Program-made: the position numbers and the translations under genes
Part shown: positions 1-40,959 of the stretch, in pieces
How the letters are laid out: the number at the start of each line of letters is the position of its first letter
How positions within the stretch are numbered: position 1 is the stretch's first letter
From: Acidobacteriota bacterium
GTDB taxonomy: Bacteria > Acidobacteriota > Vicinamibacteria > Vicinamibacterales > JAFNAJ01
Direction of reading: 5' to 3'
Length of the DNA: 40,959 nucleotides
NCBI GenBank assembly: GCA_023384575.1
Contig: JAHDVP010000006.1
Span: 68,952 to 109,910 of the forward strand
Notes under the pieces: model-generated
What the model saw: the letters and a program-made list of their open reading frames with translations, nothing else
The model's database searches: none
Told to the model about the DNA's origin: nothing

Positions 1-1132
<1,132 letters not shown>

Positions 1133-1136
<4 letters not shown>

Positions 1137-2353
1137 CCTTCACCCCGCGGACGCGCGCCGGCCATGCCGTGCGCACGCAGGTGACGGCGGGCCACCGACT
1201 CGATGTGCACCTCGTCGGGGCCGTCGTAGATCCGCGCGGCCCGCTCGTGCGCGTACCAGAAGGCGAGCGGGGTCTCGTCGGTCATGCCGAGGCCGCCGAG
1301 GCCCTGGATGGCCCGGTCGAGCACGCGCTGCAGCGTCCGCGCCACGGAGAACTTGATGAGCGACACCTCCTCGCGTGCCGCGCGGGCCCCCTCGCGCTCG
1401 ATGCGCCAGGCGGCGTGCAGCACCATCAGCCGGGCGGCGTGGATCTCCGCCCGGCTCTCGGCGATCCACTGCTGCACCATCTGCTTCGTCCCGAGCGGCA
1501 CGCCGGGGGCCACCTCACGCGTCGCCGCGTGGCGGCACAGCAGGTCGAACGCGCGTTCGCAGACACCGATCCAGCGCATGCAGTGGTGAATCCGGCCGGG
1601 GCCGAGGCGCTGCTGCGCGATCTCGAACCCCTGACCGGGCTCGCCGAGCAGATACGTCAGCGGCACCCGGGCGCCGTGGTACGCCACCTCCGCGTGGCTC
1701 GCCCAGTCGCCTCCCCGATCGCCCATGATCGAGAGGTTGCCGACCAGCTCGAAGCCCGGCGTGTCGGTGGGCACGACGATCATGCTGGCGCGCCGATGCG
1801 GGGCGGCCTCCGGGTCGGTGACCGCCATGCAGATGGCGAATGCCGCGCCGTCGGCCGATGAGGCGAACCACTTGTGGCCGCGGACGACCCACTCGGCGCC
1901 GTCGCGCCGCGCGGTCGTGCCGAGCCAGACCGGGTTCGAGCCCGCGAACTCCGGCTCGGTCATCGTGAAGCAGCTGCGCACCTCGCCGTCGACGAGCGGC
2001 CGCAGGAAGCGCGCCTGCTGCTCGGGCGTGCCGAACTCGATCAGCACCTCCATGTTCCCGACGTCCGGCGCCTGGCAGTTGAACACGTAGTGCCCGAGCG
2101 GGCTGCGGCCGAGCTCCTCGCTGAGGTGCGCGAACTCGGTCAGCGACAGCCCCGCGCCGCCGTGCGCCTCGGGCAGGAACGCCGCCCACAGCCCGGTCTG
2201 CTTCGCGAGGCGGCGCTTCTCGCGCAGCACCGGCAGCAGCGCCGCGAAGCCCTCGCGCCGCAGGGCGGCTTCGAGCGGGTACAGCTCCCGCTTCACGAAC
2301 GAGCGGATGGTCGACCGGATCGCCTCGACACGCGGAGACTCTGAGAAGTCCAT
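1133..2353 (-). CDS. Acyl-CoA dehydrogenase, ACAD10/11-like
   Basis: A 406-residue FAD flavoprotein of the acyl-CoA dehydrogenase family, expected to desaturate an acyl-CoA at the alpha-beta bond in the cytosol and pass electrons to ETF. The usual order is visible: helical N-terminal domain, the FAD-binding strand CFTMTEPEFAGSNP near 133-146, beta-barrel with GHKWFASSADGA, and a helical C-terminal domain with IQGLGGLGMTDETPL. At the site where medium-chain enzymes have the catalytic Glu (YEG), this protein has YDGPDEVH with Asp377, the form common in ACAD10/11-type enzymes, so the likely base is Asp. The start at 2353 (MDFSES) is the usual family N-terminus. It lies 48 bases after the LCAD-type gene and overlaps the YgfK-like gene by 4 bases, so all three probably share one mRNA. 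Chain length or branched specificity cannot be read from the sequence. Confidence 0.9.
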
Positions 2354-2401
2354 GGACGATGCCCCCGGGAGCCACGCGGCGCCCTGCCGCGCGCCACGCG
2401 G

Positions 2402-3550
2402 TCAGAGCGCGCGCGCGACGAGCTCCTTCATCACCTCGTTGGCCCCCGCGTAAATCCGCTGCACCCGGCTGTCGGCCCAGATGCGCGCGATCTCGTACTC
2501 GGTGGAGTACCCGTATCCACCGAAGACCTGCAGGCACCTGTCGGCCACGGCGAACTGATGGTCGGTGAGCCACCACTTGGCCATCGAGGCGGTCGGCGAG
2601 TCGAGCGTCCCGGCCATGAGACGCTCGACGCAGCTGTCGAAGAAGACCCGCGCGATGTGCGCCTCGGTCCGGCACTCGGCCAGCGTGAAGCGGACGCTCT
2701 GCAGGTCGATCAACGTGCCGCCGAACGCCTTGCGCGAGCGCGCGTGCTCGGTGGCCAGGGCGACCGCGCGCTCCATGGCGCCCACGGCGCCCACCGCGAC
2801 GTAGGTCCGTTCGTACGGCAGCTGCTGCATCATCTGCGCGAAGCCCCGGCCCTCCGCCGGTCCGAGCAGGCTCGCCGCCGGCACGCGCACGTCGTCGAAG
2901 AACAGCTCGCAGGTGTCCTGGCCGTGCTGGCCCAGCTTCTCGAGCGTACGGCCCACGCGGTAGCCGGGCAGGTTCCTCGTATCGACCAGGATGAGCGACG
3001 TGCCCTTCGAGCCAGGCAGGGAGGGATCGGTCTTGGCCGCGAGGCAGACCAGGTCGGCGTGATAGCCGTTCGTGATGAACGTCTTCGACCCGTTGACGAC
3101 GTACGTGTCGCCCTGCCGGATCGCGGTCGTGCGGATGCTCTGCAGGTCCGAACCGGCACCGGGCTCGGTCATGGCGAGCGAGGCCACGACGTCGCCGGTC
3201 GCCATGGGCGGGAGCCACGTCCGCTTCTGTTCCTCGCTGCCGTACGCGAGGAGGTAGTGCGCGACGATGCTCTGGATCGCGTGACCGAAGCTCGTGATGC
3301 TCGCCCGGCTCAGCTCGAGGCCTACGATGACCTCGTGCGCGAAGGTGCCGCCACCGCCGCCCCACGTGTCGGGGATGTCGGCGAGCAGCAGGCCCATCGC
3401 GCCGGCCTTCGTCCACGCGTCTCGATCGACGTGGTGCTGCGCGCGCCACCGCTCGTCGTGAGGCGCGAACTCCTCCTCGATGAACTGCCGCACCGATCGC
3501 TCGAACAACGCCAGTTCGTCGTTCATCCAGGGTGAGGTGTAGGTGGCCAT
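2402..3550 (-). CDS. Acyl-CoA dehydrogenase, long-chain (LCAD) type
   Basis: This is a 382-residue acyl-CoA dehydrogenase. The open frame extends further upstream, but the true start is the ATG at 3550 (MATYTSPWMNDE), which begins exactly at the conserved N-terminal helix and has GGAG a few bases before it. Motifs include AMTEPGAGSDLQSIRT (126-141) for FAD binding, NGSKTFITNGYHADL, and the C-terminal RIYAGANEVMKELVAR. The usual catalytic Glu of the YEG motif is Ala here. Instead LPYER near residue 247 aligns with LPQER of mammalian LCAD, where this Glu is the base, so the enzyme belongs to the LCAD/isovaleryl group. It is the first gene of the probable operon with the ACAD10/11-like gene and the YgfK-like gene. 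Substrate unknown; beta-oxidation of long or branched acyl-CoA is the default guess. Confidence 0.9.
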   Translation of the reverse strand: MATYTSPWMNDELALFERSVRQFIEEEFAPHDERWRAQHHVDRDAWTKAGAMGLLLADIPDTWGGGGGTFAHEVIVGLELSRASITSFGHAIQSIVAHYLLAYGSEEQKRTWLPPMATGDVVASLAMTEPGAGSDLQSIRTTAIRQGDTYVVNGSKTFITNGYHADLVCLAAKTDPSLPGSKGTSLILVDTRNLPGYRVGRTLEKLGQHGQDTCELFFDDVRVPAASLLGPAEGRGFAQMMQQLPYERTYVAVGAVGAMERAVALATEHARSRKAFGGTLIDLQSVRFTLAECRTEAHIARVFFDSCVERLMAGTLDSPTASMAKWWLTDHQFAVADRCLQVFGGYGYSTEYEIARIWADSRVQRIYAGANEVMKELVARAL

Positions 3551-3606
3551 GGTGGTCGGCTCCGTTCCGGGGGGACGGGGCGCGCGCTGGCGCCCAGGCC
3601 GCCATC

Positions 3607-5151
3607 TTACCAGCGGAATGCCGTGCTGGCGGCGGCCTCGGCGAGCCGGCCGTGAAGGGTGTGGGCCGCCTCGCGGGGCAGGTACGGGATGTCGATGCGA
3701 TGCGATTGATGGCTCGCCCCTGCCGTGTCGACTCGAACGCGCGCCATGCCGGTGCGCCGGTCGAAGGGTGATTCGTGCAGACCCACGACCTGCGCCTTCG
3801 CGACGCGAGCCATCGTCAGGTGACGCGACACCCAGCCGCTGCGGAAGACCAGCGTGTCGCCCACCATCGCCCAGCCCTGGTACGCGAGCCGGCGGCGTGA
3901 CGCGATCGCCGTCCAGGCGCCCATCGTCGAGGCCACGGCCAGCGCCCACCAGCCGGTGGCCGGAGCGACCGCCGCCGAGACGATGGCGACGGCCACCAGT
4001 TGCTTGCGCAGCACGCGTCGGAACGCACGCGGGTGCGGGCCGTGCCACGCGGCCGTGGAGACGTCGACTCCCGGAAGGACCTCCGACAGGAGCTTCGGCA
4101 GCGCGTCCCGCGTGACGATCGGCGCCAACCACTCGCGGCCGGTCGTTCCCACGTCGCCGGCCTCGCCGCCGGCTGTCTCGACCCTCACCGCGGCCCGCCC
4201 GGCCAGGCGGTGGAGCAGGCCCTCGTACACCGTGATCGTCTGGACCCGGTGAAGCGGAATCGTCGTGCTGATCCGGGTCAGCAGGCCGAACTCGCTGCGC
4301 AGATCGTCCCCCGTGCGCGTCAACCGGAACCCGTGGAGGCGCACGGCGGCCCAGGCCATCGAGATCAGGCGGATCGCGACGAGCGCGCCGGCGATCACCA
4401 GCAGCGCGAGACCCACCCGACCCGCTGGAAAGCCGCCCTCGCCGATTGCCCCTCGGACGGCGTCGCGGACGAGGTCGCGGGCGGCGCCACGGGCGGCAAC
4501 CGCCTCGCCGAACAGCCACTCGCTCACGCGCTCGACGAGCCCGAATTCCCACAGCATGCCGATGCCCGCCGCGATCAGGACCATGCCCCGGTTTTCGATG
4601 AACCCCGCAAGCAGCAGTTCGCGCGAGGGCAGGGCCAGCACGGTCCTGCCGGCGGCGGCGATTGGCGCCGAGGGCGTGTCCTCCCGCGCTTCCGGGACGG
4701 AGCGCCCGGCGCCGGCTCGTCGCCGCATGTCGGCGACCCGGCCGCGCATCTCCTCGTAGTCGGGCGTCGACAGCACCCGCAGGGTGGCCTCGGGCTCCTG
4801 GCCGCCCGCTGTCTGGATACGGACGTCGACCACGTGGAGCCAGCGATGGAGCAGGCTCTGCACCGCATCGACGCTCTGGATGCGCGCGTAGGGCACGTGG
4901 CGCTCGTTGCGGAAGACGATGCCCGTTCGGATGACGAGCTCGTCGGCTTCATACCGGTAGCGGAACGACACGTAGCGGGCGACGGCGAACAGGGCGGACG
5001 GCACGATGAGCCACGGCAGCCACGCCTCCCAGCCCCAGCCCCGCGACCCGGCCGTGACGATCAGCGCCAGGGAAGGCAGGGCGAGCTCGCGCAGGCGCGC
5101 GCCGATCGTGAAGGCGAGCGACCAGGGATGCAGCCGCCGTTCAGACGGCAT
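3607..5151 (-). CDS. Membrane PH-domain protein, YdbT-like (three bPH2 domains)
   Basis: 514 residues from the ATG at 5151 (MPSERRLHPWS). Three bacterial PH-like (bPH2) segments can be seen, each with the pattern of a variable strand, a Pro-hydrophobic-R-(I/V)-Q segment, and a Leu-rich loop ending in TAGG or TAGA: about residues 65-140 (VPYARIQSVDAVQSLLHR), 270-345 (IPLHRVQTITVYEGLLHR) and 425-490 (MARVAKAQVVGLHESPF). Hydrophobic membrane segments lie between them (about 22-60, 190-210, 245-265 and 385-415). This is the architecture of Bacillus YdbT. The gene overlaps the YdbS-like gene upstream by 11 bases, matching the ydbS-ydbT pairing known from Firmicutes. The pair has been linked to membrane stress or antimicrobial resistance in Bacillus; the molecular role is not established. 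Confidence 0.85.
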   Translation of the reverse strand: MPSERRLHPWSLAFTIGARLRELALPSLALIVTAGSRGWGWEAWLPWLIVPSALFAVARYVSFRYRYEADELVIRTGIVFRNERHVPYARIQSVDAVQSLLHRWLHVVDVRIQTAGGQEPEATLRVLSTPDYEEMRGRVADMRRRAGAGRSVPEAREDTPSAPIAAAGRTVLALPSRELLLAGFIENRGMVLIAAGIGMLWEFGLVERVSEWLFGEAVAARGAARDLVRDAVRGAIGEGGFPAGRVGLALLVIAGALVAIRLISMAWAAVRLHGFRLTRTGDDLRSEFGLLTRISTTIPLHRVQTITVYEGLLHRLAGRAAVRVETAGGEAGDVGTTGREWLAPIVTRDALPKLLSEVLPGVDVSTAAWHGPHPRAFRRVLRKQLVAVAIVSAAVAPATGWWALAVASTMGAWTAIASRRRLAYQGWAMVGDTLVFRSGWVSRHLTMARVAKAQVVGLHESPFDRRTGMARVRVDTAGASHQSHRIDIPYLPREAAHTLHGRLAEAAASTAFRW

Positions 5152-5728
5152 CGCCGCCTTCGTCGGGCAGCAGGTGATCGCGGATGCGGAGGGCGGTGGC
5201 GTGATCGAGGCCCGGCAGGTCGACGCGCGCGTGGTCGGTGCCCGCGGTGTAGACCACGAGCGTGCCGAGGCCATGGGTGCGCTCGAGCGGACCCTGTGAG
5301 ACGTCGGTGTGCTGCACGCGGGAGCGCGGCACCGCCATGTGCCGTCGCCAGACGACGCCGCGGCGGATGTCGAGGCCGATCGCGCCGACGCGGTACGCCG
5401 TGTGCCGGTAGGCGAGCGGCGGCCAGGCGTGGGCGCGCCACGCCAGGCCGCCCGACACGACGAGCCAGAGCAGGCCCAGTCCGAGCAGGTTGACGAGCGG
5501 TGCCGCGCCGGCGAGGACCGCGAGGCCCGTGAGGCTCACGACCATGAAGCCGGCCAGGAACACGACGGCCGCCGCGATCCAGCCGACCTGGCGCTGCAGC
5601 ACCACCCAGCGCGGGTCGAGTGGGCGCTCGATGCCGTCCGCCACCGGGGACGGTGAGCCCGCGTCGACGGTCGACGGCGGTGGGGCAGCGATCGCGTCGG
5701 TCACGGCCTCCAGTATACGGCGCACCAC
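5141..5728 (-). CDS. Membrane PH-domain protein, YdbS-like (one bPH2 domain)
   Basis: Up to 195 residues. Two hydrophobic segments near 48-70 and 75-97 are followed by one bPH2 domain (about 105-180) with the typical VPRSRVQHTDVSQGPLER segment and TLVVYTAGTDHA strand. This is the small partner of the YdbT-like protein encoded 11 bases overlapping downstream; the two probably form a membrane complex. The start is uncertain: GTG at 5728 opens the frame but has no ribosome site, while GTG at 5704 (VTDAIAAPP) is preceded by TGGAGG only two bases away. A TATACT hexamer lies between the two candidate starts and could be a -10 element, which would favour the inner start. Confidence 0.8.
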   Translation of the reverse strand: MVRRILEAVTDAIAAPPPSTVDAGSPSPVADGIERPLDPRWVVLQRQVGWIAAAVVFLAGFMVVSLTGLAVLAGAAPLVNLLGLGLLWLVVSGGLAWRAHAWPPLAYRHTAYRVGAIGLDIRRGVVWRRHMAVPRSRVQHTDVSQGPLERTHGLGTLVVYTAGTDHARVDLPGLDHATALRIRDHLLPDEGGDAV

Positions 5729-5771
5729 CGGCAGCCGGGACCGACGCGCCGGCGATCGCCCGGTCGCGCGG

Positions 5772-7787
5772 CTACCGCCGGGCGTCGGTCGTCGGCGGAG
5801 GCGATTCGCCGAGCACGTGCCGCGCGAACCACGCGTACTCGCGCGTCATCTTGTCGAGCTGGTGCCGCGGCTCCTGCAGGCCGTGCGGCTCGCGCGGATA
5901 GACCGCGAGCTCGACCTCGATGCCGTTTTTGCGCAGGCCCATGTAGAGCTCCTGGGCCTGGCCGAGCGGCACGCGCAGGTCGACGGCGCCGTGCATGATG
6001 AGCGTCGGCGTCTTCGCCTGCTTGATGTGCTTCATCGCCGAGCGATCCCAGTACACGTCGAAGTCGTCCCACGGCTCGGCGCCGAAGTACCCCTCGAGCG
6101 TGCGCTGGAGGTCGTTGGTCGAGTACATCGAGTACATGTTCGTCAGACCCGCGCCGACCATCAGCGCCCTGAAGCGACTGGTCTGCGTCAGCGTCCAGGC
6201 GGTCATGTACCCGCCGTAGCTCCATCCCGTCTGGCCCATGCGCGCGGCATCGACGAGGCCCTTCGCGATCAGCTGATCGACGCCCGTCTGGATGTCTTGG
6301 TAGTCGCCGCCGCCCCAGTCACGGACGTTCGCGAGCAGGAAGCGCTCGCCGTACCCGCTCGACCCGCGCGGGTTCGGATAGAAAGCCAGCCAGCCCCTGC
6401 CCGCCCAGACGTGCCCGTAGTTGGTCGCCGTGGCCGGGAAGGTGTTGGCGAAGACGCCCGCCGGCCCGCCGTGCACGTGGACGATCAGTGGGTAGCGTTC
6501 GCCCGGCCGGTAGTCGACGGGGTAGATGACGAGGCCCTCGGCCTCGAGGCCGTCGCGGCTCGTCCACCGGACGACCTCGCCGCGTCCCAGCGAGAGCTCG
6601 GCCACCTGCGGATTGTGATCGGAGAGCTTCGCCGGTCCCCAGGACGACAGCGACCGCGTGACGTACACGTCGGCGGGCCGCGCCGTGTCGGTGAGCGTGA
6701 AGGCGGCAACGCCGGTCGACGGCGACAGGGTGAACCCGCCGAGCACCGCGTCCCCCGTCGACACCGCCACCGGCGTGCCGCCCGCGGCCGGCACGGAGAA
6801 CACCTGCGACGAGGTTCGCGTGGAGGCGGTGAAGTACAAGGTCGAACCATCGGCCGACCACGAGGCCGGACCGGGCTGATACAGGAAGTCGCGAGCGACC
6901 TCCTGTAAGGTCCCGCCGTTGGCATCGACCGTGGCGAGGCGGAGTTGGCCGAGCAGTCCCGTGGAACCGGGACGGGTGAGCACGGCGAGCCGGCTGCCGT
7001 CGGGCGACCACCGCGGCGCCTGGTCGGGGCCGTCGTTGTCGATCACGCGCCGCCTCGCCTTCGTCGCCACGTCCACAACCCACACGTCCGTCAGGCTCCC
7101 GTCGTCGGCCTTTGGCGTCGGCGTCGTCACGTACGCGATACGCCCGCCGTCGGGCGACCACTGGGGGTCGGCCACCTGGAAGTCGCCGCCGGCGACCTCG
7201 TCGACCTGCTTCGTCTCGACGTCGATGACCCACAGCCGTCGGTATCGGTGATCGCGATCGACGATCTGCACGTCGTCTCTCTCCTTGCGGCGACGCTCTT
7301 CTTCCGCGGTCGGCTCGGGTTCGGCGACGAAGGCCAGGCGCCGGCCGTCCGGGGCCCATTGAAACTCGGTGACGGCCGTCTTCGATTCGGTGAGGCCGAC
7401 GGCCTCCCCACCAAACGGCGAGATGAGGTGGACCTGCGGGCGCTCGCCCCGCGACGAGAGGAACGCGAGCCGCTGGCCGTCGGGCGACCATTGCGGCTCT
7501 CTGTCGTTCTTCGGGCTCGTCGTCAGGCGCAGCGGTGGCCGGCTCGCGTCGGTCGACGCGAGCCAGACGTCGGCGTTCGACTCGTTGGCCTTCATGTCCC
7601 GCTCGGTGACCACGTAGGCGACCAACCGGCCGTCGGGAGAGACGGCGGGCGACGTCACGGTCCGGACGGCCATCACGTCGTCGAACGTCATCGGGCGGCG
7701 AGGCTGTGCCTCGGCGATCCCGGTGAGCAGGAGAACCACGAGGACGGGCAACGGGTGGGTCGAGAGTCGGGTGCTGCGGTTCGGCAT
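5772..7787 (-). CDS. Secreted S9 family peptidase (prolyl oligopeptidase-like) with TolB-type propeller
   Basis: 671 residues from the ATG at 7787 (MPNRSTRLST), chosen because GGAG lies seven bases upstream and a signal peptide follows directly (LPVLVVLLLTGIAEAQ, cleavage after AEA). The N-terminal two thirds hold PD40/WD40-like propeller repeats, each with an SPDG-type turn (SPAVSPDGRLVAY, PQWSPDGQRLAF, FQWAPDGRRLAF). The C-terminal domain is an alpha/beta hydrolase with GWSYGGY (Ser523), DLRVPL (Asp603) and EPHGL (His635) as the triad. It probably acts in the periplasm or outside the cell on peptides; exact bond preference (dipeptidyl versus acylaminoacyl) cannot be told. A second S9 peptidase is encoded at 14745-16709 but is not a close copy. 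It stands 43 bases upstream of the YdbS-like gene on the same strand. Confidence 0.92.
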   Translation of the reverse strand: MPNRSTRLSTHPLPVLVVLLLTGIAEAQPRRPMTFDDVMAVRTVTSPAVSPDGRLVAYVVTERDMKANESNADVWLASTDASRPPLRLTTSPKNDREPQWSPDGQRLAFLSSRGERPQVHLISPFGGEAVGLTESKTAVTEFQWAPDGRRLAFVAEPEPTAEEERRRKERDDVQIVDRDHRYRRLWVIDVETKQVDEVAGGDFQVADPQWSPDGGRIAYVTTPTPKADDGSLTDVWVVDVATKARRRVIDNDGPDQAPRWSPDGSRLAVLTRPGSTGLLGQLRLATVDANGGTLQEVARDFLYQPGPASWSADGSTLYFTASTRTSSQVFSVPAAGGTPVAVSTGDAVLGGFTLSPSTGVAAFTLTDTARPADVYVTRSLSSWGPAKLSDHNPQVAELSLGRGEVVRWTSRDGLEAEGLVIYPVDYRPGERYPLIVHVHGGPAGVFANTFPATATNYGHVWAGRGWLAFYPNPRGSSGYGERFLLANVRDWGGGDYQDIQTGVDQLIAKGLVDAARMGQTGWSYGGYMTAWTLTQTSRFRALMVGAGLTNMYSMYSTNDLQRTLEGYFGAEPWDDFDVYWDRSAMKHIKQAKTPTLIMHGAVDLRVPLGQAQELYMGLRKNGIEVELAVYPREPHGLQEPRHQLDKMTREYAWFARHVLGESPPPTTDARR

Positions 7788-7919
7788 CGACGGCTCCAGG
7801 GCGAGAGGTGACACGAGAGTGTACTCGACCGGCGTCGACGCGCGGCCGCCAGGATCTCAACTCCACGCCGCATGCTGACGAGGTGGCCGCCCGGCTGCCG
7901 GCCGGGTGTGCGTATGCGC

Positions 7920-7946
7920 TCAAGCTTCCCGCCGAGCTGACGATTA
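7920..7946 (+). promoter_or_regulatory. Sigma-28 (FliA)-like promoter for cheW
   Basis: TCAAGCTT (7920-7927), an 11-base spacer, then GACGATTA (7939-7946). This fits the flagellar sigma-28 pattern: the -35 is a full match to the TCAAGYYT variant used in pseudomonads and 6/8 to TAAAGTTT, the spacer has the right length, and the -10 matches GCCGATAA at 6 of 8 positions. It points at cheW, 130 bases downstream, which fits the usual sigma-28 control of chemotaxis genes. Read by eye; no start site is known. Confidence 0.6.
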
Positions 7947-7952
7947 CGCGTC

Positions 7953-8070
7953 TGTGTCCCGGCGTGTGGCAAGACGCCCCGCCGCGGCCACCAGCGGCGG
8001 GCAAACACGTGGCCGGTCCTGGCGTGGTGCCAGGGGACCGGCCACCCAGGGCAGCAGCGCCCGACGGGAG
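7953..8070 (+). ncRNA. Structured 5' leader of cheW (tandem hairpins, candidate cis-regulatory RNA)
   Basis: Between the promoter-like site and the cheW ribosome site the sequence can fold into several hairpins. 7978-7985 pairs perfectly with 7994-8001 (8 bp, 8-base loop). 8009-8023 pairs with 8029-8045 (15 bp with a two-base GG bulge, loop GTGGT). A short GGGC/GCCC stem sits at 8049-8062. A competing stem 7961-7965/7974-7978 overlaps the first one. The gene's GGGAG site at 8066-8070 lies just after. The sequence matches no riboswitch I can name; a translation-control leader is an inference from the structure, and GC richness makes chance pairing easier. Confidence 0.4.
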
Positions 8071-8075
8071 TGACG

Positions 8076-8600
8076 ATGGCTACTGTACTGAACGAAACCG
8101 CATCGACGACGTCGACCACGCCGGGCCAGGCGCTGGTGGGGAAGTATCTGACCTTCGCTCTGGGTGAGGAGGAGTACGGACTGCCCGTGCTGCGCGTCCG
8201 CGAGATCATCAAGATGATGGACATCACCGTCGTGCCCCAGGTGCCGCCGTACGTGAAGGGCGTCATCAACCTGCGCGGCAAGGTGATTCCAGTGGTCGAC
8301 CTGCGGCTGAAGTTCAACTTCCCGTCGATCGACTACACCGAGCGCACCTCGATCATCGTCGTGCACGTGACGCTGACGAGCGGCTCGATGATGATGGGCA
8401 TCGTCGTCGACGCGGTGTCGGAGGTGATCAACATCGCGGCCGACGAGATCGAGGCCACCCCGGAGTTCGGCGACGACATGAAGACCGACTACCTCCAGGG
8501 GATCGCGAAGATCAAGGGCAAGGTGAAGCTGCTGCTCGACCTCGACCGGGTGTTCGGCGGCGACCGCACGTTCGCGCGAGGAATCGGCCAGCCGGCGTAG
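8076..8600 (+). CDS. cheW: Chemotaxis coupling protein CheW
   Basis: 174 residues from the ATG at 8076; an in-frame GTG at 8070 is less likely because GGGAG (8066-8070) has ideal spacing to the ATG. The CheW domain fills the protein from about residue 20: KYLTFALGEEEYGLPVLRVREI, VPQVPPYVKGVINLRG, VIPVVDLRLKF, then a hydrophobic strand and GIVVDAVSEVINI, ending with LDLDRVFG. CheW links chemoreceptors to the kinase CheA at the inner membrane. It stands alone here: no cheA, receptor or response regulator occurs in the window, so it must serve an array encoded elsewhere. The sigma-28-like promoter upstream ties it to the flagellar regulon. It converges with the aminotransferase gene, 29 bases away. 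Confidence 0.95.
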   Translation: MATVLNETASTTSTTPGQALVGKYLTFALGEEEYGLPVLRVREIIKMMDITVVPQVPPYVKGVINLRGKVIPVVDLRLKFNFPSIDYTERTSIIVVHVTLTSGSMMMGIVVDAVSEVINIAADEIEATPEFGDDMKTDYLQGIAKIKGKVKLLLDLDRVFGGDRTFARGIGQPA

Positions 8601-8607
8601 CGCCGGC

Positions 8608-8627
8608 GGCGATCCCGTCGGGTCGCC
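8608..8627. terminator. Hairpin between convergent genes (possible bidirectional terminator)
   Basis: GGCGA (8608-8612), a one-base bulge, CCC, loop GTC, then GGG and TCGCC (8623-8627) form an 8-bp stem in the 29-base gap between the cheW stop and the aminotransferase stop. It lacks a T-run on either side, so it may be a factor-assisted or weak terminator. Confidence 0.35.
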
Positions 8628-8629
8628 CC

Positions 8630-9790
8630 TCACACCTGCCGCAGCCGTGCGGCAGCGCGTTCGAGCGTGTCGTCCGTCTTCGCGAAGCAGAACCGCAGGA
8701 CGGACGGCGCCGCATCCTGGTACAGGAACGGCGAGGTCGGGATCGACGCGACGCCGTGGTCGGCCAGCACGCGCAGGGCCATCTCGCGGTCGGGCAGCGA
8801 GGCGATCGCGGAGTAGTCGAGGATCTGGAAGTAGGTGCCGTGGCAGGGCAGCGGGCGGAAGCGCGACCCCGCGAGCAGTTCCAGGAAGCGATCGCGCTTG
8901 GCTTGGTAGAAGCGCGTCACCTCGCCGAAGTCGACGCCGCGGTCGAGGAACTCCGCGTACGCGTGCTGCACGGGCGTCGTGACGGCGAAGGTCACGAACT
9001 GGTGGACCTTCCTGATCTCGTCGGTGACCGCCGCGGGCGCCGCGACGAACCCCACCTTCCACCCCGTCGTGTGGAACGTCTTGCCGAACGACCCGATGAC
9101 CGCCGTCCGGGCGGCGAGCGCCGGCCACCGCGCCAGGCTCTCGTGGCGGCGGCCGTCGAAGACGAGGTGCTCGTAGACCTCGTCGCTCGCCACGACGACC
9201 GGCGTCCCGTCGAGCAGGGCGGCGAGGTGCGCGAGGTCGTCGGCGTCGAACACCGCGCCGGTCGGGTTGTGCGGCGAGTTGATCACGACGAGTCGCGTCG
9301 ACTTCGACAGCGCCCGCCGGACCTCGTCCCAGTCGATCCGGTAGTCTGGCGCGCGGAGCGTGACGAAGCGCGGCACGCCGCCGGCCAGCTGCACGGCCGG
9401 CACGTACGAGTCGTAGCACGGCTCGAAGAGCAGGACCTCGTCACCCGGGTGGACGAGCGCGGTGATGGTCGAGAACAGCCCCTCGGTGGCGCCGGCGGTG
9501 ATCGTGATCTCGGCGACGGGATCGTACGAGGCGCTGTACGCGCGCTCGAACTCGCGCGCGAGGGCCTCGCGAAGGGAGAGCACGCCGGGCATGGGCGCGT
9601 ACTGATTCACACGGCGCCCCAGCCAGGCCTGCACGAGTGCGACGAGCTCCGGGGCGCAGTCGAAATCGGGGAAACCCTGGGACAGGTTGATCGCGCCACG
9701 CTCGTTGGCGAGGCGGGTCATCTCGGCGAAGATGCTCACCCCGACGCCGGGCAGGCGCGACCGGAGTGGTGTCGCGCCGGTCATCGCCAT
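8630..9790 (-). CDS. PLP-dependent aminotransferase, YbdL/kynurenine aminotransferase-like
   Basis: 386 residues from the ATG at 9790 (MAMTGATPLRSRLP); an ATG six bases on (9784) is an equal alternative. A fold-type I aminotransferase: INLSQGFPDFDCAPEL near the N-terminus, ITAGATEGLF, NSPHNPTGAVF, ASDEVYEHLVFDG, and the PLP-lysine motif GSFGKTFHTTGWKVGF with Lys237. The string from the lysine through EIRKVHQFVTFAVTTPVQ is very close to E. coli YbdL, a methionine-preferring aminotransferase, and to kynurenine aminotransferases. It probably moves the amino group of methionine or an aromatic amino acid to a keto acid in the cytosol. The start overlaps the end of the deacetylase gene by up to 10 wrong-phase in-gene bases only upstream (deacetylase stop at 9801 lies just before it), so the two are likely co-transcribed. 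Confidence 0.9.
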   Translation of the reverse strand: MAMTGATPLRSRLPGVGVSIFAEMTRLANERGAINLSQGFPDFDCAPELVALVQAWLGRRVNQYAPMPGVLSLREALAREFERAYSASYDPVAEITITAGATEGLFSTITALVHPGDEVLLFEPCYDSYVPAVQLAGGVPRFVTLRAPDYRIDWDEVRRALSKSTRLVVINSPHNPTGAVFDADDLAHLAALLDGTPVVVASDEVYEHLVFDGRRHESLARWPALAARTAVIGSFGKTFHTTGWKVGFVAAPAAVTDEIRKVHQFVTFAVTTPVQHAYAEFLDRGVDFGEVTRFYQAKRDRFLELLAGSRFRPLPCHGTYFQILDYSAIASLPDREMALRVLADHGVASIPTSPFLYQDAAPSVLRFCFAKTDDTLERAAARLRQV

Positions 9791-9800
9791 CGCCCCGGCG

Positions 9801-10664
9801 TCAAGCCTTGGCTCCCGTGAAGCGCGCGACCCGCGCGACGACATCGGTCTTGAACCGGTCGACGGCCCCGGCGACGAACGCCGCCGGGTCGAGACTCGGG
9901 TCGACGACGAGCGGCGTCAGGTCCATCGCGTAGCCCGCCGACGCGGCCGTGTCGACTCCGTGGCTCGTGGCGAAGGTGGCGTGCGCACGGCGGCGGCCGA
10001 CCGTGGCGAGGTCGTAGCGCTTGCCTCCCTCGATCTGCGAGTCGAAGACGGCGACGAGCGCGGCCTGGAGGTGCGGCCGGGCCGTAAGGTCGAAGGCCAC
10101 CTTCTCCTCATCGGGCAGCCAGTCGAGGTCGCGCCACACCTCGCAGCCGAAGACCCTGGCCGGCCGCTCCCGGTCCGGAAGCGCCCTCAGCGCGGCGATC
10201 GTCCTCAACGCCAGGGCCACGTGGGTGTCGTGCTTGTCGGCGAGGTTGTGCGCGTAGACGATCTCCGGCCGCGTCGCGCGGAGGATCGCCGCGAGGTCGT
10301 CGACGACCTCGCGGCGTGCAGGGTCCTTGAGGGCGACGGTCGGGTGATCGAGCAGGATGGCGGCGGCGTACTCCCCGAGTCCCGCGGCCTTCTTCTGCTC
10401 GTCGCGGCGGACCTCGCGCATCATGGCGTCGGAGTAGCCGCCGTACGCGCCAGAGCGCGGCGAGCCCGCGCCATCGGTGACGACGACGGCGGTGAACCAC
10501 CGGTCGGGCCGCTCGAAGGCCTGGAGAATCCCGTCGGCCGCCATGATCTCGACGTCGTCCTGGTGCGCGCCGATGGCCAGGTGCGTCGTGCGGGCCAGGG
10601 CAGCGTCGATGGCGGTGCCGTCGGGCACGTGAATCTCGGCAGATGGCCGCGAAAGCGTGATCAT
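9801..10664 (-). CDS. PIG-L/LmbE family deacetylase-like protein
   Basis: 287 residues from the ATG at 10664, chosen for GAGGA seven bases upstream; a longer frame to 10691 exists but has no such site. The metal-binding motif of PIG-L/LmbE zinc deacetylases is present as IGAHQDDVE (His34, Asp36, Asp37); the usual Pro after His is Gln here. The third ligand region is AHNLADKHDTHVAL, and FGCEVWRDLDWL and QIEGGKRYDL follow, as in bacterial relatives. Members remove N-acetyl groups from GlcNAc-type sugars, mycothiol precursors or bacillithiol precursors. No sugar or thiol pathway gene is nearby, so the substrate is open. The next gene downstream is the YbdL-like aminotransferase. Confidence 0.85.
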   Translation of the reverse strand: MITLSRPSAEIHVPDGTAIDAALARTTHLAIGAHQDDVEIMAADGILQAFERPDRWFTAVVVTDGAGSPRSGAYGGYSDAMMREVRRDEQKKAAGLGEYAAAILLDHPTVALKDPARREVVDDLAAILRATRPEIVYAHNLADKHDTHVALALRTIAALRALPDRERPARVFGCEVWRDLDWLPDEEKVAFDLTARPHLQAALVAVFDSQIEGGKRYDLATVGRRRAHATFATSHGVDTAASAGYAMDLTPLVVDPSLDPAAFVAGAVDRFKTDVVARVARFTGAKA

Positions 10665-10996
10665 CGTGTCGTCCTCGCCCACGGCGCGCACGGCCGCCGA
10701 GGCATGTTACTCCACCTCAGGACACGATATGCTTGGCGTCAGCCCTGATCGGACAATCTGGCTGGCGGCTACAGGCTGGTGGCTGGTGGCCCGGTTGGAG
10801 ACATCGACGATTGAACGACTGGCCTTCGCTTCACTGCCAGTGAGGTGACCGGTCATGGAAAAGACGGCGATCGTCATCGTGCTGGCCGGTAGCCGCTGGC
10901 CGGTCGTCGCAAGCCGAATGTCGGATTGGGGGTGAGGACCACCCTGCCAGATGGACGAGCTGAACAGCGCGTGCCCCGACGCTCCGGGAGGATCAG
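10665..10996. other. 332-base intergenic region between divergent genes, containing repeat copy A
   Basis: No gene is supported in this gap between the deacetylase start (minus) and the lipoprotein start (plus). It holds a dispersed repeat at 10750-10801, a CACTGCCAGTG palindrome at 10832-10842, and a direct repeat GCTGGCCGGT at 10881-10890 and 10895-10904. A TAACAT hexamer on the minus strand (around 10706-10711) could be a -10 for the deacetylase gene. GGGAGGA at 10986-10992 is the ribosome site of the lipoprotein gene. Confidence 0.6.
10750..10801. repeat. Dispersed intergenic repeat, copy A
   Basis: 52 bases that match 30686-30740 at about 46 of 52 aligned positions with one three-base gap. 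The core reads GGCTACAGGCTGGTGGCTGG and contains a tandem CTGGTGG unit. A third related block, a tandem CTACAGG heptamer, is at the right window edge. It codes for nothing obvious and lies only between genes. Confidence 0.65.
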
Positions 10997-11803
10997 ATGC
11001 GACCCACCCCGATTCTTTCAGTCGTGCTCGTGATGGCTGGCGCCGCGTGCACCAGCACGGTGACGGTCGACGAGGTGCCCGTCGGCACCGAAGTCGAAGT
11101 GACCCGGCAGGACGGCGGCGTCGTACGCGGCGAGCTCGAAGCGCGCGACGAGCAGACCGTTCGCGTGAAGGCGGGGCCCGTCACCCGTGAGGTGCCCCGC
11201 GAGCAGATCGCCGTGCTGCAGGTCGTCGACGAGGCGAAGCCGGCGCCCCTGCCGCCCATCGCGAAGTTCCGCGAGTACACCGTGCCCGAAGGGACCAGGC
11301 TGTCGGTTCGCCTCGAAACGACCGTCGCCTCGGACGTCAGCCGGGTCGAGGATCCCGTCGAAGGCACGCTCACCGATGCCGTCGTCGTCGACGAGACGAC
11401 GGTCATTCCGGCGGGCAGCCGCGTGCTCGGCGAGGTGACGGCGGCCGAGGCGTCGGGCAAGGTCAAGGGCCTGGCCAGCCTCGCGCTTCGCTTCCACACG
11501 GTCGTGGTGGCGGGGGACGATCGCTACCCGCTTGCCGCCCGCGTGTCGCGGACCGCGTCGCCGACGAAGGCCGAGGACGCGAAGAAGATTGGCATCCCCG
11601 CGGCGGGCGGCGCCATCGTCGGCGGCATCGTGGGCGGGCGCAAGGGCGCGGTGATTGGCGGCGCCATCGGCGGCGGCGCCGGCACGGCGGTCGTGCTCTC
11701 GACCGCCGGCGACGAAGTGCGCTTCGAGCGGGGCACCGTGCTGACGCTGCCGATCGAGCGCGCCATCGAGGTGCGCGTGCCGATCGATCGGACGTCGCGC
11801 TGA
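10997..11803 (+). CDS. Predicted lipoprotein with glycine-zipper segment
   Basis: 268 residues. The ATG at 10997 follows GGGAGGA by four bases. A lipobox (VMAGAAC, Cys18) after a short hydrophobic stretch predicts a lipoprotein. Residues 25-75 look like a small beta barrel (EVPVGTEVEVTRQDGGVVRGE), followed by a VirB10/TrbI-like strand-rich part (PEGTRLSVRLETTVASD, VIPAGSRVLGEV, 95-170). Next comes a glycine-rich stretch (AGGAIVGGIVGGRKGAVIGG, about 200-235) typical of glycine-zipper proteins that insert into or pack against membranes, and a last strand region (RFERGTVLTLPIE). The VirB10-like part does not mean type IV secretion; no such genes are near. Envelope role is likely, function unknown. 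The serine hydrolase gene follows after 58 bases on the same strand. Confidence 0.8.
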   Translation: MRPTPILSVVLVMAGAACTSTVTVDEVPVGTEVEVTRQDGGVVRGELEARDEQTVRVKAGPVTREVPREQIAVLQVVDEAKPAPLPPIAKFREYTVPEGTRLSVRLETTVASDVSRVEDPVEGTLTDAVVVDETTVIPAGSRVLGEVTAAEASGKVKGLASLALRFHTVVVAGDDRYPLAARVSRTASPTKAEDAKKIGIPAAGGAIVGGIVGGRKGAVIGGAIGGGAGTAVVLSTAGDEVRFERGTVLTLPIERAIEVRVPIDRTSR

Positions 11804-11827
11804 TGTCGACGACCTCAGCTGGCGGCC

Positions 11828-11847
11828 GCTGCTCCAACGGGAGCAGC
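11828..11847 (+). terminator. Perfect 8-bp hairpin downstream of the lipoprotein gene
   Basis: GCTGCTCC (11828-11835), loop AACG, GGAGCAGC (11840-11847). It lies 24 bases after the lipoprotein stop and 14 bases before the serine hydrolase start. No T-run follows. It could end the first transcript or shape the leader of the next gene. Confidence 0.35.
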
Positions 11848-11861
11848 CCTCGCGTCGCACG

Positions 11862-12965
11862 ATGATCGCCGGGGACGGAAGCGAGCCGCGCACTGGCCTG
11901 CGTGGCCCGCGAGCCGTCTGGCAGGTCCGCAGGCGCGCGCCCTCGCCGGTCGTCCTCGCCATCGGGCTGTGGCTGGTCGTCTCAGGCTCCGCGTCGTCTG
12001 AGCGGCCGTGGCCGCCGTTCGACCCGGACGGCGTCGCGAGGTCGGCGGCCGCGCTGCCGCAGCTGCGCAGCCTCCTCGTAAGCTGGCGCGGCGATCTCGT
12101 CGCCGAGCACTACGCGCGAGGGGTGCGCGCCGACCGGCTGGCGAACGTCAAGTCGGTGTCGAAGAGCGTGCTGGCCCTGCTGGTCGGCATCGCGATCGAT
12201 CGCGGCCTCGTCGAGGCCGTCGACGCGCCGATCGCCACGTTCCTTCCCGCCCTGGCACGGGCGCCCGATCGAAGGAAGCAGGCGATCACCGTCGAACACC
12301 TGCTCACCATGCGGTCGGGGCTCGAGTCGACGAGCGGCGCCAATTACGGTCGCTGGGTGCGCAGCCGGAACTGGGTGCAGCACGTGCTCGACCGGCCGCT
12401 CGTCAGCGATCCCGGCAGCTCGATGGAGTACAGCACTGGCAGTTCGCACCTCCTGTCCGCCCTGCTGACGAAGGCTGCGGGCCGGAGCACCTGGGAGTTC
12501 GCCCGCGACGTGCTCGGCCGTCCCCTGGGCATCGACATCGCCCGGTGGCCCCGCGATCCCCAGGGCATCTACTTCGGCGGCAACGAGATGCTGTTCACGC
12601 CGCGCCAGCTCGTCGCGATCGGCCAGCTGTGGCTCCGGCGCGGCGAACACGCTGGCCGGCAGATCGTGCCGGCGGCGTGGGTCGAGACGTCGTGCACGCC
12701 ACGCACCGCGTCGCGGTGGGATCCGGATCGGCGCTACGGCTACGGGTGGTGGGTGCAGGACATCGGCGGGCACCGGGCCTGCTTCGCCTGGGGCTACGGG
12801 GGCCAGTACGTCCTGGTGTTCGACGCCCTCGACCTGGTGGTCGTCGCCACCTCGTCGCCAACCATCAGCGAAGATCGGCGCGATCACAGGCGGCGGCTCC
12901 TGGCGCTCGTGGCCGACGCGATCGTCTCGCCCATCGCCGACGCGTCGGCGCCCGGCGACCGCTGA
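11862..12965 (+). CDS. Serine hydrolase, class C beta-lactamase / penicillin-binding-like
   Basis: 367 residues at most. A membrane or signal segment (VVLAIGLWLVVSGSASS, about 30-46) precedes the catalytic domain, so the product is exported or anchored; the residues before it are many for a signal peptide and the true start may be further in. The SxxK motif is Ser98-Val-Ser-Lys101 (NVKSVSKSVLALL). The second motif is Tyr190-Ser-Thr in SSMEYSTGSSHLL instead of YxN, and near the C-terminus CFAWGYGGQY stands in for the KTG/HTG box. These variants are common in esterase or D-aminopeptidase-like members, so activity on beta-lactams is not implied. The ATG at 11862 has no clear ribosome site. It converges with the glutamine synthetase homologue. 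Confidence 0.85.
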   Translation: MIAGDGSEPRTGLRGPRAVWQVRRRAPSPVVLAIGLWLVVSGSASSERPWPPFDPDGVARSAAALPQLRSLLVSWRGDLVAEHYARGVRADRLANVKSVSKSVLALLVGIAIDRGLVEAVDAPIATFLPALARAPDRRKQAITVEHLLTMRSGLESTSGANYGRWVRSRNWVQHVLDRPLVSDPGSSMEYSTGSSHLLSALLTKAAGRSTWEFARDVLGRPLGIDIARWPRDPQGIYFGGNEMLFTPRQLVAIGQLWLRRGEHAGRQIVPAAWVETSCTPRTASRWDPDRRYGYGWWVQDIGGHRACFAWGYGGQYVLVFDALDLVVVATSSPTISEDRRDHRRRLLALVADAIVSPIADASAPGDR

Positions 12966-12996
12966 CGGCGGCTGCGGGTGGCGGCGCCTCAAGGGT

Positions 12997-13025
12997 GGTC
13001 GTCCGCCGCGGCCCTCCCGGCGACC
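12997..13025. terminator. Weak hairpin between convergent genes
   Basis: GGTCG (12997-13001) can pair with CGACC (13021-13025), extended by CCG/CGG across a one-base bulge, in the 61-base gap between the serine hydrolase and glutamine synthetase stops. It just enters the minus-strand gene end near 13027. No T-run; low support. Confidence 0.2.
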
Positions 13026-13026
13026 G

Positions 13027-14568
13027 TCAGTGCCTGTGCAGGTCCTTGTGCATGATGGCGCGGGTGCGGTGCAGCCGGTCATCGGCTGGGAGATCGGCGA
13101 GCGACTGGTTCATGCTCTCGTCCTCCTCCCGGTCGAGCAGCCGCGCGACGTAGTCGACCACGCTCGGCGGGAACACGTGGTCGACCTCGTAGAGATCGCG
13201 CTGCTCGCGCAGGACCCGCGCCGACGCGACGCAGCTCGACGGCAGCGCCCGAAGGCGCTCGAGGACGGCGCGGTCGCGGAAGATGTTGCCGGTCACGTGC
13301 AGGTCGCGGGCGAGGTCGAGCGCCTCGACGGGATGCGTGGCGCCCCACGTGGCGGCCATGGCGATGCCCGCGAGCAGCAGGTGGACGAGCGCGCTGCCAT
13401 CGGGGCTCCGCAGCTCGACCGTCTGCTGGCCGCCCTGATCGACGAACGCGCTGCCCTGCTGCGGGTTGACCCGCTGCGCGAGGTTGTTCACGTTCGACCA
13501 CCCGAGCGGCACGCGGATCATCGCGCTGCGGTTGGCGTCGCTCCAGCAGATGCGCGTGGGGGCCTCCTGGTTGGGCACCAGCCGCAGGTAAGCCGACGAC
13601 ACCGTGTTGCCGAACGCGGTCAGCGAGGCCGCGTAGTGCCCGAGGCCGCCGATGAGCTGCCGGGCGGCGTCCGAGAGTGCCCCCGTCCCGCCCAGCATGA
13701 TGTTCCGCCCGTTCTGCCGCAACTCGGCGTGGACGTGGAGGCCGTTGCCCGCGATTCCCTCCTCGAGCTTCGGCGTGAACGTCGCCACGCAGCCGTGCTG
13801 GTAGGCGACGTTGCGGATGAGCCACCGCGCGAGGACGAGATGGTCGCCGGCTTCGTCGATCGGCGCCGGCTGGAACTCGATCTCGAGCTGGTCGGCCCGC
13901 TTGCCCTTGATCTCCTCGAGATCGCTCCGGACGTCGTCGAGATGGCCGACCTCACTGTGGGCGTACTTCACCGCGCCCGTCATCTGCGTGAGGTGGCGCA
14001 CCATCTCGTTGATGATGTCGCCTGTCTGATTGAACGGCGCGGCCGCGTGGTAGCCACGCTGCTTGCCCGTCGCGTACATGTGATGTGACGGCGTGCTCAG
14101 CAGGTAGAACTCGAGCTCGCCCATGGCGTACAGGTCGAGGCCCGTGCGGTCGTGGAATCGCCGCGCGCCGTTGGCGAGCACGTTGTCGAACGTGAACGGC
14201 GCGAGCTCGCCCTCACGGGTCAGGTAGCGGCAGACGAAGTCGAGGCTGCCCTCGTCGAAGGGGTTCAGGAACGCGGTCTGGTAGGCGGGCACGACGTACA
14301 GGTCGGACACGGCGACGTCGACGAGGCCGCGGAAGAGCGACGAGCCGTCGACACGCTCGCCCTCCGCGAGGATGCGCTCGGCCTGGCGGCGCCCCGCCAC
14401 CGGGATCTTCAGCTCCTTCAACTGGCCGTCGATCGCGGTGTAGTGGAACGTGATGCGCTCGAGACCCTGGCGCTCGAGGACGGCAAGCAGGTCCTCGCGC
14501 GTGAACTCGTGGCGCGGTTTGTCGAGCAGACGGGTCAGCGGGTTCGTCAGGGCGTAAGGCTGGGTCAT
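13027..14568 (-). CDS. Glutamine synthetase family protein (type I-like, no adenylylation loop)
   Basis: 513 residues from the ATG at 14568; a GTG at 14583 would add five residues. The beta-grasp N-terminal domain (ITFHYTAIDGQLKELKIPV) and the catalytic domain are both present: GELEFYL, the ammonia/metal-site strand QLEIEFQPAPIDEAGD, ATFTPKLEEGIAGNGLHVH, YLRLVPNQEAPTRICWSDANRSA and TVELRSPDG. These are the glutamate, ATP and metal sites of glutamine synthetase I. E. coli enzymes then carry NLYDLPPEE with the adenylylated Tyr; here the matching place reads RDLHVTGNIFRD, so that control is absent. The C-terminus is extended by about 25 polar residues. It may be a true GS or a gamma-glutamyl-amine ligase relative; neither glnB nor glnE is near. 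A GATAAT hexamer (14607-14612, minus) could be its -10. Confidence 0.88.
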   Translation of the reverse strand: MTQPYALTNPLTRLLDKPRHEFTREDLLAVLERQGLERITFHYTAIDGQLKELKIPVAGRRQAERILAEGERVDGSSLFRGLVDVAVSDLYVVPAYQTAFLNPFDEGSLDFVCRYLTREGELAPFTFDNVLANGARRFHDRTGLDLYAMGELEFYLLSTPSHHMYATGKQRGYHAAAPFNQTGDIINEMVRHLTQMTGAVKYAHSEVGHLDDVRSDLEEIKGKRADQLEIEFQPAPIDEAGDHLVLARWLIRNVAYQHGCVATFTPKLEEGIAGNGLHVHAELRQNGRNIMLGGTGALSDAARQLIGGLGHYAASLTAFGNTVSSAYLRLVPNQEAPTRICWSDANRSAMIRVPLGWSNVNNLAQRVNPQQGSAFVDQGGQQTVELRSPDGSALVHLLLAGIAMAATWGATHPVEALDLARDLHVTGNIFRDRAVLERLRALPSSCVASARVLREQRDLYEVDHVFPPSVVDYVARLLDREEDESMNQSLADLPADDRLHRTRAIMHKDLHRH

Positions 14569-14606
14569 GATTGGCGTCGTCACGGGGGACGGGCGGTCTC
14601 GTCCCG

Positions 14607-14612
14607 ATTATC
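14607..14612 (-). promoter_or_regulatory. Candidate -10 element for the glutamine synthetase homologue
   Basis: GATAAT on the minus strand matches TATAAT at five of six positions and stands 38 bases before the ATG at 14568. No -35 box with TTGACA likeness is seen 17 bases upstream. Confidence 0.35.
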
Positions 14613-14710
14613 GCCGATGCCACGGCACGCCGGAGGCCGCCTCGCGCCCGACCGCACCCTGCGGGCCCCCGACCGGTCCTGCCGTGATTCGACTCTCCGG
14701 TTGAATTCAG

Positions 14711-14739
14711 TTGACAGGCCCGTGCGCGGCGGGTAAGAG
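14711..14739 (+). promoter_or_regulatory. Candidate promoter of the second S9 peptidase gene
   Basis: TTGACA (14711-14716), perfect for a -35 box, a 17-base spacer and TAAGAG (14734-14739), a weak -10. Transcription would begin within a few bases of the ATG at 14745, so the mRNA would be leaderless or the true -10 is elsewhere. AAGAGA also resembles a weak ribosome site. Confidence 0.35.
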
Positions 14740-14744
14740 AAGCC

Positions 14745-16709
14745 ATGCTGTCGACTCCACGTCTCTCCGCCCGCGGGCGACGCCCGCGGCGTGCCGGTGC
14801 TGCCGGGCCCGTCATCGCACTGGCCGTCCTGCTGGTCGCCCCGCACGCCGTGCCGGCTGCCGCCGCGCAGTCTCGCCCGGCGTTCACGCTCGAGCAGATC
14901 GTCGCCACGCGCATGCTCGGCCAGTTCGTCATGTCGCCGGACCGGACGAGGGCGGTGTTCACGCGCGTCGGGCGGTTCTTCGGGCACCCGCTGTTTCCCG
15001 CCTACGGCGACGACAACAACCTCGTCGTGGTCGATCTCGCGACGGGCGCCCTGACGCAGATCACGAGCGGGACGTCGCCCAAGACGTATCCCTCGTTCTC
15101 GCCCGACGGCCGGCTCGTGGCGTACGAGTCGGAAGGCGACATCTGGACGGTCGAGATCGCGACGGGGCGGGCCCGCCGCCTGACGACCCACGCGGGGCCC
15201 GACCGCAGCGCGGCCTGGTCTCCCGACGGCCGCGAGATCGCGTTCGTCTCGAATCGCTGGGGCCGCGCCGGCGTCTACGTGATGGCGGCGGAGGGCGAGC
15301 GCACGCACCTGCGGCGCGTCACCGAGGACGGCTTCTCGGGCGCCAACCCGGTCTGGTCGGCCGACGGCCTGGCCATCATGGTGACGGCGGCCCGTGACGA
15401 GCACTTCTACTCGCGCGGCATCTATCGTGTGCCGGCGGCCGGGGGGGCGGCCGCGCGCCTGACGCCCGAGGACAACGCGCGCAACGGGTGGCCCAGCGTG
15501 TCGCCCGACGGCCGTCGCGTCGCGTATGTCTCGGACCGCAGTGGCTTCCTCAACATCTGGACGATGGCGCCCGATGGGACCGATCACCGGCAGGTGACCC
15601 GGGTGCCGCAGGACCAGGACTATCCGGAGAACGACTACATCCACACCATGGGCCTGCGCTGGTCGCCCGACGGCCGGCGGCTGCTGTACTTCACCAATCG
15701 CCTCGGCAACCTGGACCTGATGATCGTCGACGCCGAGCGGGGCACGACCGACGTCGTCGAGAACCGCGACGGCTCGCACCATCCGGTCGGCTGGGTCGAC
15801 GACCGCACGGTGGCGTACGTCTACGAGAGCCACGCCGTGCTGCCCGACCTCTACGTGAAGCCGCTCGGGGGCACGCCGCGTCAGCTCACCTTCTCGGCGC
15901 ACGCCGCTTTCCGTCCCGAGCACTTCGACCGGCTCGAGTCGATCACCTGGAAGAGCGCCGACGGCGTCGAGGTGCACGGGTACCTTCGCCGGCCGCGTAC
16001 GATGCCGTCCGGGGCCCGGCTTCCGGCCGTCGTGGTGAGCCACACCTACAACGTCGGGCAGTTCTACAACCAGTGGAACCCCATCTTCGCCTACCTGGCC
16101 GAGTCGGGCTACGTGCTGCTCTTCGTGAACCACCGGGGATCGAACGGCTACGGGACCGGGTTCCGCGACCTGCCGAAGGGTGACTGGGGCTTCGCGCAAC
16201 TCAAGGACATCGAGTCCGCGGCGGCGCTCCTCAAGGCGCGTCCCGACGTCGATCCGGCGCGGGTAGGCATGCTCGGCTACAGCATGGGGGGCTACCTCAC
16301 CATGCTCGCGCTGACCGCGCGCCCGGCGCTGTTCGCCGCCGGCATCACCGTGTTCGGGCTCGGTGAGATCGTGGGCGATCCCGATCGCAGCTCGCGCAAC
16401 TACGTCTGGCACATCGGCGGCACGGAAGCGGAGAAGCCCGACGAGTACCGTGCGCGGTCGCCGGTGACGCACGCCGCTCAGATGCAGGCGCCGATGCTGA
16501 TCCTGCACAGCGATGGCGACCCGATCGAGCCGGTCACGAAGGTGCACAACTTCACGCAGGCGCTCGACCGGCATGGCAAGCCGTACGAGGTCCGGATCTA
16601 CACCAACGAGGCGCACGGCCTCCGGCAGCTCGACCACCAGCTCGACGCCTACGAGCGCGTGGTGCGCTTCCTCGATCGACACCTGCGTCCGTGCGATGCG
16701 GGGTGCTGA
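14745..16709 (+). CDS. Secreted S9 family peptidase with TolB-type propeller
   Basis: 654 residues. An Arg-rich N-terminus and a hydrophobic segment ending in AVPAAAAQS (about 22-42) form a signal peptide. The propeller runs from about 50 to 390 with at least five PD40-like blades (YPSFSPDGRLVAYESEGDIW, SAAWSPDGREIAFVSN, WPSVSPDGRRVAYVSD, LRWSPDGRRLLYFTN). The alpha/beta hydrolase domain has the triad Ser513 (GYSMGGY), Asp592 (SDGDPIEPV) and His624 (EAHGL). Function is probably peptide cleavage outside the cytosol. It differs clearly from the peptidase at 5772-7787 in its active-site strings and spacing, so the two are old paralogues and not a recent copy. Three genes on this strand follow, each with its own upstream gap. 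Confidence 0.92.
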   Translation: MLSTPRLSARGRRPRRAGAAGPVIALAVLLVAPHAVPAAAAQSRPAFTLEQIVATRMLGQFVMSPDRTRAVFTRVGRFFGHPLFPAYGDDNNLVVVDLATGALTQITSGTSPKTYPSFSPDGRLVAYESEGDIWTVEIATGRARRLTTHAGPDRSAAWSPDGREIAFVSNRWGRAGVYVMAAEGERTHLRRVTEDGFSGANPVWSADGLAIMVTAARDEHFYSRGIYRVPAAGGAAARLTPEDNARNGWPSVSPDGRRVAYVSDRSGFLNIWTMAPDGTDHRQVTRVPQDQDYPENDYIHTMGLRWSPDGRRLLYFTNRLGNLDLMIVDAERGTTDVVENRDGSHHPVGWVDDRTVAYVYESHAVLPDLYVKPLGGTPRQLTFSAHAAFRPEHFDRLESITWKSADGVEVHGYLRRPRTMPSGARLPAVVVSHTYNVGQFYNQWNPIFAYLAESGYVLLFVNHRGSNGYGTGFRDLPKGDWGFAQLKDIESAAALLKARPDVDPARVGMLGYSMGGYLTMLALTARPALFAAGITVFGLGEIVGDPDRSSRNYVWHIGGTEAEKPDEYRARSPVTHAAQMQAPMLILHSDGDPIEPVTKVHNFTQALDRHGKPYEVRIYTNEAHGLRQLDHQLDAYERVVRFLDRHLRPCDAGC

Positions 16710-16737
16710 GCTGGGAGCGACGGGCAACGGCCAACGC

Positions 16738-16748
16738 TATAAGATAAT
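16738..16748 (+). promoter_or_regulatory. AT-rich -10 region before the TPR gene
   Basis: TATAAG and GATAAT overlap in an AT-rich island that stands out in this GC-rich sequence (16738-16760). Either could be the -10 for the TPR gene, whose ATG is at 16820. No clear -35 box is visible. Confidence 0.4.
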
Positions 16749-16819
16749 CCTTACCACTCGCATATGACCGTGTCGGCCGCTTCCCTTACGCTGTCGGGAT
16801 GTCCAGGGAGGGTACCCCC

Positions 16820-18571
16820 ATGCCGTCACACGCCGATCGCCGCCTCGCGTTTGCCGCAGCGCTCCTGCTGATCTCGGGTCCCGTCGCGTGGGCGCAGGCC
16901 CCACGGCCCGAGCCGACGGGGCCGTCGCACAAGCACTACGAGCACTCGGACCTCGCCAACCAGCCCGGCCCTGACGGGCAGCTCGCGCCTCGCCTGCAGA
17001 ACCTCGGCACCCATACGTTTCCCGTCAGCACGACCCACGCCGACGCTCAGCGCTTCATCAACCAGGGTGTGAACCTCGCCTACGGCTTCAACCACGCGGA
17101 GGCGCGGCGGGCGTTCAAGGAGGCCGCCCGCCTCGACCCGACGCTGGCGATGGCCTACTGGGGGCAGGCGCTCGTGCTCGGGCCGAACATCAACGCGCCG
17201 ATGGATCCGGCCGACGAGGAGGAGGCGCACCATCTCGCTCACCACGCCGCGTCGCTGCTCTCGAACGCCTCACCGAGGGAACAGGCGCTCATCCGGGCGC
17301 TGCAGAAGCGCTACTCCGGACGTGCCGACGACCGCGCCGCCAACGATCGCGCGTACGCCGCGGCCATGCGCGCCGTGCACGATCAGTTCCCCGACGACCT
17401 CGACATCGCGATGTTCTACGTCGAGTCGATGATGGACCTGCGGCCGTGGGGCTACTGGATGGCCGACGGCACTCCGCACGAGGGCACCGCCGAGATCGTG
17501 GCGCTCACCGAGGACGTCCTCCGCCGCCACCCGTCCCACCCGGGCGCGCTGCACCTCTACATTCATCTCGTCGAGGCGACGAGCACGCCGGAGCGGGCCG
17601 AGAAGGCAGCCGACACGCTGCTGACGCTGATGCCCGCCGCGGGACACATGGTGCACATGCCGTCGCACATCTACCAGCGCGTCGGGCGATACGCGGACGC
17701 GATCCGCAGCAACGAGCTCGCCATCGTCGCCGACGAGGACTACATCACCCAGTGCCGCGCCCAGGGCCTCTACCCGATGGGCTACTACCCCCACAACATT
17801 CACTTCCTCTGGTTCGCCGCGACGGCCGACGGACAGAGTGCGCGGGCGATCGAGTCGGCGCGCAAGGTGGCCTCGCGCATCGACGACGCCGTGCTGAAGG
17901 ACATGCCCATGACCGCCGGCTTCCGCGTGGTCAACTACTGGGCGCTGGCTCGCTTCGGCCGGTGGGACGACGTGCTCGCGGAGCCGGCGCCGCCGGCATC
18001 GAGCGCGTTCCTGCGCGCGGGCTGGCACCTCGTGCGCGGGCTCGCGTACGTGGCGAAGGAGGAGCTGACGGCCGCCGAGCGCGAGCTCGAGCAGCTTCGG
18101 GAGGTGATGAGCGACCCGTCGCTCGACGCGCCGCTCTTCTCGCCCAACGCCGGCCGCGCCGTCCTCGCCGCGGGGCCCGAGATGCTCGCGGGCGAGATCG
18201 CAGCCGCCCGGGGCCACTTCGACCAGGCCGTCGCGCACCTCGAGCGCGCCGTGCGCCTCGAGGACGCCCTCGTCTACACCGAGCCCTCGGAGTTCTACGC
18301 CCCGCCACGGCTCACGCTCGCAGCCGTGCTGCTCGAGGCCGGCCGGCCGGCCGAGGCCGAGACCGTGCTCTGGGACGACCTCCGGCGCAATCGCGACAAC
18401 GGCTGGGCGCTCGCCGGGCTCGTCCAGGCGCTCCGCGCCCAGAAAAAGGACGAGGAGGCGGCGGTCGTCGACGCGCGCTTCCGCGCGGCGTGGCAGCGGG
18501 CCGACGTCACGCTGACCTCGTCGCGGATCCTGCGGCCGGCCGTGGGCGCGCCGGCGAGCGCATCGCGCTGA
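16820..18571 (+). CDS. Secreted TPR-repeat protein of unknown function
   Basis: 583 residues from the ATG at 16820, chosen because AGGGAGGG ends seven bases upstream; an in-frame ATG at 16799 lacks this. A signal peptide (LAFAAALLLISGPVAWAQ) is followed by a His-rich stretch (SHKHYEH). Helical repeat pairs of TPR type follow: INQGVNLAYGFNHAEARRAF and its partner AARLDPTLAMAYWGQAL near 75-115, PAAGHMVHMPSHIYQRVGRY near 270-290, and AVAHLERAVRLEDALVY near 470-490. His residues recur in the central part (HPSHPGALHLYIHLVEA), which might bind metal; this is inference. Proteins of this form are common in soil Acidobacteriota but have no known role. Gap to the permease gene is 79 bases. Confidence 0.8.
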   Translation: MPSHADRRLAFAAALLLISGPVAWAQAPRPEPTGPSHKHYEHSDLANQPGPDGQLAPRLQNLGTHTFPVSTTHADAQRFINQGVNLAYGFNHAEARRAFKEAARLDPTLAMAYWGQALVLGPNINAPMDPADEEEAHHLAHHAASLLSNASPREQALIRALQKRYSGRADDRAANDRAYAAAMRAVHDQFPDDLDIAMFYVESMMDLRPWGYWMADGTPHEGTAEIVALTEDVLRRHPSHPGALHLYIHLVEATSTPERAEKAADTLLTLMPAAGHMVHMPSHIYQRVGRYADAIRSNELAIVADEDYITQCRAQGLYPMGYYPHNIHFLWFAATADGQSARAIESARKVASRIDDAVLKDMPMTAGFRVVNYWALARFGRWDDVLAEPAPPASSAFLRAGWHLVRGLAYVAKEELTAAERELEQLREVMSDPSLDAPLFSPNAGRAVLAAGPEMLAGEIAAARGHFDQAVAHLERAVRLEDALVYTEPSEFYAPPRLTLAAVLLEAGRPAEAETVLWDDLRRNRDNGWALAGLVQALRAQKKDEEAAVVDARFRAAWQRADVTLTSSRILRPAVGAPASASR

Positions 18572-18650
18572 CGCACGCGGGCGCGGCGGGTGGTCGTCTC
18601 CGGCGCGCGACCGTCGCGGCGCCGCGCTATCCTATCGGCTGGAGGGCGGG

Positions 18651-21095
18651 ATGCGCCACCTGGTCTGGCACGACCTCGAGCTCGCGTGGCGGACGATGTG
18701 GCGCGCGCGGCGGTTCTCGGCCGCCGTGCTCGCCCTCCTGGCGCTCGGCATCGGCGCGAACACGGCGGTCTTCACCCTCGTGCGCGGCGTGCTCCTGCGT
18801 CCACTCCCGTACTGGGAGCCCGATCGGCTGGTGCGGGTGTCGGAGGAGCACGCCGGCGCCAGGGCGGCGATGCCGTTCACGCTGCTCACGCACTTCACCT
18901 ACCACGCCTGGCGGCACGACGCGCGCACGCTCGAGGGGCTCGCGGCCTACACGCAGCGACAGTTCGTGATCGAAGGCGAGAGCGCCCGCCTCCCTGGGGC
19001 GGCCGTCTCGCCAGGGCTCTTCCACCTGCTGCGGGCCGTGCCGGCGGCCGGACGCCCGCTTCGCGACGACGACGCCGTCGAGGGCGCGGAGCCGGTCGTC
19101 GTCGTCGGACACGCGTTCGCGAACGAGCGCTTCGGCAGCCGCCACCAGGCCATCGGCGCTCGCCTCACCATCGATGGTCTCGCTCACACCGTTGTCGGCG
19201 TCATGCCCCCGGACTTCGTGTTTCCGGACCGGCGGGCGCGGCTCTGGACGCCCTACGCGGTGCCACCGGTCGGCGCCGATCCCGCCGCCGACGGTATTCG
19301 TCTCTTCTCGGCCGTGGGGCGGCTCACGCCCGGATTCTCGGCCGAGCAGGCCGCCGCGGAGGGAACCGCCGTTGCGCGGGCCGCGCCGAGGAACCAGCAG
19401 GTGTCCGACCTGGTGTTCGGGGCCGGCGGCGAGCTGGTCGTCCGGGTGCGCACCGTCCTCGACGAGATGACCGCCCCTGTGCGGCAGGCCCTGCTCGTCT
19501 TCCTTGGCGGGGTCGGCCTGCTGCTGCTCATCGCGTGCGCGAACGTCGCGAACCTGTCGCTGTCGCGCGGCCTCGAGCGCCGTCGGGATCTCGCCATTCA
19601 GACGGCGCTCGGAGCGAGACGCGGACGCTTGCTCGCGCAACTGCTGACCGAGAGCCTCGTGCTGGCGGTGACCGGCGGCGTGCTGGGGTTGGGCGTTGGC
19701 TGGGTGCTGCTGCGGGCGCTGCCCGCGGTGGTGCCAGAGCGGTTTCCAAGGCTCGACGACGTGCGGCTCGATCTCGGCGTCGTGGCGTTCACCTTCGTGC
19801 TCTCGACCATCGCCGGTCTCGTCGCGGGCATCGTTCCAGCGGTGCGCGGCGCGCGGACCGACGTGATGTCGGCCCTGCGCGAGGAATCGGGCGCGACGAC
19901 CGGCACGCGCCTGCGTCGCCTCGGATCGGCGCTCCTCGTCTTCGAGGCGGCGCTCGCCGTCGTGCTGCTCGTGGCCGCCGGCCTGCTCGGGCGCAGCTTC
20001 GTCCGCCTCGTCAGCGTCGACGCCGGGTACGAGCCGACCCACGTGCTGACCGCCAGAGTGCAGCTGCCCGGACCAGCGCACACCGGTGAGCGCATCGCGC
20101 AGCTGCTCGGGCCCCTGCTCGACCACCTGCGCGCGCTGCCGGGCGTCGTCGCGGCCGGCGCCGGCAACATGGCGCCGTTCGGGGGATCGACCGCCGTGAT
20201 GCGGTTCAACTTGCCAACGCCTTCGAGCGGCGCCGAGCCGATCGTGGGGCGTGCGCTCGCTCACACCGTGACGCCCGGGTACGCCGAGGCGCTGGGCATC
20301 AGGCTGCGCGCCGGGCGGCTGTTCGAGCCGGCTGACGTCGGTGCCGCCGGCCTGCCGCTGCTCGTCAGCGAGGAGTTCGTTCGGTCGTACCTGGACGACG
20401 GGCAGCCGGCCGTCGGCCGGCTGCTCCCGAGCCTGCCGGGCAGCGACGCCGTTCCGGAAATCGTCGGGGTCGTCGGCAACGTACTGAAGGACGGCCTCGA
20501 TCGCGGCCCGCAGCCCGAGCTGTATCGCCTGCCCCCCGGTGGTCTCGCCCTGCGCGGCGAGGTCGCCCTCGTCGTCCGGACGACCGGCGACCCCGTGGCG
20601 ATCGTGCCGGCACTCCGTGCGGCTGCGGCGAACGTCGATCCCGAGGCCGTGCTCGATCCTGTGGCGACGCTGGCGAGTCAGGTCGAGCGCTCGGTCAGCG
20701 AGCCGCGCTTCGCCATGCTGGTCGTTGGGCTGTTTGCCGGTCTGGCCGCACTGCTGGCGGCCGCCGGCCTGCACGCCGTGCTGTCGCACGCCGTGGCGAG
20801 GCACCGCCGCGAGATGGGCATCCGCCTCGCCCTCGGCGCGCAGCGGACCGACATCGTCCGGCTCGTCATGCTTCGCGGGCTCGGCGTGGCCCTCGTGGGC
20901 ATGGTGCTCGGACTCCTCGTCTCGGTTGGTGTCGCCCGGCTCATGCAGGGGCTGCTCTTCGGCGTCGAGCCGCTGGATCCGTGGGCGTTCGTGTTGGCGC
21001 CCCTTCCGCTGCTGGCCGTCGCGCTCGTGGCGACGCTCGTGCCGGCGCGGCGGGCCGCCGCGACCGATCCGGCCGACGCGCTGCGGTCGGGATGA
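18651..21095 (+). CDS. ABC transporter permease, MacB/FtsX-like, ADOP type
   Basis: 814 residues. It starts with RTMWRARRFSAAVLALLALG and IGANTAVFTLVRGVLLRPLP, the signature of acidobacterial duplicated orphan permeases, then a MacB-type periplasmic domain (about 50-260). Next is a first FtsX domain (about 275-400; RRRDLAIQTALGARRGRLLA is the cytosolic coupling segment), a second periplasmic domain (about 410-670) and a second FtsX domain (about 680-810; RHRREMGIRLALGAQRTDIV). This duplicated layout gives about eight membrane spans. There is no ATP-binding partner gene in the window, as is usual for this family. Substrate and energy source are unknown; macrolide export is not implied. GGAGGG stands four bases before the ATG, and GCTATCCTATCGG upstream may hold a -10. 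Confidence 0.93.
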   Translation: MRHLVWHDLELAWRTMWRARRFSAAVLALLALGIGANTAVFTLVRGVLLRPLPYWEPDRLVRVSEEHAGARAAMPFTLLTHFTYHAWRHDARTLEGLAAYTQRQFVIEGESARLPGAAVSPGLFHLLRAVPAAGRPLRDDDAVEGAEPVVVVGHAFANERFGSRHQAIGARLTIDGLAHTVVGVMPPDFVFPDRRARLWTPYAVPPVGADPAADGIRLFSAVGRLTPGFSAEQAAAEGTAVARAAPRNQQVSDLVFGAGGELVVRVRTVLDEMTAPVRQALLVFLGGVGLLLLIACANVANLSLSRGLERRRDLAIQTALGARRGRLLAQLLTESLVLAVTGGVLGLGVGWVLLRALPAVVPERFPRLDDVRLDLGVVAFTFVLSTIAGLVAGIVPAVRGARTDVMSALREESGATTGTRLRRLGSALLVFEAALAVVLLVAAGLLGRSFVRLVSVDAGYEPTHVLTARVQLPGPAHTGERIAQLLGPLLDHLRALPGVVAAGAGNMAPFGGSTAVMRFNLPTPSSGAEPIVGRALAHTVTPGYAEALGIRLRAGRLFEPADVGAAGLPLLVSEEFVRSYLDDGQPAVGRLLPSLPGSDAVPEIVGVVGNVLKDGLDRGPQPELYRLPPGGLALRGEVALVVRTTGDPVAIVPALRAAAANVDPEAVLDPVATLASQVERSVSEPRFAMLVVGLFAGLAALLAAAGLHAVLSHAVARHRREMGIRLALGAQRTDIVRLVMLRGLGVALVGMVLGLLVSVGVARLMQGLLFGVEPLDPWAFVLAPLPLLAVALVATLVPARRAAATDPADALRSG

Positions 21096-21189
21096 CGCCC
21101 ATCCGGTCGCCGCGGCCGGGCGGCCACCCCGCCCACGGCGGGCCGGTGGAGCGAGGTCACGTTTTCTGATAAGCTCTACGGCCATTGTC

Positions 21190-22248
21190 TTGGCTCCGCT
21201 CGAACTTCGTCTCGAACTGACGCCACGCTCCCGACTCGACGTGATCGACGTGCGATCGCGGGCGGCCGAGGTGTATGGGCGGGTGCTCGACGCGTACGAG
21301 CGCTGCCTCTATTGCTCCTTCCACACGACGGCGGGATACCTCCGCCAGGGCGTGGCCGCGAGGCTCAGGTCACACGGCGTCAGCCCGTACGTCGAGTTCT
21401 TCCGGAGCCTGTTCCCGGAGGGGGCCGGCTATCGGCACGACCAGCTCGACGCGCGGACCGAGCTCAGCGACGAGCAGCGCGACGTCGAGCCGCCGAACGC
21501 CGACTCGCACCTGGCGTTCATGGCGGGCGGGCTCGACACGTGCGTCTCGTACCGCATGCATCGGCCGGGGCCGGTGTGCCTCATCGACCTCGATGGCGTC
21601 TACAAGGGGCAGCCGCGACGCCGCCAGACGCTGCTCGTCGGCTACAACCACGAACGTGTCGTGGCGCGGACGAAGCTCGAGGTGCCGGTATCGGCGCATC
21701 CCATCGATGCCATCAACCTCAAGGAGCCGCGCCTCGGGCTCTACGGGCAACTGGCCGACTTCCTCGCGGCGCACGAGGTGCCGCACGGGCGCGTCAGGCT
21801 GGATCTCGCGCCGGGCGAGCAGCACTCCAGCCTGACGATCAACGAGTACGAGACGCTGCTCATGCGGCACGATCTCGTCGAGGTCCTGCGCGACCCGCTC
21901 CGGTTCGCGCTCCAGACGGCCCGCCACGCCGTCACCGACCCCGCGGCCGTGCCGTTTCGCGCCATCGAATACGCCAAGTACGACTTCCCGCAGACGCTCA
22001 ACCGGCTCGTCGACGCCCTTGGTCTGGGGCAGTCGCGGGTCGAGCGCCTGCTCGCCCGGGCGCTCGCCCTGCCCGCGGAGCGCTTTCTCCGCATGCGCCG
22101 GTCGGTCAGCCTGCCCGTCTCGAACGCGTCGGCCTCGGCCTGCGGCCACCTCGTCGAGGGCACCTACCAGAGCCCGATCCTCGTGCAGTGGCGGTCGGCG
22201 CCGCGCGGCGCGCGCACCGTCAACGTCACGCTCACGCGCTTCGACTGA
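21190..22248 (+). CDS. YjbQ/UPF0047-like protein with long C-terminal extension
   Basis: About 352 residues from the TTG at 21190; the start is uncertain (ATT at 21184 and GTG at 21241 are others, and no ribosome site is seen). Residues 1-165 follow E. coli YjbQ: an N-terminal strand with a TPRSRLDVIDV motif, CSFHTTAGYLRQG (His45), YVEFFRSLFPEGAGYRHDQ (His83, Asp84), PPNADSHLAFMAGGL (His107) and LIDLDGVYKGQPRRRQTLLV. YjbQ family members have about 135-140 residues and have been reported with weak thiamine-phosphate synthase activity. Here 190 further residues follow (INEYETLLMRHDLVEVL, AIEYAKYDFPQTLNRLV), unlike any domain I recognise. An insertion of about 17 residues (ELSDEQRDVEPPN) breaks the core. 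Soluble protein without a signal peptide. Function unknown. Confidence 0.75.
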   Translation: MAPLELRLELTPRSRLDVIDVRSRAAEVYGRVLDAYERCLYCSFHTTAGYLRQGVAARLRSHGVSPYVEFFRSLFPEGAGYRHDQLDARTELSDEQRDVEPPNADSHLAFMAGGLDTCVSYRMHRPGPVCLIDLDGVYKGQPRRRQTLLVGYNHERVVARTKLEVPVSAHPIDAINLKEPRLGLYGQLADFLAAHEVPHGRVRLDLAPGEQHSSLTINEYETLLMRHDLVEVLRDPLRFALQTARHAVTDPAAVPFRAIEYAKYDFPQTLNRLVDALGLGQSRVERLLARALALPAERFLRMRRSVSLPVSNASASACGHLVEGTYQSPILVQWRSAPRGARTVNVTLTRFD

Positions 22249-22318
22249 CCCTCGACGTCGAGGCGGCGCCTCAAGTGCGCCTCGCGCGCCGGGCCGGCGC
22301 GCGGCCGCGCCTTTGCGC

Positions 22319-22324
22319 TACAAT
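22319..22324 (+). promoter_or_regulatory. Candidate -10 element (TACAAT) of the kinase-propeller gene
   Basis: TACAAT matches the -10 consensus at five of six positions and ends 11 bases before the ATG at 22336. The start site would be about five bases from the ATG, so the mRNA is nearly leaderless, and no ribosome site is seen. Confidence 0.45.
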
Positions 22325-22335
22325 CCGCGGCACGC

Positions 22336-24966
22336 ATGACACTGGCGCCCGGCACACGGCTCGGCCCGTACGAGATCGTCGCGCTCGCGGCACGCGGAGG
22401 CATGGGCGAGGTCTACCGGGCGCAGGACACGCGCCTCGGGCGCGATGTCGCCGTCAAGGTGCTGCCGGCGCGCTTTGCCACCGATCCCGAGCTCCGCCAG
22501 CGCTTCGAGCGCGAGGCGCGTGCCATCTCGGCGCTCTCGCACCCGGCGATCTGCCCGCTCTACGACGTCGGCCACCACGACGGCGTCGAGTACCTGGTGA
22601 TGGAGTTTCTCGAGGGCGAGACACTCGCGGACCGCCTCGAGCGCGGCCCGCTGCCGCTCGACCAGGTGCTGCGGTTCGGCATCGACATCGCCGACGCGCT
22701 CTCCGCCGCCCACGCGAGCGGCGTCGTCCATCGCGACCTGAAGCCGGGCAATGTCATGGTGACGCGCACCGGCGCGCGGCTGCTCGACTTCGGCCTCGCC
22801 AAGCCCACAGGCCCGGCGATCGGCACGTCGTCGGACGGTGTGACGACCGCCGCGCCACTGACCGCGCGAGGCACGATTCTCGGGACGTTCCAGTACATGT
22901 CGCCCGAGCAGGTGGAAGGGCGCGAGGCCGACGCCCGCAGCGATCTGTTCGCGTTCGGGGCCGTGCTGTACGAAATGGCGACCGGGACGCGCGCGTTCCG
23001 GGGCGAGACCACGACGAGTGTCGTCGCGGCGATCCTCGAGCGTGACCCCGCGCCCATCTCCGCGCTCCAGCCTCTGGCCCCGGCCGCGCTCGACGACGTT
23101 GTCGGTGGCTGTCTGGCGAAGTCTCCCGACGAGCGGTGGCAGACGGCCCACGACGTCAAGCGGCAACTGCAGACGATCCGGCGCCGCCTCGGCGAGAGCC
23201 CCGTGCCGGCCGGCGCCATCGCCACGGATCGACCGAGTGCGACACGCGTGGCCTGGATCGTGGCCGTCGCGGCCGTCGTGCTCGCGGTGGTGTCTGCCGG
23301 GCTTGCCGTGCGCGACCGCGGCAGGGCGCCGGCCGACGCCGCACAGGTCGTGCGGGCGGCCATCCAGCCGCCGGCCGCTCACTCGTTCACGCCGAACGAC
23401 TTCGCGATCTCGCCCGACGGCCAGCGCGTGGCGTTCGTCGCCGCGGGCGCCGACGGCGTGAGCTCGCTCTGGGTGCGGTCGATCGACTCGGCGCAGCCCA
23501 CCGAGGTCTCCGGCACCGAGGGCGCGCTCTCTCCGTTCTGGTCGGCCGACAGCCGCCAGATCGCCTTCTTCGCGGGCGGCCGCCTGATGAAGGTCGAACC
23601 CGGTGGCAAGGGCGCCGAGGTCATCTGCGAGGCCACGCGCGTCGCCCGAGGCGGCGCCTGGGGGGCAGACGACGTGATGCTGTTCTCGAACTCGGCCGTC
23701 GGCCCGATCTTCCGCGTGTCGGCGGCCGGCGGCCCGGCGGTGCCGGCCACCGTGGTGCCCGACGACGTGCCGGGCGAGGGCCACCGCTACCCGCAGTTCC
23801 TGCCGGACGGACGGCGTTTCCTGTACACCGCCATCTGGACCAGCGAGCAGCGCGGCGGGCTGTACCTGGCGAGCCTCGACGGCGGACCCGCCGAGCTCGT
23901 GTCGTCGGACATTCGCAGTCGAGTCGTGCTGGCCGACGACCGCCTGCTGTTCGTCATCGGCGGCACCGTCTATGCGCAACCGTTCGACACGGCGGCCGGT
24001 CGGCTGAGCGGCGAACCGGAGGCGTTGCTTCGCAGCGAGATCGCATGGGACTGGCGCTTCGGTCACCTGCCGGTCAGCGCGTCGCACACAGGTCTGCTGG
24101 TCTATCAGTCGCCGCACACCTACCAGTCGAACCTCGTGTGGTTCGATCGCCAGGGCCGTGAGCTCGGGCGGGTCGGCGCGCCAGGCTCCTGGAGCCCCGC
24201 CGTCGCACCCGACGGGCGGCGGGTCGCCGTGGCCCTCGATGGACGAATGACCGGGCAGCCGAACGTCTGGGTCCACGACCTGCAACGCGGTGTACCCAGC
24301 CAGTTGACCAGCACCGGCATCGACACGGCGCATCTCTGGAGCGGCGACGACTGGATCGTCTACTCCTCCATGCGCGACACCAACGCCATCTACCGTCGCC
24401 GGGCCGACGGCTCGGGACAGGAAGAGCGGGTCTTCGAGTCCGTGGCCCACGTGCTCGTCACGTCCGCGTCGCCGGACGGGCGGCGCATCCTGTACATGGG
24501 CTTCGAGTCGGGCCTGCCCGGCTTACGACTCCTCGATGTCGACACCGGGAGTTCGGTCTTCCTGGAGACCGGGGCCGAAGGGGTGTTCTCGCCCGACGGC
24601 CGGTGGGTGGCGTTCACGTCTCCCGCGACCGGCGTGGTGGTGCGCCCGGTCGATGGCGGCGCGCGCGTGCAGGTCTCGCGTGGCGCCGGATCCCAACCGC
24701 GCTGGCGGGCCGACATGAAGGAACTCTTCTACATCGCGCCCGACAAGCAGTTGATGGCTGTGCCGCTCGTCGTCAGCAACGGCAGGCTCGAGCCAGGCAC
24801 ACCGGTCGCGCTCTTCCAGACGCGCATCGTCCAGCCGATGCTGGTGTTGTTCCAGTACGACGTCATGCCGGACGGCCAGCGGTTCCTCGTCAACTCGCTG
24901 CCTCGCGAAGACGCGGCGGCGCCGCTCACGCTGCTCGTGAACTGGCCGCGCATGCTCGGCCGGTAG
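22336..24966 (+). CDS. Transmembrane Ser/Thr protein kinase with extracytoplasmic TolB-type propeller
   Basis: 876 residues. The Hanks-type kinase domain covers about 10-280: ARGGMGEVYRAQD glycine loop, VAVKVLP (Lys41), VHRDLKPGNVM (Asp134), LLDFGLAKP (Asp151), GTFQYMSPEQ activation segment and DARSDLFAFGAVLYEM. One membrane span lies at about 303-326 (VAWIVAVAAVVLAVVSAGLAV). The rest is a propeller of PD40-like repeats (FAISPDGQRVAFVAA, SASPDGRRILYMG, VFSPDGRWVAFTSPA) outside the cytosol. This architecture suggests a sensor that couples an envelope signal to phosphorylation, an inference shared with many acidobacterial kinases. All catalytic residues are intact. It has no close operon partner and converges with the amidohydrolase gene. 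Confidence 0.93.
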   Translation: MTLAPGTRLGPYEIVALAARGGMGEVYRAQDTRLGRDVAVKVLPARFATDPELRQRFEREARAISALSHPAICPLYDVGHHDGVEYLVMEFLEGETLADRLERGPLPLDQVLRFGIDIADALSAAHASGVVHRDLKPGNVMVTRTGARLLDFGLAKPTGPAIGTSSDGVTTAAPLTARGTILGTFQYMSPEQVEGREADARSDLFAFGAVLYEMATGTRAFRGETTTSVVAAILERDPAPISALQPLAPAALDDVVGGCLAKSPDERWQTAHDVKRQLQTIRRRLGESPVPAGAIATDRPSATRVAWIVAVAAVVLAVVSAGLAVRDRGRAPADAAQVVRAAIQPPAAHSFTPNDFAISPDGQRVAFVAAGADGVSSLWVRSIDSAQPTEVSGTEGALSPFWSADSRQIAFFAGGRLMKVEPGGKGAEVICEATRVARGGAWGADDVMLFSNSAVGPIFRVSAAGGPAVPATVVPDDVPGEGHRYPQFLPDGRRFLYTAIWTSEQRGGLYLASLDGGPAELVSSDIRSRVVLADDRLLFVIGGTVYAQPFDTAAGRLSGEPEALLRSEIAWDWRFGHLPVSASHTGLLVYQSPHTYQSNLVWFDRQGRELGRVGAPGSWSPAVAPDGRRVAVALDGRMTGQPNVWVHDLQRGVPSQLTSTGIDTAHLWSGDDWIVYSSMRDTNAIYRRRADGSGQEERVFESVAHVLVTSASPDGRRILYMGFESGLPGLRLLDVDTGSSVFLETGAEGVFSPDGRWVAFTSPATGVVVRPVDGGARVQVSRGAGSQPRWRADMKELFYIAPDKQLMAVPLVVSNGRLEPGTPVALFQTRIVQPMLVLFQYDVMPDGQRFLVNSLPREDAAAPLTLLVNWPRMLGR

Positions 24967-25004
24967 GGGCGCGTCACATGGCCGGTCCGCCGGGGCGGCC
25001 GCCG

Positions 25005-25027
25005 CGTCCCTCGACGCGCTCGGGACG
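25005..25027. terminator. Inverted repeat between convergent genes
   Basis: CGTCCC (25005-25010) and GGGACG (25022-25027) can form a six-base stem with an 11-base loop in the 114-base gap between the kinase stop and the amidohydrolase stop. No T-run on either side; weak support as a terminator. The rest of the gap is GC-rich with nothing else visible. Confidence 0.25.
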
Positions 25028-25080
25028 CCGGCCACGAGCGGGCGTTCGCTCCGCCGGAGCCTCGCGCAACCGGAACGGAC

Positions 25081-26436
25081 TCAGCGGCTTTGGGCCCCCG
25101 TCGTCAGGCGATCCTTGGCGACCTGTCCGCCCTTCATCACGAACCCCACGTCCTCGAGCTGACGCACGTCGTCGAGCGGGTTGCCCGAGACGGCGATGAG
25201 GTCGGCGAGCTTGCCCGCCTCGAGCGTACCCCGGTCTGTGATGCCGGTGGCCTCGGCGGCGCGCGCGGTGGCCGAGAGGATGGCTTCGGCGGGCGTCATG
25301 CCGTACTCGACCATGACCCGGAACTGCCGACCGTTCTGCCCGTGCGGGTAGACGCCCGAGTCGGTGCCGAAGGCCATCTTCACGCCGGCCGCGTGGGCGC
25401 GGCGGAAGCTCTCGCGCTGCGTCTGACCCACGCGCCGCTCCTTCTCGACGTTCTCCTCCTCGAGGCCGAACTTGATCGCCTCACCCGTGAGGTACTCGGT
25501 GTTGTAGATGTCCATCACGAACCAGGCGCCGCGTTCACGCGCGAGGCGAATGCCCTCGTCGTCGACGAGCGAGACGTGCTGGACGATGTCGACGCCTGCG
25601 GTGATGGCGTTGCGGATGCCCTGCGCGCCATGGGCATGCGCCGTGACCTTCAGGCCCGCGGCGTGAGCCTCTTCCGCCGCGGCACGCAGCTCGTCGACCG
25701 TGAACTGCGGCGCGCCAGGCTCGGTGCCCTTGCTGAGCACGCCGCCCGTCGCGAGGATCTTGATGACGTCGACGCCGTGCTTGACCTGCGCACGGACGGT
25801 CTGCCGCACCTGGTCCACGCCGTCGGCAATCTGGAAGTCGCGCTGGGACGGAAACAGCGAGTTGGTCACCGTCGGGGAGTAGCGGTTCATGTCGCCGTGG
25901 CCGCCGGTGATCGAGATGCCCGGGCCCGAGGCGATGATGCGCGGGCCGTCGATGAAGCCCGTGTCGATGGCCTGACGGAGATCGCCCGCCACGAACGGGG
26001 CCGACCCGATGTCCATGATGGTGGTGAACCCGGCCGCAAGCAGCGTGCGCGCGTTGACCACGCCGTGGATGGCGCCGACGAAAGGCGACTGCCTGAAGCC
26101 GAGGATCGGGTCGTACTGGTCGGCGCGGCCCGTGACGTGCGTGTGCAGGTCCCACAGCCCGGGCAGGACGGTGGCGCGTGACAGGTCGATGAGCGTCGCG
26201 CCGTCGGGCGCCGGGACGAGCCCGTCGACCACGCGCGCAATGCGGTCGCCCTCGACGACGATCGTGACGTTCTGGCGCAGACGGTCGGACGTCGCGTCGA
26301 ACAGGCGGCCCGCGTGGACGTGGGTGACCCCCGGCGGCGGTGTCTGGCCCGGCGCGCCGGCCGACTGGGGTGACGCGATACTGGATGGGACTGGCACGAA
26401 CGCCGACAGGGTGAGGAGCAGGGCGACCGATCTCAT
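25081..26436 (-). CDS. Secreted amidohydrolase (imidazolonepropionase/prolidase-like)
   Basis: 451 residues from the ATG at 26436, six bases after a perfect GGAGG. A signal peptide (LLLTLSAFVPVPSSIASPQS) leads. The metal-dependent amidohydrolase barrel is complete: LWDLHTHV (His98, His100), VIKILATGG with Lys226 as the likely carboxylated bridging lysine, VTAHAHG (His267 or 269), VDIVQHVSLV (His287) and MAFGTDSG (Asp359). GTLEAGKLADLIAVSGNPL closes the small beta domain. Secreted members of this group hydrolyse dipeptides such as Xaa-Pro or related amides; substrate choice cannot be read. A TTGACA/CACACT promoter is visible upstream. The small Cys-containing secreted protein gene lies 125 bases upstream on the same strand. 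Confidence 0.92.
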   Translation of the reverse strand: MRSVALLLTLSAFVPVPSSIASPQSAGAPGQTPPPGVTHVHAGRLFDATSDRLRQNVTIVVEGDRIARVVDGLVPAPDGATLIDLSRATVLPGLWDLHTHVTGRADQYDPILGFRQSPFVGAIHGVVNARTLLAAGFTTIMDIGSAPFVAGDLRQAIDTGFIDGPRIIASGPGISITGGHGDMNRYSPTVTNSLFPSQRDFQIADGVDQVRQTVRAQVKHGVDVIKILATGGVLSKGTEPGAPQFTVDELRAAAEEAHAAGLKVTAHAHGAQGIRNAITAGVDIVQHVSLVDDEGIRLARERGAWFVMDIYNTEYLTGEAIKFGLEEENVEKERRVGQTQRESFRRAHAAGVKMAFGTDSGVYPHGQNGRQFRVMVEYGMTPAEAILSATARAAEATGITDRGTLEAGKLADLIAVSGNPLDDVRQLEDVGFVMKGGQVAKDRLTTGAQSR

Positions 26437-26464
26437 TGGATGCCTCCGAAGGACGTCGCCGCGC

Positions 26465-26494
26465 AGTGTGGTGGCGCCGGGGGTGCCCTGTCAA
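26465..26494 (-). promoter_or_regulatory. Promoter of the amidohydrolase gene
   Basis: On the minus strand TTGACA (26494-26489) is followed after 18 bases by CACACT (26470-26465). The -35 is perfect, the -10 matches at three of six positions. Transcription would start near 26458, leaving a leader of about 22 bases that contains the GGAGG site. Confidence 0.5.
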
Positions 26495-26561
26495 TCCGCG
26501 CGGTCGGCTGCGCGACGCGCCGGCGACGATCGGGGGCCGGGGCCACCAGCGCCGGACTCGC

Positions 26562-27149
26562 TCACCGGAAGCGCGCGAGCACGGCGCGATCGACGGCGCA
26601 GGTGTAGGTCTTCGCCTGGCCGACGAACTCGAGCGTGAGGCCCGCCGTCGGCGCAAACGCCGGGAAGTCGAAGATGAACGTCCCGCCGCCGCCGTCGAGC
26701 GTCTTCGTCGCGGGCTCGATGGTCTTGCCGCCGCGCTTGACCACGACCGCGGTGATGGCGTTCTTCGACCCGGCGACGGGCCGTACGCCCAGGATGACTC
26801 GCGTGCGCTGCGCGGCGGCGTAGTTCGGCGTCGGCGCGGGCTGTCCCTTGCTGACGGCCTGCCACACCTCGTACGCGACCTGTTTGTAAGGGGTGTAGAG
26901 CGCCAGCGTGAAGTCGTCGTTCTTGCACAGGCCGGTGTCGTAAAACACGCAGGCGGGCGCGTCGCCGCCCTGCTTGCCGCACTCGACCGCGTTCCAGTAG
27001 CTCTCGGCGTCGATTGGCTGGATGCCCTTGTTCCACGCGGGCCGGATGTTGGCCGGAACCTGCGCCTTGAGCTGGGCGGAGGCCGTCGCGGGGAGGCCCG
27101 CCACGCAGACGACAGCCACTGCCGCGGCGACCAGTCGCGTCTTGCTCAC
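26562..27149 (-). CDS. Small secreted protein of unknown function
   Basis: 195 residues from the GTG at 27149, chosen because AGGAGAG lies seven bases before it and a signal peptide starts at once (LVAAAVAVVCVAGLPATASA, cut before QLKAQ). A longer open frame upstream has no such signal. The mature protein has a Cys cluster, ECGKQGGDAPACVFYDTGLC, and another Cys near the C-terminus (YTCAVD), so disulfides are possible. The middle (TRVILGVRPVAGSKNAITAVVV) and end (TFIFDFPAFAPTAGLTLEFV) look like a beta sandwich. I do not recognise the family. It stands between the kinase-TPR gene (145 bases upstream) and the amidohydrolase gene. Confidence 0.75.
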   Translation of the reverse strand: MSKTRLVAAAVAVVCVAGLPATASAQLKAQVPANIRPAWNKGIQPIDAESYWNAVECGKQGGDAPACVFYDTGLCKNDDFTLALYTPYKQVAYEVWQAVSKGQPAPTPNYAAAQRTRVILGVRPVAGSKNAITAVVVKRGGKTIEPATKTLDGGGGTFIFDFPAFAPTAGLTLEFVGQAKTYTCAVDRAVLARFR

Positions 27150-27294
27150 TGCACGTCTCTCCTGTCTGCAACACCCGATCGAGGGGGCTGCCGGCATCCT
27201 ACAGGCCGGTTGCGGCCGCGCGCAAGGCCCGCCAGCCGCTTGCTGCCTGGCTCTCGCACCGCCTGCAGCGTGCCGGCCCGGGCCAGGCGCTCGG

Positions 27295-29460
27295 TCACCC
27301 CCCGGGCGGGGCGGCGTCGAGGAGACGTTGCAGCCGAGGGTCGTCGCGCAGGGGATCGAGATCGGGATCGTTGCGCGCCCAGTCGAAGGCCAGTGCGCCC
27401 TCGCGGAACGCGGCCTCGAGACACGCGATGGCCTCGTCGTGCCGCCCGAGCGCCACGTACACGCACGCGGCGTTGTAGCGGATGATGGGCTCGTCGGCGT
27501 CGAGCGCGAGCGCCCGTCCGAGCCACGTCGAGGCCCGATCGGCCTCGCCCATCTCGGCGAGCACCGCGGCGCCCATCGTCCACGCGCGGGTGTCGTCGGG
27601 GTGAACGCGGAGGTACTTCTTGGCGGCTTCGATGCACTCGAACGACGCGTTTCGCGCGCGCATCGGATCGCCCAGCTTGCGATAGCACATCCCCAGCAGG
27701 TACCAGGCGTCGTACGCCTCGGGCACGAGAGCGCACGCCTCGCGGAAGTGCTCCGCGGCATCGGCGTGCTGGCCCCGGGCAAACGACACGCGCCCGAAGA
27801 TGTAGTGCGGCTCGTAGAGCCGCGGGTCGAGCTCGATCGCGCGACGCAGGTGCGGCTCGGCCCGATCCAGGTCGCCGGCGACGAGCAGCGCGAGGCCCCG
27901 CGAGGCCTCCGCGTCGGACAGGTCGGGCGCGAGTTCGAGCGCGCGTCGGCTGGCCTCGTCGGCGGCGCGTGCCGACTCGGCCGAGCGACCGAAATAGAGG
28001 TTCAGGAACGAGTGACAGTCGGCGATGCCCGCATAGGCTCGTGCGTACCCCGGGCTGACCTCGATCGCCCGGCCGAAGACCTGGAGCGCCGTCTCGAACG
28101 CCTTGCGGCGATGCTGGTGGAAGAACTGCCGTCCCTGGAGGTAGAGCTCGTACGCCTCGGCCTCGGGGGCGTCCGGACCGCCCGCCGGCCCGCGCTGGCG
28201 CGCCCGCAGCGTGACGGCGAGGGCGCTCGCGATCCGTTCGGCGATCTCGTCCTCGATGGCGAAGATGTCCTCGATGTGCCGGTCGTAGCGCTCGCACCAC
28301 AGCCGGTAGCCGTTGTCGACGCTGACGAGCTGCACCCAGATGCGCACGCGGTCGCCCGCCCTCCGGACGCTGCCCTCGAGGACGGTGGCGACGTTCAGCC
28401 GCCCCCCGATTTCGCGGACGTCGACCGTCTGGTGGCGGTACTGGAACGCCGAGGTGCGCGACGCGACCGCGAGGTCGGGAATGCGGCTGAGCGTTCTCAG
28501 GATCTCTTCCGCGATGCCGTCGCAGAGGAAGCCCTGGTCCTTCGCCTGGCTCAGATCCTCGAACGGCAGCACGGCAATCGACGCCCTCGCGGCGGCCGGT
28601 CGCACGCGCAGCGTCGTCGCCCTCGAGTCGATGGCCGACTGCACGTCGAGCAGGTCGTGCACCATCGACTCGATCCGCTCGTACCGCTCGCCGGGGTCCT
28701 TGGCGAGCGCGCGGTCGATCACCCGGTCGAGCGCCGACGGCACGCCGGAGCGAAGCGACGACGCGGGCGGCGGCTGGTGGTAGAGCACCGCGTCGACCAC
28801 CTCCTGCAGCCCGTCGCCGCGAAACGGGGCGATGCCGGTGAGGGCCTCGTACAGCACGGCACCGAGCGACCAGATGTCGGTGCGCTGATCGACACGCTGC
28901 CGCCCCAGTTGTTCGGGCGACATGTACGCGGGCGTGCCGAGCACGAATCCGTCCGGTGCCGACCGAGCTTCGGCAAGCGAGGTGGCGATGCCGAAGTCGA
29001 GGATCTTGACGGTGTCGCCCCGCGTCAGCAGCAGGTTGGCCGGCTTCACGTCCTGGTGCACGATGAGCTCGTCGTGCGCGGCCCCGAGCCCGCGTCCGGC
29101 CTGGACCGCGACGGCGAGGGCACGGGGGAGCGACAGCGCGCCCTGCGCAACGGTCCGGTCGAGCGTCTCGCCGGCGTAGTAGGCCATGGCGATGAAGACC
29201 TCGCCCGCGTCGGTCTCGTCGACTTCGTAGATCGTGCAGATGTTGGGATGATCGAGCAGGGAGGCCGCGCGCGCCTCGCGAAGCAGCCGGGCCTTCGACG
29301 CGGCGTCGGCTGCGCCGCGCAGGAACTTCAGGGCCACCGCGCGGCCGAGCCGCACGTCGGTGGCGCGGTAGACCTCGCCCATCCCCCCGGCGCCGAGGAG
29401 CTCGCCGATGTCGTAGTGTGAGAGGCGCTGGCCGGCACGGGGGGGCGGGGTGGTGGCCAT
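27295..29460 (-). CDS. Cytosolic Ser/Thr kinase fused to TolB-N-like and TPR domains
   Basis: 721 residues; AAGGAGG stands five bases before the ATG at 29460. The kinase domain (about 15-275) has GAGGMGEVYRATD, VALKFLRG (Lys45), VKILDFGIAT (Asp155) and GTPAYMSPEQL. The catalytic loop is VHQDVKPANLLL: His135-Gln136-Asp137, with Gln in place of the usual Arg, so it is a non-RD kinase that may not need activation-loop phosphorylation. Residues about 300-435 match the TolB N-terminal-like module of CadC-type regulators and adenylate cyclases (FLCDGIAEEILRTLSRIPDL, LEGSVRRAGDRVRIWVQLV). TPR repeats fill 460-715 (HLRRAIELDPRLYEPHYIFG, PDDTRAWTMGAAVLAEMG). No membrane span is seen, unlike the kinase at 22336. 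Divergent from the aminotransferase gene across 100 bases. Confidence 0.92.
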   Translation of the reverse strand: MATTPPPRAGQRLSHYDIGELLGAGGMGEVYRATDVRLGRAVALKFLRGAADAASKARLLREARAASLLDHPNICTIYEVDETDAGEVFIAMAYYAGETLDRTVAQGALSLPRALAVAVQAGRGLGAAHDELIVHQDVKPANLLLTRGDTVKILDFGIATSLAEARSAPDGFVLGTPAYMSPEQLGRQRVDQRTDIWSLGAVLYEALTGIAPFRGDGLQEVVDAVLYHQPPPASSLRSGVPSALDRVIDRALAKDPGERYERIESMVHDLLDVQSAIDSRATTLRVRPAAARASIAVLPFEDLSQAKDQGFLCDGIAEEILRTLSRIPDLAVASRTSAFQYRHQTVDVREIGGRLNVATVLEGSVRRAGDRVRIWVQLVSVDNGYRLWCERYDRHIEDIFAIEDEIAERIASALAVTLRARQRGPAGGPDAPEAEAYELYLQGRQFFHQHRRKAFETALQVFGRAIEVSPGYARAYAGIADCHSFLNLYFGRSAESARAADEASRRALELAPDLSDAEASRGLALLVAGDLDRAEPHLRRAIELDPRLYEPHYIFGRVSFARGQHADAAEHFREACALVPEAYDAWYLLGMCYRKLGDPMRARNASFECIEAAKKYLRVHPDDTRAWTMGAAVLAEMGEADRASTWLGRALALDADEPIIRYNAACVYVALGRHDEAIACLEAAFREGALAFDWARNDPDLDPLRDDPRLQRLLDAAPPGG

Positions 29461-29496
29461 TGGGGCCTCCTTCCCGTAGCATCCAGCATGTTACGC

Positions 29497-29513
29497 CCGG
29501 TCGGGGCGACCGG
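29497..29513. promoter_or_regulatory. Palindrome in the divergent kinase/aminotransferase promoter region
   Basis: CCGGTCG, GGG, CGACCGG: seven-base arms around a three-base centre, in the middle of the 100 bases between the two divergent starts. It is a good place for an operator controlling both genes. A TAACAT hexamer on the minus strand beside it (about 29488-29493) could be the kinase -10. Confidence 0.4.
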
Positions 29514-29560
29514 TAAAGGCGACCGGCGGGCGTCGACCGGCAACGGCGAAGGAGCACCCG

Positions 29561-30676
29561 ATGGCGTTCCAGAACTTCGAGCTCGAGCACTACCAGTCGC
29601 AGTTCGAGCACCGCGTCGAATTCAACCTGGCCGACAGCTCCGTCGAGGCCGTGACCCTCCGGGAGTGGCTCGACGAGGACGAGATCGCGCGGGTCCTCGA
29701 CACGAAGCTGTCCTATTCCGAAGTCAACGGCACGGTCTCCCTGCGCCGAGCCATCGCCGCGCTCTACCCTGACGCGAGCGCGGAACACGTGCTCGTGACC
29801 GTGGGGTGCGCCGAGGCCAACGCCCTCGTGTGCGCCACGCTGCTCGAGCCGGGCGACGAGGTGGTCGTCATGGCGCCGGGCTACCGGCAGGTGTGGGGAC
29901 TTGCCGTGAATGCCGGCTGCCTCGTCCACGAGGCGCGCCTGCAGCCCGAGGCCGGGTGGCGGTTCGACCTCGATGCCTTCGACGCCCTCGTGGCGCGGCG
30001 GCCCCGGCTCGTGTCGATCACCAATCCCAACAACCCGACCGGCACGATCCTCTCGGACGAGGAACGCACGCACGTCGTCGCCGCGTGCCGAGCGTCTGGT
30101 GCCTGGCTGCACGTGGACGAGGTGTATTCCGGCACCGAGCTCGACGGCGTCGAGACGCCTTCCTTCTGGGGCGGGTACGATCGCCTCGTCTGCACGAACA
30201 GCCTGTCGAAGGCATACGGCCTCGCGGGGCTCAGGGTCGGCTGGGTCGTGGCGTCGCCCGACGTCATCGAGGCCTTGTGGCGACGGCACGAGTACGCGGT
30301 GATCGCGGCGAGCGGGCCGTCGATGGTGCTCGCCGAGGTCGCGCTCTCGCGCGGCAAGCGTGCCGGGTTGCTCGAGAGGCAGCGGCGGCTCTCAATCGAC
30401 GGACGCGAGGTGCTGGCGGCGTGGGTCGCCACGCACGATCGGCTCGTCTCCTGGACGCCGCCACCGGCGACGTCCATGGGCTTCGTGCGGTGCCAGGTCG
30501 ATCTGCCGTCGTCTGAGGTCGCCGAGCGCGTTCGGAGGCACGCCTCGGTCCTCGTGGCGCCGGGATCGGCGCTCGGGCTCGAGCACTACCTGCGCATCAC
30601 GGTGGGGTACCCGGTGACGGAAGTCCGCATGGCGCTCGACCGCATCGGCCGCGTGCTCGACGGACTGGCGGGGTGA
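29561..30676 (+). CDS. PLP-dependent aminotransferase, class I/II
   Basis: 371 residues; AAGGAG lies six bases before the ATG at 29561. Fold-type I features: SYSEVNGTVSLRRAIAALY, VTVGCAEAN, SITNPNNPTGTIL, LHVDEVYSGTELDG (Asp186, Tyr189) and the PLP lysine in TNSLSKAYGLAGLRVGW (Lys217). The C-terminal small domain ends with GLEHYLRITVGYP, where Arg binds the substrate carboxylate. The N-terminus is short, as in the branch that includes capreomycidine synthase-like enzymes and other amino acid aminotransferases or lyases. Substrate is unknown and no biosynthetic cluster surrounds it. Repeat copy B begins ten bases after the stop. Confidence 0.9.
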   Translation: MAFQNFELEHYQSQFEHRVEFNLADSSVEAVTLREWLDEDEIARVLDTKLSYSEVNGTVSLRRAIAALYPDASAEHVLVTVGCAEANALVCATLLEPGDEVVVMAPGYRQVWGLAVNAGCLVHEARLQPEAGWRFDLDAFDALVARRPRLVSITNPNNPTGTILSDEERTHVVAACRASGAWLHVDEVYSGTELDGVETPSFWGGYDRLVCTNSLSKAYGLAGLRVGWVVASPDVIEALWRRHEYAVIAASGPSMVLAEVALSRGKRAGLLERQRRLSIDGREVLAAWVATHDRLVSWTPPPATSMGFVRCQVDLPSSEVAERVRRHASVLVAPGSALGLEHYLRITVGYPVTEVRMALDRIGRVLDGLAG

Positions 30677-30685
30677 CCTGAGAGT

Positions 30686-30740
30686 CCGACCAACTGGCTG
30701 GCGGCGGCTACAGACTGGTGGCTGGTGGCCCGATTGGCGA
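30686..30740. repeat. Dispersed intergenic repeat, copy B
   Basis: 55 bases matching copy A at 10750-10801, with three extra bases (GCG) and about six mismatches. It lies in the 249-base gap between the aminotransferase stop and the ATPase start; the rest of that gap (30741-30894) shows no gene or clear site. Confidence 0.65.
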
Positions 30741-30894
30741 ACACCCCTCCTTCTGGCACGTTCGCTCTCGTCACCGGACGTGGGGTGAGCGATTCGCGTT
30801 GGAGGCGCGATTCGGAGCGGTGTGGCCGCAAGCCTCCCGTGACGCGCCTGGCCCGCCGCCGGCCCGGCGACGGCGGGTGGCCCTGTACATCTCT

Positions 30895-30921
30895 CCGTCA
30901 TTTTGCATGTTAAAATGACGG
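30895..30921 (+). promoter_or_regulatory. Perfect 10-bp inverted repeat holding the -10 of the ATPase gene
   Basis: CCGTCATTTT (30895-30904), centre GCATGTT, AAAATGACGG (30912-30921). TAAAAT (30911-30916) inside it matches the -10 consensus at five of six positions. The palindrome ends four bases before the ATG at 30926, so it could be an operator for self-repression, and the mRNA would be leaderless. Confidence 0.6.
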
Positions 30922-30925
30922 CGAA

Positions 30926-32083
30926 ATGGCAGTCCACTACGAGCGGATCACGACGGCGCCGGCAGGCAGTTTCTTCCTGTTCGGCGTGCGCGGCGCGGGC
31001 AAGAGCACGTGGGCGCGCGCGACCTTCCCCGACGCGCACCTCATCGACCTGCTGGACGACGTTCTCTATCATGCCCTCCTGTCCACACCCGGCCTGCTCG
31101 CCGACGCGCTGCGCGCGCTGCCGCCGCGGCAGTCCGTCGTCATCGACGAAGTCCAGCGGGTCCCGGCGCTGCTCAACGAGGTGCACCGTGCCATCGAAGC
31201 GTCGAGACGTCGATTCGTGCTGCTCGGGTCGAGCGCCCGACGTCTGAAGACGGCGTCGACCAACCTGCTGGCCGGCCGTGCGGTCGTGCGGACCATGTTC
31301 CCGCTTCAGCCAATCGAGCTGAAGCGCGACTTCGACCTGGAGCGCATCCTCACCTACGGCAGCCTCCCGGTGGTGTGGCAGGCCGCCGATCCGCGCGCCG
31401 CCCTCGAGGCGTACGTGCAGTTGTACGTGCGTGAGGAGATTCGCGCAGAAGCGCTCGCCCGCAACCTTCCGGCCTTCCTGCGCTTCCTGCCCGTGTCGGC
31501 GCTGTTCCACGGGCAGGTGATCAACGTCTCCGGCCTGGCGCGGGACGCCGCCACGTCGAGGACCACCATCGAGGGATACCTGGGCATCCTGGAGGACACG
31601 CTCCTGGCGATGCGCCTGCCTGCGTTCGAAGGGCGACTCCGCGCGCGCGAACGCCGGCATCCGAAGCTGTACTGGGTCGATCCCGGCCTGGTGCGTGCCG
31701 CAAAGCGCCAACTCGGCCCTCTCGCGCAGGAGGAGCGTGGCGCCCTGTTCGAGGGCTGGGTGCTGACGCTGCTCCGCGCACACAACGAGGCTGGCGCCCT
31801 GTTCGAGGAGGTGTCCTACTGGTCGCCGGCCCAGGCGCTCGGGACCGAGGTGGACTTCGTGTTGCGCCGGGGGCGCGAGTACCTGGCCGTCGAGGTCAAG
31901 CTCCAACCTCGATTCGCTCCCGGGCTGCTCGGCGGCCTCCAGGCGATCGCCGGCCTGCCACGCCTGGTCCGCCGCGTGCTCGTCTATCGCGGCCGTCAGC
32001 GCCTTCGCACCGCAGACGGCATCGATGTCGTGCCGCTCGAGGCGTTCGCGGACATGGTCGCCGGTGGCACCCTCTGGCCGTGA
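30926..32083 (+). CDS. AAA-type ATPase with DUF4143 C-terminal domain
   Basis: 385 residues. Walker A is FGVRGAGKST (Lys26), Walker B is SVVIDEVQRVP (about 70-80), followed by RRFVLLGSSARRL, the sensor segment typical of this family, and LQPIELKRDFDLERILTYGSLP. The C-terminal DUF4143 part has a winged-helix-like section (VINVSGLARDAATSRTTIEG), LYWVDPGLVRAAK and a nuclease-like fold trace, GTEVDFVLRRGREYLAVEVK, with the Glu-x-Asp and Glu-x-Lys pattern of restriction-type nucleases. Role is unproven; such genes spread by transfer and are often lone genes, as here. No ribosome site precedes the ATG, consistent with a leaderless mRNA from the palindromic promoter. Confidence 0.92.
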   Translation: MAVHYERITTAPAGSFFLFGVRGAGKSTWARATFPDAHLIDLLDDVLYHALLSTPGLLADALRALPPRQSVVIDEVQRVPALLNEVHRAIEASRRRFVLLGSSARRLKTASTNLLAGRAVVRTMFPLQPIELKRDFDLERILTYGSLPVVWQAADPRAALEAYVQLYVREEIRAEALARNLPAFLRFLPVSALFHGQVINVSGLARDAATSRTTIEGYLGILEDTLLAMRLPAFEGRLRARERRHPKLYWVDPGLVRAAKRQLGPLAQEERGALFEGWVLTLLRAHNEAGALFEEVSYWSPAQALGTEVDFVLRRGREYLAVEVKLQPRFAPGLLGGLQAIAGLPRLVRRVLVYRGRQRLRTADGIDVVPLEAFADMVAGGTLWP

Positions 32084-32262
32084 TCCCGCGCCGCTCGTGG
32101 CTCATGGGCGGTACGCCGAGCTCGTCGAGGGCCGTCCCCCGCCGCGGGCAGCGCGTCGAGGAACCCGAGCTCGGACATGTCAGGTCAGCGTCCCGGGACT
32201 CGGCAACACCGGACCTTGGTGATGACGTCCCTCGGGTTGCCCGTCAGGTCCTCGAAGTGGTT

Positions 32263-32754
32263 CTAGAAGCGTTCCCACGCGAGCACGTCGGTGAGCGGGC
32301 GCTTCTCCGGCTCCGGCGCTTCCGCCGGATGTCCCACGGCGACGAGCGAGAGGAGCGTGTGGCCGTCCGGCGCGCCGAGCAGGCGCGCGATCGGTTCGGC
32401 GTAGGCGAGCGGGTGCGCCGCAACCCAGCAGGCGCCGAGCGCGTGGGCGTGCGCGGCCGTCAGCAGGTTCATCGTCGCGGCACAACCGTCTTCCACCCAG
32501 TAGTCGCCCGCCTCGACGAAAACGGCGATGCAGGCGGCGGCCTTCGCGATGAACGCCGCGTGGCCGGTCAACTCGGCGATCCGGGCGCGCGTGGCTGCGT
32601 CCTCCACGACGACGAAGCGCCAGGGCTGACGGTTCATCGCCGTGGGCGCGAGGCGCGCGCAGTCGATGAGGTCCTCGATGACGGGGCGGGGCACGACGCC
32701 GGGGGCGTAGGTTCGAATGCTGCGGCGGGTCTTGAGGCAGGTGATCGCGTCCAT
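32263..32754 (-). CDS. Nitroreductase family protein
   Basis: 163 residues from the ATG at 32754 (MDAITCLKTRRSIRTY), the normal family start; an ATG at 32763 would add three residues. FMN-binding motifs are RRSIR (10-14), APTAMNRQPWRFVVVED, and near the C-terminus LGAPDGHTLLSLVAVGHPAE. Such enzymes use NAD(P)H to reduce nitro groups, quinones or enals in the cytosol; physiological substrate unknown. TACGAT on the minus strand (32768-32763) ends eight bases before this start, hinting at a leaderless mRNA. The gene ends at 32263, and a 179-base gap to the convergent ATPase gene (32084-32262) shows no gene or terminator. Confidence 0.88.
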   Translation of the reverse strand: MDAITCLKTRRSIRTYAPGVVPRPVIEDLIDCARLAPTAMNRQPWRFVVVEDAATRARIAELTGHAAFIAKAAACIAVFVEAGDYWVEDGCAATMNLLTAAHAHALGACWVAAHPLAYAEPIARLLGAPDGHTLLSLVAVGHPAEAPEPEKRPLTDVLAWERF

Positions 32755-32806
32755 GCCGGGCATCGTACCAGACGACCCGCGGAAGTCGATGGGGAAGACC
32801 GCGAAG

Positions 32807-33712
32807 TCACCGGTCGAGCGTGTCGAACAGGCCTCGCAGGGTGTCTCGCACGAGCCGCCACGTCGTCGTCGTCGGGACGATCAGCTCGAAGTGGCCCGAG
32901 TCGGGTGCCTCGACGAGCCGCACGCTCGTGTCGCCGGCCTCTCGGGCCCGTTCGACGTACGCCCGGCCGGCCGGACTCCACGTCTGGTCGTGCGCGCCGA
33001 CGATCACGGCCTGCTCGGCGCGGATCGGCACGAGCTGCATCGGCGAGCCCGCACGATAGCGCTCGGGGCGTCTGGCCGGCGAGCCGCCCATGAGGCGGCC
33101 GACGGCACCGCCGCACGTGCCCGCGCGGTGCAGGCCCTCGAGGTCGGCAGCCGGAGCCAGGCCGAGCACGCCGTGAATCGGCAGGGGGTCGGCCGTCCAC
33201 AGCTCGGTCGTGTCGGGAAGCGCCCCGCGCGCCGCCAGCCAGAGCGCGAGCTGCCCGCCGGCCGAGTGTCCGGACGCGACCACGCGAGTGAGGTCGAGCG
33301 GGTAGCGTGTCGAGAGGACGCGCAGGTGGTCGGCCCCGCGCGCGACGTCGAGGAACGTGCCGGGCCATCCGCCGCCGCGGTCGCCGACACGGCGATACTC
33401 GAGGCTCCACACCGCGTAGCCCTCGTCGGCGATCGCCTGTTCGAGCGTGCCGACATGGGCGATGTCGTACTCCGCGAGCCAGCAGCCGCCGTGGAGGAAG
33501 ATCACGACGGGATGGGGACCGGCTCCATCGGGCAGCCTCAGGTGCCCGAACTGAGGGGCGTCGTCGCCGTACGCGATCCGCGCCGTCGGCTGCGGTGCGC
33601 GGAGCGCGACGACGTCCTGCGCCGTGAGCAGTGTCTGCGCGGTCACCGAGACGGGCGTGAGGAGCATGGCCGCAGCGAAGCGAGCCGACGTGGGAGGCCA
33701 GGGGCGGCGCAT
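32807..33712 (-). CDS. Secreted alpha/beta hydrolase (esterase-like)
   Basis: 301 residues from the ATG at 33712, six bases after GGGGAG. A signal peptide is likely (FAAAMLLTPVSVTAQ). The hydrolase fold has the oxyanion motif FLHGGCW (74-76), the nucleophile in GHSAGGQ (Ser150), and GAHDQTW (Asp242) and DSGHFEL (His274) as the rest of the triad. The HGG motif places it with HSL or carboxylesterase/formamidase-like enzymes acting on small esters or amides. The upstream 85-base gap holds a strong hairpin (33730-33756). The nitroreductase gene follows 52 bases downstream on the same strand but the link is not obviously functional. Confidence 0.88.
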   Translation of the reverse strand: MRRPWPPTSARFAAAMLLTPVSVTAQTLLTAQDVVALRAPQPTARIAYGDDAPQFGHLRLPDGAGPHPVVIFLHGGCWLAEYDIAHVGTLEQAIADEGYAVWSLEYRRVGDRGGGWPGTFLDVARGADHLRVLSTRYPLDLTRVVASGHSAGGQLALWLAARGALPDTTELWTADPLPIHGVLGLAPAADLEGLHRAGTCGGAVGRLMGGSPARRPERYRAGSPMQLVPIRAEQAVIVGAHDQTWSPAGRAYVERAREAGDTSVRLVEAPDSGHFELIVPTTTTWRLVRDTLRGLFDTLDR

Positions 33713-33729
33713 GCGAGTCTCCCCGAGGG

Positions 33730-33756
33730 GCACCCGGCCGCTCGGTGACCGGGTGC
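33730..33756 (-). terminator. Hairpin between the sigma-factor operon and the hydrolase gene
   Basis: GCACCCGG (33730-33737) pairs perfectly with CCGGGTGC (33749-33756), with a small CCG/CGG stem possible in the loop. It lies 41 bases after the last gene of the sigma operon and 17 bases before the hydrolase start. No T-run follows; it may end the operon or shape the hydrolase leader. Confidence 0.4.
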
Positions 33757-33797
33757 GCCATCTTCGCATGCTTCACACGCGCGCGGGAGCCGGCGCG

Positions 33798-34382
33798 TCA
33801 GGTGGCGTCACGCTCCGACCCGCCCGCCATCTTCCGGTGCTCGTAGATCAGCCAGAGCCCGACACCGACGAGACCGAGCGGCCACCATTCACGCAGCCAC
33901 TCGAGCGGCAGGTCGAACTTCGTGTGGGCGAAGAGCACGAGGCCGGCCACCACGAGGCCGATACCGCCGCCGAGCGATCCGCGCCATCCCGGGGCCTTCG
34001 TGTCCTCGGGCAGGTCCATCGGCCTGAGCCCGGCCAGCGCCTGGTTGTAGAGGCTGGCGCGCCGTCCGGCGTCGACGACGTTGAAGAGCCAGAAGAACAC
34101 ACCGAAAATGGCGGCGACCGGCTCGAGGCCGCCCCGCCACACGCCGAGGGCGCCCAGCGCGAAGATCCCGCAGACGACGAGGATGTTCGTGAAACCCTGC
34201 TGGTAGTAGCCGACGTAGACCTGCCCGACGCCGGGCATGGCCGACAGGACCGAGGCGAGCATCACCGACTTGCGGCGCGGGTCGTTCACGTAGACGTCCT
34301 GCCGCGAGGGGCGAGCGAAGGCGGAGTACGCGCGTTCCGCGCTGGCGGGCTGTTCGATGGGCGATTCAAGGGTCGTGGTCAT
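33798..34382 (-). CDS. TM2/LiaF-like membrane protein in sigma-factor operon
   Basis: 194 residues. A polar N-terminus (1-38) precedes a TM2-like part: RRKSVMLASVLSAMPGVGQVYVGYYQQGF, given here in two pieces as positions about 36-64, with the Pro-Gly-x-Gly-Gln turn, followed by spans at about 66-82 and 88-103. After a loop with RRASLYNQAL, two further spans (about 133-150 and 162-178) have the WWPLGLVGVGLWLI pattern of LiaF-type membrane domains. The ATG at 34382 overlaps the anti-sigma stop by four bases, so it is translationally coupled. It may sense or relay envelope state to the anti-sigma protein; this is inference from position and topology. Confidence 0.8.
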   Translation of the reverse strand: MTTTLESPIEQPASAERAYSAFARPSRQDVYVNDPRRKSVMLASVLSAMPGVGQVYVGYYQQGFTNILVVCGIFALGALGVWRGGLEPVAAIFGVFFWLFNVVDAGRRASLYNQALAGLRPMDLPEDTKAPGWRGSLGGGIGLVVAGLVLFAHTKFDLPLEWLREWWPLGLVGVGLWLIYEHRKMAGGSERDAT

Positions 34383-35140
34383 GGGGTCGTCTCCGTTCGA
34401 TCCCTGGAACGCACGGGCGCATCCGCGGGTTCGGTGTGCGCCGGGCGGAACGTGGCGACGAGCTCGTCGAGCCAGTCGAGCGCACGCCGGCCCCAGTGGC
34501 TGGCCGCTTCGGTGAGCGTCGTCCAGGCGCGCGTCCACGGCGCGGTCTCCGGGGCTCGGCGGGTGCCGTCCCACTCACGCGCTCGCGCGTCGAGCCAGTC
34601 GCGTACCGTATCGAGGCGGGGCCAGCCGCGACCGTCGGCTCGTGCGAGCGCCGCGGGCGCCTCGGGCAGCCGCAGCTCGAAGGCCGGCAGCGTCCAGCGT
34701 TCGAGCCGGCCCGCCGTTCTGTCCCACGCGCGCACGGGGTCGCCGACGAGCAGCACGAACAAGAGCGTCAGCCCGTAGGCCGCCTCCCACGCGAACCGCG
34801 GCCGCCCGGACACCGTCTGCCAGCGCTCCAGCCACCCGTCGTACCACCGGAGCTCGCGCGCCCGCTGGGATGTCGCCGCCAGCACCCGCCCGGCGAAGCC
34901 GGGGCCCGGATCACCCTCCGCCAGTGCCGGCAGCTTCGCACGGAGGGAGGCCAGCATGTCGGCCACCGCGCGGCAGCCGGGGCAGTGCCGCAGGTGCTCG
35001 TCGAGCAGGGCCCGACCGGTCGGGTCGGGCGGATCGTCGATGTGCCCGGCCAGCCGGAGCCGGGCGCCCGCGCAGACCTCTCCCGAGGTGCGCGCCAGCA
35101 CGTCCGACACGAAGCGGTCGTCGGGTGCCCCGGGTGTCAT
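34379..35140 (-). CDS. Anti-sigma factor with zinc-finger (ZAS) motif
   Basis: 253 residues from the ATG at 35140, which overlaps the sigma-factor stop by four bases. The zinc anti-sigma motif H-x3-C-x2-C is His49, Cys53, Cys56 in DEHLRHCPGC. One membrane span (about 116-137, AWEAAYGLTLLFVLLVGDPV) separates the cytosolic domain from a Trp- and Arg-rich outer part (140-253) with no known fold. The expected role is to hold the ECF sigma factor inactive until an envelope signal arrives. The zinc-thiol site could add redox sensitivity. Confidence 0.87.
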   Translation of the reverse strand: MTPGAPDDRFVSDVLARTSGEVCAGARLRLAGHIDDPPDPTGRALLDEHLRHCPGCRAVADMLASLRAKLPALAEGDPGPGFAGRVLAATSQRARELRWYDGWLERWQTVSGRPRFAWEAAYGLTLLFVLLVGDPVRAWDRTAGRLERWTLPAFELRLPEAPAALARADGRGWPRLDTVRDWLDARAREWDGTRRAPETAPWTRAWTTLTEAASHWGRRALDWLDELVATFRPAHTEPADAPVRSRDRTETTP

Positions 35141-35709
35141 GGCCGGCCTCGTTCGCGGCCGAGCGCGAGGACTTCCTCGGCCAGTTCGACCCGTGCGCGG
35201 CTCGCGCGCGATTTCACCGTGCCGACCGGCACGCCGAGCAGTGCGGCGACCTCGCGAACGGACAACTCCTGCACGTCGCGCAGCATCACGATCTCGCGGC
35301 TGAGCGACGAGAGGCGGGCCAGAGCTGTACGCAGCAGTCGCCGTTCCCTGCCGCGTTCGAGGACGGCCGTCGGGCCCGGTGCAGGGTCGGTGGCAGCCAT
35401 CCCCTCGTCCACGGCGGCCGCTGCCAGCGGCTGACGGACCCGGCGCCGGCGCTGGTCGTCGATGGCGCGGTTCTTGGTGACCTGGCACAGCCACGCCACG
35501 AAGCCCGCCGCCTCCGGCCATCGTCCGCGGATCTCGTACAGGCGGACGAAGACGTCCTGCGCCAGGTCACGCGCTTCATCTCGGTCGACGACGTACCCGC
35601 TGGCGATGGCGTACACCCGGCCCTGGAACCTCCGGACAAACGCCTCCCACGCCAGGTCGTCGCCGTCCTGGCATCGGGCGAGCAGGGTGTCGAGGTCGAG
35701 TGTCTCCAC
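35137..35709 (-). CDS. ECF RNA polymerase sigma factor (sigma-70 family, RpoE-like)
   Basis: 190 residues from the GTG at 35709. Region 2 spans about 10-90 (FVRRFQGRVYAIASGYVV, DEARDLAQDVFVRLYE, AWLCQVTKNRAIDDQRRRR), and region 4 about 130-180 (RLSSLSREIVMLRDVQ, SVREVAALLGVPVGTVKSRA), a clear helix-turn-helix. The linker is Ala- and Pro-rich. It heads a three-gene operon with four-base ATGA overlaps to the anti-sigma and then the membrane protein gene, the standard layout of a sigma/anti-sigma switch. The promoter it recognises is not evident here; a short AGGGC/GCCCT hairpin stands upstream (about 35733-35746). Confidence 0.93.
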   Translation of the reverse strand: METLDLDTLLARCQDGDDLAWEAFVRRFQGRVYAIASGYVVDRDEARDLAQDVFVRLYEIRGRWPEAAGFVAWLCQVTKNRAIDDQRRRRVRQPLAAAAVDEGMAATDPAPGPTAVLERGRERRLLRTALARLSSLSREIVMLRDVQELSVREVAALLGVPVGTVKSRASRARVELAEEVLALGRERGRP

Positions 35710-35803
35710 GTGCCGCGTCTCAGGCGCTTTCGAGGGCTTCTGCCCTGGGGAAACGCACGGGCACGGGAGGAGGTTCCATTGGGCGGGGCGCGAGATGCCG
35801 CCG

Positions 35804-36607
35804 TCAGGCGGGGCGAGCCATCATCCGGCTGGCCACCTCCTTCACGATCTTGGCGGCGACCGAAGCGGTCAGGCCCGCCAGGTCCTGCCGGGGGTTGTAC
35901 TCGACCACGTCCGCCCCGACGAGCACGCCTCCCGCCTGCTGCACGAGCGTCAGCACCTCGCGCGTCGTCAACCCCCCGGGTTCGCGGTGGGAGACGCCCG
36001 GCGCGTACGCGGGATCCAGCCCGTCGAGGTCGATCGACAGGTAGACGGCGCCGTCGACCGAGGGGCGCGCGCCGGCCGACCACGCGCCCATGTCGACGAT
36101 CTCGACGCCGAAGCGAGTCGCCTGGCGCTGCTGGTGGTCGTTCAGCGTGCGGATGCCGACCTGGACCAGCCGCGTGGCGAGGCCCTCCTCCATGATTCGT
36201 GCGAACGGGCACGCGTGCGAGTAGCGGTCGCCGTCGAACTCATCGTAGAGATCCGGATGGGCATCGACGTGCAGGATCGTGAGGCCGGGATGTCGCCGGT
36301 GCACGGCTCGGACGACTGGATACGTCACGGAGTGGTCTCCACCGAGCACCAGTGGACACCACCCGTCGGCCAGCAGCTCGGCGATGCGTGTTTCGATGAA
36401 CGCCCAGCGCTCGGGGCCCGCGGGCAGCGACAGGTCGCCGTCGTCACCCAGTCCGTCCGGGCCATCGAGCTGTCTCAGGTGCTCGGTCCACGAGTGGCCG
36501 GCTGGTGACCGCAGCGCGGCCCGGATGAGCGGTGGCGCATCGGCCGGACCGCGCAGGTACGACGAGCTGAGGTCGTACGGCACGCCGATGAGGCGGGGTC
36601 GGGACAC
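35804..36607 (-). CDS. Agmatinase/arginase family ureohydrolase
   Basis: 267 residues from the GTG at 36607. All manganese-site motifs are present: LGGDHS (His92), HVDAHPDLYDEF (Asp115, His117, Asp119) and LSIDLDGLDP (Asp193, Asp195), with YSHACPFARIMEEG and SHREPGGLTTREV between and after. It cleaves a guanidino compound to urea plus an amine. The SHACPFARIM string and length are nearest to agmatinase-like and plant-arginase-like members; guanidinobutyrase or formimidoylglutamase cannot be ruled out. The gene stands alone between the sigma operon and the divergent nitronate monooxygenase gene. No polyamine gene is nearby. Confidence 0.9.
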   Translation of the reverse strand: MSRPRLIGVPYDLSSSYLRGPADAPPLIRAALRSPAGHSWTEHLRQLDGPDGLGDDGDLSLPAGPERWAFIETRIAELLADGWCPLVLGGDHSVTYPVVRAVHRRHPGLTILHVDAHPDLYDEFDGDRYSHACPFARIMEEGLATRLVQVGIRTLNDHQQRQATRFGVEIVDMGAWSAGARPSVDGAVYLSIDLDGLDPAYAPGVSHREPGGLTTREVLTLVQQAGGVLVGADVVEYNPRQDLAGLTASVAAKIVKEVASRMMARPA

Positions 36608-36810
36608 GCGTCATCTTCTCACGGCCCGCGTGCTGCGCGTCCGTCGATGCTCGTTGCGTGTCGTTCCTGCTCGAAGGGTGCCGTGACCATCGTCTTCAAA
36701 CGCGTGCCCGCGGCGTTCCGGCAGGTTCGACGAGCCAACGCCGAGCGGCGGTCAAACGTGAACACAACCCTGACAATCGGCGAGGCGTTGCCGTGTGATG
36801 ATGACCGCGC

Positions 36811-38238
36811 ATGGCCAATCTTCCCGTCATCATCCAGGGCGGCATGGGCGTCGGCGTGTCCAGTTGGCGCCTCGCCCGGGCCGTTTCCTCTCAGGGACAG
36901 CTCGGCGTCGTCTCCGGGACGGCCCTCGACCAGGTCTTGGCCCGCCGGCTCCAGGACGGCGATCCCGGGGGCCACATGCGCCGCGGCCTCGAGGCCTTTC
37001 CCGTGCCGGACATGGCCGAGCGTGTGTGGGACGCGCACTACATCGCCGGTGGCAAACCGGAACGCACGCCGTACGTCAAGCTCCCGATGCCGAGCCTCGA
37101 CGCCCCGCGTCACCTCACGGAGCTGTGCGTCGTGGCCAATTTCGTCGAGGTCCATCTCGCCCGACAGGGCCACGGGCATCCCGTCGGCATCAACTACCTC
37201 GAGAAGCTGCAGCCGCCACACCTTCCATCGCTCTACGGTGCCATGCTGGCGGGCGTCGAGTACGTGCTGATGGGCGCGGGAATCCCGATGAAGATTCCAG
37301 GCGCGCTCGACGCGCTCGCCAGGCACGAGCCGGCCAGCTATCCGCTGCAAGTGACCGGTGCCGAGGCCGGGGCCGCCCACCTGCTGCGACTCGTGCCTCG
37401 CGACCTCGTCCCGTGCGACCTGCCCGACCTCCGGCGGCCGATGTTCCTGCCCATTGTCGCGTCCGCCACGCTCGCCACGACGTTGCTCAGGAAGGCCAAC
37501 GGCCGCGTTGACGGATTCGTCGTCGAGGGCTACACGGCCGGTGGGCACAATGCACCGCCGCGAGGGAAGCTCCAGCTTTCGGCCGACGGCGAACCGATCT
37601 ACGGCGAGCGCGATCAGGTCGACCCCGACGCGTTTCGCGAGATGGGGGTCCCGTTCTGGCGGGCCGGCGGCTATGGCACGCGGGAGGGGTTGCGCGACGC
37701 ACTGGCCCAGGGCGCCACCGGCGTGCAGGTGGGGACGGCGTTCGCGCTCTGCGCCGAGTCGGGGCTTCGTGACGACTTCAAGCGGGCGGTCAGGGCGAAC
37801 GCCGCCCGGCTGGAGGTCCGGGTCGTGACCGACGCGCGGGCATCGCCGACCGGGTTCCCGTTCAAGGTGGTCCAGCTCGAAGGCACGATGTCGGAGGCGG
37901 CCGAGTATGTCGCGCGGCCGCGGATCTGCGATCTCGGCTACCTGCGTGAAGCCTACGTGACCCCCGAAGGCACCGTGGGATACCGGTGCGCCTCCGAACC
38001 CGTCTCGACGTTCGTCGCCAAGGGCGGGAAGGTCGAGGACACGGTGGGCAGGAAGTGCATCTGCAACGCACTGATGGCGACCGTCGGCCATCCACAGATC
38101 CGCGCCGGTCGGCACCTCGAACCAGGCGTCGTCACCTCGGGCGATGCGCTCGTCCACCTCGTGGACGCCAGCGCGTCGAACGGACGGCCGCACACCGCAG
38201 CCGATGTGATCCGATCGCTGCTCGACGAATCGATCTGA
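36811..38238 (+). CDS. Nitronate monooxygenase / 2-nitropropane dioxygenase-like FMN protein
   Basis: 475 residues. It begins with VIIQGGMGVGVSSWRLARAV, the FMN-barrel start of the 2-nitropropane dioxygenase family, and has GINYLEKLQPP, EYVLMGAGIPMKIPG, FVVEGYTAGGHNAPPRG with the active-site His-Asn region, PFWRAGGYGT and GATGVQVGTAFALC (FMN phosphate loop). Length exceeds usual nitronate monooxygenases (310-380); the additional C-terminal part, from about 350, has Cys residues in VGYRCASEPV and GRKCICNALM. Enoyl-reductase-like FabK and PfaD proteins share the fold. Converges with the malonyl-CoA ligase gene with only 23 bases between, so overlap of the two mRNAs is likely. Confidence 0.85.
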   Translation: MANLPVIIQGGMGVGVSSWRLARAVSSQGQLGVVSGTALDQVLARRLQDGDPGGHMRRGLEAFPVPDMAERVWDAHYIAGGKPERTPYVKLPMPSLDAPRHLTELCVVANFVEVHLARQGHGHPVGINYLEKLQPPHLPSLYGAMLAGVEYVLMGAGIPMKIPGALDALARHEPASYPLQVTGAEAGAAHLLRLVPRDLVPCDLPDLRRPMFLPIVASATLATTLLRKANGRVDGFVVEGYTAGGHNAPPRGKLQLSADGEPIYGERDQVDPDAFREMGVPFWRAGGYGTREGLRDALAQGATGVQVGTAFALCAESGLRDDFKRAVRANAARLEVRVVTDARASPTGFPFKVVQLEGTMSEAAEYVARPRICDLGYLREAYVTPEGTVGYRCASEPVSTFVAKGGKVEDTVGRKCICNALMATVGHPQIRAGRHLEPGVVTSGDALVHLVDASASNGRPHTAADVIRSLLDESI

Positions 38239-38261
38239 CGCGGATGGGCAACCACAGCCCT

Positions 38262-39764
38262 TCAGCGCGAATCGGCTTCGAAGAGGGCCTTCACGGCTGG
38301 CTTCGTGACCTTGCCCATGGCGTTGCGCGGCAGACCGCTGACGACCTTCAGCTGCCGGGGCAGCTTGTACCGTGACAGCCGTTCGGCGCCCCATCCCCGA
38401 AGCTCCTCGAGATCGACCCACTCGCCCGCCTTCAGCACGACGGCCGCCGCCACCACCTCGCCCCACGTCTCGTCGTCGAGGCCGACGACGGCACACTCGA
38501 GAATGGCCGGATGGTCGAGCAGGACGCTCTCGATCTCCAGAGCCGACAGCTTGTAACCGCCCGACTTGATGATGTCGACCGACTGCCGGCCGAGGACGCG
38601 GTAGTAGCCGCGCTCGACGAGCGCGACGTCGCCGGTGCGGAACCAGCCGTCGACGAAGGCCTCGCGCGTGGCGGGCGGGTCGTTCCAGTACTCGTGGAAC
38701 ACCGCCGGCCCGCGCACGTGGATCTCACCGGGCACGTTCTCGTCGGCGACGACCTCGCCCGACTCCGACACGAGACGGACACCCACACCGGGCAGCGGCA
38801 CGCCGACGGCGCCGGGCCGGCGCTCGCCGTCGAGCGGGTTCGACAGCGCCATGCCGATTTCCGTCATGCCGTACCGCTCGAGCAGCACCTGGCCGGTCAG
38901 CTCCCGCCACCGCCCGAAGACGGACACCGGAAGGGCGGCCGAGCCCGACACCATCAGCCGCATGCGTGAGAAGCCGTCGCAGCAAGGCTGCCGCTCGTCC
39001 GGCGCCATGTCCTCGAGCCGCTGGATGAGCTTGACGTAAATCGTCGGCACCGCCATGAACACCGTGTACGCGCCTGCGGCGACCCGGGCGAGCACGCGAT
39101 CGGCGTCGAAGGCGGGAAACGCCTCGACGCGCGCGCCGCTCCAGAGGGCGCACCCGAGCACGTTGACGATGCCGTGCACGTGGTGGAGCGGCAGGAAGAG
39201 CGGAATGGCATCGTCGGGCTGCCACCCCCACGCGTCGACCAGCATCTCGATCTGTGCCTGGATGTTCGCGTGGGTGCTGACGACGCCCTTCGGCCGACTC
39301 GTCGTGCCGCTCGTGAAGAGGATCATCGCCCGGCGGTCGGTCGCCACCTCCGGGAGGGCCGCGCGTGGCGCCTCCGTCAGCCCGTCGAGGGGGATCGGAT
39401 CGATGCCGAGGGCGCCGCACAGGTGCCGCAGGCGGTCGAGGCTTCCGGGCCGCGCCGCGACCCGGCTCACGCCGGCCGTCGCCAGGACGTGCTCGATCTC
39501 GGGCGGGCTGGCCTCCACGTTGAGCGGCACCGCGACGCCGCCGGCGCGCCAGATGGCCCACTGCACGGTCACGTAGTCGACGCCCGCTGGCAGCAGGAAG
39601 GCGATGCGCTCTTCCTCGAGGTCGTGGCGTTCGCCGAGGAGCCCCGCCGCGAGCCGGGCCGACTCCTCGATGAGCGTCGCGTAGCTCACCTGACGGCGGT
39701 CGTCCTGCACGGCGGGCCGTGCGCCGTGGCCGCCTGCCCGGTCGATGGGCGTGATGCCCTGCAT
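38262..39764 (-). CDS. Malonyl-CoA synthetase-like acyl-CoA ligase (MatB/ACSF3 type)
   Basis: 500 residues from the ATG at 39764. An ANL-superfamily ligase: ILFTSGTTSRPKGVVSTH (149-166), LHHVHGIVNVL (193-203), LERYGMTEIGMALSNPLDGE (295-314), GYYRVLGRQSVDIIKSGGYK hinge and the C-terminal catalytic Lys485 in RNAMGKVTK. The strings around YGMTEIGM and PGAVGVPLPGV are those of MatB and human ACSF3, which make malonyl-CoA or methylmalonyl-CoA from the free diacid, CoA and ATP. Genes for MadM and MadL malonate carriers stand directly upstream on the same strand, 12 bases away, and support malonate as the substrate. A product for fatty acid or polyketide supply, or for decarboxylation to acetyl-CoA, is open. 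Confidence 0.87.
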   Translation of the reverse strand: MQGITPIDRAGGHGARPAVQDDRRQVSYATLIEESARLAAGLLGERHDLEEERIAFLLPAGVDYVTVQWAIWRAGGVAVPLNVEASPPEIEHVLATAGVSRVAARPGSLDRLRHLCGALGIDPIPLDGLTEAPRAALPEVATDRRAMILFTSGTTSRPKGVVSTHANIQAQIEMLVDAWGWQPDDAIPLFLPLHHVHGIVNVLGCALWSGARVEAFPAFDADRVLARVAAGAYTVFMAVPTIYVKLIQRLEDMAPDERQPCCDGFSRMRLMVSGSAALPVSVFGRWRELTGQVLLERYGMTEIGMALSNPLDGERRPGAVGVPLPGVGVRLVSESGEVVADENVPGEIHVRGPAVFHEYWNDPPATREAFVDGWFRTGDVALVERGYYRVLGRQSVDIIKSGGYKLSALEIESVLLDHPAILECAVVGLDDETWGEVVAAAVVLKAGEWVDLEELRGWGAERLSRYKLPRQLKVVSGLPRNAMGKVTKPAVKALFEADSR

Positions 39765-39776
39765 GGTCGACGGCCC

Positions 39777-40544
39777 TCAGCCCGTCAGCGCTCTGACCGC
39801 CAGGAACAGCACAGACGGCGCGAGCAGGCAGCCGACGCCCGTGTAGAACGTGGCGGTCATCGCGCCGTACGGCACGAGCTTCGGGTCGGTCGCGGCGAGC
39901 CCGGCCGCGACGCCGCTCGTCGTGCCCATCAGCCCGCCGTAGATCATCGCCGACTGGGGGTTGTCGAGCCCGATGCCCTTCGCCACGACCGGCGTGGCGA
40001 CCATCACGAGGATCGCCTTGACGAGCCCCGCGGCCACGCTGAGCGCCACCACATCGGAACTCGCGCCGAGGGCGGCCCCGGTCACCGGTCCGACGATGTA
40101 GGTGGCTGCGCCAGCGCCGATGGTGCTGATCGACACGGCGTCGTGATAACCGAAGGCGACGGCGACGAGGCCGCCGATGGCAAACGACGCGACGACCCCG
40201 ATGACGACCGAAGCGGCCCCGACGAGCCCGGCCTCCTTCATGTCCTCGACCCGCGCGCCGAAGGCGGTGGCCACGATGGCGAAGTCGCGGAACATCGCAC
40301 CGCCGAGCACGCCCACGCCGGCGAGGAGTGGCACGTCGGCCAGGCCCGCGTCGCCGCCGGTGACCGCACCGCCCACGTAGGCGAGCAGCAGGCCAAGGGC
40401 GACGGCGATGGCCGACCCGTGCAGCCGGCCCCCGGTGAGCCGGTCGGACAGGGCATACGACACCCAGACGACGAGGCCGACGAACGCGAAGGCGACGAGC
40501 AGGCCGTTGGTCCGCGCGACGGCGGCGAGCGTGTCGGCCATCAT
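39777..40544 (-). CDS. madM: Malonate transporter subunit MadM
   Basis: 255 residues, integral membrane protein with about eight hydrophobic spans. Strings such as YALSDRLTGGRLHGSAIAVA, GVGVLGGAMFRDFAIVATA, GAGAATYIVGPVTGAALGAS and SAMIYGGLMGTTSGVAAGLA are those of the MadM family, and the length equals the usual 250-256. MadM and MadL form a cation-coupled malonate uptake system in Malonomonas and relatives. GGAGG lies six bases before the ATG at 40544, which overlaps the madL stop by four bases (ATGA). The malonyl-CoA ligase gene follows 12 bases after the stop. No malonate decarboxylase gene is in the window. Confidence 0.88.
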   Translation of the reverse strand: MMADTLAAVARTNGLLVAFAFVGLVVWVSYALSDRLTGGRLHGSAIAVALGLLLAYVGGAVTGGDAGLADVPLLAGVGVLGGAMFRDFAIVATAFGARVEDMKEAGLVGAASVVIGVVASFAIGGLVAVAFGYHDAVSISTIGAGAATYIVGPVTGAALGASSDVVALSVAAGLVKAILVMVATPVVAKGIGLDNPQSAMIYGGLMGTTSGVAAGLAATDPKLVPYGAMTATFYTGVGCLLAPSVLFLAVRALTG

Positions 40545-40930
40545 CGGGCGCCTCCGCGCGGCGCGGGGTGGCGCCTGCGAGCGTGCAAGCCCGCGAGCAC
40601 CGGCACGAGCGCGAACCCGCCGGCGACGGCGAGCGTGCCGGCAAGCAGCGCGAGGGGCCCGCTGGACACCGCCGCGACGACGTTCTGGCGGGCAGCCATC
40701 GCCACGACAATCGGGATGTACATCGCGCTCCAGAAGGTGATGCCCTGCGCGGTCACGGGCGCCAGCTGGAACCGCCCGCCGGACCGTCCCGAGAGCATCA
40801 CGAGCAGCAGCATGGCGAGGCCGACGCCGCCGACGTTGGCCTCGACGCCGATCGCCCGGCCGAGGAGATCGCCGGCGAAGAGGCCAGCGAGCAGCGAGAT
40901 CGAGAGCACGGCGACGCCGTAGATGACCAT
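40541..40930 (-). CDS. madL: Malonate transporter subunit MadL
   Basis: 129 residues from the ATG at 40930, with about four membrane spans. The N-terminus VIYGVAVLSISLLAGLFAGD and EANVGGVGLAMLLLVML, followed by GITFWSAMYIPIVVAMAA, are strongly like MadL of malonate-using bacteria, and the length fits (120-130). It is the first gene of madL-madM-ligase. The ribosome site before the start is not strong. The promoter must lie at or beyond the right window edge, where a CTACAGG tandem repeat begins five bases upstream of the start region. Confidence 0.87.
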   Translation of the reverse strand: MVIYGVAVLSISLLAGLFAGDLLGRAIGVEANVGGVGLAMLLLVMLSGRSGGRFQLAPVTAQGITFWSAMYIPIVVAMAARQNVVAAVSSGPLALLAGTLAVAGGFALVPVLAGLHARRRHPAPRGGAR

Positions 40931-40937
40931 GGGCGGA

Positions 40938-40959
40938 CTACAGGCTACAGGCTACAGGC
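40938..40959. repeat. Tandem CTACAGG heptamer at window edge (three copies seen)
   Basis: CTACAGG occurs three times in a row (40938, 40945, 40952) and is cut by the window end. The same CTACAGG heptamer is inside repeat copy A and differs by one base (CTACAGA) in copy B, so it may be the edge of a longer member of that repeat family. It lies within the upstream region of madL. Confidence 0.6.

Follow-up and report, generated by a model that had tools for sequence, protein, structure and literature searches.

Antitoxins and restriction controller proteins regulate themselves through a palindrome that lies over their own promoter. A second group of relevance is the STAND-type ATPases, the nearest solved relatives of the protein studied here, whose winged helix is, to our knowledge, not known to read DNA. 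Antitoxins have been reviewed (PMC4803016), and transcription factor control of defence genes has been described for the WYL-domain regulators of defence islands, of the BrxR/CapW type (PMC9122601). PDC-S01, an ATPase fused to a PD-(D/E)XK nuclease, has been ranked fourth in frequency among prokaryotic defence families and is a defence candidate without experimental validation (PMC12988326). In Thermus thermophilus, expression of the DUF4143 ATPase gene TT_P0211 was up 6.6-fold with a plasmid in Argonaute-containing cells (PMC4406477), a rise that shows only that the mRNA of a family member can change with foreign DNA. Our literature search, mostly of papers outside subscription journals, found no published operator or autoregulation for DUF4143, AAA_14 or PDC-S01.

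Here we analyse a gene of this family in a 40,959-nt stretch of an Acidobacteriota genome (the window), together with its homologues, and describe a palindrome at the gene start that coevolves with two residues of the encoded protein.

Results

A palindrome at the start of a DUF4143 ATPase gene

The features of the locus, with positions in the window, are as follows.

30895..30921, no strand: putative operator palindrome, CCGTCATTTT-GCATGTT-AAAATGACGG, dyad at 30908; the strongest inverted repeat of the window
30896..30900, minus strand: left half-site CGTCA (TGACG on the minus strand), dyad -12 to -8; register conserved in homologues
30916..30920, plus strand: right half-site TGACG, dyad +8 to +12; covaries with residues 212 and 213 of the protein
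30908..30916, plus strand: extended -10 promoter element TG-T-TAAAAT, overlapping the right half-site; called from the sequence and the TANNNT bias in relatives
30926..32083, plus strand: AAA_14/DUF4143 ATPase gene (PADLOC PDC-S01), 385 aa, predicted leaderless start; called from profile matches
30983..31006, plus strand: Walker A motif GVRGAGKS
31175-31177 and 31622-31624 (approximate): codons of residues 84 and 233, the covarying model columns 79 and 228
31466..31675, plus strand: winged helix-turn-helix domain, model residues 176-245; AlphaFold2 model
31559..31597, plus strand: predicted recognition helix, model residues 207-219 (protein residues 212-224); AlphaFold2 model and covariation
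31559-31561 and 31562-31564, plus strand: codons of R212 and T213, the first of the recognition helix; both covary with the operator
31847..31900, plus strand: PD-(D/E)XK-like nuclease motif E-V-D ... E-V-K; conserved columns

The perfect 10-bp arms of the palindrome (CCGTCATTTT, 30895-30904, and AAAATGACGG, 30912-30921) become arms of 17 nt with 88% complementarity once imperfect extension is allowed. The score of the palindrome, 25.9 bits, lies above the highest inverted-repeat score in each of six shuffles of the window (17.6-21.2 bits). With the central T30908 numbered as 0, the perfect arms extend from -13 to -4 and from +4 to +13, and the cores of the two half-sites stand 21 bp apart, which is two turns and places them on one face of the DNA. 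The extended -10 box lies at dyad 0 to +8 (TG at 30908-9, TAAAAT at 30911-30916), in the centre and right arm of the palindrome, so that a palindromic site overlaps the gene's own promoter, as expected of an autorepressor. The start codon, ATG 30926, follows at dyad +18, with CGAA between it and the right arm and with no ribosome site ahead of it. Because an in-frame TAA that ends within the palindrome closes the reading frame, and no other start codon precedes the Walker A motif, ATG 30926 is certain as the start, and little or no leader is expected in the transcript. The sequence-only reading had described this perfect palindrome with its -10 box, its arms around GCATGTT and an ATG four bases further on without a ribosome site, and it proved exact in each of these points.

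The encoded protein matches Pfam DUF4143 (PF13635; 101.5 bits against a gathering cut-off of 28.1) and AAA_14 (PF13173; 60.6 bits against 27), as well as five PADLOC PDC-S01 models with E values of 1e-8 to 1e-50 (among them 1.7e-50, 2.9e-33, 1.6e-23 and 1.8e-20). A sequence search found no solved structure. In the confident AlphaFold2 model (mean pLDDT 89, pTM 0.89), an AAA+ domain is followed by a winged helix and, at the C-terminus, by a nuclease-like domain. The closest solved folds to the ATPase and winged helix are the archaeal ATPases 2qen (Z 14.7, rmsd 3.0, 233 residues) and 2fna (Z 14.2, rmsd 3.3, 236 residues), followed by plant NLRs and CED-4, and over about 235 residues the modelled ATPase and winged helix have a STAND-type fold. 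Foldseek added RuvB and Orc1/Cdc6 (2v1u, 2qby, 9dx5) and the nuclease-bearing proteins VC1899 and Can2. The fold comparison covered mostly residues 1-259; the nuclease assignment draws on the VC1899 and Can2 matches, the literature and the E-x-D and E-x-K motifs, whose columns 303, 305, 318 and 320 show little or no variation across diverse homologues.

Upstream, an aminotransferase gene (29561-30676) ends 250 bp before the start codon, and downstream, on the other strand, lie genes for a nitroreductase (32263-32763) and an alpha/beta hydrolase. Among the few neighbours checked, no defence island was found. A type II toxin-antitoxin operon was considered and rejected: the gene is single, without a partner, and the genes downstream are on the opposite strand. 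Farther out, the window holds a Ser/Thr protein kinase with TPR repeats near the aminotransferase gene (27295-29460, minus strand), an ordinary neighbour, and an ECF-type sigma factor gene (35137-35709, minus strand) followed on the same strand by a gene for a weakly LiaI/LiaF-like membrane protein (33798-34574).

Palindromes precede about half of the homologous genes

In a pooled set of 226 non-archaeal homologues, 47.8% carried a dyad of at least 14 bits near the gene start, compared with 7.7% of 311 starts of other genes that have intergenic DNA upstream (odds ratio 10.9) and with 4.7% of block-shuffled upstream regions. Similar differences were obtained in smaller sets. When the 140 nt leading up to the Walker A motif were searched in 87 homologues from 60 related genomes, 49% showed inverted repeats scoring 14 bits or more (5% of control windows); so did 50% of 78 homologues from named records of many phyla (6% of controls) and 44% of 32 members that belong mostly to more distant subfamilies, including 28 found in other phyla (8% of controls). 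At the 3′ ends of the homologous genes the proportion was 13.6%. Palindromes ending 0-15 nt ahead of the start codon, where the right arm usually ends, were 6-10 times commoner at DUF4143 ATPase genes than at other genes or in control DNA, and relative to the dyad the start codon mostly lay at +13 to +18. By this score, no clear palindrome was present in about half of the homologues; some of these have wide or tandem repeats and others nothing. The diverse family alignment offered no stretch conserved enough for scanning the whole collection, and a closer alignment was used instead. A scan of viral contigs with a phage-borne family member gave no match.

In the clade of the window gene, bases between about -24 and +20 relative to the dyad were highly conserved, and conservation fell to background level farther upstream. 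These borders are sharp, and the portable unit would therefore be the operator plus the gene. This agrees with the suggestion of the sequence-only reading that a portable self-control element travels with the gene, a suggestion that had called for a survey of upstream regions across DUF4143 ATPase genes and that the enrichment reported above, over many phyla, bears out. The same reading had described such palindromes as built around a TGTTAA(A/T)AT core. A -10 box of this kind is present in some members, but the core is not general, and the arms vary by subfamily.

Among 48 relatives aligned by their dyad, TANNNT at +3 to +8 was found in 48% of right arms and 15% of left arms, and matches to TATAAT were likewise higher in the right arm than in the left (p 4e-4). 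Because the right arm carries this excess, the site is, judged by its bases, a symmetric one bent toward the promoter on its gene-facing side.

Operators of other spacing and length were also observed. One clade (L044, L215, L220, L222, L227 and L228) has TGACG half-sites and the Arg-Thr pair with an even spacing of 20 bp rather than 21, and has TCATGA or a similar sequence at the centre. A distant subfamily (L027, L029, L033, L060, L064, L079 and L091) has long operators, ACCATGAAAATCGAA...TTCGATTTTCATGGT, with perfect arms of up to 19 bp.

The putative operator coevolves with the first residues of the predicted recognition helix

Operators were called by symmetry and position only, without a motif, and for 95 non-redundant homologues each protein column was compared with operator similarity at +8 to +12, with correction for overall identity outside the winged helix. 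Of 347 protein columns, model columns 207 and 208, which correspond to R212 and T213, ranked first and second (r 0.41 and 0.34, against a tree-simulated null with sd 0.07). These values lie about 5.8 and 4.7 standard deviations beyond the tree simulations, with p at the floor of 400 simulations, although the homologues are related and the p-values are therefore optimistic even with the tree control. Columns 79, in the ATPase domain, and 228, near the wing, lie outside the recognition helix and covaried with the operator as well.

Pairs of homologues with 35-40% protein identity had 73% of core bases in common if residues 212 and 213 matched and 28% if they did not. More broadly, matching residues went with core bases that were 73-88% identical, even where the proteins were no more than 40% identical, whereas differing residues went with 25-31%, near chance level, at up to 45% identity. 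In 68 homologues of common register, the top three residue-base pairs were R212 with +9, R212 with +8 and T213 with +11. Of 56 genes encoding R212, 48 had G at +9 in each of the two arms, compared with 1 of 12 genes without it (p 5e-7). When R212 was present, T213 was associated with AC or CC at +10/+11, P213 with CT or AT, and K213 with GA, GG or GC; lysine or arginine opposite guanines is chemically expected. Residue 213 changes 17 times on the tree. K213 has at least two origins, both with G at +10 (in a TGGA clade of its own and in L149 inside the Thr clade), and P213 has at least three, for the most part with T at +11 (L154, L119/L112 and the L018 group). By this coevolution, operator specificity appears to be set by the protein's own recognition helix. 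The sequence-only reading had thought DNA binding by the protein itself possible on account of its ExD/ExK nuclease-like end; the coevolution supports binding by the protein, but the predicted reader is the winged helix and not the nuclease end.

The putative operator in its own genome and among paralogues

When up to three mismatches were allowed, the operator occurred at only two sites in the 5.9-Mb genome, and both lie at the start of genes of the DUF4143 family. A MITE- or REP-type repeat was rejected on the same count, two copies in 5.9 Mb, both at family genes. The second site (L042; G000:C2:298854-298878) has an operator of the same class, CGTCATAAATCCGGTAAAAATGACG, and its gene, which contains a run of N in the assembly, encodes the Arg-Thr recognition helix. 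The two genes, having a common operator, may cross-regulate. The outer bases alone, CGTCAT-N13-ATGACG, were unspecific: most genome matches had a GC-rich centre and were chance-like, and specificity requires the A/T-rich inner arms as well.

Further paralogues, both here and in related genomes, carry different operators. L004 (on C34), a more distantly related DUF4143 gene of the genome that holds the window, starts behind two tandem palindromes of another kind, TTACTCA-N6-TGAGTAA and TACTCA-N6-TGAGTA. Three other genomes (G436, G434 and G424) have more than 20 DUF4143 genes each, 27 in one of them, which raises the question of how their operators are insulated. A hairpin-like sequence, CGTCATTCTGC-NNN-GCA(G/A)AATGACG, at G053:C86:228254 and G056:C44:191172 has the outer operator arms in common but resembles another repeat; in G056 a close relative of the window protein was not seen.

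A model of self-binding and the alternatives to it

Taking architecture, enrichment, register and coevolution together, we regard it as quite probable that the palindrome serves the gene as a self-operator, which the winged helix of the encoded protein reads for steric self-repression. On its parts, the coevolution makes it very probable that the protein binds this operator directly, and the overlap with the -10 box makes repression probable. The ATPase would bind the palindrome through its winged helix, which lies between ATPase and nuclease domains, either as a dimer or as two symmetric subunits of an oligomer, and in each half-site Arg212 would read the G at dyad +9 and residue 213 the bases at +10/+11. 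Because the half-sites, on one face, cover the -10 box and the leaderless start, steric self-repression is the simplest consequence: bound protein would shut out RNA polymerase. A signal, perhaps the nucleotide state or invading DNA, would release the protein from the operator. Operator and gene would transfer between genomes as one unit, their specificity changing jointly.

The coevolution is compatible with any self-binding, including one in which the protein helps RNA polymerase, like MerR-type or controller proteins, and forms a positive loop. A weak -35 would suit such a role, and at 30888-30893, 17 bp upstream of TAAAAT, the sequence is CATCTC, with no good hexamer visible. However, an extended -10 (TGn) can offset a weak -35. 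Known activators bind upstream of the -10 box or within the -35/-10 spacer, and here the right half-site overlaps the last -10 bases and the region leading to the start codon, where bound protein should block polymerase; we consider activation improbable. The PD-(D/E)XK-like end of the protein and the spread of the gene over many phyla would also fit a palindrome that serves not as an operator but as a recognition or cutting site of the nuclease or as an insertion site of a mobile element. Yet the palindrome is unbroken and stands 5′ of the gene, over its promoter, with no 3′ partner repeat (both half-sites were found within 90 nt at 46% of 5′ ends and 1% of 3′ ends), its own genome has no empty operator sites, and the -10 box is retained asymmetrically in the right arm, all of which makes a role of this kind decidedly unlikely.

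Palindromic operators at -10 boxes are common among small repressors, and a host regulator could in principle read this one in place of the protein itself. Against this, the site covaries across phyla with residues of the protein's own recognition helix, it is private to the DUF4143 gene type in its own genome, and different paralogues in one genome have different operators; we find a host regulator very hard to credit. Any single 27-bp site could be random, but a palindrome that scores above every window shuffle and has counterparts at the corresponding position in homologues 6-10 times as often as in controls is scarcely conceivable as chance, and the same low probability applies to a functionless RNA hairpin or terminator, since the palindrome contains the -10 box and would be mostly outside the transcript.

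Discussion

A self-operator with a two-residue code is a first concrete handle on PDC-S01, a candidate family without known activity or control, for the code names the predicted target DNA, the binding domain and the residues. It also suggests that the winged helix of a STAND-like ATPase can serve as a sequence reader, and its many matched protein-operator pairs from different phyla form a natural series for the study of regulation at large. More speculatively, and with more chance of being wrong than right, PDC-S01 genes might be one-gene switches, in which a STAND-like nuclease sits as repressor on its own promoter until invading DNA activates it or draws it off, whereupon the gene would be transcribed and the protein would become the effector. 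If this were true, the 212/213 code would allow operators to be predicted from the proteins for much of a family that has roughly 40,000 known members, and it would keep the paralogues within one genome insulated from each other.

The window gene matches five models of PDC-S01, and to that family we add a putative operator, described here for this gene and its relatives. The best fold matches to the protein are the STAND-type or archaeal AAA+ ATPases SSO1545 and PAB2304, with NLR and CED-4 more remote; in contrast to these, it has a winged helix that seems to recognise a particular DNA site, with a nuclease domain behind it. Orc1/Cdc6 and RuvB resemble it in placing an AAA+ domain and a winged helix on DNA, but they act at origins or junctions rather than over the -10 box of their own promoter, and they have no nuclease end. 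In autoregulated antitoxins and restriction controller proteins, a protein likewise binds a palindrome over its own promoter; there, however, the regulator is a separate small gene beside the effector, whereas here regulator and effector would be one polypeptide. The WYL-domain regulators, too, are encoded by a separate gene, and their fold differs from that of the window protein.
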